Shown here piece after piece: positions 1 to 64,000 of a DNA stretch of 64,000 nt. Position numbers and translations under genes: made by a program. The stretch is taken from NCBI GenBank assembly GCA_902826565.1, contig CADEFF010000016.1, positions 1-64,000 on the forward strand, written 5' to 3'. The notes beneath the pieces were generated by a model. The model was given only the letters and a program-made list of their open reading frames with translations. It made no database searches and had not been told where the DNA came from. Source of the DNA: an uncultured Rhodospirillaceae bacterium. Its GTDB lineage: Bacteria; Pseudomonadota; Alphaproteobacteria; Dongiales; Dongiaceae. How positions within the stretch are numbered: position 1 is the stretch's first letter; each line of letters starts with the position of its first letter.

Positions 1-2
1 AG

Positions 3-902
3 TTCCGCGACGAGGTGCGCCCGCGCTTCGGCGTCATGCGCGGCCGCGAGTTCCTCATGAAGGACTCCTACTCCTTCGATATCGACTACGCGGGAGCGCG
101 TCGGGCCTACAACAAGATGTTCGTGGCCTATCTGCGGACCTTCGCGCGCATGGGGCTGAAGGCGATCCCGATGGCGGCCGACACGGGCCCCATCGGCGGC
201 GACCTCAGCCACGAATTCATCATCCTCGCCGATACCGGCGAAAGCGCGGTCTATTGCCACAGGGATTTCCTCGCCTTCGACGTGCTCAACCAGGACATGG
301 ACTATGACGGCGATCTCGAGCCGGTCGTGGCGCAATGGACGAAGCTCTATGCCGCGACCGACGAGAAGCACGATGCGGCCAAATGCCCGGTGCCGGCGGA
401 CCGGCTCCTCGAGGCGCGCGGCATCGAGGTCGGGCACATCTTCCATTTCGGCACGAAATATTCGGAACCGCTGGGCGCCAAGGTGAACGGCCCGAACGGC
501 GAAAGCGTCGCCGTGCAGATGGGGTCCTACGGCATCGGCGTGTCGCGGCTGGTCGGCGCGATCATCGAGGCGAGCCATGACGAATCCGGCATCATCTGGC
601 CGGAGAGCGTGGCGCCGTTCCGCATCGGCCTCGTCAACCTCAAGACATCCGACGCGGCTACCACGAAGCTCTGCGAGGAGATCTACCGCAATCTCCTGCT
701 GCGCGGCATCGAGACGCTCTATGACGACCGCGACGAGCGGCCGGGCGCCAAGTTCGCCGACATGGACCTGATCGGGCTGCCCTGGCAGCTCGTGGTAGGC
801 CCTCGCGGCGTGGCCGCAGGCACGGTCGAGCTAAAGCGCCGGGCCTCGGGCGAACGCGAGGAGCTCTCGCTCGAATCCGCGCTTGCGCGGCTCGGCGCCT
901 GA
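3..902 (+). CDS. proS: Prolyl-tRNA synthetase, C-terminal part (5' end outside window)
   Basis: Class II aminoacyl-tRNA synthetase that charges tRNA-Pro in the cytoplasm. The frame is open from base 3, so the gene enters from the left edge. The first residues read [21 protein letters not shown], the class II motif 2 region. Further on, [13 protein letters not shown] is motif 3, and the last ~100 residues are the anticodon-binding domain ([16 protein letters not shown]). There is no sign of the large editing insertion in the visible part, which fits the short alphaproteobacterial ProS. lolC follows 22 bases after the stop, the usual alphaproteobacterial neighbour, and is probably co-transcribed. 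Confidence 0.95.
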
Positions 903-924
903 GCCGGGCGGGGAACCGGCGCTC

Positions 925-2161
925 ATGTTTTCGGCCTTCGAGCGTCTCGTCGCCATGCGCTATCTGCGCGCGAGGCGGCGCGAGGGCTTCATCAACGTCA
1001 TCGCGGGTTTCTCGCTGCTCGGCATCGCGCTCGGCGTCGCGACGCTCATCATCGTCATGTCGGTGATGAACGGTTTTCGCGAGGAGCTGATGTCCCGCAT
1101 CCTCGGGCTCAACGGCCATATCTCCGTGATGTCGGTTGAGGGCCCGCTCTCCGATTATGACGATGTCGCCATGGCGCTGCGCGGCCTGCCGGAGATCCGC
1201 AACGTCACCCCGCTTATCGAGGGCCAGGTGATGGTCACCGCCGGCGCGCAGGCCGCGGGCGCGCTCGTGCGCGGCATGCGCGGCGAGGATCTGAACCGTC
1301 ATTCCGTGGTCGCGGACAATATCGTCGAGGGCAGCTTCGAAAAATTCAAAGGCACCGATGTGATCGCGCTCGGTTCCCGCCTCGCGCGGCGGCTCGGGGT
1401 CGGCGTCGGCGGACAGGTGACGCTGATCACGCCGCAGGGCCAGGCTACGGTCATGGGCTCGCTGCCGCGGATGAAGACCTACGAGGTGGTCCTCATCTTC
1501 GAGATCGGCATGTACGAGTACGACAACAGCTTCGCCTACATCCCGCTGGAAGCGGCGCAGCTCTACTTCAAGCTGCCCGACGCGGTGAACGCGCTCGAGG
1601 TGATGGTCGACAATCCCGACAATCTCTCGCGCCCGATGGGCGAGCTCTTCAAGACCCTGGGGCCGGGCTTCCGCCTGTTCGACTGGCAGGGCGCCAATTC
1701 GAGCTTCTTCACGGCGATCGAAGTCGAGCGGAACGTGATGTTCCTGATCCTGACCCTGATCATCCTGGTGGCCGCCTTCAACATCATTTCCGGCCAGATC
1801 ATGCTGGTGAAGGACAAGGGGAGGGCGATCGCCATCCTGCGCACCATGGGCGCGACGCGCGGCATGATCATGCGCATCTTCCTCATGACCGGCGCCAGCA
1901 TCGGCGTGGTGGGCACGCTCGCCGGGCTCGGTCTCGGGCTGCTTTTCTGCGACAACATCGAGACGATCCGGCAATGGCTGCAGGCCCTGACCGGGACCGA
2001 GCTCTTCAGCGCCGAGATCTACTTCCTCTCGAAGCTGCCGGCGATCGTCGATCCCGGCGAAGTGCTCGCGGTCACCGGCATGGCGCTGGGACTCTCGCTG
2101 CTGGCCACGCTCTATCCGTCCTGGCGCGCGGCCAGGCTCGATCCGGTGGAAGCACTTCGCT

Positions 2162-2169
<8 letters not shown>
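925..2169 (+). CDS. lolC: Lipoprotein-releasing ABC transporter permease LolC/LolE
   Basis: Inner-membrane permease of the LolCDE complex, which releases outer-membrane lipoproteins from the inner membrane to the chaperone LolA. The 414-residue product has the family layout: a cytoplasmic start (FERLVAMRYLRARRREGF), a first membrane segment near residues 25-45, a large periplasmic domain, and three C-terminal membrane segments (FltsX/MacB fold). I chose ATG 925 because family members begin at this MFSAFE-like start; an in-frame start at 883 would overlap proS. It overlaps lolD by 8 bases, so the two are translationally coupled. Alphaproteobacteria often have one LolC/E-type permease, so C versus E cannot be decided. 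Confidence 0.93.
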
Positions 2170-2853
<684 letters not shown>

Positions 2854-2857
<4 letters not shown>

Positions 2858-4059
2858 CCGGCGGCCTGGCCGGCAGGCGCGGCCGTTCGCTCGCCGCCGA
2901 TGAAATGGCCCAGCGCGGCAAGCGGCCGCACCCGATCACAGACGATCTTGGTGATGGCCAGCATGGGCACGCCGATGATCGCGCCCGGGATGCCCCACAT
3001 CCAGTACCAGAAGATCAGGGTCAGGATCACGAGCACCGGGTTGAGGGTGAAGCGACGTGCCAGCACCATCGGCGTCACATACTCGCCCTCGAGCAGATGG
3101 ATCACCAGATACCCTGCCGCAGGCATCAGGGCCTGCCAGAGATCCTCGTAGCTCGCGAGGCCGACCAGCACGATGATGCCGATGCCGACCAGCGGCCCGG
3201 CGATCGGCACATAATTCAAGAGGAAGGCCATCGCGCCCCAGAGAATGGGATCCTCGATGCCGCAGGCCCACATGACGAGGCCGGTCGCGATGCCGACGGC
3301 GGCATTCATCATCGTGATGGTCAGAAGGTAGCCGGAGATATCCCGCTCGACCTGCTGCGAAATATCCACGGCCTGCCGCTTGTCCTTGAAGTTCGGCAGG
3401 ATCTCGACGAGGCGGCGCAGGAAGGTGTCGCCCGAGATCAGCAGGAAGAAGAGCAGCAGGATCGTCGTGAAGAGTCCCGCCGCAAAGGCCGCCGTGTTGG
3501 AGACCAGCGCCACCGAGATTGCCGACGTGGTCTGATCCGGTCCCGGTGTCGTCGCGGGCACCGGCGTCGGCACGACGACCGTTGTGGTGGTCGGATCGAT
3601 CCTGGTGATCTCTTCGGCGAAGTTGAGGAAGTTGCGAATGCCTTCGATCGGCTCGCGGAGCACTTTCAGACGCTCGCCCAGCTCCGGGATCATCTGGGGC
3701 ATGCGCCCGATCCAGTCGCCGGCCGGCACATAGATGATGGCGAAGAAGCCGAAGACGGTGCCGAGGAAGGCGATAAGCAAGAGGGCGGCGGCGATGCTGC
3801 GCGGGAGGTGAAGCTTCTCGAGAACGCGCATGGCCGGTTGCAGCAGGAGCTTCAGCATGAAGGCGATGACGACGGGCAGCACGATGTCCGACGCCACGTA
3901 GATCGCCGCAAACAGCGCGAGCATAAACAGCCCGAACTGCACGACGAGCCGCGGATCGTTCGGCAGCGGCATGTCGGGCAGGTCCTGCGCCAGCGGCGTG
4001 GGATCGCGACCTTCCGCCGGCGGCTCGTTCGCGGGGCGTTTTCGCTCGGCCTCAGCCAT
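2854..4059 (-). CDS. AI-2E family transporter (PerM/UPF0118)
   Basis: Integral membrane protein of 401 residues in the AI-2E exporter/PerM family. Some members export autoinducer-2 or act as ion antiporters; the substrate here is unknown. Visible features are a charged N-terminal tail (~40 residues), paired hydrophobic segments at about 45-90 and 95-120, a Thr/Pro-rich periplasmic insert (DPTTTTVVVPTPVPATTPG) near residue 160, and the family's C-terminal membrane block including NYVPIAGPLVGIG and the EGEYVTPMVLARRFTLNPV signature. It is a single gene, convergent with lolD and divergent from dnaE. A second, distinct family member lies at 22018-23103. Confidence 0.85.
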
Positions 4060-4370
4060 GGCGCTGCCCGGTCGCGAGGGGAAGGGCAGGGGAAAGCGAT
4101 GCCGCGAGCGACATGACCGGGCGATGTGGGGCCATCGGCATCATCCTCGAACGGGAACCGGGCGATGGCGCACCTCCCTCGACCTGGTGCTCGCCGGTTG
4201 GGGAAGGAACACCGTCGGAAGAGCCCGGTTCCCCCGGAAACGGGGCGGGCCGACGGCCGCCGTCTTCGAGTCGCGGGTGGGCGAGTTTTCCACAGGACCG
4301 GGGCCGAGCGAATGCGCCGCGTCCGCAGCCCGGGGATGCTCCCGCGGGCGGGCTATGGAATGATAACCCC
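4060..4370. other. Intergenic region upstream of dnaE
   Basis: This 311-base stretch separates the divergent AI-2E transporter and dnaE. The frame upstream of dnaE stays open to 4113, but that translation is Pro/Gly/Arg-rich and unlike DnaE, so I do not take it as coding. I see no clear sigma-70 pair. One DnaA-box-like nonamer, TTTTCCACA, lies at 4286-4294. A short AT-richer stretch (ATGGAATGATAAC) sits just before the dnaE ATG. Confidence 0.5.
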
Positions 4371-7300
4371 ATGTCGCATGCCGATTTCGTCCATCTCCGC
4401 GTCCATTCCGCCTATTCGCTCTCGGAAGGCGCGCTCAAGATCAAGCAGCTCGTCGAGCTTTGCCGGCGGCATGCCATGCCGGCGCTGGCCATCACCGACA
4501 GCGGCAATCTCTTCGGGGGCCTCGAATTCGCGCTCGCCGCCCGGGACGCGGGCATCCAGCCGATCATCGGCTGCCAGTTCAACATCACGCGGCGCGACGG
4601 CGGCGAAGGGGCAGTTGCGCGCCCGGGGGTCAAGCCGAAGCCGGACCACCTCGTTCTGCTGGTCCAGGACGAGACCGGTTATCGCAACCTGATGGAGCTC
4701 TCGAGCCGGGCCTTTCTCGAGGGCGAGCCGGGCAACGACCCCCAGCTTCCCCTGGCGGCCCTTGCGGGCTCGACGGACGGCCTGATCGCGCTCGCCGGCG
4801 GCCCCTCGGGCACTGTCGGGCGCCTCCTGGCCGATGGCCAGGCGTCGGCCGCGGAAGCCGCGCTCGGGGAGCTGGAGACGCTGTTTCCCGGCCGGCTCTA
4901 CGTGGAACTCATGCGTCACGGCGGCGCGGCGGAGCGACGGATCGAGGAGCCGCTGCTGGATCTCGCCTATCGCCGCAACCTGCCGCTGGTCGCGACGAAC
5001 GATGTCTATTTCTCCGACACGGGGATGTACGAGGCGCATGACGCGCTGCTCTGCATCGCCGGCGGCGCCTATGTGAGCCAGGAAGTGCGCCGGCGGGAGA
5101 CGCCGGAGCATCGCTTCAAGTCGGCGGAGGAAATGCGGGCCCTCTTCGCCGACCTTCCGGAGGCGATCGACAACACGCTCGTGATCGCGCAGCGCTGCGC
5201 CTATATGCCGGAAGCCCGCAAGCCCATCCTGCCGCCCTTCGTCGGCCCGAACGGCGAGCCGGCGGAGGAAGAGCTGCGGCGCCAGGCGACCGAGGGTCTG
5301 GAGCTCCGTCTCGAGGCGCTGCAGCGGATCGCGCCGCTCGGCGACGAGGAAGCCCGCGAGGCGCGCGCCAAGCCCTACCGCCAGCGTCTGGGTTTCGAGC
5401 TCGAGACCATCATCGCCATGGGCTTCGCCGGGTATTTCCTCATCGTCGCCGACTTTATCCAGTGGGCGAAGCGGGAGGGCATCCCGGTCGGACCGGGTCG
5501 CGGCTCCGGTGCCGGCTCCGTCGTCGCCTGGGCGCTCACCATCACCGATCTCGACCCCTTGCGCTGGGGTCTGCTCTTCGAGCGGTTCCTCAATCCGGAA
5601 CGCGTCTCGATGCCGGATTTCGACATCGACTTCTGCCAGGACCGCCGCGACGAGGTGATCCGCTACGTGCAGGGGCGCTACGGCCGCGATCGGGTGGCGC
5701 AGATCATCACCTTCGGAAAGCTGCAGGCGCGCGCCGCGCTTCGCGACGTCGGCCGCGTGCTGCAGATGCCCTACGGGCAGGTCGACCGGATCTGCAAGAT
5801 GGTGCCGAACAACCCGGCAAATCCGGTCACCATTTCGCAGGCCGTCTCGGGTGAGCCCATGCTGCGCCACATGCAGGACGAGGATCCGCAGGTGAAGCGG
5901 CTGATCGAGGTCGCGACCAGCCTCGAAGGCCTCTATCGCCACGCCTCGACCCACGCCGCCGGCGTCGTGATCGGCGACCGGCCGCTGGCGGAGCTGGTGC
6001 CGCTCTATCGCGATCCGCGATCCGACATGCCGGTTACCCAGTTCAACATGAAATATGTCGAGCAGGCGGGGCTGGTGAAGTTCGACTTCCTCGGCCTGAA
6101 GACGCTGACCGTGCTGGTGCGCGCCGCCGAGCTGCTCGCCGAGCGCGGCATCGCGGTCGATCTTTCGAGCCTGCCGCTCGACGACCCGAAGGCCTATGCG
6201 CAAATGGGCCGTGCCGAGACCATGGGCGTGTTCCAGCTCGAAGGTTCGGGAATGCGCGACGTGCTGCGGCGTCTGAAACCCGACCGGTTCGAGGACATCA
6301 TCGCCGTGGTGGCGCTCTACCGTCCCGGCCCGATGGACAATATCCCGCGCTACATCGCCTGCAAGCACGGGCAGGAGGAGCCGGACTATCTGCATCCGGC
6401 GCTCGAGGGAATCCTGAAGGAGACCTTCGGGATCATGGTCTATCAGGAGCAGGTGATGCAGATCGCGCAGGAGCTGTCCGGCTTTACGCTGGGCGGCGCG
6501 GACCTGCTGCGCCGCGCGATGGGCAAGAAGATCAAGGCGGAGATGGAGGCGCAGCGGAAGAGCTTCATCGACGGTGCGGCGGCGCGGGGCGTGCCGCCGG
6601 CCAAGGCCGAGCAGATCTTCGAGCAGGTCGACAAGTTCGCCGGCTACGGCTTCAACAAGAGCCACGCGGCCGCCTACGCGCTGGTCGCCTATCAGACGGC
6701 ATGGTTCAAGGCGAACCATCCGGTCGAGTTCTTCGCCGCCTCGATGACCTACGACCTCGGCAACACCGACCGGCTCAACATGTATCGACAGGAGCTGGAG
6801 CGGCTGCAGATCCGGCTGCTGCCGCCGGATATCAACCGCTCCCGGTCGGGTTTCACAGTCGAGAAGGACGCCGAAGGCAAGCTCGCGATCCGGTACGCGC
6901 TCGCCGCGGTCAGGAATGTCGGGGCAGGGGCCATCGACGCGCTCGTCGCGGAGCGCGAGGCGAACGGGCCGTTCGAGGATCTGGGCGATATCGCGCGCCG
7001 CATCGACCATCGGCATCTCAACAAGCGGCAGCTCGAAAACCTCGCGGCCGCCGGCGCCTTCGACCGGCTGATGGCGAACCGGCGCCGGGTCTTCGAGGGC
7101 GTCGAGCAGCTCATCCGCCACGCCAGCGTGGCCGCGGAAGAGCGGACGAGCCAGCAGGTGAGCCTGTTCGGCAACGGCCTCGCCGAACCGGCGCGGCTGC
7201 AGCTTCCGGAGGTTCCCGACTGGCCCTCCATCGAGCGGCTGCAGCACGAGTACGCCGCGATCGGATTCTATCTTTCGGCGCATCCGCTCGACGCCTACGA

Positions 7301-7859
7301 GACGACGCTGAAGCGTCTCGAGGCGATCCCCTATGGCGAGATCGCGCGCTGGCTCCAGGGACGCAGCAGCAACCGGGTGAAGCTCGCCGGCATCGTCGTC
7401 GGCAAGCAGGAACGCACCTCGGCCAAGGGCAACCGCTTCGCCTTCCTGCAGCTCACCGATGCGAGCGGCATGTACGAGGTCATGGTGTTCAGCGAGGCGC
7501 TGGCGGCGCATCGCGACCTGATGGAGCCGGGCAAGATGGTCCTGCTGTCGGTCGCCGCGGATCTCCGTTCGGAGGCCGAGGGCATGCGCGTCACGCTGCA
7601 ATCGATCCAGTCGCTGGACCAGGCTGCGGCGCAGGCGGCTGTCGGGCTTCGGGTCTTCATCAAGGACCCGGCGCCGATCGACAGCCTGAAGAAGCTGCTG
7701 CAGCTCAACGGCCGCGGGCGGAGCAAGGTGTCGCTGGTGCTGGAGCTCGCGCCCGCGCGCGAGGTCGAGCTGTCGCTGAAAGAGAGCTACGCGCTCTCCG
7801 CGCCGGCGCGCGCCGCGATCAAGGCCATCCCCGGCATCGTGGACGTGCAGGAGATCTGA
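4371..7859 (+). CDS. dnaE: DNA polymerase III subunit alpha
   Basis: Replicative C-family polymerase, 1162 residues, near the ~1160 of E. coli DnaE. Start ATG 4371 (MSHADFVHLRVHSAYSL) opens directly on the PHP domain. The palm aspartates are visible as PDFDIDF (Asp416 and Asp418) and LVKFDFLGLKTLT (Asp572). A clamp-binding motif QVSLF lies at residues 929-933, followed by the OB-fold domain (VKLAGIVVGKQERTSAKGNRF). The position after proS-lolCD is conserved in alphaproteobacteria. It probably has its own promoter, because the preceding gene is on the other strand. Confidence 0.97.
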   Translation: MSHADFVHLRVHSAYSLSEGALKIKQLVELCRRHAMPALAITDSGNLFGGLEFALAARDAGIQPIIGCQFNITRRDGGEGAVARPGVKPKPDHLVLLVQDETGYRNLMELSSRAFLEGEPGNDPQLPLAALAGSTDGLIALAGGPSGTVGRLLADGQASAAEAALGELETLFPGRLYVELMRHGGAAERRIEEPLLDLAYRRNLPLVATNDVYFSDTGMYEAHDALLCIAGGAYVSQEVRRRETPEHRFKSAEEMRALFADLPEAIDNTLVIAQRCAYMPEARKPILPPFVGPNGEPAEEELRRQATEGLELRLEALQRIAPLGDEEAREARAKPYRQRLGFELETIIAMGFAGYFLIVADFIQWAKREGIPVGPGRGSGAGSVVAWALTITDLDPLRWGLLFERFLNPERVSMPDFDIDFCQDRRDEVIRYVQGRYGRDRVAQIITFGKLQARAALRDVGRVLQMPYGQVDRICKMVPNNPANPVTISQAVSGEPMLRHMQDEDPQVKRLIEVATSLEGLYRHASTHAAGVVIGDRPLAELVPLYRDPRSDMPVTQFNMKYVEQAGLVKFDFLGLKTLTVLVRAAELLAERGIAVDLSSLPLDDPKAYAQMGRAETMGVFQLEGSGMRDVLRRLKPDRFEDIIAVVALYRPGPMDNIPRYIACKHGQEEPDYLHPALEGILKETFGIMVYQEQVMQIAQELSGFTLGGADLLRRAMGKKIKAEMEAQRKSFIDGAAARGVPPAKAEQIFEQVDKFAGYGFNKSHAAAYALVAYQTAWFKANHPVEFFAASMTYDLGNTDRLNMYRQELERLQIRLLPPDINRSRSGFTVEKDAEGKLAIRYALAAVRNVGAGAIDALVAEREANGPFEDLGDIARRIDHRHLNKRQLENLAAAGAFDRLMANRRRVFEGVEQLIRHASVAAEERTSQQVSLFGNGLAEPARLQLPEVPDWPSIERLQHEYAAIGFYLSAHPLDAYETTLKRLEAIPYGEIARWLQGRSSNRVKLAGIVVGKQERTSAKGNRFAFLQLTDASGMYEVMVFSEALAAHRDLMEPGKMVLLSVAADLRSEAEGMRVTLQSIQSLDQAAAQAAVGLRVFIKDPAPIDSLKKLLQLNGRGRSKVSLVLELAPAREVELSLKESYALSAPARAAIKAIPGIVDVQEI

Positions 7860-7862
7860 GCC

Positions 7863-7884
7863 GCGCCGCCGTCGCACGCGGCGC
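7863..7884. terminator. Possible bidirectional stem-loop between dnaE and SDR gene
   Basis: Perfect 7-base inverted repeat GCGCCGC (7863-7869) and GCGGCGC (7878-7884) with an 8-base loop, just after the dnaE stop and before the stop of the convergent SDR gene. No T-tract follows, so intrinsic termination is uncertain. Confidence 0.3.
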
Positions 7885-7905
7885 TCGGGGGCCGTTGCCG
7901 GACGC

Positions 7906-8655
7906 TCAGTGGAAGGAGCGGCCTCCATCCACGGCCATCGCCGCGCCGGTCATGTAGGAAGATTCGGTGCTGGTGAGGAAGAGGGCGGCCGCGCCGATTT
8001 CGCTCGGGTCCGCCACACGCTTGATGAGATAGAGCGACATGATCTCGGCGAGCGCTGCGTCGGGGTTCGGCGCGTTCTCGTACTCCACGCGGAACTGCGG
8101 CGTATCGGTGATGCCGGGGCAGATCACGTTGACGCGGATGTTGTCCGCCGCGAGATCGACCGCGAGCGTCTTGCTGAACATGACGAGCCCTGCCTTGGCG
8201 GCGCAGTAGGCGGTGCGGTGCTCCAGCGGCCGCAAGCCCGCGGCGGACGCGATGTTGACGATCGTCCCGCCCTGCCTGCGCAGCGCCGGCAGCGCGGCCT
8301 TGCAGATCAGGAAGGGGCCGGTCAGGTCCACGTTGAAGACGGTGGACCAGTCGGCAAGCGAGGTTTCGCCGAAGGGGCGGACGAGATCCACCCCGGCGCA
8401 ATTCACCACCCCGTCGAGGCCGCCGAGTTCGCGGCAGGCGACGTGGACGGCGGCATTCACCTCCGCCTCCTTGCTTACGTCGGCGGCGACAGGAATCGCT
8501 TGCGGGCGAAGCGGCTTCGCGGCTTCGGCGAGGCCTTTCTCGTTCCGATCCAGCATGGCGACGCGCGCGCCCTCGCGATGGAACATTTCCGCGATGGTGC
8601 GGCCGATGCCCTGCGCCGCGCCCGTGACCAGAATTCGACGTCCCTTCAGTCTCAT
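7906..8655 (-). CDS. SDR family NAD(P)-dependent oxidoreductase
   Basis: Classical short-chain dehydrogenase/reductase of 249 residues. The cofactor motif is TGAAQGIG near the N-terminus, NCAG follows strand 4, and the catalytic set is Ser in NIASAAG with YCAAK (Tyr-x3-Lys). The C-terminus ends in the usual GGRSFH-type tail. Asp in AMLDRNE after strand 2 favours NAD over NADP. The start MRLKGRRILVTG is preceded by GGAGAGGGG; the frame stays open further upstream, but that part has no family similarity. The substrate is unknown: sequence resembles sugar/hydroxybutyrate-type SDRs. It lies alone between dnaE and rpsB. Confidence 0.85.
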   Translation of the reverse strand: MRLKGRRILVTGAAQGIGRTIAEMFHREGARVAMLDRNEKGLAEAAKPLRPQAIPVAADVSKEAEVNAAVHVACRELGGLDGVVNCAGVDLVRPFGETSLADWSTVFNVDLTGPFLICKAALPALRRQGGTIVNIASAAGLRPLEHRTAYCAAKAGLVMFSKTLAVDLAADNIRVNVICPGITDTPQFRVEYENAPNPDAALAEIMSLYLIKRVADPSEIGAAALFLTSTESSYMTGAAMAVDGGRSFH

Positions 8656-9002
8656 GCCCCTCTCCGATACGGAAATGCGATCATGCCTGTTCACGTCCGG
8701 CCGGATCCGCGGCCGACCGAATCCCGTGATGTCGCGAACGCACAGCCGGGCGAGAGATATCGCATAACAGGCTGATAGTAAACGGTATTTTCCGTGGCAT
8801 GGGCGTCGCGATCGGCGCGCCCCTGTTCCGGTTTCTCCTTGCCATTCCCGGCTTCGAGGGCTACAAACCCGCCCGCAACTGCCAAATCCACACGCGAGAC
8901 TGCGGCTTCGTGCGGGGAGACATCCCGCCGGTCGCTCCGGTGTCCGGGTTTCCCGGATTTCCCAGGTCCCGCGGAGGCATAACCGGAAAAGGAACGACCC
9001 GC
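8656..9002. other. Divergent intergenic region, leader of the rpsB operon
   Basis: This 347-base region lies between the SDR start and rpsB. It holds a good candidate promoter for rpsB (separate entry) and therefore a leader of about 130 bases. The leader contains a repeated TTTCCCGGATTTCCC stretch near 8948-8962, and ribosomal-protein operons are often controlled from such leaders, but I could not draw a convincing S2-binding fold. No coding frame in the region looks real. Confidence 0.45.
8839..8867 (+). promoter_or_regulatory. Candidate sigma-70 promoter of rpsB
   Basis: TTGCCA at 8839-8844 and TACAAA at 8862-8867 are separated by exactly 17 bases. The -35 hexamer is the same as that proposed for pdhA (57455). 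Predicted transcription would start near 8874, giving a leader of about 130 bases before the rpsB ATG. Confidence 0.5.
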
Positions 9003-9809
9003 ATGGCAATGCCGACCTTCACCATGCGCCAGCTTCTGGAAGCTGGCGTGCATTTCGGCCACCACACCCGCCGGTGGAATCCGAAGATGGCCCCGTACAT
9101 CTTCGGCGTCCGCAACGGCGTCCATATCCTCGATCTCGAGCAGACCGTCCCGATGCTCTATCAGGCGCTGCAGGCGGTCCGCGACGTGGTCGCGGGCGGC
9201 GGCCGCGTGCTGCTGGTCGGCACCAAGCGCCCGGCGTCGGACAAGATCGCCGAGGCGGCGAAGCGCTGCGGCCAGTATTACGTCAATCACCGCTGGCTCG
9301 GCGGCATGCTCTCGAACTGGAAGACCATTTCCAATTCGATCAAGCGGCTGAAGGATCTCGAGGAGAAGCTCGGCGGCTCGCAGACCGGCTTCACCAAGAA
9401 GGAACTGCTCCAGCTCACCCGCGAGCGCGACAAGCTCGATCGTGCGCTGGGCGGCATCAAGGAAATGGGCGGGCGTCCGGACATCCTGTTCATCATCGAT
9501 ACGAACAAGGAAAACATCGCGGTCGCCGAAGCCAACAAGCTCGGCATCCCGGTGGCGGCCGTGCTCGACAGCAACTCGAGCCCGACCGGCATCACCTATC
9601 CGATCCCGGGCAATGACGACGCGATCCGCGCGATCGCGCTCTATTGCGACCTCGTTTCGGATGCGGTGCTGGACGGCCTGCAGGCCGAGGCCATCGCGAC
9701 CGGCACCGACATCGGCGAGGCCGAAGAGACGCCGGCCGAGCGCGCGGTGGAGGCGGCCCCGGCCGAGGCGCCGGCCGCCGAGCAGCCGGCGGCGCCGCCG
9801 GCTGCGTAA
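9003..9809 (+). CDS. rpsB: 30S ribosomal protein S2
   Basis: Small-subunit protein S2, 268 residues. The start [20 protein letters not shown] and the family signatures [25 protein letters not shown] and [12 protein letters not shown] are clear. ATG 9003 is preceded by AAAGGAACG as ribosome binding site. The C-terminus carries an Ala/Glu/Pro-rich tail of about 30 residues ([13 protein letters not shown]...), common in alphaproteobacterial S2. The DNA of that tail forms a 24-base perfect palindrome (separate entry). It begins the conserved rpsB-tsf-pyrH-frr run. Confidence 0.97.
9782..9805. repeat. 24-base perfect palindrome in the rpsB tail
   Basis: The two halves GCAGCCGGCGGC and GCCGCCGGCTGC are exact reverse complements with no loop. 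It covers the last codons of rpsB (EQPAAPPA) up to the stop. In mRNA it could form a very stable stem just before the intercistronic hairpin at 9819-9854. Confidence 0.75.
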
Positions 9810-9818
9810 TTCCGATCG

Positions 9819-9854
9819 CCCGCGGCGGCACGGTTGCGACCGGGCCGCCGCGGG
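9819..9854 (+). terminator. Intercistronic hairpin between rpsB and tsf (attenuator-like)
   Basis: Perfect 11-base inverted repeat: CCCGCGGCGGC at 9819-9829 and GCCGCCGCGGG at 9844-9854, with a 14-base loop. It is followed by ACCATTTCCTGTTTCG, which is only moderately T-rich. It lies between the rpsB stop and the tsf ribosome binding site, so it may act as a partial terminator or a 3' stabiliser of rpsB mRNA that sets the S2:EF-Ts ratio. Confidence 0.55.
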
Positions 9855-9898
9855 ACCATTTCCTGTTTCGATCCCGAGAAGCGAGAAAAGAGGTAGCT

Positions 9899-10825
9899 AT
9901 GGCCGAGGTATCTGCAGCGCTCGTCAAGGAGCTGCGCGAAAAGACCGGCGCCGGCATGATGGATTGCAAGAAGGCGCTCGGCGAGACCCAGGGCGATCTC
10001 GAGGGCGCCATCGACTGGCTCCGCAAAAAGGGGCTCTCGCAGGCCGCGAAGAAGGCCGGCCGCGTCGCCGCCGAAGGCCTGATCGGCGCCCATGCCGCCG
10101 GTCCCAGGGGCGCGCTCGTCGAGGTCAATGCCGAGACCGATTTCGTGGCCCGCAACGAGCAGTTCCAAGATTTCGTCCGCAAGGTGGCCACGCTGGCGGT
10201 GGAGAAGGGCGCCGACATCGCGACCCTGCCGCAGCAGACCTACCCGGGCGAGAGCAAACCGGTCGCCGAGAAGCTGACCCAGCTCATCGCCACGATCGGC
10301 GAGAACATGACGCTGCGCCGCAGTGCCGGGCTTTCGGTGAAGAACGGCATCGTCGCGACCTATGTCCATAACCAGACCGCGCCCGGCCTCGGCAAGATCG
10401 GCGTGCTGGTCGCGCTCGAATCGACCGGCGATGCGGGCCAGCTCATGACCCTCGGCAAGCAGCTCGCAATGCATGTCGCGGCGGCGAACCCGCAGGCGCT
10501 CGCCATCGCCGATGTCGATTCCCGGGATCTCGAGCGCGAGCGTTCGGTGCTTGCCGACCAGGCGCGCGCGTCCGGAAAGCCGGAAGAGATCATCGCCAAG
10601 ATGGTCGAGGGTCGCATCCGCAAATACTACGAGGAAGTGGTGCTGCTGGAGCAGCTCTATGTGGTGGACAACGAAAGCCGCGTGAAGGCGGTCATCGAGG
10701 CGGCCGCCAAATCGGTCGGCGCCCCGGTGAAGCTCGCCGGTTTCGTCCGCATGGCGCTGGGCGAGGGGGTCGAGCGCGAGCAGAAGGATTTCGCGGCGGA
10801 AGTGGCGGCCCAGCTCGGCCGATAG
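9899..10825 (+). CDS. tsf: Translation elongation factor Ts
   Basis: Guanine-nucleotide exchange factor for EF-Tu, 308 residues. The N-terminal UBA-like domain ([24 protein letters not shown]) is followed by the core with [16 protein letters not shown], the family's most conserved stretch, and a dimerisation/coiled-coil part. ATG 9899 is preceded by AAAAGAGGTAGCT (ribosome binding site AGAGG). A strong hairpin separates it from rpsB. Confidence 0.97.
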
Positions 10826-10927
10826 CCGCGAGCGGCAGCCATAACGCTGTATGGCCGCCGCCATCCTCTGGAGTATCATGCCGCGGCATCCCCGGCCGCG
10901 GGCCGACAGCAAGAAGGGGTAGGAGCC

Positions 10928-11686
10928 ATGCCGGACCAGCTTGCCGCCGCGGCAAAGGTTCGCGGAGAGCAGGCCAAATATCGCCGGGTGCTGCTGAAGC
11001 TCTCCGGCGAGGCGCTCATGGGTCCCCGCGAGTTCGGCCTCGATCCCGAGACGGTCGGCCGTGTCGCGCGCGAAATCTCCCAGGCCAACCGGCTCGGCTA
11101 CGAAGTCTGTCTCGTGGTGGGCGGGGGCAATATCTTCCGCGGGGTCGCCGGCGCGGCCCAGGGGATGCAGCGCGCGAGCGCCGACTACATGGGCATGCTC
11201 GCCACTGTCATCAACGCCCTCGCTTTGCAGAACGCGCTCGAGCAGCTCGAGGTGCAGACGCGCGTGCTCTCGGCCATCCCGATGTCCACGGTGTGCGAGC
11301 CCTATATCCGCCGCCGGGCGCAGCGCCATCTGGAGAAGGGCCGGGTGGTGATCTTCGCCGCGGGCACCGGAAACCCCTTCTTCACCACCGACACGGCCGC
11401 CGCGCTCCGCGCCTCCGAGATGGGCTGCCAGGCGATCCTCAAGGGCACCAAGGTCGACGGCGTCTATACGGCCGACCCGAAGCGCGATCCCAAGGCGACG
11501 CGCTTCGAGCGGCTGACCTACATGGACGTGCTGTCGAAGGACCTCAAGGTCATGGATGCCTCCGCGATCTCGCTCGCGCGCGAGAACCGAATTCCCGTCT
11601 TGGTCTTCTCGATCCAGCGCGACGGCGCGCTCGCCGACGTGCTGGCCGGACGGGGCACCTTCACGACGATAACCGACGAGGACTAG
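10928..11686 (+). CDS. pyrH: UMP kinase
   Basis: Bacterial-type uridylate kinase (UMP + ATP to UDP + ADP), 252 residues, amino-acid kinase fold and normally a hexamer. Motifs: [11 protein letters not shown] at the start of the fold (after a ~15-residue N-terminal extension), [24 protein letters not shown] and ATKVDGVY-type [14 protein letters not shown]. The start has GGGGTAGGAG upstream. It supplies UDP for nucleotide sugars used by the downstream envelope genes. frr starts 2 bases after the stop. Confidence 0.97.
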
Positions 11687-11688
11687 CC

Positions 11689-12246
11689 GTGGCTGAACAG
11701 ACGATTGCCGAGCTTAAACGGCGGATGGACGGTGCGCTCGATGCGCTCCGGCGCGAGTTCGGAGGCCTCCGCACCGGACGGGCCTCCGCTCATCTTCTCG
11801 ACCAGGTCGTGGTCAAGGCCTATGGCAGCGACATGCCGCTGAACCAGGTCGGCAACGTCAACGTGCCGGAGCCGCGCCTTATTTCGGTCCAGGTCTGGGA
11901 CCGCGGACTCGTGATCTCGGTGGAAAAAGCGATCCGGGATGCGGGGCTCGGCCTCAACCCGGTGAGCGATGGCCAGCTCGTCCGCGTGCCGATCCCCGAG
12001 CTCAGCCAGGAACGTCGCCAGGAATTGACCAAGATCGCGCATAAATATGCCGAGCAGGGGCGGGTCGCGGTGCGCAACGTCCGGCGCGACGGCATGGATG
12101 CGATGAAGAAGATGGAAAAGGACGGCAAGATTTCCCAGGACGAGCATCGCCAGCGCGCGGACGAGGTCCAGAAACTGACGGACGAGCACATCCGCAAGGT
12201 CGACGAGATGCTCGCCCAGAAGGAAAAGGAGATCCTTCAGGTCTGA
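11689..12246 (+). CDS. frr: Ribosome recycling factor
   Basis: RRF, 185 residues, splits post-termination ribosomes together with EF-G. Signatures: [47 protein letters not shown] and NVRRDGMD. The start is GTG at 11689, two bases after the pyrH stop, with GAGGAC as ribosome binding site inside the pyrH end, so the pair is coupled. Length matches the family. Confidence 0.97.
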
Positions 12247-12249
12247 CGC

Positions 12250-12978
12250 ATGGAAGCCTTGCCGTCATCCTCGGGGTCTCTGGCGCCGGTCCATGTCGCC
12301 ATCATCATGGATGGAAACGGGCGCTGGGCGAAGGCGCGCGGCCTGCCGCGCATCGCCGGACATCAGCGCGGCGCCGAAGCCGTGCGGCGGACCCTGTCGG
12401 CGGCGGCGGAGCTCGGCATCTCCTACCTGACGCTCTACGGGTTCTCCTCGGAGAACTGGAAACGTCCGGCGGCGGAGATCGACGATCTCATGCAACTCCT
12501 GCGGCTCTATCTCGAGCGCGAGATCAATTCGCTCCATCGTAACGGCATCCGGCTTCGCATCATCGGCGAGCGCCATCGCTTCAGCCCGACGATCGTCCAG
12601 TTGATCGAGGAGGCCGAGCGCCTCACCCAGGGCAATCGCCGGCTCAACCTCACCATGGCGCTGAGCTATGGCGGGCGCGGCGAGATCGCGGCTGCAGCCC
12701 GGCACATCGCCGAGGCGGCCGCCGCCGGGAACCTCAATCCCGCCACCGTCGACGAGGCGGTGTTCGCGCATCACCTCGCCACCGCCGACATGCCGGATCC
12801 CGATCTCGTCATCCGCACGAGCGGCGAGAAGCGCATCAGCAACTTCCTGCTCTGGCAGTCCGCCTATGCCGAGCTGGTCTTCATCGACAAGCTCTGGCCG
12901 GATTTCGCGCGCGAGGATCTCGAGCAGGCCATCCGCGAATATCAGGCCCGCGAGCGTCGCTACGGCAGCACCCGCTGA
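12250..12978 (+). CDS. uppS: Isoprenyl (di-trans,poly-cis-undecaprenyl) diphosphate synthase
   Basis: Cis-prenyltransferase of 242 residues making undecaprenyl diphosphate, the carrier lipid for peptidoglycan and O-antigen. The catalytic Asp is in IMDGNGRWAK, followed by RGLPRIAGHQRGAEAVRR, the YLTLYGFSSENWKRP stretch, and the signature IRTSGEKRISNFLLWQSAYAEL. Starts three bases after the frr stop. It belongs to the growth/envelope operon with cdsA and rseP. Confidence 0.96.
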   Translation: MEALPSSSGSLAPVHVAIIMDGNGRWAKARGLPRIAGHQRGAEAVRRTLSAAAELGISYLTLYGFSSENWKRPAAEIDDLMQLLRLYLEREINSLHRNGIRLRIIGERHRFSPTIVQLIEEAERLTQGNRRLNLTMALSYGGRGEIAAAARHIAEAAAAGNLNPATVDEAVFAHHLATADMPDPDLVIRTSGEKRISNFLLWQSAYAELVFIDKLWPDFAREDLEQAIREYQARERRYGSTR

Positions 12979-12994
12979 CCCGACGGTTTCGCCT

Positions 12995-13792
12995 TTGAGC
13001 GGTCCCCTCCTGCAGCGCATCGTCGCTAGCGCCGTCCTGATGGCGGTGGCGCTCGCCGCCCTGTGTGCGGGCTCGCCCTTTTGGGCGGTGCTGATCGCCA
13101 TCGTCGGCGGGGCGATGAGCTGGGAATGGAGCGCGATGACGGGGGCGGGAGGCTTCGACCGTCTCGGCGCCGCGATCCTGGGAATCGCCGTGCTCGCGAT
13201 CCTCGCCGCCGATCGCGCCGGCCCGGTGACCGGTGTCGGATTGCTTGCGGCCGGCGCCCTGCTGACGGGACTGGCGCTCGTCTTCATCCGCCCGCCGCGA
13301 CCGGCGCTTTGGCCGCTGGCCGGCCTCGCCTATGTCGGCCTGCCGGCGATCGCGCTGGTGTGGCTACGCAACGAGGGCGGCTTCGTCCTCTGCCTGTGGC
13401 TGCTGGTTCTGGTCTGGGCCGTCGATAGTGTCGCCTATTTCGTGGGTCGAGCGGTGGGCGGACCGAAGCTGGCGCCCAGCATCAGCCCGAAAAAGACTTG
13501 GGCCGGCCTCGCGGGCGGCTGCGTGGCGGCGGCGCTCGTCGGGCTCGCCGCGGGCTTTTCGCTCGGGATCGACGGGCGCGCGATGATGGGGCTCGGCATC
13601 CTCCTGGCGCTGATCGAGCAGGGCGGCGACCTCCTCGAGTCGGCAGTGAAGCGGCGATTCAAGGTTAAGGACAGCTCCAGTCTCATTCCCGGCCATGGCG
13701 GTGTGCTGGACCGGGTCGACGGGCTCGTCGCCGTCGCGCTCGCGGTTGCCGCGATCATGGTTCTCGCCGACCGGGCACCGTTGTTTCCTTAG
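12995..13792 (+). CDS. cdsA: Phosphatidate cytidylyltransferase
   Basis: Integral membrane enzyme making CDP-diacylglycerol from phosphatidic acid and CTP, 265 residues with about seven hydrophobic segments. The CDS signature is complete: SAVKRRFKVKDSSSLIPGHGG followed directly by VLDRVDG, with the metal/substrate residues Lys-Asp, His-Gly-Gly and Asp-Arg-Val-Asp. I chose TTG 12995 (MSGPLLQRIVASA) because it lies just after the uppS stop and matches the usual N-terminus; no ATG or GTG fits. No strong ribosome binding site is visible, so translation may be coupled to uppS. Confidence 0.92.
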   Translation: MSGPLLQRIVASAVLMAVALAALCAGSPFWAVLIAIVGGAMSWEWSAMTGAGGFDRLGAAILGIAVLAILAADRAGPVTGVGLLAAGALLTGLALVFIRPPRPALWPLAGLAYVGLPAIALVWLRNEGGFVLCLWLLVLVWAVDSVAYFVGRAVGGPKLAPSISPKKTWAGLAGGCVAAALVGLAAGFSLGIDGRAMMGLGILLALIEQGGDLLESAVKRRFKVKDSSSLIPGHGGVLDRVDGLVAVALAVAAIMVLADRAPLFP

Positions 13793-13973
13793 GGCAAATT
13801 GCCGCGCCGAGTGCGGTAACCGACTGAAGTCAATTAACTTATCCGTGCCGTCGAACCGGCGTCATACTTGCAAATAGGGGGGGCCTACCCTAGCTTCTGC
13901 CTGCCTCGCATCCGGGTACAGCCGCGGCCCCGGAGCCGGTTCGCGATGCGGCCGATCAAAAACGGACTCCGCC
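13793..13973. other. Gap between cdsA and rseP (no dxr)
   Basis: 181 bases without a gene. Many alphaproteobacteria have dxr between cdsA and rseP; there is no room for it and no remnant is visible. The stretch 13830-13880 is AT-richer than its surroundings (TCAATTAACTTATCC, CATACTTGCAAATAG) and probably holds a promoter for rseP-bamA, but no unambiguous -35/-10 pair stands out. Confidence 0.5.
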
Positions 13974-15086
13974 ATGTGGGATGTCGTCGCCCAGTTGCCG
14001 CACTACCTGCTGAGCTTCCTGTTCGTTTTGACCGTCGTCGTGTTCTTCCACGAGCTCGGCCATTTCCTGGTCGCCCGCTGGGCGGGGGTGAAGGTCGAGG
14101 TCTTTTCGGTAGGCTTCGGCCCCGAGCTCTTCGGCTTCACCGACCGCAGGGGAACCCGCTGGAAGGTTTCCGCCCTGCCGCTCGGCGGTTATGTGAAGAT
14201 GTTCGGCGAGGGCGAAGCCGGACGCGACGAGAAGGGCGAGCCCCAGCCGCTGACGCCGGAACAACGCAAGGTTTCCTTTTTCCACAAGCCGCTGGCCCGA
14301 CGGGCCGCCATCGTGGCCGCGGGACCGATCGCCAACTATGTGCTGGCGGTCATCATCTTCGCGGTGCTTTTCGCCACCTATGGCCAGCAATTCTCCTCGA
14401 ACGAGGTCGGCCTGGTGGTGGAGGATTCGGCCGCAGCCGAAGCGGGGATCGAGCCGGGCGACCGCATCGTCGAGATGAACGGCAACCGGATCACCCGATT
14501 CGAGCAGATCGTCGCCTCGATCGAGCTCGGACTCGACGAACCGCTGCATCTCGTAATCGAGCGCGACGGTCGGCGTATTCCGCTCGATGCGCGCCCGCAC
14601 GTGATCGAGATCACCGACAATTTCGGCAACACGCAGCGCGTCGGCCGGCTCGGCATCCAGAGCACGGGTGCCGGCGAGCTGGTGCGATACGACCCGATCC
14701 ACGCCGTCTCCGCCGCGGTGACGCACAGCTACGAACTCACCACGATGATCCTGAAAGCGATCGGCCAGATCATCTCGGGGACCCGGTCGAGCGAGGAACT
14801 GGGCGGCGTCATCCGAATCGCCAAGATGTCCGGGGACGTCGCGACCAACGGCCTGGTCGCATTGCTCGGGTTCACCGCCCTCATGTCGGTCAATCTCGGC
14901 CTGCTCAACCTGTTCCCCGTGCCGATGCTCGATGGCGGGCATCTTGCCTTCTATGCCATCGAAGGTCTTCGCGGGCGTCGCCTGAGCCAGCGCGCGGAGG
15001 AATGGGGTTTGCGGATCGGGCTGGCCATGGTATTGACTCTGTTCATCTTTGCGACCTGGAACGACCTCGTCACCCTGCCTTGGTAG
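13974..15086 (+). CDS. rseP: RIP metalloprotease RseP (site-2 protease)
   Basis: Membrane-embedded zinc protease, 370 residues, that cleaves anti-sigma factors and signal-peptide remnants within the membrane. Zinc motif HELGH is in the first membrane segment (VVFFHELGHFLVARWAGVKV), the third ligand is in NLFPVPMLDGGHL near the C-terminus. A PDZ domain lies between (VGLVVEDSAAAEAGIEPGDRIVEMNG). One PDZ is recognisable, against two in E. coli RseP; this is usual in alphaproteobacteria. The next gene is bamA, 54 bases away. Confidence 0.95.
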   Translation: MWDVVAQLPHYLLSFLFVLTVVVFFHELGHFLVARWAGVKVEVFSVGFGPELFGFTDRRGTRWKVSALPLGGYVKMFGEGEAGRDEKGEPQPLTPEQRKVSFFHKPLARRAAIVAAGPIANYVLAVIIFAVLFATYGQQFSSNEVGLVVEDSAAAEAGIEPGDRIVEMNGNRITRFEQIVASIELGLDEPLHLVIERDGRRIPLDARPHVIEITDNFGNTQRVGRLGIQSTGAGELVRYDPIHAVSAAVTHSYELTTMILKAIGQIISGTRSSEELGGVIRIAKMSGDVATNGLVALLGFTALMSVNLGLLNLFPVPMLDGGHLAFYAIEGLRGRRLSQRAEEWGLRIGLAMVLTLFIFATWNDLVTLPW

Positions 15087-15140
15087 ACGGGGGCTCACGC
15101 GGGCGCAGTCGGTAGTGCGGATTTCTGAGGGGGCAGGGGC

Positions 15141-17429
15141 TTGCGGAGTTGGTCGAGGGCGGCGGCCCGCGCGTTTATGCTGCTCGGGCTGCTCTTCGGT
15201 GCCATCCCGGCACTGGCGCAGGACTTCTTCGACGGTCGCCCGATCGCGGATATCCGCGTCGAGGGAAACCAGCGTATCGAGCCGGAGACGATTCGCTCCT
15301 ACATGCGGATCGCGCCCGGCGATCCCTTCGAGCCCCAGAGCATCGACCGTGCCCTCAAGAATCTCTTCGGAACCGGCCTCTTCGCCGACGTGACCTTCCG
15401 GCGCGACGGCGACTCGCTCGTCGTCACGGTCAAGGAAAACCCGATCATCAACGAGCTGGCGTTCGAGGGGAATGACCGGATCGACGACGACCAGTTGCAG
15501 TCCGAAGTCCAGCTCCGGCCGCGCGTCGTCTATACCCAGACCCGCGTCCAGGCCGACACCAAGCGCATCCTCGAACTTTATCGGCGCGCCGGCCGCTACG
15601 CGGCGACCGTGGAGCCCAAGGTGATCCCGCTGGACCAGAACCGCGTCAATCTGGTTTTCGAGATCCATGAGGGCGACCTGACGGTGGTCGAGCGGATCGA
15701 CTTCGTCGGCAACAAGGCCTTCAGCGACGGCGAGCTTCGTGAAGTCATCCTGACCAAGGAAACCGCCTTCTATCGCTTCCTTTCGAGCGACGACATCTAC
15801 GACCCGGACCGTCTCGCCGCCGACCAGGAAGCGCTGAAGGATCACTACACGTCGGAAGGCTACGCCGATTTCGAGGTGGTCTCGGCCGTCGCCGAGCTTT
15901 CGCCCGATCTGAAGTCCTTCTTCATTACCTTCACAGTGGACGAAGGCGACAGATACGAGGTCGGCGAAACCAACATCCAATCTTCGCTGAAGGACCTCGA
16001 TCCGGAAAGCCTGCGCCAGTACGTCACGCTCGATCCGGGCGACTGGTACGATTCCTCGGAGGTCAACGGGACCATCAACGACATGACGGATGCGATCGGC
16101 ACGCTCGGTTACGCTTTCGTGAAGATCGACGTGCGGCTCGCGCGAACCATGGTCGAGGACCGGCCGGTCATCGACATCACCTACGCCATCGAAGAGGGGC
16201 CGCGCGTCTTCGTGAACCGGATCGACATCACCGGCAACGTGCGCACGCTGGACGAGGTGATTCGACGCGAGTTCCGCCTCGCGGAAGGCGACGCGTTCAA
16301 CAGCGCGAAGCTGCAGCGCAGCCGACAACGCATTCAGAATCTCGGGTTCTTCAGCAAGGTGGATGTGACGGCAAGGCCGACCGACGCGCCCGACAAGGTC
16401 GACATCAACGTCGCCGTCGAGGAGCAGTCGACCGGCGAGCTGACCTTCGGCATCGGCTTCTCGACCAGCGCCGGTCCGCTCGGCCAGATCAACATCCGCG
16501 AGCGCAACCTGCTGGGGCGCGGCCAGGACCTGCGGCTCGATCTCTCGATCTCGGGACGCGATTCGCAGATCCAGTTGAGCTTTACCGAACCCTACTTCCT
16601 CGACCGGGATATCAGCGCCGGGTTCGACATCTTCCGGACCGAAACCAACCGCTCCGAAAGCAATTTCGACCAGAGTCGCACCGGCTTCGCGCTGCGGAGC
16701 GGCTACAATGTCAGCGAATATCTGCGCCAGACCCTGCGCTACCGCTTCAGCCGCGACGACATCTTCGACGTGGACAACGACGCCTCCCTTGCGATCCAGG
16801 AACAGGAAGGCGTGAGCTACATCTCGTCGATCGGGTCGGACCTCACCTACGATCGTCGCGATAGCCGGTTCGATCCGCACGAGGGCTATTATCTGCAGTT
16901 CAGCAACGAGCTCGCCGGGCTCGGCGGCGACGTGCGTTACTTCAAGTCCGTGGCGCTCGCCGGCTACTACTACCCGGTCACGGACTCCGTAACGGCCAGC
17001 CTCGAGGGGCAGGCCGGTCACATCAAGGGCCTGGGACAGGATGTCAGGATCAGCGATGCCTTCGTGATCGGCGGTAACTCCTTCCGGGGCTTCAAGATCG
17101 GCGGTCTCGGCCCGCGGGACCTCGATACCGACGACTTCCTCGGCGGCAATCTTTACTATGTCGGAACCGCCCAACTCGCCTTCCCGGTCGGTTTGCCGGA
17201 GGAATATGGCATCCGCGCCCGGGTGTTTTCGGACTTCGGGTCGATCGGCCATACCGACGCCGATGTCAGCACCGCCGTCGATGAAATGAGCTTGCGCCTC
17301 TCCGTGGGAACGGGCATTACTTGGCGGTCGCCGTTCGGGCCGCTCGCGGTCGATCTGGCTTACCCGCTCCTAAAGGAAGACTTCGACGAGAAAGAACTCT
17401 TCCAGTTTAGCATTGGCACCAGATTCTAG
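15141..17429 (+). CDS. bamA: Outer membrane protein assembly factor BamA
   Basis: Omp85 family, 762 residues: inserts beta-barrel proteins into the outer membrane. A signal peptide (MRSWSRAAARAFMLLGLLFGAIPALAQ) leads into five POTRA domains (first: IADIRVEGNQRIEPETIRSY) and the C-terminal 16-strand barrel, with the conserved loop 6 VIGGNSFRGF (the VRGF/Y-type motif) and terminal Phe of the OMP C-signature. The start is TTG at 15141, preceded by GAGGGGGCAGGGG; the next in-frame ATG (15177) would truncate the signal peptide. skp follows after 6 bases. Confidence 0.96.
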   Translation: MRSWSRAAARAFMLLGLLFGAIPALAQDFFDGRPIADIRVEGNQRIEPETIRSYMRIAPGDPFEPQSIDRALKNLFGTGLFADVTFRRDGDSLVVTVKENPIINELAFEGNDRIDDDQLQSEVQLRPRVVYTQTRVQADTKRILELYRRAGRYAATVEPKVIPLDQNRVNLVFEIHEGDLTVVERIDFVGNKAFSDGELREVILTKETAFYRFLSSDDIYDPDRLAADQEALKDHYTSEGYADFEVVSAVAELSPDLKSFFITFTVDEGDRYEVGETNIQSSLKDLDPESLRQYVTLDPGDWYDSSEVNGTINDMTDAIGTLGYAFVKIDVRLARTMVEDRPVIDITYAIEEGPRVFVNRIDITGNVRTLDEVIRREFRLAEGDAFNSAKLQRSRQRIQNLGFFSKVDVTARPTDAPDKVDINVAVEEQSTGELTFGIGFSTSAGPLGQINIRERNLLGRGQDLRLDLSISGRDSQIQLSFTEPYFLDRDISAGFDIFRTETNRSESNFDQSRTGFALRSGYNVSEYLRQTLRYRFSRDDIFDVDNDASLAIQEQEGVSYISSIGSDLTYDRRDSRFDPHEGYYLQFSNELAGLGGDVRYFKSVALAGYYYPVTDSVTASLEGQAGHIKGLGQDVRISDAFVIGGNSFRGFKIGGLGPRDLDTDDFLGGNLYYVGTAQLAFPVGLPEEYGIRARVFSDFGSIGHTDADVSTAVDEMSLRLSVGTGITWRSPFGPLAVDLAYPLLKEDFDEKELFQFSIGTRF

Positions 17430-17435
17430 GTCGTC

Positions 17436-18011
17436 ATGAAACTGAGCATGTACCGCCGGACGGCGATCGCCGTCCTGGTATCGTTCGCCGCGACCATCGC
17501 CATTCTGGCGCCGCTTCCCGCCTCGGCCCAGCAACAGCAGATTCCGCTGGTGGTCGCCGTGCTGGACGTGAACCTCATCCTCCGCGAGTCGAGCGCGGCG
17601 AAAGCCGTCCGCGCCCAGATCGACAAGCAGCGCGACACCTACCAGGCGGCGCTGGTGACGCAGGAAAACAAGCTGCGCGACGCCGATCAGAAGCTTTCGC
17701 AGGACCGCGCGAGCCTGTCCCAGGAGGAGTTCCTCAAGCGGCGCGACGAGCTCGGCAAGCAGATCGAGCAGCTCCGCGTCGATTCGGACAAGCGCAAGCA
17801 GGCGCTCGAAAAGGCCTTCAACTCCGGCATGCAGCAGGTGACCCAGAGCCTCGGCCAGGTGCTCTCGGAAATCGCCAAGCAGCGCGGCCTGACGCTGGTG
17901 CTCAACAAGGCCATGGTCCCGCTGAGCGCCAACGACCTCGACATCACCCAGGAGGCGTTGAAGATGCTGAACGCCCGCCTGCCGAACGTCGCGGTTCCCG
18001 CCTCCCAATAG
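17436..18011 (+). CDS. skp: OmpH/Skp family periplasmic chaperone
   Basis: Periplasmic holdase for unfolded outer-membrane proteins, 191 residues. N-terminal signal peptide (to about residue 29, ending LPASAQ), a first beta strand VAVLDVNLILRES, then two long charged helices typical of the Skp tentacles (QRDTYQAALVTQENKLRDADQKL ... FNSGMQQVTQ), then the closing strand ITQEALKMLNARLP. Follows bamA closely, as in other alphaproteobacteria. lpxD, which usually follows, is missing. Confidence 0.9.
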   Translation: MKLSMYRRTAIAVLVSFAATIAILAPLPASAQQQQIPLVVAVLDVNLILRESSAAKAVRAQIDKQRDTYQAALVTQENKLRDADQKLSQDRASLSQEEFLKRRDELGKQIEQLRVDSDKRKQALEKAFNSGMQQVTQSLGQVLSEIAKQRGLTLVLNKAMVPLSANDLDITQEALKMLNARLPNVAVPASQ

Positions 18012-18115
18012 CGCATCTCGCCGGTTCCCGCCGCCGGCCTTCCCCTGCGCCATGGTTTCGCGGGGGCGGCTGACAGACCCTCGCGTCGGCGTCTAGGATG
18101 AGGCGGGGCAGAGTT

Positions 18116-18135
18116 CGGCCCGGTCTTCCGGGCCG
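18116..18135 (+). terminator. Hairpin in the skp-fabZ gap, where lpxD is usually found
   Basis: Perfect 7-base stem CGGCCCG (18116-18122) and CGGGCCG (18129-18135) with loop GTCTTC. It lies in the 157-base gap between skp and fabZ, upstream of the fabZ ribosome binding site. There is no T-run behind it; an attenuator or mRNA-processing stem is possible. Confidence 0.4.
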
Positions 18136-18168
18136 CTATCGCGACTATGTGCTGAGGAGAACGACCCC

Positions 18169-18639
18169 ATGACAGAGACAAGGGGCAAGGGACGAACGGT
18201 CGACGCGATCGACGTGCTGCGGGTCATGGAGATGATTCCGCATCGCTATCCCTTCCTCATGATCGACAAGGCGATCGAGCTGATCGCGGATGAGAGCGCC
18301 ATCGGCATCAAGAACGTCTCGATCAACGAGGCTCATTTTCAGGGCCATTTCGCGCGCCAGCCCGTCATGCCGGGCGTGCTCATCATCGAGGCGATGGCGC
18401 AGACCGCGGCAGTGCTGGTCGCGCATACGCTCGGCAAGGAGGCCGAAGGCAAGCTCGTCTACTTCATGTCGGTCGACGGCGGGCGCTTCCGGCGCCCGGT
18501 CGTGCCGGGCGACCAGCTACGCATCATGGTTCGCAAGGAGCGGCAGCGCGGCAATGTCTGGAAATTCGCCGGCGAGGCGAAGGTCGACGGCCATGTGTGT
18601 GCCGAGGCGGTCATCACCGCCATGATCCGGGACGAATAA
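18169..18639 (+). CDS. fabZ: 3-hydroxyacyl-[ACP] dehydratase FabZ
   Basis: Hot-dog-fold dehydratase of fatty-acid elongation, 156 residues. Signature [15 protein letters not shown]; catalytic His in [15 protein letters not shown] and catalytic Glu in [12 protein letters not shown]. Ribosome binding site GAGGAGA lies before ATG 18169. The stop overlaps the lpxA start by one base (TAATG). FabZ competes with LpxA for 3-hydroxyacyl-ACP, and their coupling is conserved. Confidence 0.96.
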
Positions 18640-19445
18640 TGACGTCCATCCATCCAACGGCCGTTGTGGATGGCGCAGCGCGGCTCGCGCCGGACGTGAC
18701 GGTCGGCGCCTATGCGATCATCGGACCGCGCGTGACACTCGATGCGGGCGTGCGCGTCGGCCATCATGCGGTGATCGAGGGCAAGACGAATATCGGCGAA
18801 GGGACGGCGATCCACCCTTTCGCCTGTGTCGGCACGCCGCCGCAATTTCTCGGCCACAAGCCGGAGGACGATACCGAGCTGGTCGTTGGCCGCAACAACA
18901 TCATCCGCGAGCATGTGACGATCAACGTCGGCACGCGGGAAGGCGGCGGGCGAACCTCGATCGGCGATCACGGCTTCTTCATGACGAGTGCCCATATCGC
19001 GCATGATTGCCATATCGGCGATCATGTCATCATGGCGAACTGTGCCACGCTCGCCGGCCATGTGACGATCGGCAACAATGTCGTGATCGGCGGTCTTTCC
19101 GCCGTCCATCAACGCGTTCGGATCGGCGATCATGCCTTCATCGGCGGCATGACCGGCGTCGACGGCGATGTCATCCCGTTCGGCATGGTGGTCGGCAATC
19201 CGGCGCATCTCTCGGGATTGAACGTCGTCGGGCTGAAACGACGCGGTTTCGATCGGGACGCCATCGCCACGCTGCGCGAGGCCTATCGCGCGCTGTTCGA
19301 GGAAGCCGGCATGTCCGCCGAGCGGTTGTCCGAGGCGGCACAGCGGTTCGGCAAGACACCGGACGCCATGCGCATGATCGACTTCGTTCAAGCGGACAGC
19401 GAGCGCGCGCTGTGCCGTCCCGGCCTCAACCATGGACGCCGCTAG
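18639..19445 (+). CDS. lpxA: Acyl-ACP--UDP-N-acetylglucosamine O-acyltransferase
   Basis: First enzyme of lipid A synthesis, 268 residues. N-terminal left-handed beta-helix hexapeptide repeats (IHPTAVVDGAARLAPDVTVGA...), catalytic His in SAHIAHDCHIGDH, and the C-terminal helical domain (NVVGLKRRGFDRDAIATLREAYRALF). The ATG overlaps the fabZ stop (TAATG). The last codons and the stop lie in a near-perfect 30-base tandem repeat shared with the lpxI start (separate entry); the tail RPGLNHGRR is therefore probably not original. Confidence 0.95.
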   Translation: MTSIHPTAVVDGAARLAPDVTVGAYAIIGPRVTLDAGVRVGHHAVIEGKTNIGEGTAIHPFACVGTPPQFLGHKPEDDTELVVGRNNIIREHVTINVGTREGGGRTSIGDHGFFMTSAHIAHDCHIGDHVIMANCATLAGHVTIGNNVVIGGLSAVHQRVRIGDHAFIGGMTGVDGDVIPFGMVVGNPAHLSGLNVVGLKRRGFDRDAIATLREAYRALFEEAGMSAERLSEAAQRFGKTPDAMRMIDFVQADSERALCRPGLNHGRR

Positions 19446-19477
19446 GTGTCCCGGCCCTAACCATGGACGCCGCTAGG
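19417..19477 (+). repeat. Tandem duplication spanning the lpxA end and lpxI start
   Basis: Two 30-base copies, 19417-19446 and 19448-19477, differ only at two adjacent bases (TC versus CT): each reads GTCCCGGCC(TC/CT)AACC, then ATGGACGCCGCTAGG. Period 31 bases. Copy 1 encodes the last residues and TAG stop of LpxA; copy 2 contains the lpxI ATG. Because 31 is not a multiple of 3, ATG in copy 1 (19432) is out of frame with lpxI and stops at the TAG of copy 2. Confidence 0.9.
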
Positions 19478-20299
19478 CCGAGGCGGCTTGCGATCGTCGC
19501 GGGTGACGGGCCGCTGCCGAACAAGCTCGTCTCGGCGTGCCGCGCGCAGGGAATCGACACCTTCGTCGTCGGGCTCGAGGGGCAGGCCTCGCCGGAATGG
19601 TCGCGCGCCAATGCCCAGCGCGTGCTCCGGCTGGGGCAGGGCGGCCGCCTTCTGCGCCTGATGAAGGAGCAAGGCGCCGATGCGATCGTCTTCGTCGGCA
19701 AGGTGCATCGGCCGTCGCTGCGCGCGATCCGGCCGGACTGGACGACCGCACAGATCCTCATGCGGCTCGCCTTCCAGGGCCGGCTCGGCGACGACGCCAT
19801 CACCGGCGCCGTGGTGAAGCGCTTCGAGCGCGACGGCTTCCGGGTCATGGCCGTGCAGGAGCTGCTCGGCACGGTCGATGCCGTCGGGCCGCTCGGTCGG
19901 CGCCGGCCGACGCCGGAAGAGGCCCGCGACATCGAGCTCGGCGTCGAAGCGGCGCGGACGGTCGGCCGGCTCGATATCGGGCATGCGGTCGTCGTCCAGG
20001 GCGGGGCTGTGCTCGCCGTCGAGGCGGCCGAAGGCACCGATGCGCTGATCCGCCGGGCGAGCGCGCTCCAGCGCGGCGGGCCGGGGGCCGTCCTCGTCAA
20101 GATGGCGAAGCCGCAGCAGGATGCGCGCGCCGACCCGCCGACCCTCGGCCTCGCCACCGTGGAATGCGCGGCGGCGGCTGGTTTCGGCGGCATCGCCTTC
20201 GAAACCGAGCGATCGCTCGTTGTCGATCTGCCCGCGATGACGAAAGCGGCCGATGCGGCGAACATGTTCCTCGTCGGACTGGCGCCCGACGGCGGATGA
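19463..20299 (+). CDS. lpxI: UDP-2,3-diacylglucosamine pyrophosphatase LpxI
   Basis: Hydrolyses UDP-2,3-diacylglucosamine to lipid X + UMP in lipid A synthesis; LpxI replaces the unrelated LpxH in alphaproteobacteria. 278 residues. N-terminal LAIVAGDGPLPNKLVSACRA, middle IVFVGKVHRPSLRAIRPDW, then the conserved C-terminal domain with GHAVVVQGGAVLAVEAAEGTD and a GAVLVKMAKPQQD stretch. Start ATG 19463 lies in the second copy of the tandem repeat, with no clear ribosome binding site. Overlaps lpxB by 4 bases (ATGA). Confidence 0.93.
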   Translation: MDAARPRRLAIVAGDGPLPNKLVSACRAQGIDTFVVGLEGQASPEWSRANAQRVLRLGQGGRLLRLMKEQGADAIVFVGKVHRPSLRAIRPDWTTAQILMRLAFQGRLGDDAITGAVVKRFERDGFRVMAVQELLGTVDAVGPLGRRRPTPEEARDIELGVEAARTVGRLDIGHAVVVQGGAVLAVEAAEGTDALIRRASALQRGGPGAVLVKMAKPQQDARADPPTLGLATVECAAAAGFGGIAFETERSLVVDLPAMTKAADAANMFLVGLAPDGG

Positions 20300-21507
20300 C
20301 AGACGCATCGGATCGCGCAGGGCGAGAGGCGCCGCCGCGAATTTTCCTCGTCGCGGGCGAGCCTTCGGGCGATCGGCTTGGGGCGGCGCTCATGGTAGCG
20401 CTCGCGCGCCGTCTCCCGGGCGTGCGGTTCGACGGCGTCGGCGGGGCGGGGATGACCGCCCAGGGACTCCTCAGCCGCTTTCCCATGCGTGAGCTGTCCC
20501 TCATGGGGCTGCTCGAAATCCTGCCGCATCTGCCGCGTCTCGTTCGGCGGTTGTCGGAGACCGCGGCGACGGTGCGCGAGACGCGTCCCGACCTCGTCCT
20601 CACCATCGATGCGCCCGGATTCAACATGCGTCTGCTGCAGCGGTTGCGAGGGAAGGGCATTCCGCTCGTGCATTACGTCGCCCCGACCGTCTGGGCCTGG
20701 CGACCGCAACGGGTCCAGCACTTCGTCGGCCTCGTCGATCATCTCCTGGCGCTGCTGCCCTTCGAACCGCCCTATTTCGAGCGGGTCGGGGTCCGCTGCA
20801 GCTATGTGGGCCATCCGGCGTTGGAGCTCCCGATCGCGTCGCGCGATTCCGCCGGCTTCCGCGGGCGCTACGGGATCGAGCCCGCCGCACCGCTGCTCTG
20901 CCTGCTGCCCGGCAGCCGGCGGTCGGAGCTCCGCCATCATCTTCCGATCTTCGGCGTTGCCGTCGAGCGCCTGCGGCGCGACGTCCCCGAACTGCGCGTC
21001 GTCCTGCCCACCCTGCCGGAGCTGGAGCGTTCGGTGGTCGAACGGACTGCAACATGGCCGAGCCCGCCAACCGTTCTCGCGGGCGAGGCGGCCCGCTACG
21101 AGAGCTTTGCCGCCGCCGACCTCGCCTTGGCCGCCTCGGGTACGGTCATCCTCGAGCTGGCGCGCTATGGCGTGCCGACCGTGCTCGCCTATCGCGGCAA
21201 TCCCGTCACCGCCTACCTGGTCGGCCGACAGCTCCGGGTGCCTTTCGTCGGGCTGGTGAATCTTCTGGCCGAGCGCGAGGTGGTGCCGGAGTTCCTGCAG
21301 ACGCGATGCCGTCCGGCATTGCTCGCGGACGCGCTGCGTGCGCTGCTGCGGGATCCGGCAGCCCGCGACCGCCAGCGGGCGGGGCAGCGGGAGGCGTTGC
21401 GACGGCTGGGGGATGGGCGCCCCAGCGAGCTGGCTGCCGACATCGTCGCGGATCTGCTGGCGGCGCGGGGGCGAGCCGCAGGTGACCCTGCGGCGGGGCT
21501 GGGCTAG
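20296..21507 (+). CDS. lpxB: Lipid-A-disaccharide synthase
   Basis: GT19 glycosyltransferase, 403 residues, condensing lipid X with UDP-2,3-diacylglucosamine to the tetra-acyl disaccharide. Signatures: IFLVAGEPSGDRLGAALM, DAPGFNMRLLQRLR, HYVAPTVWAWRPQR, YVGHPALE, LLPGSRRSELRHH. The ATG overlaps the lpxI stop, so the pair is coupled. The following glyoxalase gene starts 38 bases later and is not part of the lipid A pathway. Confidence 0.96.
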   Translation: MTDASDRAGREAPPRIFLVAGEPSGDRLGAALMVALARRLPGVRFDGVGGAGMTAQGLLSRFPMRELSLMGLLEILPHLPRLVRRLSETAATVRETRPDLVLTIDAPGFNMRLLQRLRGKGIPLVHYVAPTVWAWRPQRVQHFVGLVDHLLALLPFEPPYFERVGVRCSYVGHPALELPIASRDSAGFRGRYGIEPAAPLLCLLPGSRRSELRHHLPIFGVAVERLRRDVPELRVVLPTLPELERSVVERTATWPSPPTVLAGEAARYESFAAADLALAASGTVILELARYGVPTVLAYRGNPVTAYLVGRQLRVPFVGLVNLLAEREVVPEFLQTRCRPALLADALRALLRDPAARDRQRAGQREALRRLGDGRPSELAADIVADLLAARGRAAGDPAAGLG

Positions 21508-21545
21508 GATGGTCCCTTCCGCTGCAGAACCAAGGGAAACTCGGC

Positions 21546-21971
21546 ATGAACGAAATGTCCCAGAAGGCCGCGGCGCGTACCGAAGCGCGGCTGCTCCACA
21601 CCATGATCCGCGTTTTCGACCTCGAGAAATCGATCGATTTCTATACGCGGCTGCTCGGCATGGAGGTGCTTTCGCGCAAGGACTATACGCGTGGCGAATT
21701 CACCAAAGTCTTCGTGGGCTATAGCGACGAACGCGCGAACACGGTGATCGAGCTCACCCACAACTGGGGTCAGAAGGAGCCCTATACGACCGGCTCCGGC
21801 TTCGGCCATCTCGCGATCGGGCTTCCCGACATCTACGGCACCTGCGAGCGGCTGGCAAAGGAGGGCGTCAAGATTCCGCGCCCGCCGGGGCCGATGAAGC
21901 ACGGGGGCAGCGTGATCGCGTTCCTCGAGGATCCGGACGGCTACAAGATCGAGCTGATCCAGCGCTCTTGA
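21546..21971 (+). CDS. gloA: Lactoylglutathione lyase (glyoxalase I)
   Basis: Metal-dependent glyoxalase I, converting the methylglyoxal-glutathione hemithioacetal to S-lactoylglutathione. 141 residues, two VOC modules. The four metal ligands are visible: His in LLHTMIRVFDLE, Glu in NTVIELTHNWG, His in GFGHLAIG, Glu in GYKIELIQR. Ribosome binding site AAGGGAAA. It is an insertion relative to the usual lpxB-gltA order. Confidence 0.93.
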   Translation: MNEMSQKAAARTEARLLHTMIRVFDLEKSIDFYTRLLGMEVLSRKDYTRGEFTKVFVGYSDERANTVIELTHNWGQKEPYTTGSGFGHLAIGLPDIYGTCERLAKEGVKIPRPPGPMKHGGSVIAFLEDPDGYKIELIQRS

Positions 21972-22017
21972 CCATGCGCGGCGACAAGGCCCGGCGCCGG
22001 GCAATGCGGGAACAGTG

Positions 22018-23103
22018 ATGCGGCTGAGCGGACGCCTCGAGGCCCTGGGCGGGATCGCCTTGCTGGCGCTGCTCGTCGCCGGCTGCCTCGTCGTACTGCA
22101 GCCCTTTCTTTCGGCGCTGATCTGGGCGCTCATTCTGAGCTACTCGACCTGGCCGCTCTACCGCCGCCTGCTGCGCTGGGTCGGCGGGCATGTGACGCTC
22201 GCGGCGGGTCTCATGACACTGCTCGTCGCACTGATCCTGGTGGTGCCGCTTGCCATTCTCGGCATCACGCTCGCGGACCATGTCGCAGGAGTCTTCGGCC
22301 TCGTCCGGCTCCTGCTGCAGGAAGGGCTGCCGGCGGCGCCCGAATGGGTGCACGACATCCCGCTGCTCGGACCGGACATCGATCGCTACTGGCAGAGCCT
22401 CACCCATGACGGCGCGGCGCTTGCGGCCGCGGTCGAGCCCTATCTCGGGCGGGCCCGCGACTGGGCGCTGCAAGGTGGCGCGGGGATCGGCGGCGCCGCC
22501 GTCGAGCTCACGCTCAGCGTCTTCGCCTGCTTCTTTTTCTATCGCGACGGGCGCGAGGCGGCGGCACAGCTCTCCACCATGACTAAGCGCCTCGCCGGCG
22601 GCCGCGGCGAGCACCTGCTCGAAGTCGGCGGCAGCACCATCTCGGGCGTGGTCTATGGCGTGCTCGGCACGGCGATCGTGCAAGGGGCCCTGGCGGCGAT
22701 AGGCTTCTGGATAGCCGACGTGCCGGGCGCGCTCCTGCTCGGCTTCGTGACCTTCATCTTTTCCTTCATTCCGGCCGGGCCGCCGCTGGTCTGGATCCCG
22801 GCGACCGTGTGGCTCTTCTACACCCACGCGCCGGGCTGGGGCATCTTCCTCGGCATCTGGGGCATGTTCGTGGTCAGCGGCGTCGACAATATCCTGCGGC
22901 CCTATCTCATCAGCCGCGAAAGCCGGCTGCCCTTCCTCCTGGTGCTGCTCGGCGTCATCGGCGGGGTTCTCGGCTTCGGCTTCGTCGGCGTATTTCTGGG
23001 GCCGGTGCTGCTTGCCGTCGGCTTCACCCTTCTCAAGGAATGGACCTCGGCAGCGGGCACGCCCGGCGCCGGCGCCCCGCCGGGCGAGACATCACGTCTC
23101 TAG
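22018..23103 (+). CDS. AI-2E family transporter (second copy)
   Basis: Polytopic membrane protein of the PerM/UPF0118 family, 361 residues from ATG 22018 (a GTG one codon earlier is possible). Hydrophobic pairs near residues 12-50, 60-90, then the periplasmic helix-rich part (WVHDIPLLGPDIDRYWQSL), then the C-terminal membrane block with FVTFIFSFIPAGPPLVWIP and VDNILRPYLISRESRLP. The SRESRLP motif and the shorter length set it apart from the family member at 2854-4059, so it is not a recent duplicate. Substrate unknown. Convergent with gltA, 37 bases apart. Confidence 0.85.
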   Translation: MRLSGRLEALGGIALLALLVAGCLVVLQPFLSALIWALILSYSTWPLYRRLLRWVGGHVTLAAGLMTLLVALILVVPLAILGITLADHVAGVFGLVRLLLQEGLPAAPEWVHDIPLLGPDIDRYWQSLTHDGAALAAAVEPYLGRARDWALQGGAGIGGAAVELTLSVFACFFFYRDGREAAAQLSTMTKRLAGGRGEHLLEVGGSTISGVVYGVLGTAIVQGALAAIGFWIADVPGALLLGFVTFIFSFIPAGPPLVWIPATVWLFYTHAPGWGIFLGIWGMFVVSGVDNILRPYLISRESRLPFLLVLLGVIGGVLGFGFVGVFLGPVLLAVGFTLLKEWTSAAGTPGAGAPPGETSRL

Positions 23104-23140
23104 GCGCGGGACAGTTGCGCGCTTCGAACGATCCCGATGT

Positions 23141-24469
23141 TCAGCGGCGCTTGTCGATGGCGACGTAGGGGCGCTGGCCGTGACCGGTATAGAGCTGCCG
23201 CGGCCGCCCGATGCGCTGCGAGGGATCCTCGATCATCTCGTTCCACTGCGCGACCCAGCCCGCCGTCCGCGCCACGGCGAAAAGCGCCGTGAACATCGCC
23301 GTCGGGAAGCCGACCGCCTGCAGGATGATGCCCGAATAGAAATCGACGTTCGGGAAGAGCTTGCGCTGGACGAAATAATCGTCCTCGAGCGCGATCCGCT
23401 CGAGCTCCATGGCGAGCTTCAGAAGCGGTTGCTCGCGAATGCCGAGCGCGTCCAGCACCTCGTGGCAGGCCTTGCGGATGACGGCGGCGCGCGGATCGTA
23501 GTTCTTGTAGACGCGATGGCCGAAACCCATCAGCCGGAACGTATCGTCCTTGCTCTTCGCACGCTCCAGGAACTCCGGAATGCGGTCCTTGTGACCGATC
23601 TGGCGCAACATCGCGAGCACGGCTTCGTTGGCGCCGCCATGCGCCGGGCCCCAGAGCGAGGCGATGCCGGCCGCGATGCAGGCGAAGGGATTGGCACCGC
23701 TCGAGCCGGCGATGCGCACGGTGGAGGTGGAGGCGTTCTGCTCGTGGTCCGCATGAAGCACGAAGAGCAGGTCCATCGCCTTCGTCACGACCGGATTGAT
23801 CTTGTACTCTTCCGTCGGCACGGCAAACGTCATGCGCAGGAAATTCTCGGTGTAGCCGAGATTGTTCTGCGGATAGATGAGCGGCTGGCCGATCGAATAT
23901 TTATAGGCCATGGACGCGATCGTCGGCATCTTCGCGATCAGGCGGTGCGAGGCGATCTCGCGCTGCCGCGCATCGTTGATGTCGAGGCTGTCGTGATAGA
24001 AGGCGGAGAGCGCGCCGACTACACCCACCAGCACGGCCATCGGATGCGCGTCGCGGCGAAAGCCGCTGAGGAACCGATGGATCTGCTCATGCAGCATCGT
24101 GTGATAAGTGATGTTGTGGTCGAACTCCTTGCGCTGCGCGACGTTCGGCAGTTCGCCATGCAGCAGCAGATAGCAGACCTCGAGGAAATCGCTCTTTTCG
24201 GCGAGCTCTTCGATCGGATAGCCGCGATAGAGCAGCACCCCTTTCTCGCCGTCGATATAGGTGATCTTGGATTCGCAGCTTCCCGTCGCCCCGTAGCCGG
24301 GGTCGTAGGTGAAGAAGCCGTGCTCGGTATAGAGCTTGCGGATGTCGATCACGGAGGGACCGAGCGTGCCTTCGAGCACCGGCAGATCGAAGTTCTTGCC
24401 GCCTGCCGGGTCGCTGACCGTGACGGACTTGTCCGAGTTCCGTTCCGTGATTGCCACGCCTTTGGCCAT
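23141..24469 (-). CDS. gltA: Citrate synthase (type I)
   Basis: Condenses acetyl-CoA and oxaloacetate to start the TCA cycle. 442 residues, the length of the hexameric NADH-sensitive bacterial type. Catalytic residues: His242 in [11 protein letters not shown], His277 in GPAHGGANE and Asp376 in NVDFYSG; signature [13 protein letters not shown] around 315-327. Start preceded by GGAGGGGTGCAGT, a strong ribosome binding site. A candidate promoter lies between gltX and gltA (separate entry), so it is likely transcribed on its own. Confidence 0.97.
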
Positions 24470-24529
24470 ACTGCACCCCTCCAGTGAAATGGTCGCGTGT
24501 CGGACCTAAATCATGCGTCGCGAGGCCCG

Positions 24530-24558
24530 ACATTAGGCCCGCGGTCGTTACGGATCAA
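24530..24558 (-). promoter_or_regulatory. Candidate sigma-70 promoter of gltA
   Basis: On the minus strand, TTGATC (24553-24558) and TAATGT (24530-24535) with a 17-base spacer. The distance to the gltA ATG is about 60 bases. It lies immediately after the gltX stop. Confidence 0.45.
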
Positions 24559-24563
24559 TTGAG

Positions 24564-25979
24564 CTAGGCTGGCGATTCCGCGCTCGCGGCATCCCCGATC
24601 CGACCGAGCGTTTCCGCCCGTCCCAGCACAGCCGCCACGTCGAAAATGCCGGGCGACGTGACGCTGCCCGCCAGCGCCGCCCGCAACGGCTGGGCGATCT
24701 GCCCGAGCTTCAGGTTCTCGGCGGCGGCGAACCCCCGAACGGCGGTCTCGATCGCCGTCACGTCCCAGGGCTCGACCGACGTCAACGCCGCGACGGCTCG
24801 CCCCAGCGCCTGGCGGGCATCCGGCGTCAGCAATGCCGCCGCTTTCGCGTCGATCGGAAGCGGCCGTCGGCGGACATAGAACAGCGCATTGTCGGCGAGC
24901 TGCTCGAGCGTCTTCGCACGTTCCTTGAGTCCGGTCATCCCTGCCAGGAGGCGGGCCGTTCCGGTGTCATCGACCGCATGGCCGAGGCGTTTCTCGAGAC
25001 GCGGCAGGACCTGCGCCACCAGCCGCGCGTCGTCAGCGGCACGGATATAATGACCGTTCAGATTGTCGAGCTTCGCGAAATCGAAACGCGAGGGCGAGCG
25101 CCCGACGCCGTCGAGATCGAACCACTCGATGGCCTGCTCGGTGGAGATGATTTCCTCGTCGCCATGCGCCCAGCCGAGGCGCAGCAGGTAGTTCCGCAGC
25201 GCCTCCGGCAAATAGCCCATGTCGCGATAGGCCTCGACGCCGAGCGCGCCATGACGCTTCGACAGCTTCGCGCCGTCCGGCCCATGGATCAGGGGGATAT
25301 GCGCAAAATTCGGAACGCTCCATCCCATCGACCGATAGATCTGCACCTGCCGGAAAGTATTGGTCAGATGGTCGTCGCCGCGAATGACATCGGTGATTTC
25401 CATGTCGTGGTCGTCCACGACGACCGACAGCATGTAGGTCGGCGTGCCGTCCCCGCGCAGCAGCACCATGTCGTCGAGCTGCTCGTTGCCGACCCGGACC
25501 TCGCCCTGCACGCGATCCTGAACGACGGTCTCGCCGCTTTGCGGCGCCTTCAGTCGCGTCACCGGCGCGATGTCGGCGGGGGCGTCCTTCGGGTCGCGGT
25601 CGCGCCAGCGTCCGTCATAGCGCATCGGCCTGCCCTCGGTTTTCGCACGCTCCCGCATCTCGGCGAGCTCCTCGGGCGTGCAGTAGCAAAGATAGGCGTG
25701 GCCGGAAGCCAGCATCTGGCGCGCCACCTCGGCATGACGCGCGGCGCGCGCGAACTGGAAGATCGGGTCGCCGTCGAAATCGAGCCCGAGCCAGTCGAGG
25801 CCGTCGACGATCGCCTCGATGGCGGGCGCCGTCGAGCGCTGGCGATCGGTATCCTCGATGCGCAGCAGCACCTTGCCGCCGTGATGGCGGGCGAAGAGCC
25901 AGTTGAAGAGCGCCGTGCGAGCCCCTCCGATATGAAGGAATCCGGTCGGCGAAGGGGCAAAACGGGTGACGACGCTCAT
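24564..25979 (-). CDS. gltX: Glutamyl-tRNA synthetase
   Basis: Class I synthetase, 471 residues, normal length. HIGH-type motif in [17 protein letters not shown] and KMSKS-type motif KLSKRHGAL; between them the GluRS zinc-like region [16 protein letters not shown]. The C-terminal helical anticodon-binding domains follow. Divergent from comEC, with 187 bases between starts. The gltX-gltA neighbourhood is the alphaproteobacterial arrangement. Confidence 0.96.
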
Positions 25980-26166
25980 GCTGATAAGGCGATCCGTCCA
26001 GGGGCAATTCGGGCAGGGGGGTTATAGGGCATGGCGCCGGGCCTGTCGCCTCCCTAGCCGGCGGACGCGATCGGCCTCTTCTCCGCAGGTCCCGGTTGTG
26101 GACGGCTTCCGTGATACGCCCGGCTCTCTATACTGCCTGCGCGGGGAGCGGCGGGTGCGGGGAGAA

Positions 26167-28302
26167 ATGGTGGCGTTTCCAAGCGAGGCCGGGAGCGAGC
26201 GCCGGCCATGGTCCCGTCCGGGACGCGCGATCGCCGCGCAGCTTGCGGCCGAACGCGAGCAATGGATGCTCTGGATCCCCGTCGCGGTCGGCGCGGGCGT
26301 GGCGCTTTATTTCGCCTTGCCGGTCGAGCCACCGCTCTGGCCGGCCCTCCTGATCGCCGGTATCGGATGCGCGACCGGCTACCGGCTGCGCAGTTCGGGG
26401 CCGGCGTTGCTTTTGGCATCGGCGATCTCGCTGATCGCCATCGGCGTCGCCGTGGCGCAGCTCCGCACGGCGTCCGTAACCGCGCCGATGCTGACGGACG
26501 AGATCGGCCCGGTGCGCGTCACGGGGCGGATCCTCGGGGCCGAACCGTTGCCGACCGGCCGTCGTCTCCTGCTGGACGAGCTCATCATCGAAGGCGTCGC
26601 GCCCGAAAGCACGCCGTCGCGCGTCCGGCTGCGCGTCACCAGGATCGATCCCGGCATCCTTCCCGGCGATCGCGTTCAGCTTCTCGCGAAGCTCGCGCCG
26701 CCTTCGCCGCCGATGGCGCCGGGTGCCTACGATTTCCAGCGCGATGCCTTCTTTCAGCAGGTCGGCGGGATCGGCTTCGCCCTCGGTGCCGCGACGCGGA
26801 TCGGGGAGGGCGCCGAGGGCGGGCTTCGCCGCCGGCTGGAGCTTTCCGTCGAACGCCTGCGGCTCGCCATGGGCGAGCGCATCCGTGCCGCGCTGCCCGG
26901 TCGCGACGGGCCGGTGGCCGCCGCCCTCATTGTCGGCACGCAGACGGGGATAGACCCCCAGGTCATGGACGCGATGCGCGATTCCGGTCTCGCTCATCTG
27001 CTGTCGATCTCCGGCGTGCATATCGGCTTCGTCGCCGCCATCATCTTCGGCATCGTGCGGGGCGGCCTCAGCCTCGTGCCGCCGGTGGCGCTCCGCTACC
27101 CGATCAAGAAATGGGCGGCCGCCGTCGCGCTCCTCGGCACGTTTTTCTACATGATTCTCGCCGGCAGCCCGGTGCCGACGCAGCGCGCCTTCCTGATGAC
27201 CGGCCTCGTCATGCTGGCCGTGCTGGTGGATCGCGTGGCGATCACGCTGCGCCTCGTCGCCTGGGCGGCGCTGGTCATCCTGCTTATCAGGCCCGAAGCG
27301 GTGATCGGCCCGAGTTTCCAGATGTCCTTCGCCGCCGTCGCGGCGCTGGTCGCCGCCTATGAAGGAAGCCGTGCCTGGCGCGCCAACCGGCGAAGCGAGC
27401 TCGGATGGTTCGGTCGCGCGCTGCTCTATCTCAGCGGGCTCGTGCTTACCAGCGTGATCGCCGGCCTCGCGACGGCGCCTTTCGCGCTCTACCACTTCAA
27501 CCGCTTCGCGGACTACAGCGTGGTCGCCAACATGCTGGCGGTGCCGCTGACGGGCGTCGTCGTCATGCCCACGGCTGTCGTCGCGGTGGCGCTGATGCCG
27601 CTCGGCCTCGAATCCTGGCCGCTGGCGGCGATGGGGTGGGGCGTCGAGGGAATCATCCTCATCGCCGAGACGGTGGCGGGTTGGCCGGGGTCCGTCATGC
27701 TGCTTCCCGCGATGCCGGTCACGGCCCTCGCTGTGGCGGTGCTGGGCGGGGTCTGGCTGCTACTCTGGCGCGGTCGCTGGCGCTATATCGGGCTCCTGCC
27801 GCTGCTTCTCGGCATGGCCTCGACGATCTTCGTGCGCAGCCCCGACATTCTCGTCTCGGGCGATGCGGATCTCGTCGCGGTCCGCTCTGCCGACGGCGGG
27901 CTCGCGGTCAATTCGGCCCGCGGCGGGCTCGAGGCGGAGATCTGGCTGCGTCGCGCCGGCGACGCCGAACGCGACCCCTGGCCGGCCGCAGGCGAACCCG
28001 GCGCCGGCGGCCGCCTCGTCTGCGACGCGCTTGGCTGTCTCTATCGGGCGGAGGGCCATCTCGTGGCGCTCGCCTGGAAGGCGGAAGCGCTGCAGGAGGA
28101 TTGCTATGAGGCCGATCTCGTCATCAGCCTCGAACCCGTCAATTGGTTCTGTTCGTCCGCGGCGCAGGTCATCGACCGTTTCGATCTCTGGCGCGAGGGC
28201 GGGCATGCGGTATGGCTCGATCCGGACGGCGCGCGCGTCGTCGCCGTCCACGAAACGCGGGGCCGGCGCCCCTGGGTCGTGCAACGCCGCAAGATGGATT
28301 AG
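26167..28302 (+). CDS. comEC: ComEC/Rec2 family competence-type membrane protein
   Basis: Inner-membrane DNA-channel family protein, 711 residues. Order: two N-terminal membrane helices, soluble OB-like DUF4131 domain (VRVTGRILGAEPLPTGRRLLLDEL), then the Competence domain with SGLAHLLSISGVHIGFVAAIIFG and VPTQRAFLMTGLVMLAV, about ten membrane segments in total. The C-terminal ~150 residues are soluble but lack the HxHxDH zinc motif of the beta-lactamase-like domain in Gram-positive ComEC, as in other alphaproteobacteria. I chose ATG 26167 because GGGGAGAA precedes it; an earlier in-frame start would overlap gltX. Whether the cell is naturally competent is unknown. Confidence 0.9.
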   Translation: MVAFPSEAGSERRPWSRPGRAIAAQLAAEREQWMLWIPVAVGAGVALYFALPVEPPLWPALLIAGIGCATGYRLRSSGPALLLASAISLIAIGVAVAQLRTASVTAPMLTDEIGPVRVTGRILGAEPLPTGRRLLLDELIIEGVAPESTPSRVRLRVTRIDPGILPGDRVQLLAKLAPPSPPMAPGAYDFQRDAFFQQVGGIGFALGAATRIGEGAEGGLRRRLELSVERLRLAMGERIRAALPGRDGPVAAALIVGTQTGIDPQVMDAMRDSGLAHLLSISGVHIGFVAAIIFGIVRGGLSLVPPVALRYPIKKWAAAVALLGTFFYMILAGSPVPTQRAFLMTGLVMLAVLVDRVAITLRLVAWAALVILLIRPEAVIGPSFQMSFAAVAALVAAYEGSRAWRANRRSELGWFGRALLYLSGLVLTSVIAGLATAPFALYHFNRFADYSVVANMLAVPLTGVVVMPTAVVAVALMPLGLESWPLAAMGWGVEGIILIAETVAGWPGSVMLLPAMPVTALAVAVLGGVWLLLWRGRWRYIGLLPLLLGMASTIFVRSPDILVSGDADLVAVRSADGGLAVNSARGGLEAEIWLRRAGDAERDPWPAAGEPGAGGRLVCDALGCLYRAEGHLVALAWKAEALQEDCYEADLVISLEPVNWFCSSAAQVIDRFDLWREGGHAVWLDPDGARVVAVHETRGRRPWVVQRRKMD

Positions 28303-28358
28303 CACGGGCGATACCGGCGCTGGATTGCCGACGGGGCGCGCCGCTATGATCCCGCGCC

Positions 28359-30488
28359 ATGACGACTGCCGCACCCGATCCGATCCTCGCCCGAGCCATG
28401 GCGCTGCACCGCGCCGGCAAACGGACGGAGGCCGAGCCGCTCTATCGCCAAGCGGCCGCCAGCTTCGCGGAAGACCCGCGCTACCACTATCTGCACGGCC
28501 TTTGCCTGCTCGAGCTCGGCAAGCTCGACGAGGGCATCGCGGCCATGGCGGACGCCGTCCGGCTCGGGCCGCGGCATCCCGGTTCGCATTACGCGCTCGG
28601 TCGGGCGCTCGCCCTCAAGGGGACCGACGAGGAGCGCGCGGCCGGTCACCTCCGGACTGCCATCGCGCAGGCGCCCGCCATGATCGAGGCGCATCTGGAG
28701 CTCGGCAATCTTCTGGCGCGCCGCGACGATCCGGCGCCGGCCTTCGAGGTTTACAAGACCGGGCTCGCGCAGGCACCGGACCATCCCGGCCTCGCCGTCA
28801 ACTACGCGAACCTGCTCTATCAGAAAGGCGACCGCGAGGAGGCCGTGGCGCTCTGGGAGCGCATGCTGCAGCGCCAGCCGAATCTTGCCGCCGCCCATTC
28901 CGGCCTCGGCATCGACCGCCGCAATCGCGGCGACGTGGCGGGCGCCGAGGAGCGGTTCCGCCGCGCCCTCGCGATCGAGCCGCGCAACGCCGAGTGCCGC
29001 TTCAATCTCGGCGTCACGCTGCGCTACCGCAACAACTATGCCGGCGCGATCGAGGAGCTGAAGAAGGCGATCGCCGCCAATCCGCGGATGCGGCGCGCGA
29101 CGATGGAGCTCGCCCGCTGTTATCAGGCCGTCTGCGCCTGGCAGAATCTGGAGGAGCTCGATCCCGCGCTGGAACAGGAGTTTGCGGCGGCCGAAGCGAA
29201 CCGGCCGACCTTCATGTCGCCTTTCTTCTCGCTGTCGCTGCGCACGACCGAGGCGCGTCGCCTCGCGGTGGCGAAGGTGCGCGCCGCAGCTGCGGCGGCA
29301 CGCGCCGTGCGCGAATGGCAGGGACCGAGGATCGAGCATCGGCCGGGCCCGCGCGAGCGGCTGACGATCGGCTACATCTCATCCGACCTGCGCGATCACC
29401 CGGCGGGGCATCTTCTGGTCGATCTCTTCGGCCTGCATGACCGCGAGCGGTTCGCGGTGCATGGCTACTCCATCGGGCCGAACGACGGCAGCTCCTACCG
29501 CAAGCGCTTCGAGCGCGATTTCGACCGGTTCGTCGATCTGGGCGGCGAGGGGAACGCTGCCGCCGCAAGGCGCATCGCCGACGACAGGATCGACATCCTG
29601 GTCGATCTGAACGGCATGACAGCGCTGTCGCGGCCGGAGATCGCGGCGCTGCGGCCGGCACCGGTGCAGGCGACCTGGCTCGGGCTTCCCGGCACGACGG
29701 GCGCCGACTTCTTCGACTATGCGCTGACCGATCGGCAGGTGACGCCGGACGGCTCGGCGCGCCACTTCACCGAAGCCCTCTGCATGCTGCCCGACAGCTA
29801 CTATCCGACGCCGGTCTGGCCCTTCGAGACGGCCGGACCCGCCGATCGCGTTGCCGAAGGATTACCGCCGCAGGCGCTGGTGCTTTGCTGCTTCTGCGCC
29901 CATTACAAGATCGAGCGGACGGCGTTCGAGCGCTGGATGGGCCTGATGCGCCAGCTCCCGGGCGCCGTGTTGTGGCTGCTCGGCGGGTCTCCCGAGGCGG
30001 AATGGCGGTTGCTGGACGCGGCGGAGGCGGCGGGCGTCCCGCCACGGCGTATCGTCTTCGCGCCGCGCCGCCCGAAGGCGCAGCATCTCGCCCGCCTCGC
30101 GCTCGCCGACCTGATGCTCGATACCTTCACCTATGGCGGGCACACGACCGCGAGCGACGCGCTGGCCATGGGCGTGCCGGTGGTGACCTGCTGGGGCGAT
30201 GCCTTCGCGTCGCGCGTGGGGGTGAGCCTTCTGACGGCCGTCGGATTGCCGGAGCTGATCGCCGAGACGCCCGAGGCCTATGGCGATCTGGTTCTGCGGC
30301 TCGGCCAGGATCCGGCGGCGCTGGCCGCGACCAGGGAAAAGCTGGCGGCCAGCCTTCCCGGGTCGTCGCTCTTCGATCCGGCGCGGTTCGCCCGCAACCT
30401 CGAGCGCGCCTATTGCGAGATGTGGCGGCGCCAGCTGGCGGGCGAACCGCCCGGCCGTTTCGAGGTCGCCGACCTCCGCGGTCAGTAG
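28359..30488 (+). CDS. TPR-repeat O-linked N-acetylglucosamine transferase-like protein (GT41/SPINDLY)
   Basis: 709-residue cytosolic glycosyltransferase. Residues ~5-265 form about seven tetratricopeptide repeats (e.g. [27 protein letters not shown]). Residues ~330-700 match the OGT catalytic domain: [56 protein letters not shown], and the UDP-sugar site [26 protein letters not shown]. Such bacterial proteins transfer GlcNAc or fucose to protein Ser/Thr or other acceptors; the acceptor here is unknown. It lies between comEC and lexA, its stop overlapping the lexA end by 7 bases; it is an insertion in the backbone. Confidence 0.88.
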
Positions 30489-31186
30489 CGGCGCATCAGC
30501 CCGACGAGGCGGCCCTGGATGCGCACCCGGTCAGGACCGAAAATGCGCGTCTCGTAGGCTGGGTTGGCAGGCTCGAGCGCGATCGAATCGCCCTTGCGGC
30601 GAAGACGCTTCAAGGTCGCCTCGCTGTTGTCGATGAGCGCCACGACGATGGCGCCGTTATCGGCGGTATCGCTGCGCTCGATCAGCACCGTGTCCCCGTC
30701 GAGGATGCCGACATTGACCATCGAATCGCCCTCGATCTCGAGCGCGTAATGCTCGCCGCAGCCGAGGATGGCGGCTGGGACCTCGATATGGTTGCTGTGG
30801 TCGCGCAGCGCCTCGATCGGGGTGCCGGCGGCGATCTTGCCATAGAGCGGGAGCTGCACCGCTTCCGCGTCCTTGGGCAGGGCCTGGCCGCTGAGGGCGC
30901 CGCTGAAATCGCCGCGGATCACGTTCGGCTGGAAACCGGTCGTCGCCGGCGCCTTCGCCCCGATCCCCACCTGCTCGGGCAGCTTCGTCACTTCGAGCGC
31001 GCGGGCGCGATGCGGCAGGCGCTTCAGGAATCCGCGCTCCTCGAGCCCGGTGATGAGCCGGTGGATGCCGGACTTCGATTTCAGCCCCAACGCCTCCTTC
31101 ATCTCGTCGAAGGAGGGCGAAACCCCGGCTTCGATCAGGCGCTTGTTGATGAAGAGCAACAGCTCATGTTGCTTGCGCGTCAGCAT
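30482..31186 (-). CDS. lexA: LexA repressor
   Basis: SOS regulator, 234 residues. Winged-helix DNA-binding domain at the start ([19 protein letters not shown] ... [18 protein letters not shown]), a ~50-residue linker, the Ala-Gly cleavage site in [13 protein letters not shown], and the S24 protease Ser in [10 protein letters not shown] with catalytic Lys in [11 protein letters not shown] 31186 is the family start; the upstream in-frame codons are promoter DNA. A LexA box lies 70-84 bases upstream, so the gene is autoregulated. Confidence 0.96.
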
Positions 31187-31225
31187 GGAATCCTCGCTTT
31201 CGGGCCGGTAACCGCGAGATATGGG

Positions 31226-31270
31226 GTTCCGGAACAAAACCAAAACAACAGCTATGTTCTAGTTTGGTTC
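31226..31270 (-). promoter_or_regulatory. SOS (LexA) box and palindrome upstream of lexA
   Basis: The alphaproteobacterial LexA site GTTC-N7-GTTC is exact at 31256-31270 (GTTC, TAGTTTG, GTTC). Nearer the gene, GTTCCGGAAC at 31226-31235 is a perfect palindrome carrying the same GTTC/GAAC half-sites. On the minus strand this reads GAAC-N7-GAAC upstream of the lexA promoter, whose likely -35 (TTGGTT) lies between the two. Confidence 0.85.
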
Positions 31271-31299
31271 TAAATGCCCGTCAAGCGAGCTTTGGAGAG

Positions 31300-32514
31300 T
31301 CAGATCGCCAGCACGCCGCCGGCGAGCCTGAGCACGCGGACAGCCGCGCCCTTCGGGGCGGGCGCGGCATGGGGCGGGCGGATCACCAGGCCATCGGCCG
31401 CGGTGAAGAAGGAGAGCATGGCGCTGTCCTGCTTCTGGAAGGGGGTGGCGATCCAGCGGCCCGCCTCGTCGCGCTCCAGCCGCGACCGGAGATAGTCCTG
31501 GCGGGCGTCGTTCGCCGGCAGGTCTATTCCCAGGAAAGCGGGCTCCGTGGCGTCTGCGCCGCCCGCCAGGCCAAGCAGGCGGCCGATGGCGGGCCGGAGG
31601 AAGATCGTCGCGCAGACAAGGCCGGAAACCGGATTTCCAGGCAGGCCGAGCACCGCCATCTCGCCGAGCTTCCCGAACATCAACGGCTTGCCAGGCCGCA
31701 TGGCGATCTTCCAGAAATCGAGCGCCATGCCGCGACGCTCGAGCGCGCCCTTCACGAGGTCATGCTCGCCGACCGAGGCGCCGCCCGAGGTGACCAGCAT
31801 ATCGGCGCCCTCGGCGGCCGCGATCGCGCGGTCGAGCGCCGCGCGGTCGTCCCGCGCGATGCCGAGGTCGATGGGGGCGGCCCCGAGCGCCCGGCAGAAG
31901 GCGGCGAGCGCGAAGCCGTTCGAGCTCACGATATCGGTCGGCCGCCGCGGCTCGCCGGGCGGCACCAGCTCGTCGCCGGTGCTGAGGATGGCGATGCGCG
32001 GGCGTCGGCGGAGGGGGAGAGTCGGATGATCCATCGCCGCCGCGAGCCCGATATCGCGCGCCGTGAGCAGCCTGCCCGCGCGGAGCTTGATGTCGCCTGC
32101 CGTGAAATCCTGGCCGGCGGCGCGAATATGGCGCCCGCGGGCCACGGTTTCCTTCACCAGCACCCGATCGCCGGCAGGCTCGGTGTTCTCCTGGATCACG
32201 ATGCTGTCGGCGCCCGCAGGCACGGGGCCGCCGGTGAAGATCCGGACGGTTTCGCCCGGCCGCAGCGGCGGCGGCATGGTGCCGCCGGCCGGCGCCTGGC
32301 CCACGAGCTTCAGCCGAACGGGCGTGTTCTCGACATCGGCGGCGCGGACCGCATAGCCGTCCATCGCCGAGACATCGACCGGCGGATGGGTCGCGCGGGC
32401 GACCAGGTCTTCCGCAAGCACTCGCCCCAGCGCTTCGCCCACCGGAACGGACTCCGCCGGGAGCGGCGTCAGCGCAGCCAGGATCCGTTGCAACGCTTCT
32501 TCGACCGAAATCAT
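31300..32514 (-). CDS. moeA: Molybdopterin molybdenumtransferase
   Basis: Inserts molybdate into adenylated molybdopterin in molybdenum cofactor synthesis. 404 residues, all four domains. Signatures: [16 protein letters not shown] near residue 50, [19 protein letters not shown], the MoCF-binding domain [12 protein letters not shown] and [16 protein letters not shown], and the [12 protein letters not shown] stretch. The start overlaps the moaC stop by 4 bases (ATGA), so moaC-moeA are coupled at the end of the trpGDC transcript. Confidence 0.96.
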
Positions 32515-32990
32515 CGCGTTCGCCGGTAAACCCCGGATTTCCCGCCGCTTTTATAGTCGAGACGAATGTCGCTCAGCACCATGGCACGGTCGGCTGCCTT
32601 GCACATGTCATAGACCGTGAGGGCCGCGACCGCGACGGCGGTAAGCGCTTCCATTTCGACGCCGGTCGGGCCGGTCGTCTTCACCGTGGCGGTGATATCG
32701 ATCGCATTTCGCTTCGGATTCGGCGCCAGATCGACGGAAACGGCGCTCAACGACAGCGGATGGCAGAGCGGGATGAGGTCGGCGGTGCGCTTCGCCCCCA
32801 TGATTCCGGCGAGCCGCGCGACGGAAAGCACATCGCCTTTTTTCACGCCGCCCTTGCGGATCAGCTCCATCGTGGCCTTGGCGAGCTTGACCGAGCCCGT
32901 CGCCACCGCCACCCGTTCCGTCGCCGGCTTGGCCGACACATCGACCATGCGCGCCTTGCCCTTCGCATCGAAATGGGTGAGGCGCGCCAT
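32511..32990 (-). CDS. moaC: Cyclic pyranopterin monophosphate synthase
   Basis: Makes cPMP, the first stable intermediate of molybdenum cofactor synthesis, from the MoaA product. 159 residues. Signatures: [40 protein letters not shown] (substrate pocket) and [23 protein letters not shown] with active-site Lys in the following part. Starts 5 bases after the trpC stop. The trpC-moaC-moeA linkage is a known alphaproteobacterial arrangement. Confidence 0.97.
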
Positions 32991-32995
32991 GGCGA

Positions 32996-33808
32996 TCAGG
33001 CGCCGACTCGCGACGCGGCGGAGGCGAGGAGCGTGCGTGTCGCGGCCGCCACGTCCGTCTGGCGCATCAGCGACTCGCCGATGAGGAATATGCCGGCGCC
33101 CGCGCGCCGCATGCGGGCGAGATCGGCGGACGTCTCGAGGCCGCTTTCCGCCACCAGCAGCCGCCCTTTGGGCAGCATCGGCGCCAGCGCTTCCGTCACG
33201 GCCAGATCGACCGAGAGGGTCTTCAGATTGCGATTGTTCCCGCCGATCAACCGCGCAGGCAGGCGCAGGGCGCGCTCCATCTCAGCCTCGTCATGCACTT
33301 CGACCAGCACATCCATCCCGAGCTCGCTCGCCACGGATTCGAGCTCCGCCGCCTGCAGGTCGGAGAGCGCCGCCATGATCAGCAGGATGCAATCCGCCCC
33401 GAGCGCCCGGGATTCGACGATCTGATAGGACTCCAGCATGAAATCCTTGCGGAGCGCGGGAAGCGACGTCGCCGCGCGCGCCGCCGTCAGATATTCGTCG
33501 CGGCCCTGGAAATAGGGTTCGTCGGTCAGCACGGAGAGGCAGGTCGCGCCGCCCGCCTCATAGGCGCGCGCCAGCGTCTGGACATCGAAATCCGCACGGA
33601 TCACGCCCTTGCTCGGCGAGGCCTTCTTGATCTCGGCGATGAGGCCGTAGCGCCCGGCACCGCTCGCCGCCGCGAGCCGGTCGGCAAAGCCGCGCACCGG
33701 ATCCGCCTCGCGCGCGGCCGATTCGAGGTCGGCGAGGGGACGCACCTGCTTGCGACGGGCGACGAGCGCCCGCTTCTCCGCGCAGATCCGGGCGAGCACA
33801 TCGCTCAT
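32996..33808 (-). CDS. trpC: Indole-3-glycerol phosphate synthase
   Basis: TIM-barrel enzyme of tryptophan synthesis, 270 residues. Signatures: [20 protein letters not shown] (catalytic Lys), [44 protein letters not shown] and LVAESGL. Not fused to TrpF. Its ATG overlaps the trpD stop by 4 bases. The C-terminal 70 residues and stop are clear of moaC. Confidence 0.97.
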
Positions 33809-34851
33809 GCCGCGGGCTTCTCGTTGGTGATGGCGACGAGCCGGGAGAGGGCGGCCCGCGCCTTGCCGGAAGCGATGGCGGCATCGGCGAGCTTCACGCC
33901 GGCCGTGAGGTCGGCCGCCTTGCCCGCGACGACGAGCGCCGCCGCCGCATTCAGCAGCACGATGTCGCGATAGGCGCCCGTCTTGCCGGCCAGAACGTCG
34001 CGCAGCGCTTGGGCATTGGTCTCGGAATCGCCGCCCTTGAGCTCGGCCGTCGTGGCGCGTTTCAGCCCGACGGATTCGGGCGTCACCTCGAAGGTCGTGA
34101 CCTTGCCGTTCTCGAGCGCCGCGACATGGGTGGCGCCGGTGGTGGTGATCTCGTCCATCCCGTCGCTGCCATGCACGACCCAGGCGCGCTCCGTGCCGAG
34201 CCGGCCGAGCACCTCGGCCATCGGCGCGATCCAGTCGCGCGAGAAGACGCCGACGAGCTGCCGGCCGGCGCCGGCCGGATTCGACATCGGCCCCATGAGG
34301 TTGAAGATCGTGCGCGTGCCGAGCTCGACGCGGGTCGGCCCGACATGGCGCATGGCGCTGTGATGGCGCGGCGCGAGCATGAAGCAGATATGGGCTTCCC
34401 AGAGCGCCTTGCGCACCAGCGCCATGTCCGCGTCGAGATTGACGCCGAGGGCGCCCAGCACGTCGGCGGCGCCCGTCTTGGACGACATGGCGCGGTTGCC
34501 GTGCTTCGCCACCGGCACGCCGCAACCGGCGACGACGAGGGCGGTCGCCGTCGAGATATTCCAGCTCCCGGAGCCGTCGCCGCCCGTGCCGCAGGTGTCG
34601 ATGGCGCCCGGCGGGGCGTCGATCCGGGTCATCCGGGCGCGCATGGCGCGCACCGCGCCCGCGATCTCGTCCACCGTCTCGCCGCGCACCCGGAGGCCCA
34701 TCAGGAACCCGCCGAGCTGCGACGGCGTCGCATTGCCCGACATCATGATGTCGAAGGCCTGCTCGGCCTCGGCTTCGCTCAGACGGCGGCCCGCGGCGAC
34801 CGCGGCGATCAGCGGCTTCAGATCCGCCGGTGCTGTCGGCGCCGTGTTCAT
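33805..34851 (-). CDS. trpD: Anthranilate phosphoribosyltransferase
   Basis: Transfers phosphoribose from PRPP to anthranilate, 348 residues. PRPP-binding [14 protein letters not shown] near residue 87, [21 protein letters not shown], and the anthranilate-site [18 protein letters not shown]. The start overlaps the trpG stop by 4 bases. Part of the coupled trpG-trpD-trpC run. Confidence 0.97.
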
Positions 34852-35447
34852 GCGGAAAGCTTGCGCGCCTGCGCGTTGTGGCCGCAGATGCGGAGGAAGT
34901 TTCCCAGCAGCCGATGGCCATGCTCGGAGGCGATGCTCTCCGGATGAAACTGCACGCCGAAAACCGGCAGCGTCCGGTGGCGCAGGCCCATCACCACGCC
35001 GTCCTCGGTTTCGGCCGTCTGCTCGAGCGCGGCGGGCCAGGTCGCGGGATCGACCACCAGCGAATGGTAGCGGGTGGCGGTGAAGGGGCTCGGGATCTCG
35101 GCGAAAATGTCGGTGCCGCGGTGCTTCACCTGGCTCAGCTTGCCATGCATGGGGGCGGGGCCGCGCACCACCTTGCCGCCGAAGGCTTGGCCGATCGCCT
35201 GATGGCCGAGGCAGACGCCGAGGATCGGCGTCGTCTCCTTCGCGGCGGCGATGAGCGCGAGGCAGATGCCGGCGCGGTCCGGATCGCAGGGCCCGGGCGA
35301 GAGGATGATGCCCTGCGGCCGCATCGCCATGGCTTCGGCGACGGCAATCTTGTCGTTGCGCCGTACCACCATCTCGGCGCCGAGCTCGCCGAGATAGTGA
35401 AAAAGGTTGTAGGTAAAGCTGTCGTAGTTATCGATTAAGAGAAACAT
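34848..35447 (-). CDS. trpG: Anthranilate synthase component II (glutamine amidotransferase)
   Basis: Supplies ammonia from glutamine to TrpE, 199 residues. Start [19 protein letters not shown] is diagnostic; class I GATase triad: Cys in [10 protein letters not shown], His-Glu in [16 protein letters not shown] 35447 is preceded by AAAGGTTTGAA. Normally follows trpE directly; here trpE lies 4.4 kb upstream and a new promoter seems to serve trpGDC-moaC-moeA. Confidence 0.96.
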
Positions 35448-35501
35448 TTCAAACCTTTGCCACGCGATCTTGCGACGCTTTCCGAGGCCGGGGCCAGCCT
35501 T

Positions 35502-35531
35502 CTTATAGCAGGGCGGCCGGCAGGGCACCAA
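35502..35531 (-). promoter_or_regulatory. Candidate promoter of trpG-trpD-trpC-moaC-moeA
   Basis: On the minus strand, TTGGTG (35526-35531) and TATAAG (35502-35507) with an 18-base spacer; the ATG of trpG is 55 bases downstream of the -10. One arm of the 12-base inverted repeat (35513-35524) lies inside the spacer. Confidence 0.45.
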
Positions 35532-35574
35532 GCCTCCGCCGGATCGAGGTCGGCAAGGGTGTCCTGCCGGCCGC
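35513..35574. terminator. 12-base perfect inverted repeat between acyltransferase and trpG
   Basis: GCGGCCGGCAGG (35513-35524) and CCTGCCGGCCGC (35563-35574) are exact reverse complements, loop 38 bases. The right arm touches the stop codon of the acyltransferase, the left arm sits in the spacer of the putative trpG promoter. It could end acyltransferase transcription or be an operator. Confidence 0.45.
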
Positions 35575-36807
35575 TCAAGCCTCGACCGTTGCCGGGCCCG
35601 CCTTTCCCAGGTTCCGTGAAAGACGATAAGCGAGCCGCCGCCCGAAGCGATGGGTCGGGGCCTCGACGAAACGATGGATCAGCCAGGCGAGGGCGAGGGC
35701 GCCGAGCAAGACCGCCGCGATGGCGGCGGCGGCCGGTACGCCGCGATCGAGCAGGACCCGCAACAACACGAAACCCGCGATCGCGTGAACGACATAGAGC
35801 GGATAGCTGATGTCGGCGAGGAAACGGAGGAGCCGGTTCCGTGCCCAGCCTTGCGGGCCGGCATAGGCCAGCGCGAAGCAGCCAAGCGCCGCGCCGTAGC
35901 TCCAGAGCTGGATCGAGATGCCGTGAAGCCGGCCCAGATGCCAGGCGCCGACGAAGAGGAAGAACAGCGTCGCGATGACGAAGACCAGCGGCGCCCGTTC
36001 GAGCCGGCCCCGATAATGCAGGTTGAAGGCGACGCCGATGAACATGAACAGGAGGAACTGTGTCGAGACGGGCAGGGGCCGACCCAGGGACAGTGCCGCC
36101 AGGATTCCGACCGCGAGGACCGCCGGGAGCAGGAAGACGAGCACACTGCCGCGCCGCAGCCAGACCGCCGCCAGGGCGCAGAGGATGTAGAAGCGGACCT
36201 CCACATCGAGGGTCCAGACGATGCCGTCGATGTTGGGCCCGCCGAGCAGCGCGCGAAAGCCGACGAGATAATGCAGCGCCATGTCCGGCAGCCCGTGCGG
36301 GAAGGGGCGGTCGAAATAGAGGCCTCCGAGATAGATGGCGAGCAGGGTCGCGGTGAATCCGACGGCGTAGGTCGGATAGATCCGGAAGAACCGGCCGGCC
36401 AAAAACCCCTTCCAGCCATAACGTTCGAAGGCAAAGGGGATCACGAAACCGCTGATCAGGAAGAACAGCGCCACGCCGAAGGCGCCCCAATCGAAATATC
36501 GCGTGGGATTGAGGATCGAGACCAGCAGCGGCGTGGGCACGCTGTCCGCGAGCCGCGGCATATCGGCATAGCCGACCGCCAGGCTGCGATCGAGCCAGAA
36601 CTGGCCGAGATGATGCGACATGAGGACGAAGAGCGCCGCAAGACCGCGCAGCGCATTGGCGAATTCGACGCGGGGCGGCGCAACGGCGACGGCAGGAGGC
36701 GCAGGTTCCATCGCGCGAGCCATGGGGCGATCCAACTCCTGGGCGCGATCCAACGCGGGTGCCCGATCCGACGCGGGGGCGCGGGGCGGCGCCGCGCCCG
36801 CGATCAT
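35575..36807 (-). CDS. Acyltransferase 3 family membrane protein (OafA/YrhL-like)
   Basis: Integral membrane O-acyltransferase, 410 residues. After a Pro/Ala-rich cytoplasmic tail with three 6-residue near-repeats ([18 protein letters not shown]), about ten membrane segments follow. Motifs: [18 protein letters not shown] (the family R-G-x-A-x-H region), [15 protein letters not shown] and the [12 protein letters not shown] stretch. It probably acetylates a surface glycan or lipid; the acceptor is unknown. Starts at Met29 (36723) or Met33 (36711) are equally possible. It is the outermost gene of the 4.4 kb insertion between trpG and trpE. Confidence 0.82.
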
Positions 36808-36878
36808 AGCCGATTCGAGGGGAATGCCGACCCGCGCGCCGCGTCACGGGAGCCCTGCGCGTCCTTCCGCGTTCATGG

Positions 36879-36884
36879 TAAAAT
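36879..36884 (+). promoter_or_regulatory. Possible -10 element of the polysaccharide deacetylase gene
   Basis: TAAAAT, one mismatch to the consensus, in otherwise GC-rich DNA 41 bases before the ATG. No convincing -35 is seen at 16-18 bases. Downstream, the direct repeat ATTTCCGG occurs twice (36882-36889 and 36899-36907 region). Confidence 0.3.
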
Positions 36885-36924
36885 TTCCGGCCGGTCCGAT
36901 ATTTCCGGTGGCCGGAGAAAGCCA

Positions 36925-38154
36925 ATGCCTCGCCGTCGCAACAATCGCAGCTCGGGCGCGAAGCCCCGCTCCTCGATCTTTCCGATCGGCCCGCGCGGCC
37001 GCGGCGGGGCGCGGCGTCCGCGCGTCGGCGGATCCTGGCTCAAAACCGTCGCGATCCTGCTCGGCGGCGCGGTCATCGGCGCAGTGGGGGCGGAGCTGCT
37101 GCATGACTGGATGCATCCGGCCTCGCGACAGCCCGCCTTGATCGTGGCGCCGGCGCCCGCGAACACGGCCGCCGCGCCCGAAGTCGCGACCGTGCCGACC
37201 GTCCTCGCCGCCCGGCCGCAACAACAGCCGGCCGCGCAAGATCCTGCCCCCGACGCCCATCGGGCCGCCGCGAGCGAACCGATCGGCGCGCTCATCGGGT
37301 CGCTGATGAACGAGGAGACGGCGACGTTCGATGTGGCGAGGCCGGCAGAATCCCCGGCCTCTCCGCAACCCGCTGCCGCGCCGGAGGCCGCCCCAGGGGC
37401 CGCCATCGCACCGAACGCAGGACATCCGCCGGCATGGCTTGCCTATGCGGTGCCGGCGCAGCCGGTCGGCAATCGCCCGATGATCGCGATCGTGCTCGAC
37501 GATGTCGGGCTCGACCGCGCCAACGCGGCACGCGCGATCCGCCTGCCGGGCCCGATCACCCTCTCCTTCATGACCTATGCGGAAGATCTGGCGCTGCAAT
37601 CTGCCGAAGCGCGCCGCTGGGGCCATGAGCTCATGCTGCATGTGCCGATGCAGCCGCTCGACGACAGGGTGAATGCGGGTCAGCATGTCTTGCGGACCGA
37701 CATGACGCCCGATCAGGTGCGCACCCAGATCGACTGGGGCCTGAACCGCCTCTCCGGCTATGTCGGCATCAACAACCACATGGGCAGCAGCTTCACCCGC
37801 TCGGCGCCCGGCATGGCGGTGGTGATGGAGGAGCTGCGCAAGCGAGGCCTCCTGTTCCTCGATTCCCTGACCATCGGCGACAGCGTCGGCATCCGGCTCG
37901 CGGCGCAATATGGCGTGCCGCATGTGGCGCGCGACGTGTTCCTGGACGATGAGGTGAGCGGACCTGCCGTCGATGCCATGCTGCGGGAGCTCGAGCGTGT
38001 CGCGCAGGAACGCGGCTATGCTGTCGGCATCGGCCATCCGCACCCGGCGACGCTGGATGCGCTTGCCCGCTGGCTGCCGCATTTGCGCGAACGGGGCTTC
38101 GAGCTGGTGCCGATCTCGGCCATCGTGCGGCGCGTGACGCCGCCGACGGGATAG
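36925..38154 (+). CDS. Divergent polysaccharide deacetylase family protein (YibQ-like)
   Basis: 409 residues: a basic cytoplasmic tail (MPRRRNNRSSGAKPRSS...), one membrane anchor near residues 45-62 (TVAILLGGAVIGAVGAEL), a long Ala/Pro-rich linker to about residue 170, then a periplasmic NodB-like fold: IAIVLDDVGLDRANAARA, ITLSFMTYAEDL, ELMLHVPMQPLD, GINNHMGSSFTR, FLDSLTIGDSVG, and GYAVGIGHPHPATLDAL. The DDVG, NNHMGS and GHPHP motifs mark the divergent (DUF610) branch, found next to CtpA/EnvC in many genomes. Substrate unknown; an envelope-glycan role is likely. ATG chosen because GCCGGAGAAAG precedes it. Divergent from the acyltransferase. Confidence 0.85.
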   Translation: MPRRRNNRSSGAKPRSSIFPIGPRGRGGARRPRVGGSWLKTVAILLGGAVIGAVGAELLHDWMHPASRQPALIVAPAPANTAAAPEVATVPTVLAARPQQQPAAQDPAPDAHRAAASEPIGALIGSLMNEETATFDVARPAESPASPQPAAAPEAAPGAAIAPNAGHPPAWLAYAVPAQPVGNRPMIAIVLDDVGLDRANAARAIRLPGPITLSFMTYAEDLALQSAEARRWGHELMLHVPMQPLDDRVNAGQHVLRTDMTPDQVRTQIDWGLNRLSGYVGINNHMGSSFTRSAPGMAVVMEELRKRGLLFLDSLTIGDSVGIRLAAQYGVPHVARDVFLDDEVSGPAVDAMLRELERVAQERGYAVGIGHPHPATLDALARWLPHLRERGFELVPISAIVRRVTPPTG

Positions 38155-38188
38155 GACGCGGCCGCTCGCCGGCGTAGGATCGCCCGCC

Positions 38189-39391
38189 ATGGACAAATCG
38201 CAGCTCGCGGACATCGCCATCGCGATTACGGAGTCCGGGCTCGCCGGCCGGCCCGAATCGGTGCTGGTTGCCGAGCTTTGCGGCCGGGCCGTGGCCGCCG
38301 GCCTGCCGCTCGCCCGTGCGGCGGTCATCGTCGACACGCTGCACCCGATCTATGAGGGACGCGTCTTCCGCTGGCAGCGCGACGCCGGAGAGACGACCAC
38401 GGTCGAATATGGACGCAGCGATGTGGGCGAGGCGCTCGACCGCTGGCGCAGCAGCACCTTCTACCGCCTGCAGGCGAGCGGCGACCCCTTCCTCCACCGC
38501 CGGCTGACCGCGGATACGGACAGGGAGTTCTCGATCTTTGCGGAGCTGCGCGAGGCCGGGATGACGGGCTATCTCGCCCTGGTGACGCCCTTCGCATCGG
38601 AGGGGACGATCGGCGAGATGGAATGCGTCTATTCCTCCTGGGTCACCGACGCGCCCGAGGGATTTGCCGAGGCCCACCTCGGCGCCCTGCAGCGGCTCGT
38701 GCCGTTCTTCGCGCTCGCGGTCAAATCCACCTCGCTCGCCCGCATCGCAGGCACCCTGGTCGAGACCTATCTCGGCCGGGACGCGGGCCGGCGCGTGCTG
38801 AGCGGACGCATCGCGCGCGGGGTCGCGGACCAGATCGAGGCGGTGCTCTGGTTCAGCGATCTGCGCGGCTATACGCGCATCACCGACACTGCCGATCCGA
38901 CCCATATCATCCCGCTGCTGAACGACTATGCCGGCGCGGTCATCTCGGCGATCCACGAGCAGGGCGGGGACGTCCTCAAGCTCATGGGCGACGGCACGCT
39001 CGCCATCTTCACGGGCGAAGATCGCGGCGGCGCCTGCCGCGCCGCGCTCGCCGCCGCCGGTCTCGCGAAGCGCAACGTCGCTGCGCTGAACGAGCGCCGC
39101 GCCGTGGACGGGCTGCCGACGACCGAGATCTATCTCGGACTCCATCTGGGCGACGTGTTCTACGGCAATATCGGCAGCGAGGCCCGGCTCGACTTCACGG
39201 TGGTCGGACCCGCCGTCAACGAGGTGAGCCGCATCGCAGCCTTGTGCCGCTCGGTCGAGCAGCCGCTGCTGCTTTCCTCCGCCTTCGCGGCCGCGGTCGG
39301 CGGCGATGCGGGCGAGCGCCTCGTCTCGGTCGGGCGCTATGCGCTGCGCGGCGTCGGCCGGCCGCAGGATCTCTTCACGCTCGATCTTTGA
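38189..39391 (+). CDS. Class III adenylate/guanylate cyclase domain protein
   Basis: 400-residue cytoplasmic protein with no membrane segment. Residues 1-~200 form an unassigned N-terminal domain, probably sensory. The cyclase homology domain begins at about 215 with WFSDLRGYT. The catalytic set looks complete: metal Asp224 and Asp268 (LKLMGDGTLAIF), Lys264 and Asp335 (LDFTVVG), both typical of ATP-selective cyclases, and Asn344/Arg348 (NEVSR). It therefore probably makes cAMP. It starts 34 bases after the deacetylase and may share its transcript. It ends 37 bases from the point where a truncated P-loop kinase loses similarity. Confidence 0.88.
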   Translation: MDKSQLADIAIAITESGLAGRPESVLVAELCGRAVAAGLPLARAAVIVDTLHPIYEGRVFRWQRDAGETTTVEYGRSDVGEALDRWRSSTFYRLQASGDPFLHRRLTADTDREFSIFAELREAGMTGYLALVTPFASEGTIGEMECVYSSWVTDAPEGFAEAHLGALQRLVPFFALAVKSTSLARIAGTLVETYLGRDAGRRVLSGRIARGVADQIEAVLWFSDLRGYTRITDTADPTHIIPLLNDYAGAVISAIHEQGGDVLKLMGDGTLAIFTGEDRGGACRAALAAAGLAKRNVAALNERRAVDGLPTTEIYLGLHLGDVFYGNIGSEARLDFTVVGPAVNEVSRIAALCRSVEQPLLLSSAFAAAVGGDAGERLVSVGRYALRGVGRPQDLFTLDL

Positions 39392-39427
39392 CCGGGCCGA
39401 TGTCCCTGCGGTAGCCGCGTCGCCCCG

Positions 39428-39775
39428 GGCGGGCAGATCGAGCCAATGAAGCTCGTGGGCCGCCTTCGCCTCCGCAATCAACGACCGCATCCAGTCCCGA
39501 TATTCGACCGTATTTGCCGGGAAATCGAGAACGACGGAAACGCCCTGCTGCAGAACGCCGACGATATGCGGCCCCATCGCGGCGCGAAGCCGCGCAGAAA
39601 GGCGATCGTAGTCGTCGATCGTCTTCAACTCGTCAGGAAACAGGGTCGAGGTCCAATGGTCTTCGCTGATGAGCAGGGTCGCCGGCTTCGCCGCGAGACG
39701 ACGCGCAAGCGTCGTCTTCCCCGCGGCGATCTTGCCGCAGAGGAGGTAGAGCGTTGCGAGGCGACCTGGACTCAT
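39428..39775 (-). pseudogene. Truncated P-loop kinase/ATPase (AAA_33-like) remnant
   Basis: From ATG 39775 about 116 residues resemble small zeta-toxin-like/AAA_33 kinases: Walker A CGKIAAGKTTLARRLA, then LISEDHWTSTLFPDELKT, GPHIVGVLQQGVSVVLDFPANTVEYRDWMR and HELHWLDLPA. Family members, from memory, run on for ~45 more residues with an Arg-rich lid (CxARLRxRN...). Here similarity ends near 39428 and the frame runs on antisense through the cyclase gene without a stop until 37793. I interpret it as a 3'-truncated gene; a still functional short protein cannot be excluded. Confidence 0.6.
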
Positions 39776-39804
39776 ATCCGCGATCTGTCGGCGCGCTCCG
39801 GAAG

Positions 39805-39829
39805 ATCGATGCCGGCATCCGGCGTCGAT
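39805..39829 (-). terminator. Possible terminator after trpE
   Basis: Near-perfect palindrome ATCGA-T-GCCGG-cat-CCGGC-G-TCGAT (one internal mismatch pair), 15 bases past the trpE stop on the minus strand. On that strand it is followed by CTTCC, not a T-run. Confidence 0.4.
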
Positions 39830-39843
39830 AACAGGTGCCCTGG

Positions 39844-41358
39844 CTAGCGATTCCGTCCGCCGCTGGCGAAGCGCACGGCCTCTTGCGCGGCGCGGACTAG
39901 CGCTTTCGCCTTGTTGACGCTCTCCTGGAACTCGCCTTCCGGCGAGCTGTCGGCGACCACGCCGCCGCCGGCCTGCACATAGAGCAGGCCGTCCTTGATG
40001 ACGGCGGTGCGGAGCGCGATGCAGGTGTCCATCGAGCCGTTGGCCGCGAAATAGCCGACCGCGCCCGCATAGATGCCGCGCCGGTCCGGTTCGAGCTCGT
40101 CGATGATCTCCATGGCGCGCACCTTGGGGGCGCCGGACACCGTGCCGGCGGGAAAACCCGCGACCAGCGCATCCATCGCGTCATGCTTCGGGGCGATCCT
40201 GCCCTCGACATTCGAGACGATATGCATGACATGCGAGTAGTACTCGATGAGCATCTTCTCGGTGACCTTCACGGTCCCGATCTCGGCGACGCGCCCGACA
40301 TCGTTGCGCCCGAGATCGAGCAGCATCAGATGCTCGGCCAGCTCCTTCGGGTCGGAGAGCAGATCCGCAGCGAGCGCCCGGTCTTCGGCCGCATTGGCGC
40401 CGCGGCGCCGCGTGCCCGCGATCGGGCGGATCGTGACCGTCCCCTCGCGCAGCCGCACCAGGATCTCCGGGCTCGAGCCCACCACCGCGAAACCGCCGAG
40501 GTCGAGATAGAAGAGGAAGGGCGAGGGGTTGAGTCGACGGAGCGAGCGGTAGAAGGCGAAGGGCGCGAGCGTGAAGGGGAACTGGAATCGCTGCGACAGC
40601 ACGACCTGAAAGATGTCGCCGGCGAGGATGTATTCCTTCGCCCGCTCGACCATCGCATGGAACTGCGAGGCCGGCATGTTGGAAGCGGGTTCGGGCAGGG
40701 TCATCCCCTCGGCGCCGGCCGCAGTCTGCTGCGGCAGATGGCGATCGAACTGCTCGACCGCGCCCGCGAGACGCTCGCAGGCATGATTGTAGGCGGCGCG
40801 CGCATCGGCGCCCGGCTGCGGGCGGATCGGCGTCACCACCGTGATGACGTCCTCCACATTGTCGAAGATCGCGACCACGGTCGGGCGCAGGAAGATGCCG
40901 TCCGGCACGCCGAGCTTGTCCGGCTTCTCGTTCGGCAGATGCTCCATGCGGCGGACCATCTCGTAGCCGAGATAGCCGAAGAGCCCGGCCGCCATCGGCG
41001 GCAGCCCGTCCGGCAGCTCGATCCGCGATTCCTCGACGAGCGCGCGGAGCGAGCCGAGCGCACCGCCGGCGAGCGGCTCGAACCTGCCGCTCTCCGTGCG
41101 GGCACGCCGGTTGATCTCCGCCGCGTCGCCCCGGCACCGCCAGACGAGGTCGGGCTGCGTGCCCATCAGCGAATAGCGGCCGCGGGTGGCGCCGCCCTCG
41201 ACGGATTCGAAGAGGAAGCTGAGCGGCTTTCCGTCGCAGAGCTTGAGGAAGGCGGAAACGGGCGTTTCCAGGTCGGCCACGAGCCGTGTCCAGACCACGG
41301 TCGCCTGACCGTTGTCGTAGCGGGCGGCAACCGCCTCGAGGCTGGGTTCGACGCGCAT
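39844..41358 (-). CDS. trpE: Anthranilate synthase component I
   Basis: Chorismate to anthranilate using TrpG-supplied ammonia; 504 residues, normal length. Feedback-site motif SFLFESVEGGATRGRYS in the N-terminal domain. Catalytic motifs in the chorismate-binding domain: GDIFQVVLSQRFQFPF, IAGTRRRGANAAEDRALAADLL, LDLGRNDVGRVAEIG, FPAGTVSGAPKVRAMEII. Starts 5 bases after ppiD, so it is co-transcribed with it. Its partner trpG is 4.4 kb away, with genes of both strands between. Confidence 0.97.
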   Translation of the reverse strand: MRVEPSLEAVAARYDNGQATVVWTRLVADLETPVSAFLKLCDGKPLSFLFESVEGGATRGRYSLMGTQPDLVWRCRGDAAEINRRARTESGRFEPLAGGALGSLRALVEESRIELPDGLPPMAAGLFGYLGYEMVRRMEHLPNEKPDKLGVPDGIFLRPTVVAIFDNVEDVITVVTPIRPQPGADARAAYNHACERLAGAVEQFDRHLPQQTAAGAEGMTLPEPASNMPASQFHAMVERAKEYILAGDIFQVVLSQRFQFPFTLAPFAFYRSLRRLNPSPFLFYLDLGGFAVVGSSPEILVRLREGTVTIRPIAGTRRRGANAAEDRALAADLLSDPKELAEHLMLLDLGRNDVGRVAEIGTVKVTEKMLIEYYSHVMHIVSNVEGRIAPKHDAMDALVAGFPAGTVSGAPKVRAMEIIDELEPDRRGIYAGAVGYFAANGSMDTCIALRTAVIKDGLLYVQAGGGVVADSSPEGEFQESVNKAKALVRAAQEAVRFASGGRNR

Positions 41359-41363
41359 TCGGG

Positions 41364-43247
41364 TCAGAAAAGCTTGTCGATCGCGGCCTGGTTGGTCGTC
41401 ACGCCGATCTGCTGGCGAAGCCGGTCGCCGAACTGCTGCAGCAGATCGCCCTGAATCTGGCCGGCGAGATCGGTCCGCAACGTTTCCACCCCGGCGACAT
41501 CGGCGACGGGATCGGCGGGCACGATCGAGGCGACGCGGCCGACGATCTGCCCGTCTGCGGTCGGCGCGCTCGCTGCTTTGCCTTGCTCGACCGCGAACAG
41601 CTTCTGGGCGAGCTCCGGCGTCACATTGGCGTCGGCGCCGCTGCCGTCGCGCTTGAACGCTGCGGAGGTGGCGGGCGTCGCGCCGATCTCGGCGGCGACC
41701 TTGGCCAGGTCCTCGCCGTCGGAAAGCCGCTTCGCCACTTCCTCCGCCTTCGCCGCCGCCGCGGTCTCGCGCTCGGCCGCGGTCCAGGCGGCGACGACCT
41801 GATCGCGCACCTCGGCGAACGGCCGCGTCGCGGGCGGCGTCGAGCTGTCGACCTGGGCGATGGCGAAGCCGCCCGCCGGGTCCTCGACCAGCGAGCTCGT
41901 CTGGCCGACCTCGGTCTGGAAGGCGAGGCCGAGGGCGAGGGGGCTGCCGCCGAGCGCCTCCACCGGCTTTCCGTCGGGTCCCAGCCCCTGCTGGTCGACC
42001 GCGGCCACCGAGGTCGCGGTCACGCCAATGCCCGCCGCGGCGTCCTTGAGGCTCGCACCGCCCGCCAGCGCCTCGTCGAGAGAGTTGGCGGCGCCGATCA
42101 TCGCGTCGGTAGAACGTGCGCTCTGGACTTCCTGGCGAAGCTGGTCTTTGACGGACTCGAAGGTGGCTTTGGTTTCCGGCTCGATGGCCGTGATCTTCAG
42201 GATATGCCAGCCGAGCGGAGTCTTGATGGGCTCCGTCGTCTTGCCGGCCTCGGTCACGAACGCGGCGTCGGAGAGCGCCGAGAGATCGCTCACCACCGTG
42301 CTGCGCTCGACCGTACCGAGGGAGACCGGCGGGCCGCCGGTGATCTCGGTCGCGACCGCGGCGAAATCCTCGCCGGCGGCGAGCTTCTCGGCGGCCGCTC
42401 TGGCCTGGGCTTCATCCTGCACCACGATCTGCTCGACCGTGCGCCGCTCCGGTTGATCGAACTCGCTCCGGCGCTTCTCGAATTCGGCCTGGAGCTCCTC
42501 GTCCATCACCTGGACCTGCGCCGCGAAATCCTCGGGCCGCAGCCGAAGGAAGGTGATGCCGCGATATTCCGGCGCCTGGAACATGTCCGCGTGGGCGTCA
42601 TGAAAGGCAGTCAGCGCCGCTTCATCCGGCGCCGCCGGCGCCGGCATCCCCGCGTTCTCGATCACGAGCGTCTCGGCGGTCCGCGTCTCGTTGCGATAGC
42701 GATAGAGCGGATCGACCAGCGGATCGGGCGCGCGCACGCCCGCAACGACCGCCATCGCGATCCATTGCCGGACGATATCGCGCCGCACGGACTCCACATA
42801 GCTCGTCTCGTCCATGCGGATCTGGTTCAGCATCGCCTGGAGGCGCAAGCGGTCGAACGTGCCGTTCGCCTGCAGCGTAGGATCGGACTCGATCACGCGG
42901 CGCACATGCGCATCGGTCACGACGATGCCGAGATCGCGACCATAGACGTCATAGAGCGCGCGGACGACGAGATTGGCGAGCGACCGGTCGACGAGGCCGA
43001 ACGCCTTCGCCTGCTCGTTGTCGAAATTCTGCCCCAGGATCTGGCGGAACTGGGTGACCTGCCGGTCGAACTCGCGGGCAAGCTGCGGCTGGGTGATCGT
43101 TATGTCGCCGACTTCCGCCACGTCCACACCCGTCGCCCGGTCCTGGAACACGTCGCCGATGCCCCAGAACGCAAAGCTCAGCACAAGCACGGCGAACAGC
43201 GCCTTGATCAGGATGCCCGAAACTTTGCTGCGCATTGCGATGAGCAT
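41364..43247 (-). CDS. ppiD: Peptidyl-prolyl isomerase/chaperone PpiD (SurA N-domain type)
   Basis: Membrane-anchored periplasmic folding factor, 627 residues. One N-terminal helix (ILIKALFAVLVLSFAFWGIGDVF, split by two polar residues) anchors it; then a SurA-like N-domain (ITITQPQLAREFDRQVTQFRQ), a parvulin domain at about 255-355 (RRTVEQIVVQDEAQARAAAEKL ... KTPLGWHILKITAIEP) and a C-terminal chaperone part. ATG 43247 or 43235 both fit. ppiD-trpE adjacency is conserved in alphaproteobacteria. Confidence 0.93.
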   Translation of the reverse strand: MLIAMRSKVSGILIKALFAVLVLSFAFWGIGDVFQDRATGVDVAEVGDITITQPQLAREFDRQVTQFRQILGQNFDNEQAKAFGLVDRSLANLVVRALYDVYGRDLGIVVTDAHVRRVIESDPTLQANGTFDRLRLQAMLNQIRMDETSYVESVRRDIVRQWIAMAVVAGVRAPDPLVDPLYRYRNETRTAETLVIENAGMPAPAAPDEAALTAFHDAHADMFQAPEYRGITFLRLRPEDFAAQVQVMDEELQAEFEKRRSEFDQPERRTVEQIVVQDEAQARAAAEKLAAGEDFAAVATEITGGPPVSLGTVERSTVVSDLSALSDAAFVTEAGKTTEPIKTPLGWHILKITAIEPETKATFESVKDQLRQEVQSARSTDAMIGAANSLDEALAGGASLKDAAAGIGVTATSVAAVDQQGLGPDGKPVEALGGSPLALGLAFQTEVGQTSSLVEDPAGGFAIAQVDSSTPPATRPFAEVRDQVVAAWTAAERETAAAAKAEEVAKRLSDGEDLAKVAAEIGATPATSAAFKRDGSGADANVTPELAQKLFAVEQGKAASAPTADGQIVGRVASIVPADPVADVAGVETLRTDLAGQIQGDLLQQFGDRLRQQIGVTTNQAAIDKLF

Positions 43248-43486
43248 GAACCGACATTCCGATGGGGAAAGGGCGCGGCGGTGCCCTCGAGGCGGGCTCG
43301 TCCGGCGCGGACGGCGCGCATCATAGGGGCGGCCCCGAAACCCGGCAACAGGCGAGAAACGTCGAAAAGCGCGGCGATCCCGAAGGATTGCTTTGGATTG
43401 AGGGCAGGCGCGCGCCGTGCTACCAACCGCCCGGCCGCGCGCCTCCGCGACGGTCCGCCGACCTACGAAGGATGGAACGGCCTGCG

Positions 43487-44290
43487 ATGCCTGAAACGAC
43501 CTCCGCCGCACCCGCGAGCGGCACCGCCTCGACGCGACGCCGCCAGCTCATCGCCGGCAATTGGAAGATGAACGGCACGCGCGCGAGCGGGGTCGCGCTC
43601 GCCGGCGCCGTCGCCGATATGGCGCGCCGCAATGCGCCGCCCTGCGACCTCGTGGTCTGCCCGCCGGCGACGATCCTGATGGCGGTCGGCGGAAGGCTCG
43701 CCGGCAGCACCGTGAGCTTCGGCGGGCAGGATTGCCATGCGAAACCCGATGGCGCCCATACCGGCGACATCGCCGCGCCGATGCTGGCCGATCTCGGCTG
43801 CCGCTACGTGATCGTCGGCCATTCCGAGCGTCGCGCCGATCACGGGGAGTCGGATACGGCCGTGAAGGCGAAGGCGACGGCGGCGCTTGCCGCCGGGCTC
43901 ACGATCATCCTCTGCGTCGGCGAGACCGAGGCGCAGCGTGATGGCGGCCAGGCGACGAGCGTCGTCGGCAGCCAGATCGCCGGCTCCCTGCCGGAAGGGG
44001 CCGCGGCGGAGAATTGCATCGTCGCCTACGAGCCGGTCTGGGCGATCGGTACCGGCCGGACCCCGACCGGGGAGGAGATCGCCGCGATGCACGGCCATAT
44101 CCGCGCAAGCCTGCGCAAACATGTCGGCGAGGCCGCCGATCGCATGAGGCTGCTCTATGGCGGCTCGGTGAAGCCTTCCAACGCCGCCGAGATTCTCGCC
44201 CTCGACGATGTCGACGGGGCGCTGGTCGGCGGCGCCAGCCTTAAGGCCGAAGACTTCCTCGCGATCGCTGCGGCGGCCCGCAAGCCCTGA
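43487..44290 (+). CDS. tpiA: Triosephosphate isomerase
   Basis: Glycolytic TIM-barrel enzyme, 267 residues with a ~17-residue N-terminal extension before [12 protein letters not shown]. Catalytic His in [14 protein letters not shown] and Glu in [17 protein letters not shown]; phosphate-binding loop [18 protein letters not shown] 43487 chosen; ATG 43472 (five codons longer) is possible. Divergent from ppiD with 239 bases between, which must hold both promoters. A stem-loop follows the stop. Confidence 0.96.
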
Positions 44291-44323
44291 GAATGCGCCA
44301 AGGGCGCTACGGGCCCGCATTCT
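44290..44323 (+). terminator. Probable terminator of tpiA
   Basis: Eight-base stem AGAATGCG (44290-44297) and CGCATTCT (44316-44323), starting at the last base of the tpiA stop codon. The loop holds an inner GGGC/GCCC pairing. The sequence TTGTG follows, without a long T-run. Confidence 0.5.
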
Positions 44324-44409
44324 TGTGCCGTGCGGCGCATGTCGGATAGGCTGGCCATCTCGATACCCGATCGGCCGAGACCGATCATCAGGCGGGCGGA
44401 GCCGGAACC

Positions 44410-45261
44410 ATGCGCAATGCGAAGATCGAGGTCGAACCCCTGACGCCGACGATCGGCGCCATCCTCCGAAACGTCGATCTCGCGCAGCCGCTCGAGGATG
44501 CCACCTTTGCCGAGATCAAGGCGGCGCTCCTTGCGCATCATGTGATCTTCTTCCCCGATCAGCGCATCACGCCCAAGCAGCAACTGAGCTTCGCGGAGCG
44601 CTTCGGCGAGATCGACGAGCCGCATCCGGTGTTCGAGGCCCATCCCCAGGAGCCTCGCGTGATGCTCATCGAGCAGAAGGGCCGGCAGGGCGTCTATAAC
44701 GACATGTGGCATACCGACGTCACCTATCAGCAAGCGCCGCCGATGGGATCGATCCTGCATGCGCAGATCCTGCCGCCGCAGGGCGGCGATACGCTCTGGG
44801 CCAGCATGTATGCGGCCTATGACGCGCTTTCCGACCGGATGAAGACGTTTCTCGACGGCATGACCGCGCTGCATGACTTCGGTTACAGCTATAGCGGCTA
44901 TCTGCTCGACAAGCCGGAAGGCAGGAAACGCCTGCGCGAGATCGAGGATCAGTACCCCACGGTGGAGCACCCGGTCATCCGCACCCACCCGGAGACGAAG
45001 CGAAAGCTGCTGTTCGTCAACCGGAGCTTCACGATGCGGATCAACGGGCTGTCGCAGGGCGAGAGCGACGGACTGCTGCGGCTGCTCTGCGACCACTGCG
45101 AGCAGCCGGCCTTCCAGGTCCGCCACCAGTGGCGCGTCGGTGATCTTGCCATGTGGGACAATCGCTGCACGCAGCATCTGGCGGTGTCGGACTACTATCC
45201 GCATCACCGCAAGATGCACCGGGTAACCATCCGCGGCGAGCGGCCCTTCCACGCCGCCTGA
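44410..45261 (+). CDS. TauD/TfdA family Fe(II)/2-oxoglutarate-dependent dioxygenase
   Basis: 283 residues with the full facial triad: HTD in YNDMWHTDVTYQQAPPMGS and the distal His in CTQHLAVSDYY; Arg in MHRVTIRGERP binds 2-oxoglutarate. Family members oxidise taurine, alkyl sulfates, 2,4-D-like acids and others; the substrate cannot be told. Ribosome binding site GGCGGAGCCGGA. With the neighbouring VOC gene it forms an insertion between tpiA and secG. The stop lies inside a 15-base minisatellite. Confidence 0.88.
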   Translation: MRNAKIEVEPLTPTIGAILRNVDLAQPLEDATFAEIKAALLAHHVIFFPDQRITPKQQLSFAERFGEIDEPHPVFEAHPQEPRVMLIEQKGRQGVYNDMWHTDVTYQQAPPMGSILHAQILPPQGGDTLWASMYAAYDALSDRMKTFLDGMTALHDFGYSYSGYLLDKPEGRKRLREIEDQYPTVEHPVIRTHPETKRKLLFVNRSFTMRINGLSQGESDGLLRLLCDHCEQPAFQVRHQWRVGDLAMWDNRCTQHLAVSDYYPHHRKMHRVTIRGERPFHAA

Positions 45262-45317
45262 CGAGCCGGGGCCTCACGAGCCTGGATCTGACGAGCCTGG
45301 GTCTGACGAACCTGGCG
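45258..45317. repeat. 15-base minisatellite, four units
   Basis: Units at 45258, 45273, 45288 and 45303: CTGACGAGCCGGGGC, CTCACGAGCCTGGAT, CTGACGAGCCTGGGT, CTGACGAACCTGGCG. It begins at the dioxygenase stop and ends just before the VOC stop on the other strand, filling the whole gap between the convergent genes. Confidence 0.85.
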
Positions 45318-45321
45318 AGCT

Positions 45322-45750
45322 TCAGCCTGCCGTGCCGGGCGGCGCCTTGAGCTCGACGGTGTTGCCTTCGGGATCCTCGATATAGAGCGAAGGCCCGGTT
45401 CCCGCCGCACCGTAGCGCTGCACGATCTCGCCCGGATCGATCCCGCGGTCGCTGAGATAGCGCTGGATCGCCGGCCCGTCGAAGCGGTCGAGCCGCAGGC
45501 AGAAATGATCCATGTTGCGGCCTTCGATGCCGGCCGCGCGCCCGCCCATCCGGCCGAGCCTGCCTGCGACATCCACGAGGTCGATCAACGAGGCACCGGC
45601 GCGAAGCTGGAGCAGGCCGAGCTCCGCCTGGTGCTTCTCCACGCGGCAGCCCAGGATGTCGCAATAGAAGGCCCGCATCCGGTCGAGGTCCGTGACGCGG
45701 AGCACCACATGGTCGATCGTGCCGATGCTGATCGGTCGCGCTTCGCTCAT
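45322..45750 (-). CDS. VOC family protein (glyoxalase/dioxygenase superfamily)
   Basis: 142-residue single-domain VOC protein. Motifs: DHVVLRVTDLDRMRAFYCDILG at the N-terminus (metal-ligand His), MDHFCLRLD (second His), and YIEDPEGNTVELKAPP (Glu ligand). This set is typical of the fosfomycin-resistance/virulence-like VOC group, but no thiol transferase signature is decisive, so the reaction is unknown. Convergent with the dioxygenase across the minisatellite; divergent from secG with 250 bases between, which hold an AT-richer patch (TTAACGGATCGG, TTTTTTGCAGG). Confidence 0.82.
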   Translation of the reverse strand: MSEARPISIGTIDHVVLRVTDLDRMRAFYCDILGCRVEKHQAELGLLQLRAGASLIDLVDVAGRLGRMGGRAAGIEGRNMDHFCLRLDRFDGPAIQRYLSDRGIDPGEIVQRYGAAGTGPSLYIEDPEGNTVELKAPPGTAG

Positions 45751-46000
45751 GTAACCGATTTAAGCCGAGGCGGCGCGGAGCGGCCAGCGTTAACGGATCG
45801 GTTCCGTCTGCCGGTTTTTTGCAGGGCAGGGGCGCGGAAAGGCGCGATCGGCTTTCGGAGACGCGCCGAGGCCAAGGTGCGGCGCCCCGGCGGGCAAATT
45901 GCCGCTGGCGCGAGCCGGGCGAAGGCGGTAGAACCCGCCCCGCGGTTTCCGGCGGCGAAAGCCCCCGCGGTCGGCAAGGTCTGAAGGAGCGCTGCACCCG

Positions 46001-46375
46001 ATGCACCAGATTCTCCTGGTCATCCATCTGATGCTGGCGATTGCCCTCATCATCGTCGTGCTGATGCAGCGGAGCGAAGGCTCCGGGCTGAGCGGCCTCG
46101 GCACGGCCGGCAGCGGCGGCATGGGCGGCTTCCTGAGCGGCCGCGGCCAGGCGAACCTGCTGACGCGCACCACGGCCATCCTGGCGGCGCTCTTCATCGG
46201 CAGCAGCATTCTCCTTGCGGTGCTGGCGCGGCAGACGGCGCCCTCGGGGTCGATCTTCGATCAACCGACGTCAGGGCAGCCTGTCCAGGAGGCGCCCGCA
46301 GCACCGCCCGACTCGGGAACGGGCACGACCACGCCGGCCGCGCCGACGGCGCCCAGCGTTCCGCTCGGCGACTGA
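46001..46375 (+). CDS. secG: Preprotein translocase subunit SecG
   Basis: Small SecYEG channel subunit, 124 residues. Two membrane helices (residues ~3-22 and ~52-72) flank the conserved LMQRSEGSGLSGLGTAGSGG loop and GRGQANLLTR. A Pro/Ala/Thr-rich tail follows, as usual in alphaproteobacteria. GAAGGAG lies 10 bases before the ATG. The position before pyrG is conserved. Confidence 0.94.
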   Translation: MHQILLVIHLMLAIALIIVVLMQRSEGSGLSGLGTAGSGGMGGFLSGRGQANLLTRTTAILAALFIGSSILLAVLARQTAPSGSIFDQPTSGQPVQEAPAAPPDSGTGTTTPAAPTAPSVPLGD

Positions 46376-46442
46376 GCTGACCCGTTCCGACCGCAGCTTT
46401 CCGCGGGGCCGGCGACGCATATCGGCCCCGCCACCGCCACGC

Positions 46443-48106
<1,664 letters not shown>

Positions 48107-48160
48107 AATGCAAGCGGCACGCGGGCTGCTGTCGATCGGCTTGCGTGCATGGTGGCATCA

Positions 48161-48270
48161 CTGTCACGCTCGGGCTTGATCCGAGGGTCCATGCGGCCAC
48201 GACATGAACCCGAGTTCAGAAACACGGTCTCGCCGAGCCATGGATGCTCGGGTCGAGCCCGAGCATGACG
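48161..48270. repeat. Pair of inverted palindromic repeats (alphaproteobacterial intergenic repeat type)
   Basis: Copy A, 48161-48193, and copy B, 48239-48270, are inverted copies of a ~32-base element with core GTCA(C/T)GCTCGGGCT and an internal CTCGG/CCGAG hairpin. They are separated by 45 bases. Similar elements (GCTCGGG...CCCGAGC) are common between genes of alphaproteobacteria. The unit lies between pyrG and kdsA. Confidence 0.75.
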
Positions 48271-48288
48271 AATGGTTGATCGTTGCTC

Positions 48289-49125
48289 ATGACCAAGCCG
48301 CGCGAAGTGAAAATTGGCAAGGTGACCTTCGGCAATGACCGGCCGCTCGCGCTGATCGCAGGGCCTTGCGCGCTCGAATCCCGCGCCCATGCGATGGAGA
48401 TGTGCGGGGCGCTGACGGAACTCGCCGCCAGCCTCGGCATCGGCCTCGTCTACAAGACCTCCTTCGACAAGGCGAACCGCACGAGCGTCAAGGGCGACCG
48501 CGGGCTCGGCATGGCGAGGGGCCTGCCGATCCTCGCCGAGCTGCGCGAGAAATTCGACTGCCCGGTGCTGACCGACGTTCACGCCGCCGACCAGTGCAAG
48601 CCGGTGGCCGAGGCCGTGGACGTGCTGCAGATCCCGGCCTTCCTCTGCCGTCAGACCGACCTCCTGGTCGCCGCGGGCGAGACCGGCAAGGCGATCAATG
48701 TGAAGAAGGGCCAGTTCCTCGCGCCCTGGGACATGAAGAACGTGGTGGCGAAGATCGCCGCCACCGGCAACGAGCGGATCCTCGTCTGCGAGCGCGGGGC
48801 CAGCTTCGGCTACAACACGCTCGTCTCCGACATGCGGAGCCTGCCGGTGCTCGCGGAAACGGGCTATCCGGTGGTGTTCGACGCAACCCATAGCGTGCAG
48901 CAGCCGGGCGGGCAGGGCAGCTCGAGCGGCGGTCAGCGGGAGTTCGTGCCGGTGCTGGCGCGCGCCGCGGTCGCGGTGGGCGTCGCCGCCGTGTTCATGG
49001 AAACCCATCGCGATCCGGACAAGGCGCCGTCGGACGGCCCGAACATGGTGCCGTTCAAGGACATGCCCGCGCTGCTCGAGCGCCTCCTGGCGTTCGACCG
49101 CATCGCGAAAAAGGGGAAAGCCTAG
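48289..49125 (+). CDS. kdsA: 3-deoxy-8-phosphooctulonate synthase
   Basis: Condenses PEP and arabinose-5-phosphate to Kdo-8-phosphate for the LPS inner core; TIM barrel, 278 residues. Signatures: [75 protein letters not shown]. The start ATG 48289 gives [10 protein letters not shown]; a TTG two codons upstream is less likely. eno would normally follow; here ~3.7 kb of accessory DNA intervenes. Confidence 0.96.
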
Positions 49126-49265
49126 TAGGCGCCCACGCCACTGTACGTAACGTTTTTAACGCACCCTACGAAGTTCGTGCCAGGGGTATCGACTTAGTGA
49201 GTTGAGCTGAGAGGGTGGCACCATTCGACACTCGTATTGCCGTGTCCGGTTAAGAGGCTCTCACA

Positions 49266-50012
49266 GTGACGCACCGTGGCATTGCTGTCGTACTGATTTG
49301 CATTAGTTTCGTCTACCTCTGGCCAAGCGCGGCGGAAGAAGCGAGTCCTCAAGATGCGTGTGACGCACTTGCAGCTCACCCGCTGGATCCGCAACTGCCT
49401 GAGGGGATTAAAGGGACTGCCTTCCAAGACATAGATGCAGAACAAGCGTTAGAGATATGCATCATTGCCTTACGACAACACCCCTTCAACCCGCGCTTGA
49501 TGTTCCAGCTTGGCCGTAGCTTTGACGCAAGCCGAAGTTCGGTAAATGCACTTAAGTGGCTTAAGTTAGCGTCCAAGTATGGTTACGCGCAGGCTGACGT
49601 AAACTTGGGGACGCTTTACTCGGGAGGTTTCTTTGTCCCCCACGATGATCTCGAAGCGGCAAAGTGGTACCGACTGGGCGCCGTGCATAACCATATGGTT
49701 GCCCAGTACAATCTGGGAGTGATGTACAGCAATGGGCTAGGCGTGCCCTTGGACAAAGGTGAGGCAGAAAAATGGTACGGTTTGGCGGCGGCGCAGGGTC
49801 ACGCATCTGCTCAACTTAACCTCGGCGTGTTGTATGCGCAGCGTGCGGGACACTCAGAGGACTATCATAAGAGCATGGAGCTTTTTAGGTCGGCGGCCGA
49901 TCAAGGAAATGTCAAAGCCAAAGTTAATCTTGAAACCGCCGCTTTACTCAATACGGCTTTGGAGTTTTCTGAGGCTGTGTGGCTTTCAGATATGTTGCAG
50001 TTGGATCGCTAA
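49266..50012 (+). CDS. Secreted Sel1-repeat (TPR-like) protein
   Basis: 248 residues starting at GTG 49266 (AAGAGG upstream). A signal peptide (VVLICISFVYLWPSAAEE) suggests a periplasmic location. About four Sel1-like repeats lie between residues ~90 and ~225 (e.g. AAKWYRLGAVHNHMVAQYNLGVMYSNG). Base composition differs sharply from its neighbours: the line at 49441 has 29 G/C in 60, against 45 in 60 in kdsA (48481). This and the adjacent transposase fragments suggest acquisition by transfer. Sel1 proteins act as scaffolds or in host interaction; no specific role can be given. Confidence 0.8.
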   Translation: MTHRGIAVVLICISFVYLWPSAAEEASPQDACDALAAHPLDPQLPEGIKGTAFQDIDAEQALEICIIALRQHPFNPRLMFQLGRSFDASRSSVNALKWLKLASKYGYAQADVNLGTLYSGGFFVPHDDLEAAKWYRLGAVHNHMVAQYNLGVMYSNGLGVPLDKGEAEKWYGLAAAQGHASAQLNLGVLYAQRAGHSEDYHKSMELFRSAADQGNVKAKVNLETAALLNTALEFSEAVWLSDMLQLDR

Positions 50013-50028
50013 GAGTCGGTTTTGCAAG

Positions 50029-50128
50029 TCATGAAGCGCATGCTAGGCGGTGGACGAGCAGCATCACGGCGATGGCGTGGAGGAAGGCGCGGGCTGAAGC
50101 GGTGGTGGCTTCGAAGTCCTTGAGCCTT
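50029..50128 (-). pseudogene. IS5-type transposase C-terminal fragment
   Basis: Minus-strand frame ending at TGA (50029-50031) reads ERLKDFEATTASARAFLHAIAV then MLLVHRLACAS, which resembles the last ~30 residues of IS5-family transposases (R-L-x-DFE ... LRRLA). Only the end is present. It abuts the IS630-type fragment directly. Confidence 0.5.
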
Positions 50129-50490
50129 TCATTTTTTCACGGAAGCGTATCCGGCGTTGGCGAAGTAGTTCTGGCATTCGCCGGATTTGATGGTCGGGAT
50201 GAGGTGGCCGATGTGGCGCCAGGTATCCTCGACGGTGCGCTTTTGCGCGGTGCGCATCCAGTGCTTGATCTTGGCGAAGGCCTGCTCGATCGGGTTGAGG
50301 TCGGGGGAGTAGGGCGGCAGATACCAGAGCCTCGCCCCAGCGGCCCGGATCATCTGTCGGACGGCGCCGACCACTTCACCACCGACGAAACCGCAACGCC
50401 AAACCGCAACGCTACCGACCGGCAGCGCTCGCCCGCCAGAACCGCCGTCACAACACGCTCGCGAAGATCATTCGAAAGAAGTCAGGTCAT
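50129..50490 (-). pseudogene. IS630-family transposase, internally deleted and frameshifted
   Basis: Two pieces on the minus strand. 50376-50475: SNDLRERVVTAVLAGERCRS with VALRFGVAVSSVVKW, the N-terminal helix-turn-helix. 50129-50374: LWYLPPYSPDLNPIEQAFAKIK and the C-terminal end, carrying the terminal DDE Glu of IS630. The middle, with the first two catalytic Asp, is missing. The two pieces are in different frames and an in-frame TGA precedes the N-terminal piece, so the element is dead. Confidence 0.75.
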
Positions 50491-50492
50491 CC

Positions 50493-50520
50493 GATGCTGG
50501 TCTCCTATCCAGCCAGCATC
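50493..50520. repeat. Short inverted repeat near the IS630 fragment end
   Basis: GATGCTGG (50493-50500) and CCAGCATC (50513-50520), 12-base loop. It lies just outside the N-terminal transposase piece, where an IS terminal repeat could be. The matching far end was not found. Confidence 0.35.
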
Positions 50521-50593
50521 TTGAATCACGAAATATGCAAAACCGGCCCCCCGATTCGGTCGAACAAAGAACTACTCTAGTCCCGAAGGGGGA

Positions 50594-51457
50594 TCAGGCG
50601 CCGCGGCGGGCGCGGTGCCGGTCGCGCGCCGGCGCGATCTCGACGGGCCCGGTCCTCGGTTGCGCCGGATGGCGCTGACGCCAGTCCTTGTCAAAATCGA
50701 GCATCGCCGGTCCCGGCCTCGGCCGACCGATGAAATAACCCTGCACGACGTCGCAGCCGAGATCGCGAAGGAGCTGCAGCGTGGTTTCGGTCTCGACGCC
50801 TTCCGCGACCGCTTCCATTCCCAGGTTATGGGCGAGATCGATGACCGACCGGATGATGACGCGGCAATCCTCCGAACGATCGGCGTTGCCGACGAAGGAG
50901 CGATCGATCTTGATCGAGGAGAAGGGCAGCCGCTGGAGCTGCAGCAAGGACGAATAACCCGTGCCGAAATCGTCGATCGCGAGGTGGATGCCCTTGAGCC
51001 GCAGGCGGGTCAGGGTATCGAGCAGATTGACGGCGTTCTGGGTCGCGCTTTCGGTGAGCTCGATCTCGTAATGGGCGCAATTGACCTTGGCGCTCCGCAG
51101 GATGCCGCCGACCAGGTCGGGAAAGTCGATATGACCGAGATTGACGGCGGAGATATTGACCGCAATGCGTGTCGTCAGCCCCGCCGCATGCCACTCCGAC
51201 CACTGGCGCGCAGCCTCGGCGATCACCCATTCCGTTATGGCGTCGATGAGCCCGGCGGATTCGGCGAGCGGAATGAAATGGGTCGGCGGAATGAAGCCCA
51301 GCTTCGGATGGCGCCAGCGCGCGAGCGCCTCGACGCCGACCAGCTCGTTCGAGCCGAGCGCGACCTTGGGCTGATAATGAAGCTCCAGCTCGCGACCGCG
51401 AAGCGCCGTCGCCAGCGCCTCGGCATCCGCGCCGATGATGTTGTCGGTCTGCGACAC
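50594..51457 (-). CDS. EAL-domain cyclic-di-GMP phosphodiesterase
   Basis: 287 residues, essentially a lone EAL domain (~15-255) with a basic tail; no membrane segment. Catalytic residues all present: Glu43 in EALARW, Asn101 in NISAVNL, Glu in ELTES (131-137), Asp162-Asp163 in IDDFGTGYSS, Lys183 in SIKID, Glu219 in AEGVET. So it should hydrolyse c-di-GMP. The start is GTG at 51457, 3 bases after the receiver stop, hence coupled to it. Confidence 0.9.
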   Translation of the reverse strand: MSQTDNIIGADAEALATALRGRELELHYQPKVALGSNELVGVEALARWRHPKLGFIPPTHFIPLAESAGLIDAITEWVIAEAARQWSEWHAAGLTTRIAVNISAVNLGHIDFPDLVGGILRSAKVNCAHYEIELTESATQNAVNLLDTLTRLRLKGIHLAIDDFGTGYSSLLQLQRLPFSSIKIDRSFVGNADRSEDCRVIIRSVIDLAHNLGMEAVAEGVETETTLQLLRDLGCDVVQGYFIGRPRPGPAMLDFDKDWRQRHPAQPRTGPVEIAPARDRHRARRGA

Positions 51458-51460
51458 CGG

Positions 51461-51841
51461 TCAGGCCGCCGTATGAAGGCCGGAAAGCAGCGTTCGAAGC
51501 TCGTTCGCCCGGATCGGCTTGGGGATGCTGCCGATCATGTTGAGGCCGCGGGCATCGCCGAGGTTCTCGGCCGCGCTGCGCACCTTGCGATCGAAACCGC
51601 TGACGATCAGCAGCTTGGCGCGGCAGGAATGGTCGGCGAGGAACCGCAGTAGCTCCACGCCGTCCATGCCGGGGATGGAAAGGTCGAGCACGATCAGATG
51701 CGGGGCGAAATCGACATAGGCATGTTTGAACTCGTCGGCGTGGGTCGTCACCCGCACCTCGAACCCGCATGCCACCGCGACATCCTCGATGAAGGCAGCG
51801 ATGTCGACTTCGTCGTCGATGATGAGAAGGCGCTCCGTCAT
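51461..51841 (-). CDS. Single-domain response regulator
   Basis: 126-residue CheY-like receiver without output domain. Acidic pocket Asp9-Asp10, phospho-acceptor Asp53 in IVLDLSIPGMDG, Ser81 in LIVSGF, Lys108 in SIPKPI. ATG 51841 (MTERLLIIDDE) is the family start; the frame is open further upstream. No histidine kinase is nearby. Coupled to the EAL gene, which it probably regulates by protein contact. Confidence 0.9.
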   Translation of the reverse strand: MTERLLIIDDEVDIAAFIEDVAVACGFEVRVTTHADEFKHAYVDFAPHLIVLDLSIPGMDGVELLRFLADHSCRAKLLIVSGFDRKVRSAAENLGDARGLNMIGSIPKPIRANELRTLLSGLHTAA

Positions 51842-52166
51842 TGCATTCAAATCCTGGTCAGCATTAGACGGGCAGCAGTTCCCGGGGCGATCCCGCCGGC
51901 CTGCGGGCGGACAAATTCCTGTCTCCAGGATCAACCGCCATGCTTAACATTTCGCTAATAGCTACCTTGCCTCTCAGCCTGAATCTGAAAAATCACCTCA
52001 GATTGTGCGCTTATCTACGTTGATTTCTCAAGGTTTTTCGCTGCCCGAGAAGCGATCGGAGCGGCGATCGCCGTCGTTGCCAAAAAACGCCAGCCCGAGG
52101 GGGCATCGCGACGGGGGCCGGACGCCCGTGGTTTCATAGATCGAGATCGGAAGCCGGGAGACGCCG
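51842..52166. other. Intergenic region between receiver and DinB-fold genes
   Basis: This 325-base region separates the divergently transcribed receiver-EAL pair and the DinB gene. 51935-52040 is AT-rich for this genome and holds the receiver promoter candidate. CCCGC/GCGGG hairpin potential exists at about 51889-51905 (leader of the receiver mRNA). A TTTTTCGCTGCCCGAGAAGCG stretch near 52033 can also fold. No coding frame is credible. Confidence 0.5.
51955..51983 (-). promoter_or_regulatory. Candidate promoter of the receiver-EAL operon
   Basis: Minus strand: TTCAGG (51978-51983) and TATTAG (51955-51960), spacer 17. The -10 is fair, the -35 weak, so an activator may be needed. The leader to ATG 51841 would be about 105 bases. 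Confidence 0.35.
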
Positions 52167-52698
52167 ATGCAACAGGACAGCCTCGTCGAGCATTTCCGCG
52201 ACATGGCGCGGAACAACGCTTGGTCCAACCATCGCCTTCACCGGGCCTGCGCCGCGCTCGGCGAGCGCGACTACCGGGCGAAACGGGTGAGCTTCTTCCC
52301 CTCGCTGCATCTGACGCTGCTGCATATCGTCGAGATCGACTGGCTCTATCTCGACCAGCTCGAAGCGGTCGAAACCGATCGCCTCGATTCGGACTACGAC
52401 CTTCCGATCGAAACCTTCGCCGAACTTCAGGAGGCGCAGCGGCGCATGGATCGACGGCTGATTGCCTATTGCGACCGGCTGACGCCGGCGATCCTGGCGC
52501 GGCGGGTGGTCATCCGCCGGTCCGACGGTCCGCGCGACGATACGGCGCGCGGCGTGCTTTCGCATCTCTTCGTCCACCAGATCCACCATCGCGGGCAGGC
52601 GCATGCGATGCTGTCCGGCACGGCCGTGCCGCCGCCCCAGCTCGACGAGTATTTCCTCCGCGAGGACGCGCCGAAGCGCGATGCGGAGCTCCGCGCGC

Positions 52699-52712
<14 letters not shown>
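52167..52712 (+). CDS. DinB family (DfsB/bacillithiol-transferase-fold) protein
   Basis: Four-helix-bundle metalloprotein, 181 residues. The three metal-ligand His are seen: His53 in LTLLHIVEIDWLY, His137 and His141 in LFVHQIHHRGQAH, the canonical NH-x3-HRGQ pattern. Family members are thiol-dependent transferases or of unknown function; they are unrelated to DNA polymerase IV DinB. Start preceded by GCCGGGAGACGCCG. The eno promoter begins inside its last codons. Confidence 0.85.
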
Positions 52713-54143
<1,431 letters not shown>

Positions 54144-54151
54144 AGACCGCT

Positions 54152-54976
54152 TCAGGTGGGCTTTCGCGCCTTCAGGGAGAAGAGCAGCGGCAGGTTGGAG
54201 GCGCCGGGCGGCATGTCATACATGCCGTCCTCGGCCCGAACCATCGAGGGAAAGAGGCGCCAGGGCAGGCGCGCATGCTCATGGAACCATTCGAGCCGCA
54301 GCCCGGCCTCGAGCAATCCGCCGATCACGCTTGCGAGCGAATGGATCCACTCATGCGTCACCGTGTTGGCAAGCGTCTTGCCGTCCTCGGTGTAGGTCTC
54401 GGCCCCTTCGAACACCAGCGGCTCGGCGCCCTGGAAGTAGTTGTAGGTCGGAGTGATCGGGTCCTCGAGGCGCTTCTGCTCCAGCATGTTCGCGGCGGGG
54501 TGGCCTTCCAGCAGATAGAGGAACCCGCCCGGCGCCAGCAGCGTCTCGACCACCTTCGCCCAGCCGCGGATATCGGGCAGCCAGTTGATGGCGCCGACGG
54601 TCACATAGGCGATGTCGAAGCCGGCGCGCGGCAGCTTCGCGGGCGCGTCGTAGACATTGCCTTCGACGAAGGTCGCGGCGATGCCGGTTTCGGCCGCGAG
54701 CCCGCGGGCGATCGCGATCGCCTGGGGCGAGAAATCGTAGCCTGTCGCGACCGCGCCCCGACGGGCGAGCGACAGGGTATCGAGGCCGAAATGGCATTGT
54801 AGATGGACGAGCCGCTTGCCGGCGATGTCGCCGATCTCCTCGGACTCGATGGCGCCGAGCTTGTCCTTGCCGGCCTTGAACTCGGCGACGCCGTAGAACT
54901 CCGAGGCGGCATGAATCGGCGCCGCCTCGTCCCAGCGGCGGAGATTGACGTCGAAACTGCTGTCGTTCCGGCTCAT
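54152..54976 (-). CDS. Class I SAM-dependent methyltransferase
   Basis: 274-residue soluble protein with a Rossmann methyltransferase fold. Motif I is VHLQCHFGLDTLSLARRGA (with Cys-His in place of the common Gly-rich E/DxGxGxG), then ATGYDFSPQAIAIAR (SAM ribose Asp), and FDIAYVTVGAINWLPDI (motif IV). C-terminal WFHEHARLPWRLFPSMVR is typical of this uncharacterised family. Substrate unknown. The gene lies 96 bases after the antiporter on the same strand. Both genes interrupt the usual eno-ftsB adjacency. Confidence 0.83.
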   Translation of the reverse strand: MSRNDSSFDVNLRRWDEAAPIHAASEFYGVAEFKAGKDKLGAIESEEIGDIAGKRLVHLQCHFGLDTLSLARRGAVATGYDFSPQAIAIARGLAAETGIAATFVEGNVYDAPAKLPRAGFDIAYVTVGAINWLPDIRGWAKVVETLLAPGGFLYLLEGHPAANMLEQKRLEDPITPTYNYFQGAEPLVFEGAETYTEDGKTLANTVTHEWIHSLASVIGGLLEAGLRLEWFHEHARLPWRLFPSMVRAEDGMYDMPPGASNLPLLFSLKARKPT

Positions 54977-55072
54977 GGCGGACGCTCCGGGCGGGCGGGG
55001 TCGAAAGGCGGCGGACCATAGCGCCGGGGCCGGGTCGCGACAAGCCGGGCCGCGGTGCGCCCGGCGTCGCGA

Positions 55073-56890
55073 TCAGCGCCGCCGGAGGCGCGGCAGCCGT
55101 TCGGCGAAACGCCGACGCATCCACCAGGCGCGGGCGCGCCTGAGCCGGCGCACGATCGGAAGCCGTTCCTCCTCGGTCAGGAGCTCGAGGCCGACCTCGG
55201 CGATGCGGTCCTCCTCCATCGTCCGCACCACCAGCTCGGCATCGCCGGTCTTGACCCGGTCGCCGACCACGGGATCCGTCGCGAGAAGCCGGGCGACATA
55301 GTCGCCGAGGGTCTCCAGCGGATGGTCCAGCTCGATGGCAAGGCCGTACTGGCTCGCAAGCGCGCTTGCCGGCGTCTCCGCGGCGAAGCCGAACTCGCCG
55401 AGCTCGTCGAGCACCTCGGCGTGGCGCGGCGCCATCGGCACGAAGAGGCGATCGAGGGAGAGCTCATGTTCCGGCGGCACCAGCAGGATCACATAGTCGC
55501 CGGATTGCAGGCGCGCGAGCTGCGCCAGCTCGGCCACGGCGCCCTCGCGGATCACGCCGACGACGCGGGTGCGCTTGGGCAGCGGCAGGGCCGCGAAATC
55601 CTGATCGAGCGCCGGGCTTCCCGGCCGCACGCGATAGCCGGCGATCTCGCGGTCGGTCGCGGTCGGCAGCTCGAACAGCAACGCGCCTTCCTGGCTTTCC
55701 GGCTCGCTCGGCACTTCGAGCCCGAGCATCCGCGCCATGCCGAGCGCGGTCCAGCCCTGCACCAGCAGCGACATGATCACCACGACGAAGGCGATGTTGA
55801 AGAACGTCACGCCGATCGGCAGCCCGGCCACGACGGGGATGGAAGCGAGGAAGATCGGCACCACGCCGCGCAGCCCCACCCAGGAGATGAAGAGCTTCGC
55901 ACGCCATTCGATCCGAAACGGCAGGAGCGATGCCAGCACCGCGAGGGGACGGGCGATCAGCAGAAGCAGGACGGCGACGACGAGGGCGGGAAACAGGAAG
56001 TCCATCAGCGCCGTGGGCGTCACCAGCAATCCCAGCAGCAGGAACATGGCGATCTGCACGAGCCAGATGAAACCGTCATGAAACCGGCTGATGACCTGCC
56101 GCGCGCGGTAGGGACGGCTCGCCATGACGATGCCGGCGAGATAGACGGCCAGAAACCCGTTCGCGCCGACCACGTTGGCGAAGGCGAAGATGGTGACCGC
56201 GCCGGCCGCTGCCAGTATCGGATAGAGGCCGACCGCGATTTCGATCTTGTTGATGATCCATCGGAGCGCGACACCCCCGCCGATGCCGATCGCAGCGCCG
56301 CCGCCGAATTGCAGCGCCAGATCGATGCCGAGACGCCAGGGCTCGCGCGCGCCCGGATCCAGCAGCAGCTCGACCATGACGATGGTGAGGAACACGGCCA
56401 TCGGATCGTTCATGCCGGATTCCGCCTCGAGTGTGGCGCGCACGCGGCGATTGATGTCGCGGTCGCTCCGCTGCAGCAGCAGGAAGACGACGGCAGCGTC
56501 GGTCGAACTCAGGATCGCGCCGAGCAGCATCGCTTCCAGAGGCTGCAGCCCGAGCAGCAGCATCCCGAGCACCCCGACGATGAGCGCGGTGAGCACCACG
56601 CCGACCGATGCGAGCGATACCGCCGGCCAGAGCGCCAGGCGGAACACCGTGCGCGTGGTATGCAGGCCGCCGTCGAAGAGGATGAGCGCGAGACCGACCG
56701 AGCCCACCAGGAACACGGTCTCGAAATTCTCGAACTCGATGCCGCCGGGCCCGTCTTCGCCGGCAAGCATGCCGAGCAGCAGGAAGACGAGGAGGAGGGG
56801 CGCGCCGAGGCGGGAGGAATAGGTGCCGGCGAGGATGCTGAGGAAGATCAGCCCCGCTCCGATCAGGATGAGATGGTTCAGCGCGTCCAA
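55073..56890 (-). CDS. Potassium/proton antiporter, CPA1 family (CvrA/NhaP2-like)
   Basis: Membrane antiporter: about 12-13 hydrophobic segments up to residue ~390, with the CPA1 motifs LSSTDAAVVFLLLQRSDRDI and ESGMNDPMAVFLTI (Asp-Pro/Asn-Asp ion site), then cytosolic TrkA_C-like (~405-490) and transporter-associated CorC/HlyC-type domains (~500-580). I favour TTG 56890 (LDALNHLILIGAGL, 605 residues) because homologues begin with MDALN; ATG 56941 would add 17 residues (622 in total). Upstream lies the GANTC-rich region shared with ftsB. Confidence 0.88.
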   Translation of the reverse strand: MDALNHLILIGAGLIFLSILAGTYSSRLGAPLLLVFLLLGMLAGEDGPGGIEFENFETVFLVGSVGLALILFDGGLHTTRTVFRLALWPAVSLASVGVVLTALIVGVLGMLLLGLQPLEAMLLGAILSSTDAAVVFLLLQRSDRDINRRVRATLEAESGMNDPMAVFLTIVMVELLLDPGAREPWRLGIDLALQFGGGAAIGIGGGVALRWIINKIEIAVGLYPILAAAGAVTIFAFANVVGANGFLAVYLAGIVMASRPYRARQVISRFHDGFIWLVQIAMFLLLGLLVTPTALMDFLFPALVVAVLLLLIARPLAVLASLLPFRIEWRAKLFISWVGLRGVVPIFLASIPVVAGLPIGVTFFNIAFVVVIMSLLVQGWTALGMARMLGLEVPSEPESQEGALLFELPTATDREIAGYRVRPGSPALDQDFAALPLPKRTRVVGVIREGAVAELAQLARLQSGDYVILLVPPEHELSLDRLFVPMAPRHAEVLDELGEFGFAAETPASALASQYGLAIELDHPLETLGDYVARLLATDPVVGDRVKTGDAELVVRTMEEDRIAEVGLELLTEEERLPIVRRLRRARAWWMRRRFAERLPRLRRR

Positions 56891-56941
56891 GCTCGGCCCC
56901 CCGACCGCGTGCTGCCGCTGCGACCCATTCCCATGCCGCAC

Positions 56942-57059
56942 GAATCGTCTCGGTGAGTCAATTCGGCAACAGCACGACTCGTTTTATCCGCACCGAGTCG
57001 TTTCCGCTTGACCGGCGCGAATCGGGTGTGATTCGGTCGAGTCCATGGTCATTCGACTC
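56942..57059. promoter_or_regulatory. Cluster of eight GANTC (CcrM) methylation sites in the antiporter/ftsB promoter
   Basis: GANTC occurs at 56942, 56955, 56976, 56995, 57019, 57030, 57039 and 57055. Seven of eight are in a YGANTCR context (57039 ends in C). Two perfect inverted repeats are built from them: ACGACTCG/CGAGTCGT (56974-56981, 56994-57001) and TCGAGTC/GACTCGA (57037-57043, 57055-57061). TTGACC at 57008-57013 is a good -35 for ftsB, but the -10 position (ATTCGG) is poor, as expected for a promoter needing an activator. Confidence 0.85.
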
Positions 57060-57404
57060 GAAATCGCAAAACGCGTACGGCAGCTCGCCCTGCCGCTGCT
57101 CTGCGTTTCGGTGCTGGCCTATTTCCTCTTCCACACCATCCAGGGCGATCGCGGGGTGGTGGCGTGGCTCATGCTGAAGCAGGATCTGCGCGTCGCCGAT
57201 ACGCGGCTCGCCGCAATCGAGGACGAGCGCATGATGCTCGCCAATCGTGTCGCGCGCCTCAGCCCGAAGACGCTCGATGCCGATCTGCTCGAAGAGCAGG
57301 TGCGGCTGATGCTGAATCAGGCTTCGGAGAATGAGGTCGTGATCATGCAGGATCGGCTCCCCCCGATGACTCCCGACGAGCGGGCCACAAGCGACATTAA
57401 CTGA
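57045..57404 (+). CDS. ftsB: Septum formation initiator / cell division protein FtsB (DivIC family)
   Basis: Small divisome protein, 119 residues. Short cytoplasmic start, one membrane helix (LALPLLCVSVLAYFLFHTI, residues ~14-32), the Gly-Asp-Arg-Gly motif (QGDRGVVAWL) and a periplasmic coiled coil (RVADTRLAAIEDERMMLANRVARL) ending in the conserved LDADLLEEQVRLMLNQA. Its place between eno and pdhA is standard in alphaproteobacteria. No ribosome binding site is visible, so the mRNA may be leaderless. The promoter region is packed with GANTC sites, suggesting cell-cycle control. Confidence 0.9.
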   Translation: MVIRLEIAKRVRQLALPLLCVSVLAYFLFHTIQGDRGVVAWLMLKQDLRVADTRLAAIEDERMMLANRVARLSPKTLDADLLEEQVRLMLNQASENEVVIMQDRLPPMTPDERATSDIN

Positions 57405-57416
57405 AATCAAGTTAAT
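57396..57416. terminator. AT-rich stem-loop after ftsB
   Basis: ATTAACT (57396-57402) and AGTTAAT (57410-57416), 7-base loop, overlapping the ftsB stop codon; followed by TTCTGGATTTCTGTTT. A weak terminator or just part of the AT-rich pdh promoter region. Confidence 0.35.
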
Positions 57417-57454
57417 TTCTGGATTTCTGTTTACTGTCAAAAATTTACCGGTCC

Positions 57455-57483
57455 TTGCCATCCTTTCCCCGAAGGTCTAATTA
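57455..57483 (+). promoter_or_regulatory. Sigma-70 promoter candidate of the pdh operon
   Basis: TTGCCA (57455-57460) and TAATTA (57478-57483), spacer exactly 17, in a stretch (57395-57485) that is clearly AT-rich against the rest of the window. Leader to pdhA ATG 57563 about 70 bases. Confidence 0.6.
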
Positions 57484-57562
57484 ACGGGAAAAGGGGGCGC
57501 GCCGGCGTCTCCCCGGCTGCGATCGCCCAACGCTCGTGGCCGCCAGCTCCAGGGAGGCGTTC

Positions 57563-58564
57563 ATGGCAGCGACGACGGCGCGGAAGCCCAAGCCGAACGA
57601 GGCGGATTCCGCCAACCTTCTGAAATATTACCGCGACATGCTGCTGATCCGGCGCTTCGAGGAGAAGGCCGGCCAGCTCTACGGCATGGGCCTCATCGGC
57701 GGCTTCTGCCATCTCTATATCGGCCAGGAAGCGGTGGTGGTCGGGATGCTGGCCGCCGCGCGGGAAGGCGACAGCGTCGTCACCAGCTATCGCGACCACG
57801 GTCACATGCTCGCGACGGGCATGGACCCGAAGGGCGTCATGGCCGAGCTCACCGGGCGGCGCGGGGGTTATTCCAAGGGCAAGGGCGGCTCGATGCACAT
57901 GTTCAGCCGAGAGAAGCGCTTCTTCGGCGGCCACGGCATCGTCGGTGCCCAGGTGCCGATCGGCACCGGACTCGCCTTCGCCCATCGCTACAAGGAGGAC
58001 GGGGCCGTCTCGCTGACCTTCCTCGGCGACGGCGCGATCAACCAGGGCCAGGTCTACGAGTCCTTCAACATGGCCGCACTCTGGAAGCTGCCCGTGGTCT
58101 ACGTCATCGAAAACAACAAATACGGCATGGGCACGAGCGTCGAGCGCGCCGCGGCCGGCAAGGAGCTCTTCGCGCGCGGACAGCCCTACGGCATTCCCGG
58201 CCAGAAGGTTGACGGCATGGATGTGATGGCGGTGCGCCAGGCGGCGGAGAAGGCGATCGCCCATGCCCGCGGCGGAAAAGGGCCCTACATCCTCGAGGCG
58301 CAGACCTACCGCTATCGCGGCCACTCGATGTCGGACCCGGCAAAATATCGCAGCAAGGAAGAAGTCGCGAAGATGCGCCAGGAGCATGACCCGATCGACC
58401 ATCTTCGCCAGAAGCTGCTCGAGGAAGGCCACGCGGACGAGAACGCCCTCAAGACCATCGACCGCGAGGTGAAGGACATTGTCTCGATCGCGACCGAGTT
58501 CGCGCAGACGAGCCCCGAACCGGATCCGGCCGAGCTCTTCACCGACATCCTGATCGAGGCTTGA
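57563..58564 (+). CDS. pdhA: Pyruvate dehydrogenase E1 component subunit alpha
   Basis: Thiamine-diphosphate-dependent E1-alpha, 333 residues. [31 protein letters not shown], the TPP motif [20 protein letters not shown] ... IENN, and the phosphorylation-loop equivalent [22 protein letters not shown] 57563 has AGGGAGG 8 bases upstream; a GTG at 57536 is rejected. First gene of pdhA-pdhB-pdhC-GST-lpdA. Gap of 11 bases to pdhB. Confidence 0.97.
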
Positions 58565-58575
58565 GGGATCGCATC

Positions 58576-60021
<1,446 letters not shown>

Positions 60022-60036
60022 GAAGGGAGAGCGCCC

Positions 60037-61416
60037 ATGCCCACTCCCATCCTGATGCCGGCCCTCTCGCCGACCATGACGGAAGGCAAGCTCGCCAAGT
60101 GGCTCAAGGCCGAGGGCGAAACGGTCAAGGCCGGCGACGTGGTCGCCGAGATCGAGACCGACAAGGCGACCATGGAGGTCGAGGCGGTCGACGAGGGCAA
60201 ACTCGGAAGGATCCTGGTGCCGGCCGGCACCGACAATGTCGCGATCAACACGCCGATCGCCCTCATCCTGAACGAGGGCGAGGATGCGAGCGCGCTCGCG
60301 GATGCCACCGCCGCGAAACCGGCGGCGCCTGCGGCAAGGCCCGCCACTCAGGAGGCGAAGCCTGCGGCGAAAGCCGACGCGACGACGCCGGCGGCCCCGC
60401 CGGCCGCGCCACCGGCGCCTGCCGCCGCACCGCCGCAACAGGCGCCGAGACCCGCGGCTCAGGCCCCCGCGGCCGAGCGCCCAGCAGCAGAGCATAAGGG
60501 CGACGGCGAGCGCATCTTCGCGAGCCCGCTCGCGCGCCGCCTTGCCGCCGAAGCCGGCATCGACCTGAAGAGTGTCGCCGGCAGCGGCCCGAACGGCCGC
60601 ATCGTCAAGGCCGACATCGAAAGCGCGAAGGTCGCGCCGCGCGCCGCGGCTCCCGCCGCGAAGGCGCCCGCAGCCGGCGTGCCCTTGCAAGCGCCGGCGC
60701 CGACACCGGCCGGCGTCACGCCGATCCCGCCCGGCGACTATACCGAGCTCTCGCTCAGCACCATGCGCAAGGTGATCGCGAAGCGGCTGCAGGAATCGAA
60801 GCAGACCATCCCGCATTTCTATCTGACGGTGGATTGCGAGATCGACGGGCTGCTCGCGCTGCGCCAGCAGCTCAACGCCAAGTCCGACAGCTACAAGCTC
60901 TCGGTCAACGACTTCGTCATCAAGGCCTGCGGCATGGCGCTCGCCAAGGTGCCGCGCGCCAATGCGCTCTGGGGCGGCGACCGCATCTATCTCAACAACA
61001 GTTGCGACGTCTCGGTGGCGGTGGCGCTCGATGACGGGCTCATCACGCCGGTGATCCGCGGCGCGGACGGGAAGGGGCTCGCCGTCATCTCGAACGAGAT
61101 GAAGGAGCTCGCGGCGCGTGCGCGCAAGGGCAAGCTGCTGCCGGAGGAGTATCAGGGCGGCGCCTTCTCGCTCTCCAATCTCGGCATGTTCGGCATCAAG
61201 GATTTCGCGGCCGTCATCAACCCGCCGCAGGGCGCGATCCTCGCCGTCGGCATGGGCGAGCAGCGCCCCGTGGTGAAGAACGGCGCGCTCGGCATCGCAA
61301 CGGTGATGACCTGCACGATCTCCTGCGATCACCGGGTGATCGACGGGGCGGTGGGCGCGCAGCTCCTCGACGCCATCAAGAAGTTGCTCGAAGATCCTCT
61401 GACGATGCTGCTCTAG
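60037..61416 (+). CDS. pdhC: Dihydrolipoyllysine-residue acetyltransferase (E2 of pyruvate dehydrogenase)
   Basis: 459 residues. Lipoyl domain 1-~80 (Lys43), Ala/Pro linker, peripheral-subunit-binding domain (~150-185: FASPLARRLAAEAGIDL, SGPNGRIVKADIE), second Ala/Pro linker, then catalytic domain from ~230 (YTELSLSTMRKVIAKRLQES) ending with the active-site His in SCDHRVIDGAVGAQLL. Ribosome binding site GGAAGGGAGA. Core of the complex that acetylates CoA. Confidence 0.97.
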   Translation: MPTPILMPALSPTMTEGKLAKWLKAEGETVKAGDVVAEIETDKATMEVEAVDEGKLGRILVPAGTDNVAINTPIALILNEGEDASALADATAAKPAAPAARPATQEAKPAAKADATTPAAPPAAPPAPAAAPPQQAPRPAAQAPAAERPAAEHKGDGERIFASPLARRLAAEAGIDLKSVAGSGPNGRIVKADIESAKVAPRAAAPAAKAPAAGVPLQAPAPTPAGVTPIPPGDYTELSLSTMRKVIAKRLQESKQTIPHFYLTVDCEIDGLLALRQQLNAKSDSYKLSVNDFVIKACGMALAKVPRANALWGGDRIYLNNSCDVSVAVALDDGLITPVIRGADGKGLAVISNEMKELAARARKGKLLPEEYQGGAFSLSNLGMFGIKDFAAVINPPQGAILAVGMGEQRPVVKNGALGIATVMTCTISCDHRVIDGAVGAQLLDAIKKLLEDPLTMLL

Positions 61417-61427
61417 GAGAGGGTGCC

Positions 61428-62171
61428 ATGGCGAAGCGGGCGGCGGCGAAGGCCGGGCGGGGGAAGGCGGCGGTGAAGCGGAAGCCGGCGAAACGTTCCG
61501 CGCGAAAGTCCGTCGCGGCCCCGAAGAGCCGGCATTACCGGCTCTATGGCTGCCACCGCTGCGGCTCGATGCTGGCGGAGGCGGCGCTGGAGGAGATCGG
61601 CGCGCCCTACGATCTCGTGGAGCTCGAATATAACGGGCCGGAACATCGCAGCGAGCAATATCGCAAGCTGAACCCGATCGCCCGCGTGCCGGTGCTGATG
61701 CTGCCGGACGGCACGGTGGTGACGGAATCGGCGGCGATCCTCCTGGCGCTCGCCCATCGCCATCCGAAGGCGGGTTTGCTGCCGCCGGCGGGCTCGCCCG
61801 AGATGGCGACCATGCTGCGCTGGCTGATGTTTCTCTCGAACAACGTCTATGAGGCGGTCGGCCGCGACGACTACCCCGAGCGCTACGTCACGAGCGAGAG
61901 CGCCCGGCCCGAGGTGCGCGAGCGGGCCGTCGCCGACTTGAAGCGCTTCTGGATGATGGTGGAGCAGAATCTGAAGCCGGCGCCCTTCGCGCTCGGCAAG
62001 CGCTTCTCCGCCCTCGATCTCTACATCGCGAATCTCAGCGAGTGGATCGTGCGCGATTGGATCCACGCCAACTGCCCGCGCATCAAGCGGCTCGTCGCGC
62101 GGGTTGCGAAGCGTCCCCGCGTGAAGCCGGTCTGGCGACGGCATTTCATCGAGAAGGCACCGCAACAATGA
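61428..62171 (+). CDS. Glutathione S-transferase family protein with basic N-terminal tail
   Basis: 247 residues. Residues 2-~35 are a Lys/Arg/Ala tail (KRAAAKAGRGKAAVKRKPAK). A thioredoxin-like N-domain follows (HYRLYGCHRCGSMLAEAALEEIG, cis-Pro in ARVPVLML, ESAAILLALA for glutathione) and the all-helical C-domain. The tail resembles nucleic-acid-binding histone-like extensions. It starts 11 bases after pdhC and its stop overlaps lpdA (ATGA), so it is firmly part of the pdh operon. Function in the complex is unknown; thiol protection of lipoyl groups is one possibility. Confidence 0.85.
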   Translation: MAKRAAAKAGRGKAAVKRKPAKRSARKSVAAPKSRHYRLYGCHRCGSMLAEAALEEIGAPYDLVELEYNGPEHRSEQYRKLNPIARVPVLMLPDGTVVTESAAILLALAHRHPKAGLLPPAGSPEMATMLRWLMFLSNNVYEAVGRDDYPERYVTSESARPEVRERAVADLKRFWMMVEQNLKPAPFALGKRFSALDLYIANLSEWIVRDWIHANCPRIKRLVARVAKRPRVKPVWRRHFIEKAPQQ

Positions 62172-63565
62172 CCGACAGCTTCGATGTCATCGTGGTGGGC
62201 GGCGGGCCGGGCGGTTATGTGGCGGCGATCCGCGCGGCGCAGCTCGGGCTCAAGACCGCGGTGGTGGAGCGCGAGAACCTCGGCGGCATCTGCCTCAACT
62301 GGGGCTGCATCCCGACCAAGGCGCTGCTGCGCACCGCCGAGGTCTATCACAACATGCAGAACGCCGCGGCCTTCGGCCTCACCGTCGAGAAGGTCGGCTT
62401 CGATTTCGCCAAGGTGGTGGCGCGCAGCCGCAAGGTGGCGGGCCAGCTCTCCGGCGGCGTGAAGCACCTGATGAAGAAGCACAAGATCGCCGTCTATGAC
62501 GGGCAGGGAAAGCTCGCCGGGCCCGGCAAGCTCGCGGTCGAGAAGGACGGCAAGCCCGTCGCCGATCTCGCGGCGAAGCACATCATCCTCGCCACGGGCG
62601 CGCGGGCCCGCGCGCTGCCGGGGCTCGAGCCCGACGGCAAGCTCGTCTGGACCTATCGCGAGGCGATGGTGCCGCAGGCCATGCCGAAGTCGCTGCTGGT
62701 CATCGGCAGCGGCGCCATCGGCATCGAGTTCGCAAGCTTCTACCGCACGCTCGGCGCCGAGGTGACCGTGGTCGAGGTGCTGGACCGCGTCCTGCCGGTC
62801 GAGGATGCCGACATCTCCGCCTTCGCGAAGAAGGCGTTCGAGAAGCAGGGCATGAAGATCCTGACCTCGGCCGGCGTGAAGTCGCTGAAGAAGGGCGCCG
62901 ACAGCGTGACCGCGACGATCGACGCCGGCGGCAAGACCAGCGAGATCACCGTCGATCGCGTCATCCTCGCCGTCGGCATCGTCGGCAATGTCGAAAACCT
63001 CGGTCTCGAGGCGACGAAGGTCAAGGTCGAGAAGACCCATGTGGTGGCCGACGGCTATGGCGCGACGGGCGAGTCCGGGCTCTACGCCATCGGCGATCTC
63101 ACCGGCCCGCCCTGGCTTGCCCACAAGGCGATGCATGAGGGCGTGATCTGCGTCGAGAAGATCGCCGGGGTGAAGGGCGTGCATCCGCTCGACACGAAGA
63201 ACGTCCCCGGCTGCACCTATTGCATGCCGCAGATCGCCAGCGTCGGCCTCACCGAGGCGCAGGCCAAGGAGGGCGGGCGCGCCCTCAAGGTCGGCCGCTT
63301 CCCCTTCATCGGCAACGGCAAGGCCATCGCGCTCGGCGAGCCGGAAGGGCTGGTGAAGACGATCTTCGATGCCAAGACCGGCGAGCTGCTCGGCGCGCAC
63401 ATGATCGGCGCCGAGGTCACGGAGCTGATCCAGGGCTATGCGATCGGGCGCACGCTGGAAACCACGGAAGCCGAGCTCATGGCGACCGTCTTCCCGCATC
63501 CGACGATCTCCGAGACGATGCACGAAGCGGTGCTGGACGCCTATGGGCGGGCGCTCCATATCTGA
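62168..63565 (+). CDS. lpdA: Dihydrolipoyl dehydrogenase (E3)
   Basis: FAD disulfide oxidoreductase, 465 residues, which reoxidises dihydrolipoyl groups. FAD motif DVIVVGGGPGGYVAAIRAAQL, redox Cys pair in GGICLNWGCIPTKAL, NAD motif VIGSGAIGIEFASF, second FAD motif LYAIGDLTGPPWLAHKA, and the C-terminal catalytic His-Glu in HPTISETMHEAV. The start overlaps the GST stop by 4 bases. lipA, which often follows, is not here. Confidence 0.97.
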   Translation: MTDSFDVIVVGGGPGGYVAAIRAAQLGLKTAVVERENLGGICLNWGCIPTKALLRTAEVYHNMQNAAAFGLTVEKVGFDFAKVVARSRKVAGQLSGGVKHLMKKHKIAVYDGQGKLAGPGKLAVEKDGKPVADLAAKHIILATGARARALPGLEPDGKLVWTYREAMVPQAMPKSLLVIGSGAIGIEFASFYRTLGAEVTVVEVLDRVLPVEDADISAFAKKAFEKQGMKILTSAGVKSLKKGADSVTATIDAGGKTSEITVDRVILAVGIVGNVENLGLEATKVKVEKTHVVADGYGATGESGLYAIGDLTGPPWLAHKAMHEGVICVEKIAGVKGVHPLDTKNVPGCTYCMPQIASVGLTEAQAKEGGRALKVGRFPFIGNGKAIALGEPEGLVKTIFDAKTGELLGAHMIGAEVTELIQGYAIGRTLETTEAELMATVFPHPTISETMHEAVLDAYGRALHI

Positions 63566-63578
63566 GCAACGACGAGCA

Positions 63579-63606
63579 GGCGTCCATCTAAGGCCTGCTG
63601 GATGCC
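63579..63606 (+). terminator. Possible terminator of the pdh operon
   Basis: Stem GGCGTCCA (63579-63586) with TGGATGCC (63599-63606), eight pairs including one G-T, loop 12. It lies 13 bases past the lpdA stop. No T-run follows. Confidence 0.35.
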
Positions 63607-63607
63607 A

Positions 63608-64000
63608 ATGAGCCGCGTGTCCAACAGTGCCGACAATATGCTGTTTCGACCGTATCTGAGGCCGAGAGAGAAAATTGTTTGGGCAGGGCGACCGGGACAC
63701 GTTCGCATTCTTCAGGGAGAAGTGTGGTACGAGCTGCTTAAACGCGCATTTCTGATCGCTGTCGCCACAACGCTCGCGACGGCATTTGCGCTCCGGCAGA
63801 TCCCTGCGCCGACCTGGACACAGATTTCACTGGCGTTCTTGATCTTCGGTTCATCCTTGGCCGCGATCGCCGCACCCTTCTTGTTCTTCAGAATTTACCG
63901 CCGAGTCACCACATTGCGGACACGCTCCTATATGCTGACCGACCAGCGCGCAGTGGTTTTCGATCGGCGAACGAATCGCATAGTGAACATGGTTGGGCTG
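63608..64000 (+). CDS. Membrane protein with bacterial PH-like domain, N-terminal part (cut by window end)
   Basis: Frame open from ATG 63608 to the window end, at least 131 residues. Start MSRVSNSADNMLFRPYLRPR, then REKIVWAGRPGHVRILQG, two membrane helices (residues ~46-65: FLIAVATTLATAFAL; ~75-98: ISLAFLIFGSSLAAIAAPFLFF), then SYMLTDQRAVVFDRRTNRIV, the strand pattern of bPH-type domains (x-LTDxRA). ATG choice is not certain. The composition is less GC-rich than lpdA. Function unknown. Confidence 0.65.
   Translation, partial: MSRVSNSADNMLFRPYLRPREKIVWAGRPGHVRILQGEVWYELLKRAFLIAVATTLATAFALRQIPAPTWTQISLAFLIFGSSLAAIAAPFLFFRIYRRVTTLRTRSYMLTDQRAVVFDRRTNRIVNMVGL

Follow-up and report, generated by a model that had tools for sequence, protein, structure and literature searches.

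The window, by which we mean the whole 64,000-nucleotide stretch of DNA that was analyzed, carries the division gene ftsB. Its membership of the FtsB/DivIC family was indicated by a PF04977 match over the cut-off and by pdhA lying downstream, with eno upstream in most relatives. On the other side is a divergent K+/H+ antiporter gene, whose start is probably TTG 56890 because matches to the family models start only at residue 19-21; the antiporter-ftsB intergenic gap would therefore be about 154 bp. The antiporter gene and a methyltransferase-like gene (54152-56941) separate eno from ftsB in the window, and eno and ftsB are adjacent in most family relatives. The features of the locus, including eight candidate sites (GANTC) for the methylase CcrM, are as follows.

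55073-56941, minus strand: K+/H+ antiporter gene, divergent from ftsB; TTG 56890 is the probable true start; judged to lie outside the system
56942-56946, no strand assigned: CcrM site 1, GAATC; auxiliary, upstream
56955-56959, no strand assigned: CcrM site 2, GAGTC, in GTGAGTC; alignment column common to the eight-site relatives G003 and G008
56976-56980, no strand assigned: CcrM site 3, GACTC; upstream, not at a shared position
56995-56999, no strand assigned: CcrM site 4, GAGTC, in CCGAGTCG; directly 5' of the -35 element, kept in G003 and G008
57008-57013, plus strand: putative ftsB -35 element, TTGACC; TTGAC at a fixed distance from GATTC in 16/16 family genomes with ftsB, and also class-wide
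57019-57023, no strand assigned: CcrM site 5, GAATC, the inner site; between -35 and -10, N free, 11-12 bp 5' of the -10 site class-wide
57027-57034, plus strand: TGTGATTC, with CcrM site 6 (GATTC, 57030-57034) in the putative -10 position and an extended-10-like TG; N is T in 76/78 class-wide cases
57039-57043, no strand assigned: CcrM site 7, GAGTC; directly 5' of the ATG, near the predicted transcription start
57045-57404, plus strand: ftsB (DivIC/septum formation initiator family), 119 aa; PF04977 at E 1e-8, family orthologues; predicted to be leaderless from the GATTC-to-ATG distance
57055-57059, no strand assigned: CcrM site 8, GACTC; within the first ftsB codons, GAATC in G003 and lost in G008
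57536-58564, plus strand: next gene, pdhA, encoding pyruvate dehydrogenase E1 alpha; TIGR03182 above cut-off, usual ftsB neighbor in relatives, context only

The gap between ftsB and pdhA (57397-57490) is AT-rich and contains TTAACTGAAATCAAGTTAA and CTAATTAAC. TTAACnGAA...AGTTAA stretches resembling it were seen in family relatives, and the stretch could possibly be CtrA-like or the promoter of the pdh operon.

Exact matching placed GANTC at 56942, 56955, 56976, 56995, 57019, 57030, 57039, and 57055, the last falling within ftsB (ATG at 57045). These are the eight sites reported by the first-pass annotation, and seven of them have the YGANTCR context that it described, the exception being 57039 (CGAGTCC). 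When the contexts were read for the extended motif YGAKTCG/YGAKTCK on either strand, six of the eight sites fitted, both core sites included. The annotation had expected well under one site in such a stretch; at the local rate, 118 bp would hold 0.24, and eight or more have a Poisson probability of 2.5e-10. GANTC is depleted in the window as a whole, with 132 sites observed versus 357 expected from dinucleotide shuffles, and shuffling the 120 bp itself 200,000 times gave a maximum of 6.

The density comparison was based on chain searches of the 4.19-Mb, 162-contig alphaproteobacterial genome plus fetched flanks. Forty-eight three-site GANTC chains (gaps <=20 bp) were detected genome-wide; 6 of the 48 represent the ftsB locus, and every other chain has four sites or fewer. 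The next-best loci among the fetched flanks hold five GANTC per 118 bp (on contigs C41 and C51 and at the ccrM promoter). By these searches the ftsB cluster is the densest in the genome and no other place found is comparable, which agrees with its earlier description as hyper-dense and unusual. Of the two perfect inverted repeats previously pointed out, the pairs are present, but they are a trivial outcome of GAATC/GATTC and GAGTC/GACTC pairing. A folded DNA or RNA element at the cluster was rejected, as the folding of the 118-bp stretch was unexceptional (z -1.9) and no Rfam match was obtained. An origin of the cluster in chance, composition, or a repeat element, which the automatic appearance of inverted repeats from GANTC pairs might have favored, was rejected as next to impossible on the Poisson probability, the density unique in the genome in the chain search, the 200,000 shuffles, and the fixed-register conservation.

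The TTGACC at 57008 had been proposed as a -35 element with a poor -10, and a consensus scan indeed revealed no standard -10 downstream of it. GANTC sites lie between or overlap the putative -35 and -10 elements (57019 and 57030), in a register conserved in relatives. Because the scan finds no standard -10, we infer that the GATTC at 57030 serves as the -10 of the ftsB promoter, with a spacer that would be 15 or 16 bp. The distal GATTC is usually located 14-15 nt before the ATG, so that the 5' end of the ftsB mRNA is probably at the ATG or directly beside it, and the mRNA would be leaderless. A GATTC -10 as a general promoter class in this genome was rejected, since TTGAC-N15-18-GATTC gave 13 matches, about the chance level.

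Among the 17 family genomes, ftsB was detected in 16, and a 27-bp core, TTGAC-N5/6-GANTC-N6/7-GATTC, lies directly 5' of the gene in all 16. A search with the core pattern returned one match at ftsB in 16/16 genomes, and this was the sole match in the genome in 11 of the 16. Eight sites are also present in two genomes of another genus, G003 and G008; in an alignment of the window with both, five site columns are common, and the N of the inner site changes from A to C with the GANTC kept. The cluster is therefore retained at ftsB in relatives.

Being situated between two divergent genes, the cluster could serve the antiporter gene, or both genes, and K+/H+ antiport had been suggested as a second target. 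However, the gene upstream of ftsB in most relatives is eno, not the antiporter, and relatives with eno or another gene 5' of ftsB still keep the GANTC promoter. The antiporter was not found beside ftsB in these neighborhoods and was rejected as the target, a role that we hold to be very unlikely. As relatives keep the cluster at ftsB though eno is usually upstream, the cluster belongs to ftsB.

The arrangement was then considered across the class. In 80 named ftsB loci, mostly of the Rhodospirillales type, the mean number of GANTC was 2.46 per 170 bp around the ftsB start versus 0.32 in the flanks. Among 129 genomes sampled from the whole class, those with the lowest-scoring ftsB being left unread, a -35 element followed 15-19 bp on by GANTC, before ftsB, was present in 70 of 98 ccrM-positive versus 8 of 31 ccrM-negative genomes (Fisher p 1.3e-5, with shared ancestry ignored). 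TTGAC is followed by a 16- or 17-bp spacer in 75/78 class-wide cases, and the distal site, usually with TGT before it, is GATTC in 76/78 and sits 14-15 nt 5' of the ATG in 56/78. The inner site is mostly 11 or 12 bp 5' of the distal site, and its N is A in 32, C in 12, G in 5, and T in 3 cases, a freedom that is expected of CcrM recognition. Paired sites are present in four ccrM-negative genomes, the assemblies of which are 86-93% complete and one of which has ccrM-positive congeners.

Marine Rhodospirillales-type genomes, most of them without GANTC at ftsB, have GGGTTTGGGACTGTGGA in common about 40-56 nt before the ftsB ATG (loci L038, L042, L044, L049, L061, L065, L066, L074, L077, L080, L084, L089, and L103). 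The core of GGGTTTGGGACTGTGGA pairs with about 10 nt directly before the ATG (GACTGTGGAT with GTCCACAGTC), with G-U pairs and compensated changes. In 13 of 14 tested loci, 8-10 of the 10 pairs can form, and 11 of those loci lie beyond 95% of shuffles. RNAalifold on the raw alignment returned no structure at these loci, and no Rfam match was found in four of them. The element looks like an uncharacterised leader hairpin of ftsB in place of the GANTC promoter.

Both ccrM and gcrA are encoded in the genome of the window. None of the three outcomes that the first-pass annotation had named as refuting (ccrM/gcrA absent, relatives lacking the cluster, many intergenic regions of equal density) was thus observed. 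The one CcrM (contig C10:39228-40316) contains PF01555 (N6_N4_Mtase) and PF18755 (RAMA), and among NCBIfam models the CcrM model fits it best (E 1.6e-188), yet the match is under the strict cut-off. GcrA (contig C74:15447-15878) matches PF07750 over nearly its entire length (E 4e-39). The start of ccrM (C10:39169-39263, locus L119) has five GANTC in 95 bp, including TTGAC-N4-GAATC-N5-GACTC (TTGACgacgGAATCgacccGACTC), and the upstream region of ccrM is a second candidate methylation-gated promoter and possibly part of a feedback loop. Upstream of gcrA (C74:15333-15368, locus L118), three GANTC occur in 36 bp about 80 bp 5' of the gene, and one more is nearer the ATG.

Judged from these sequence features, the ftsB promoter is likely to be of the sigma-70 type, gated by CcrM methylation, with GcrA as the likely reader, and timed by fork passage. 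The -35 would be TTGACC (57008), the spacer would hold the CcrM site at 57019, and the -10 would be filled by the GATTC at 57030, about one helical turn on; further GANTC sites upstream and directly downstream of this core would enlarge the cluster. Because the ftsB -10 is poor, transcription would depend on N6-methyl-adenine, either through a factor or through the state of the DNA. GcrA would be the likely reader in this species, recruiting sigma-70 polymerase to methylated GANTC promoters. After replication, GANTC stays hemimethylated up to the return of CcrM late in S phase; fork passage, together with the levels of GcrA and CcrM, would therefore set the time at which ftsB fires and hence the divisome assembles. 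These bacteria would thus probably couple the synthesis of a division protein to replication-fork passage.

GANTC might instead be only a lineage-specific promoter sequence, with methylation incidental and ftsB constitutive. A -10 that is nearly always GATTC (76/78) could be fixed by sigma recognition alone, and some ccrM-negative genomes retain the arrangement. Polymerase contact alone, however, leaves unexplained an inner site that keeps its G-A and T-C but not its N, at two spacings. Moreover, additional sites build up to 8-9, the arrangement is associated with ccrM, and GANTC is depleted elsewhere in the window; we therefore regard constitutive expression as improbable.

The choice of reader is less one-sided. 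The first-pass annotation had named GcrA, which fits the presence of gcrA in the genome, but the occurrence of the promoter follows that of ccrM, and clusters among the densest were seen in genomes with no gcrA detected. Among ccrM-positive genomes, whose assemblies are incomplete, the arrangement at ftsB was found in 24 of 30 gcrA-negative versus 46 of 68 gcrA-positive genomes, and clusters of 8-9 sites occur where gcrA is not detectable. A purpose-built GcrA profile recovered 10/10 positive controls, and in 15 gcrA-less genomes it gave one marginal match (E 0.0125) and 14 blanks. Class-wide, a PF07750 match is absent from 45/205 ccrM-positive genomes, in several separate families. The pairing of ccrM and gcrA may be looser than described; assembly gaps or a divergent GcrA possibly lie behind the absences. 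Since the densest clusters include genomes without detectable gcrA, GcrA appears unnecessary for the arrangement to persist, and as a sole explanation it is weakened.

Methylation might accordingly act without GcrA, through direct sensing of methyl groups in the -10 and the spacer by RNA polymerase or a different reader, an alternative that we entertain tentatively and consider rather unlikely. In one variant, where the -10 is GATTCn and the spacer is 16 bp, the methylated top-strand A would be the base at -11, which has to be flipped out by sigma. The promoter is at least as common without gcrA as with it, clusters reach 8-9 sites in gcrA-less genomes while the profile detects its controls, and the -10 site is fixed as GATTC in register with the -35, all of which favor direct reading. 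On the other hand, gcrA is present in the genome to which the window belongs, the spacer that sets the -10 register could be either 15 or 16 bp, and a GcrA could go undetected through incomplete assembly or strong sequence divergence. In Caulobacter, furthermore, methylation at ftsN mattered, apparently, only with GcrA present (PMC3885167). Were direct reading correct, which is a speculative extension, this would be an ancestral alphaproteobacterial ftsB promoter with a -10 that itself serves for the reading of CcrM methylation, GcrA not being obligatory, and replication-dependent hemimethylation would switch a divisome gene even in lineages without gcrA.

We return to the preferred reading of a CcrM-gated ftsB promoter with GcrA as its reader in this species. 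A fixed-register methylation promoter, widely conserved at one divisome gene, would provide a single short element for testing the coupling of replication and division in many species, and the ccrM-positive lineages without detectable gcrA would constitute a natural experiment on the reader of the mark.

GcrA binds methylated GANTC promoters and acts as a cofactor of sigma-70 (PMC3667746, PMC7403470), and mutation of GANTC cripples GcrA promoters (PMC3667746) and the ftsN promoter (PMC3885167). Caulobacter promoters with GANTC between -35 and -10 form a coherent temporal class whose activity falls at 40-60 min, and only 11 of 96 methylation-site promoters have two or more sites no further than 50 bp from the start (PMC4287350). 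The division genes activated by CcrM in Caulobacter are ftsZ, mipZ, ftsN, and ftsE, which are lower without CcrM (PMC3973325). According to a cross-class study of the GcrA regulon, division-gene control is well conserved in Caulobacterales and not universal outside, and the predicted regulon was built on conserved extended GANTC motifs (YGAKTCK) 5' of orthologues (PMC7987155). The gene ftsB was not found in the text of PMC3973325, is not named in the available text of PMC7987155 (figures aside), and was not found among published GcrA/CcrM targets in readable text. Among the papers searched, none joined GcrA, CcrM, and ftsB, and none joined ftsB, Caulobacter, and GANTC.

The ftsB promoter resembles the GcrA/CcrM sigma-70 promoters of Caulobacter crescentus (mipZ, podJ, ftsN, ctrA P1, and tipF) in having GANTC in the -35/-10 region together with a sigma-70-like -35, and in belonging to a cell-cycle or division gene in a genome with ccrM and gcrA. 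Like ftsZ, ftsN, mipZ, and ftsE of Caulobacter (PMC3973325), ftsB is a division gene with GANTC in its promoter, and C. crescentus mipZ has two juxtaposed sites (PMC3667746). It differs from the C. crescentus promoters in having eight sites rather than one to three, with GATTC filling the putative -10 position; in its target, ftsB, and predicted leaderless mRNA; and in its persistence in relatives without detectable gcrA. Whereas only those 11 of the 96 Caulobacter methylation-site promoters have more than one site so near the start (PMC4287350), three to four lie in the 50 bp before the ftsB ATG here. The GANTC-rich ccrM promoter in this genome is in line with the prediction in PMC7987155 that ccrM is a core target, whereas the wide conservation of the ftsB promoter outside Caulobacterales differs from what that study describes for division genes. 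As far as could be checked, the kind of promoter is already known, and what is new is ftsB as the target, the density of sites, the site in the putative -10, and the persistence of the arrangement without gcrA.
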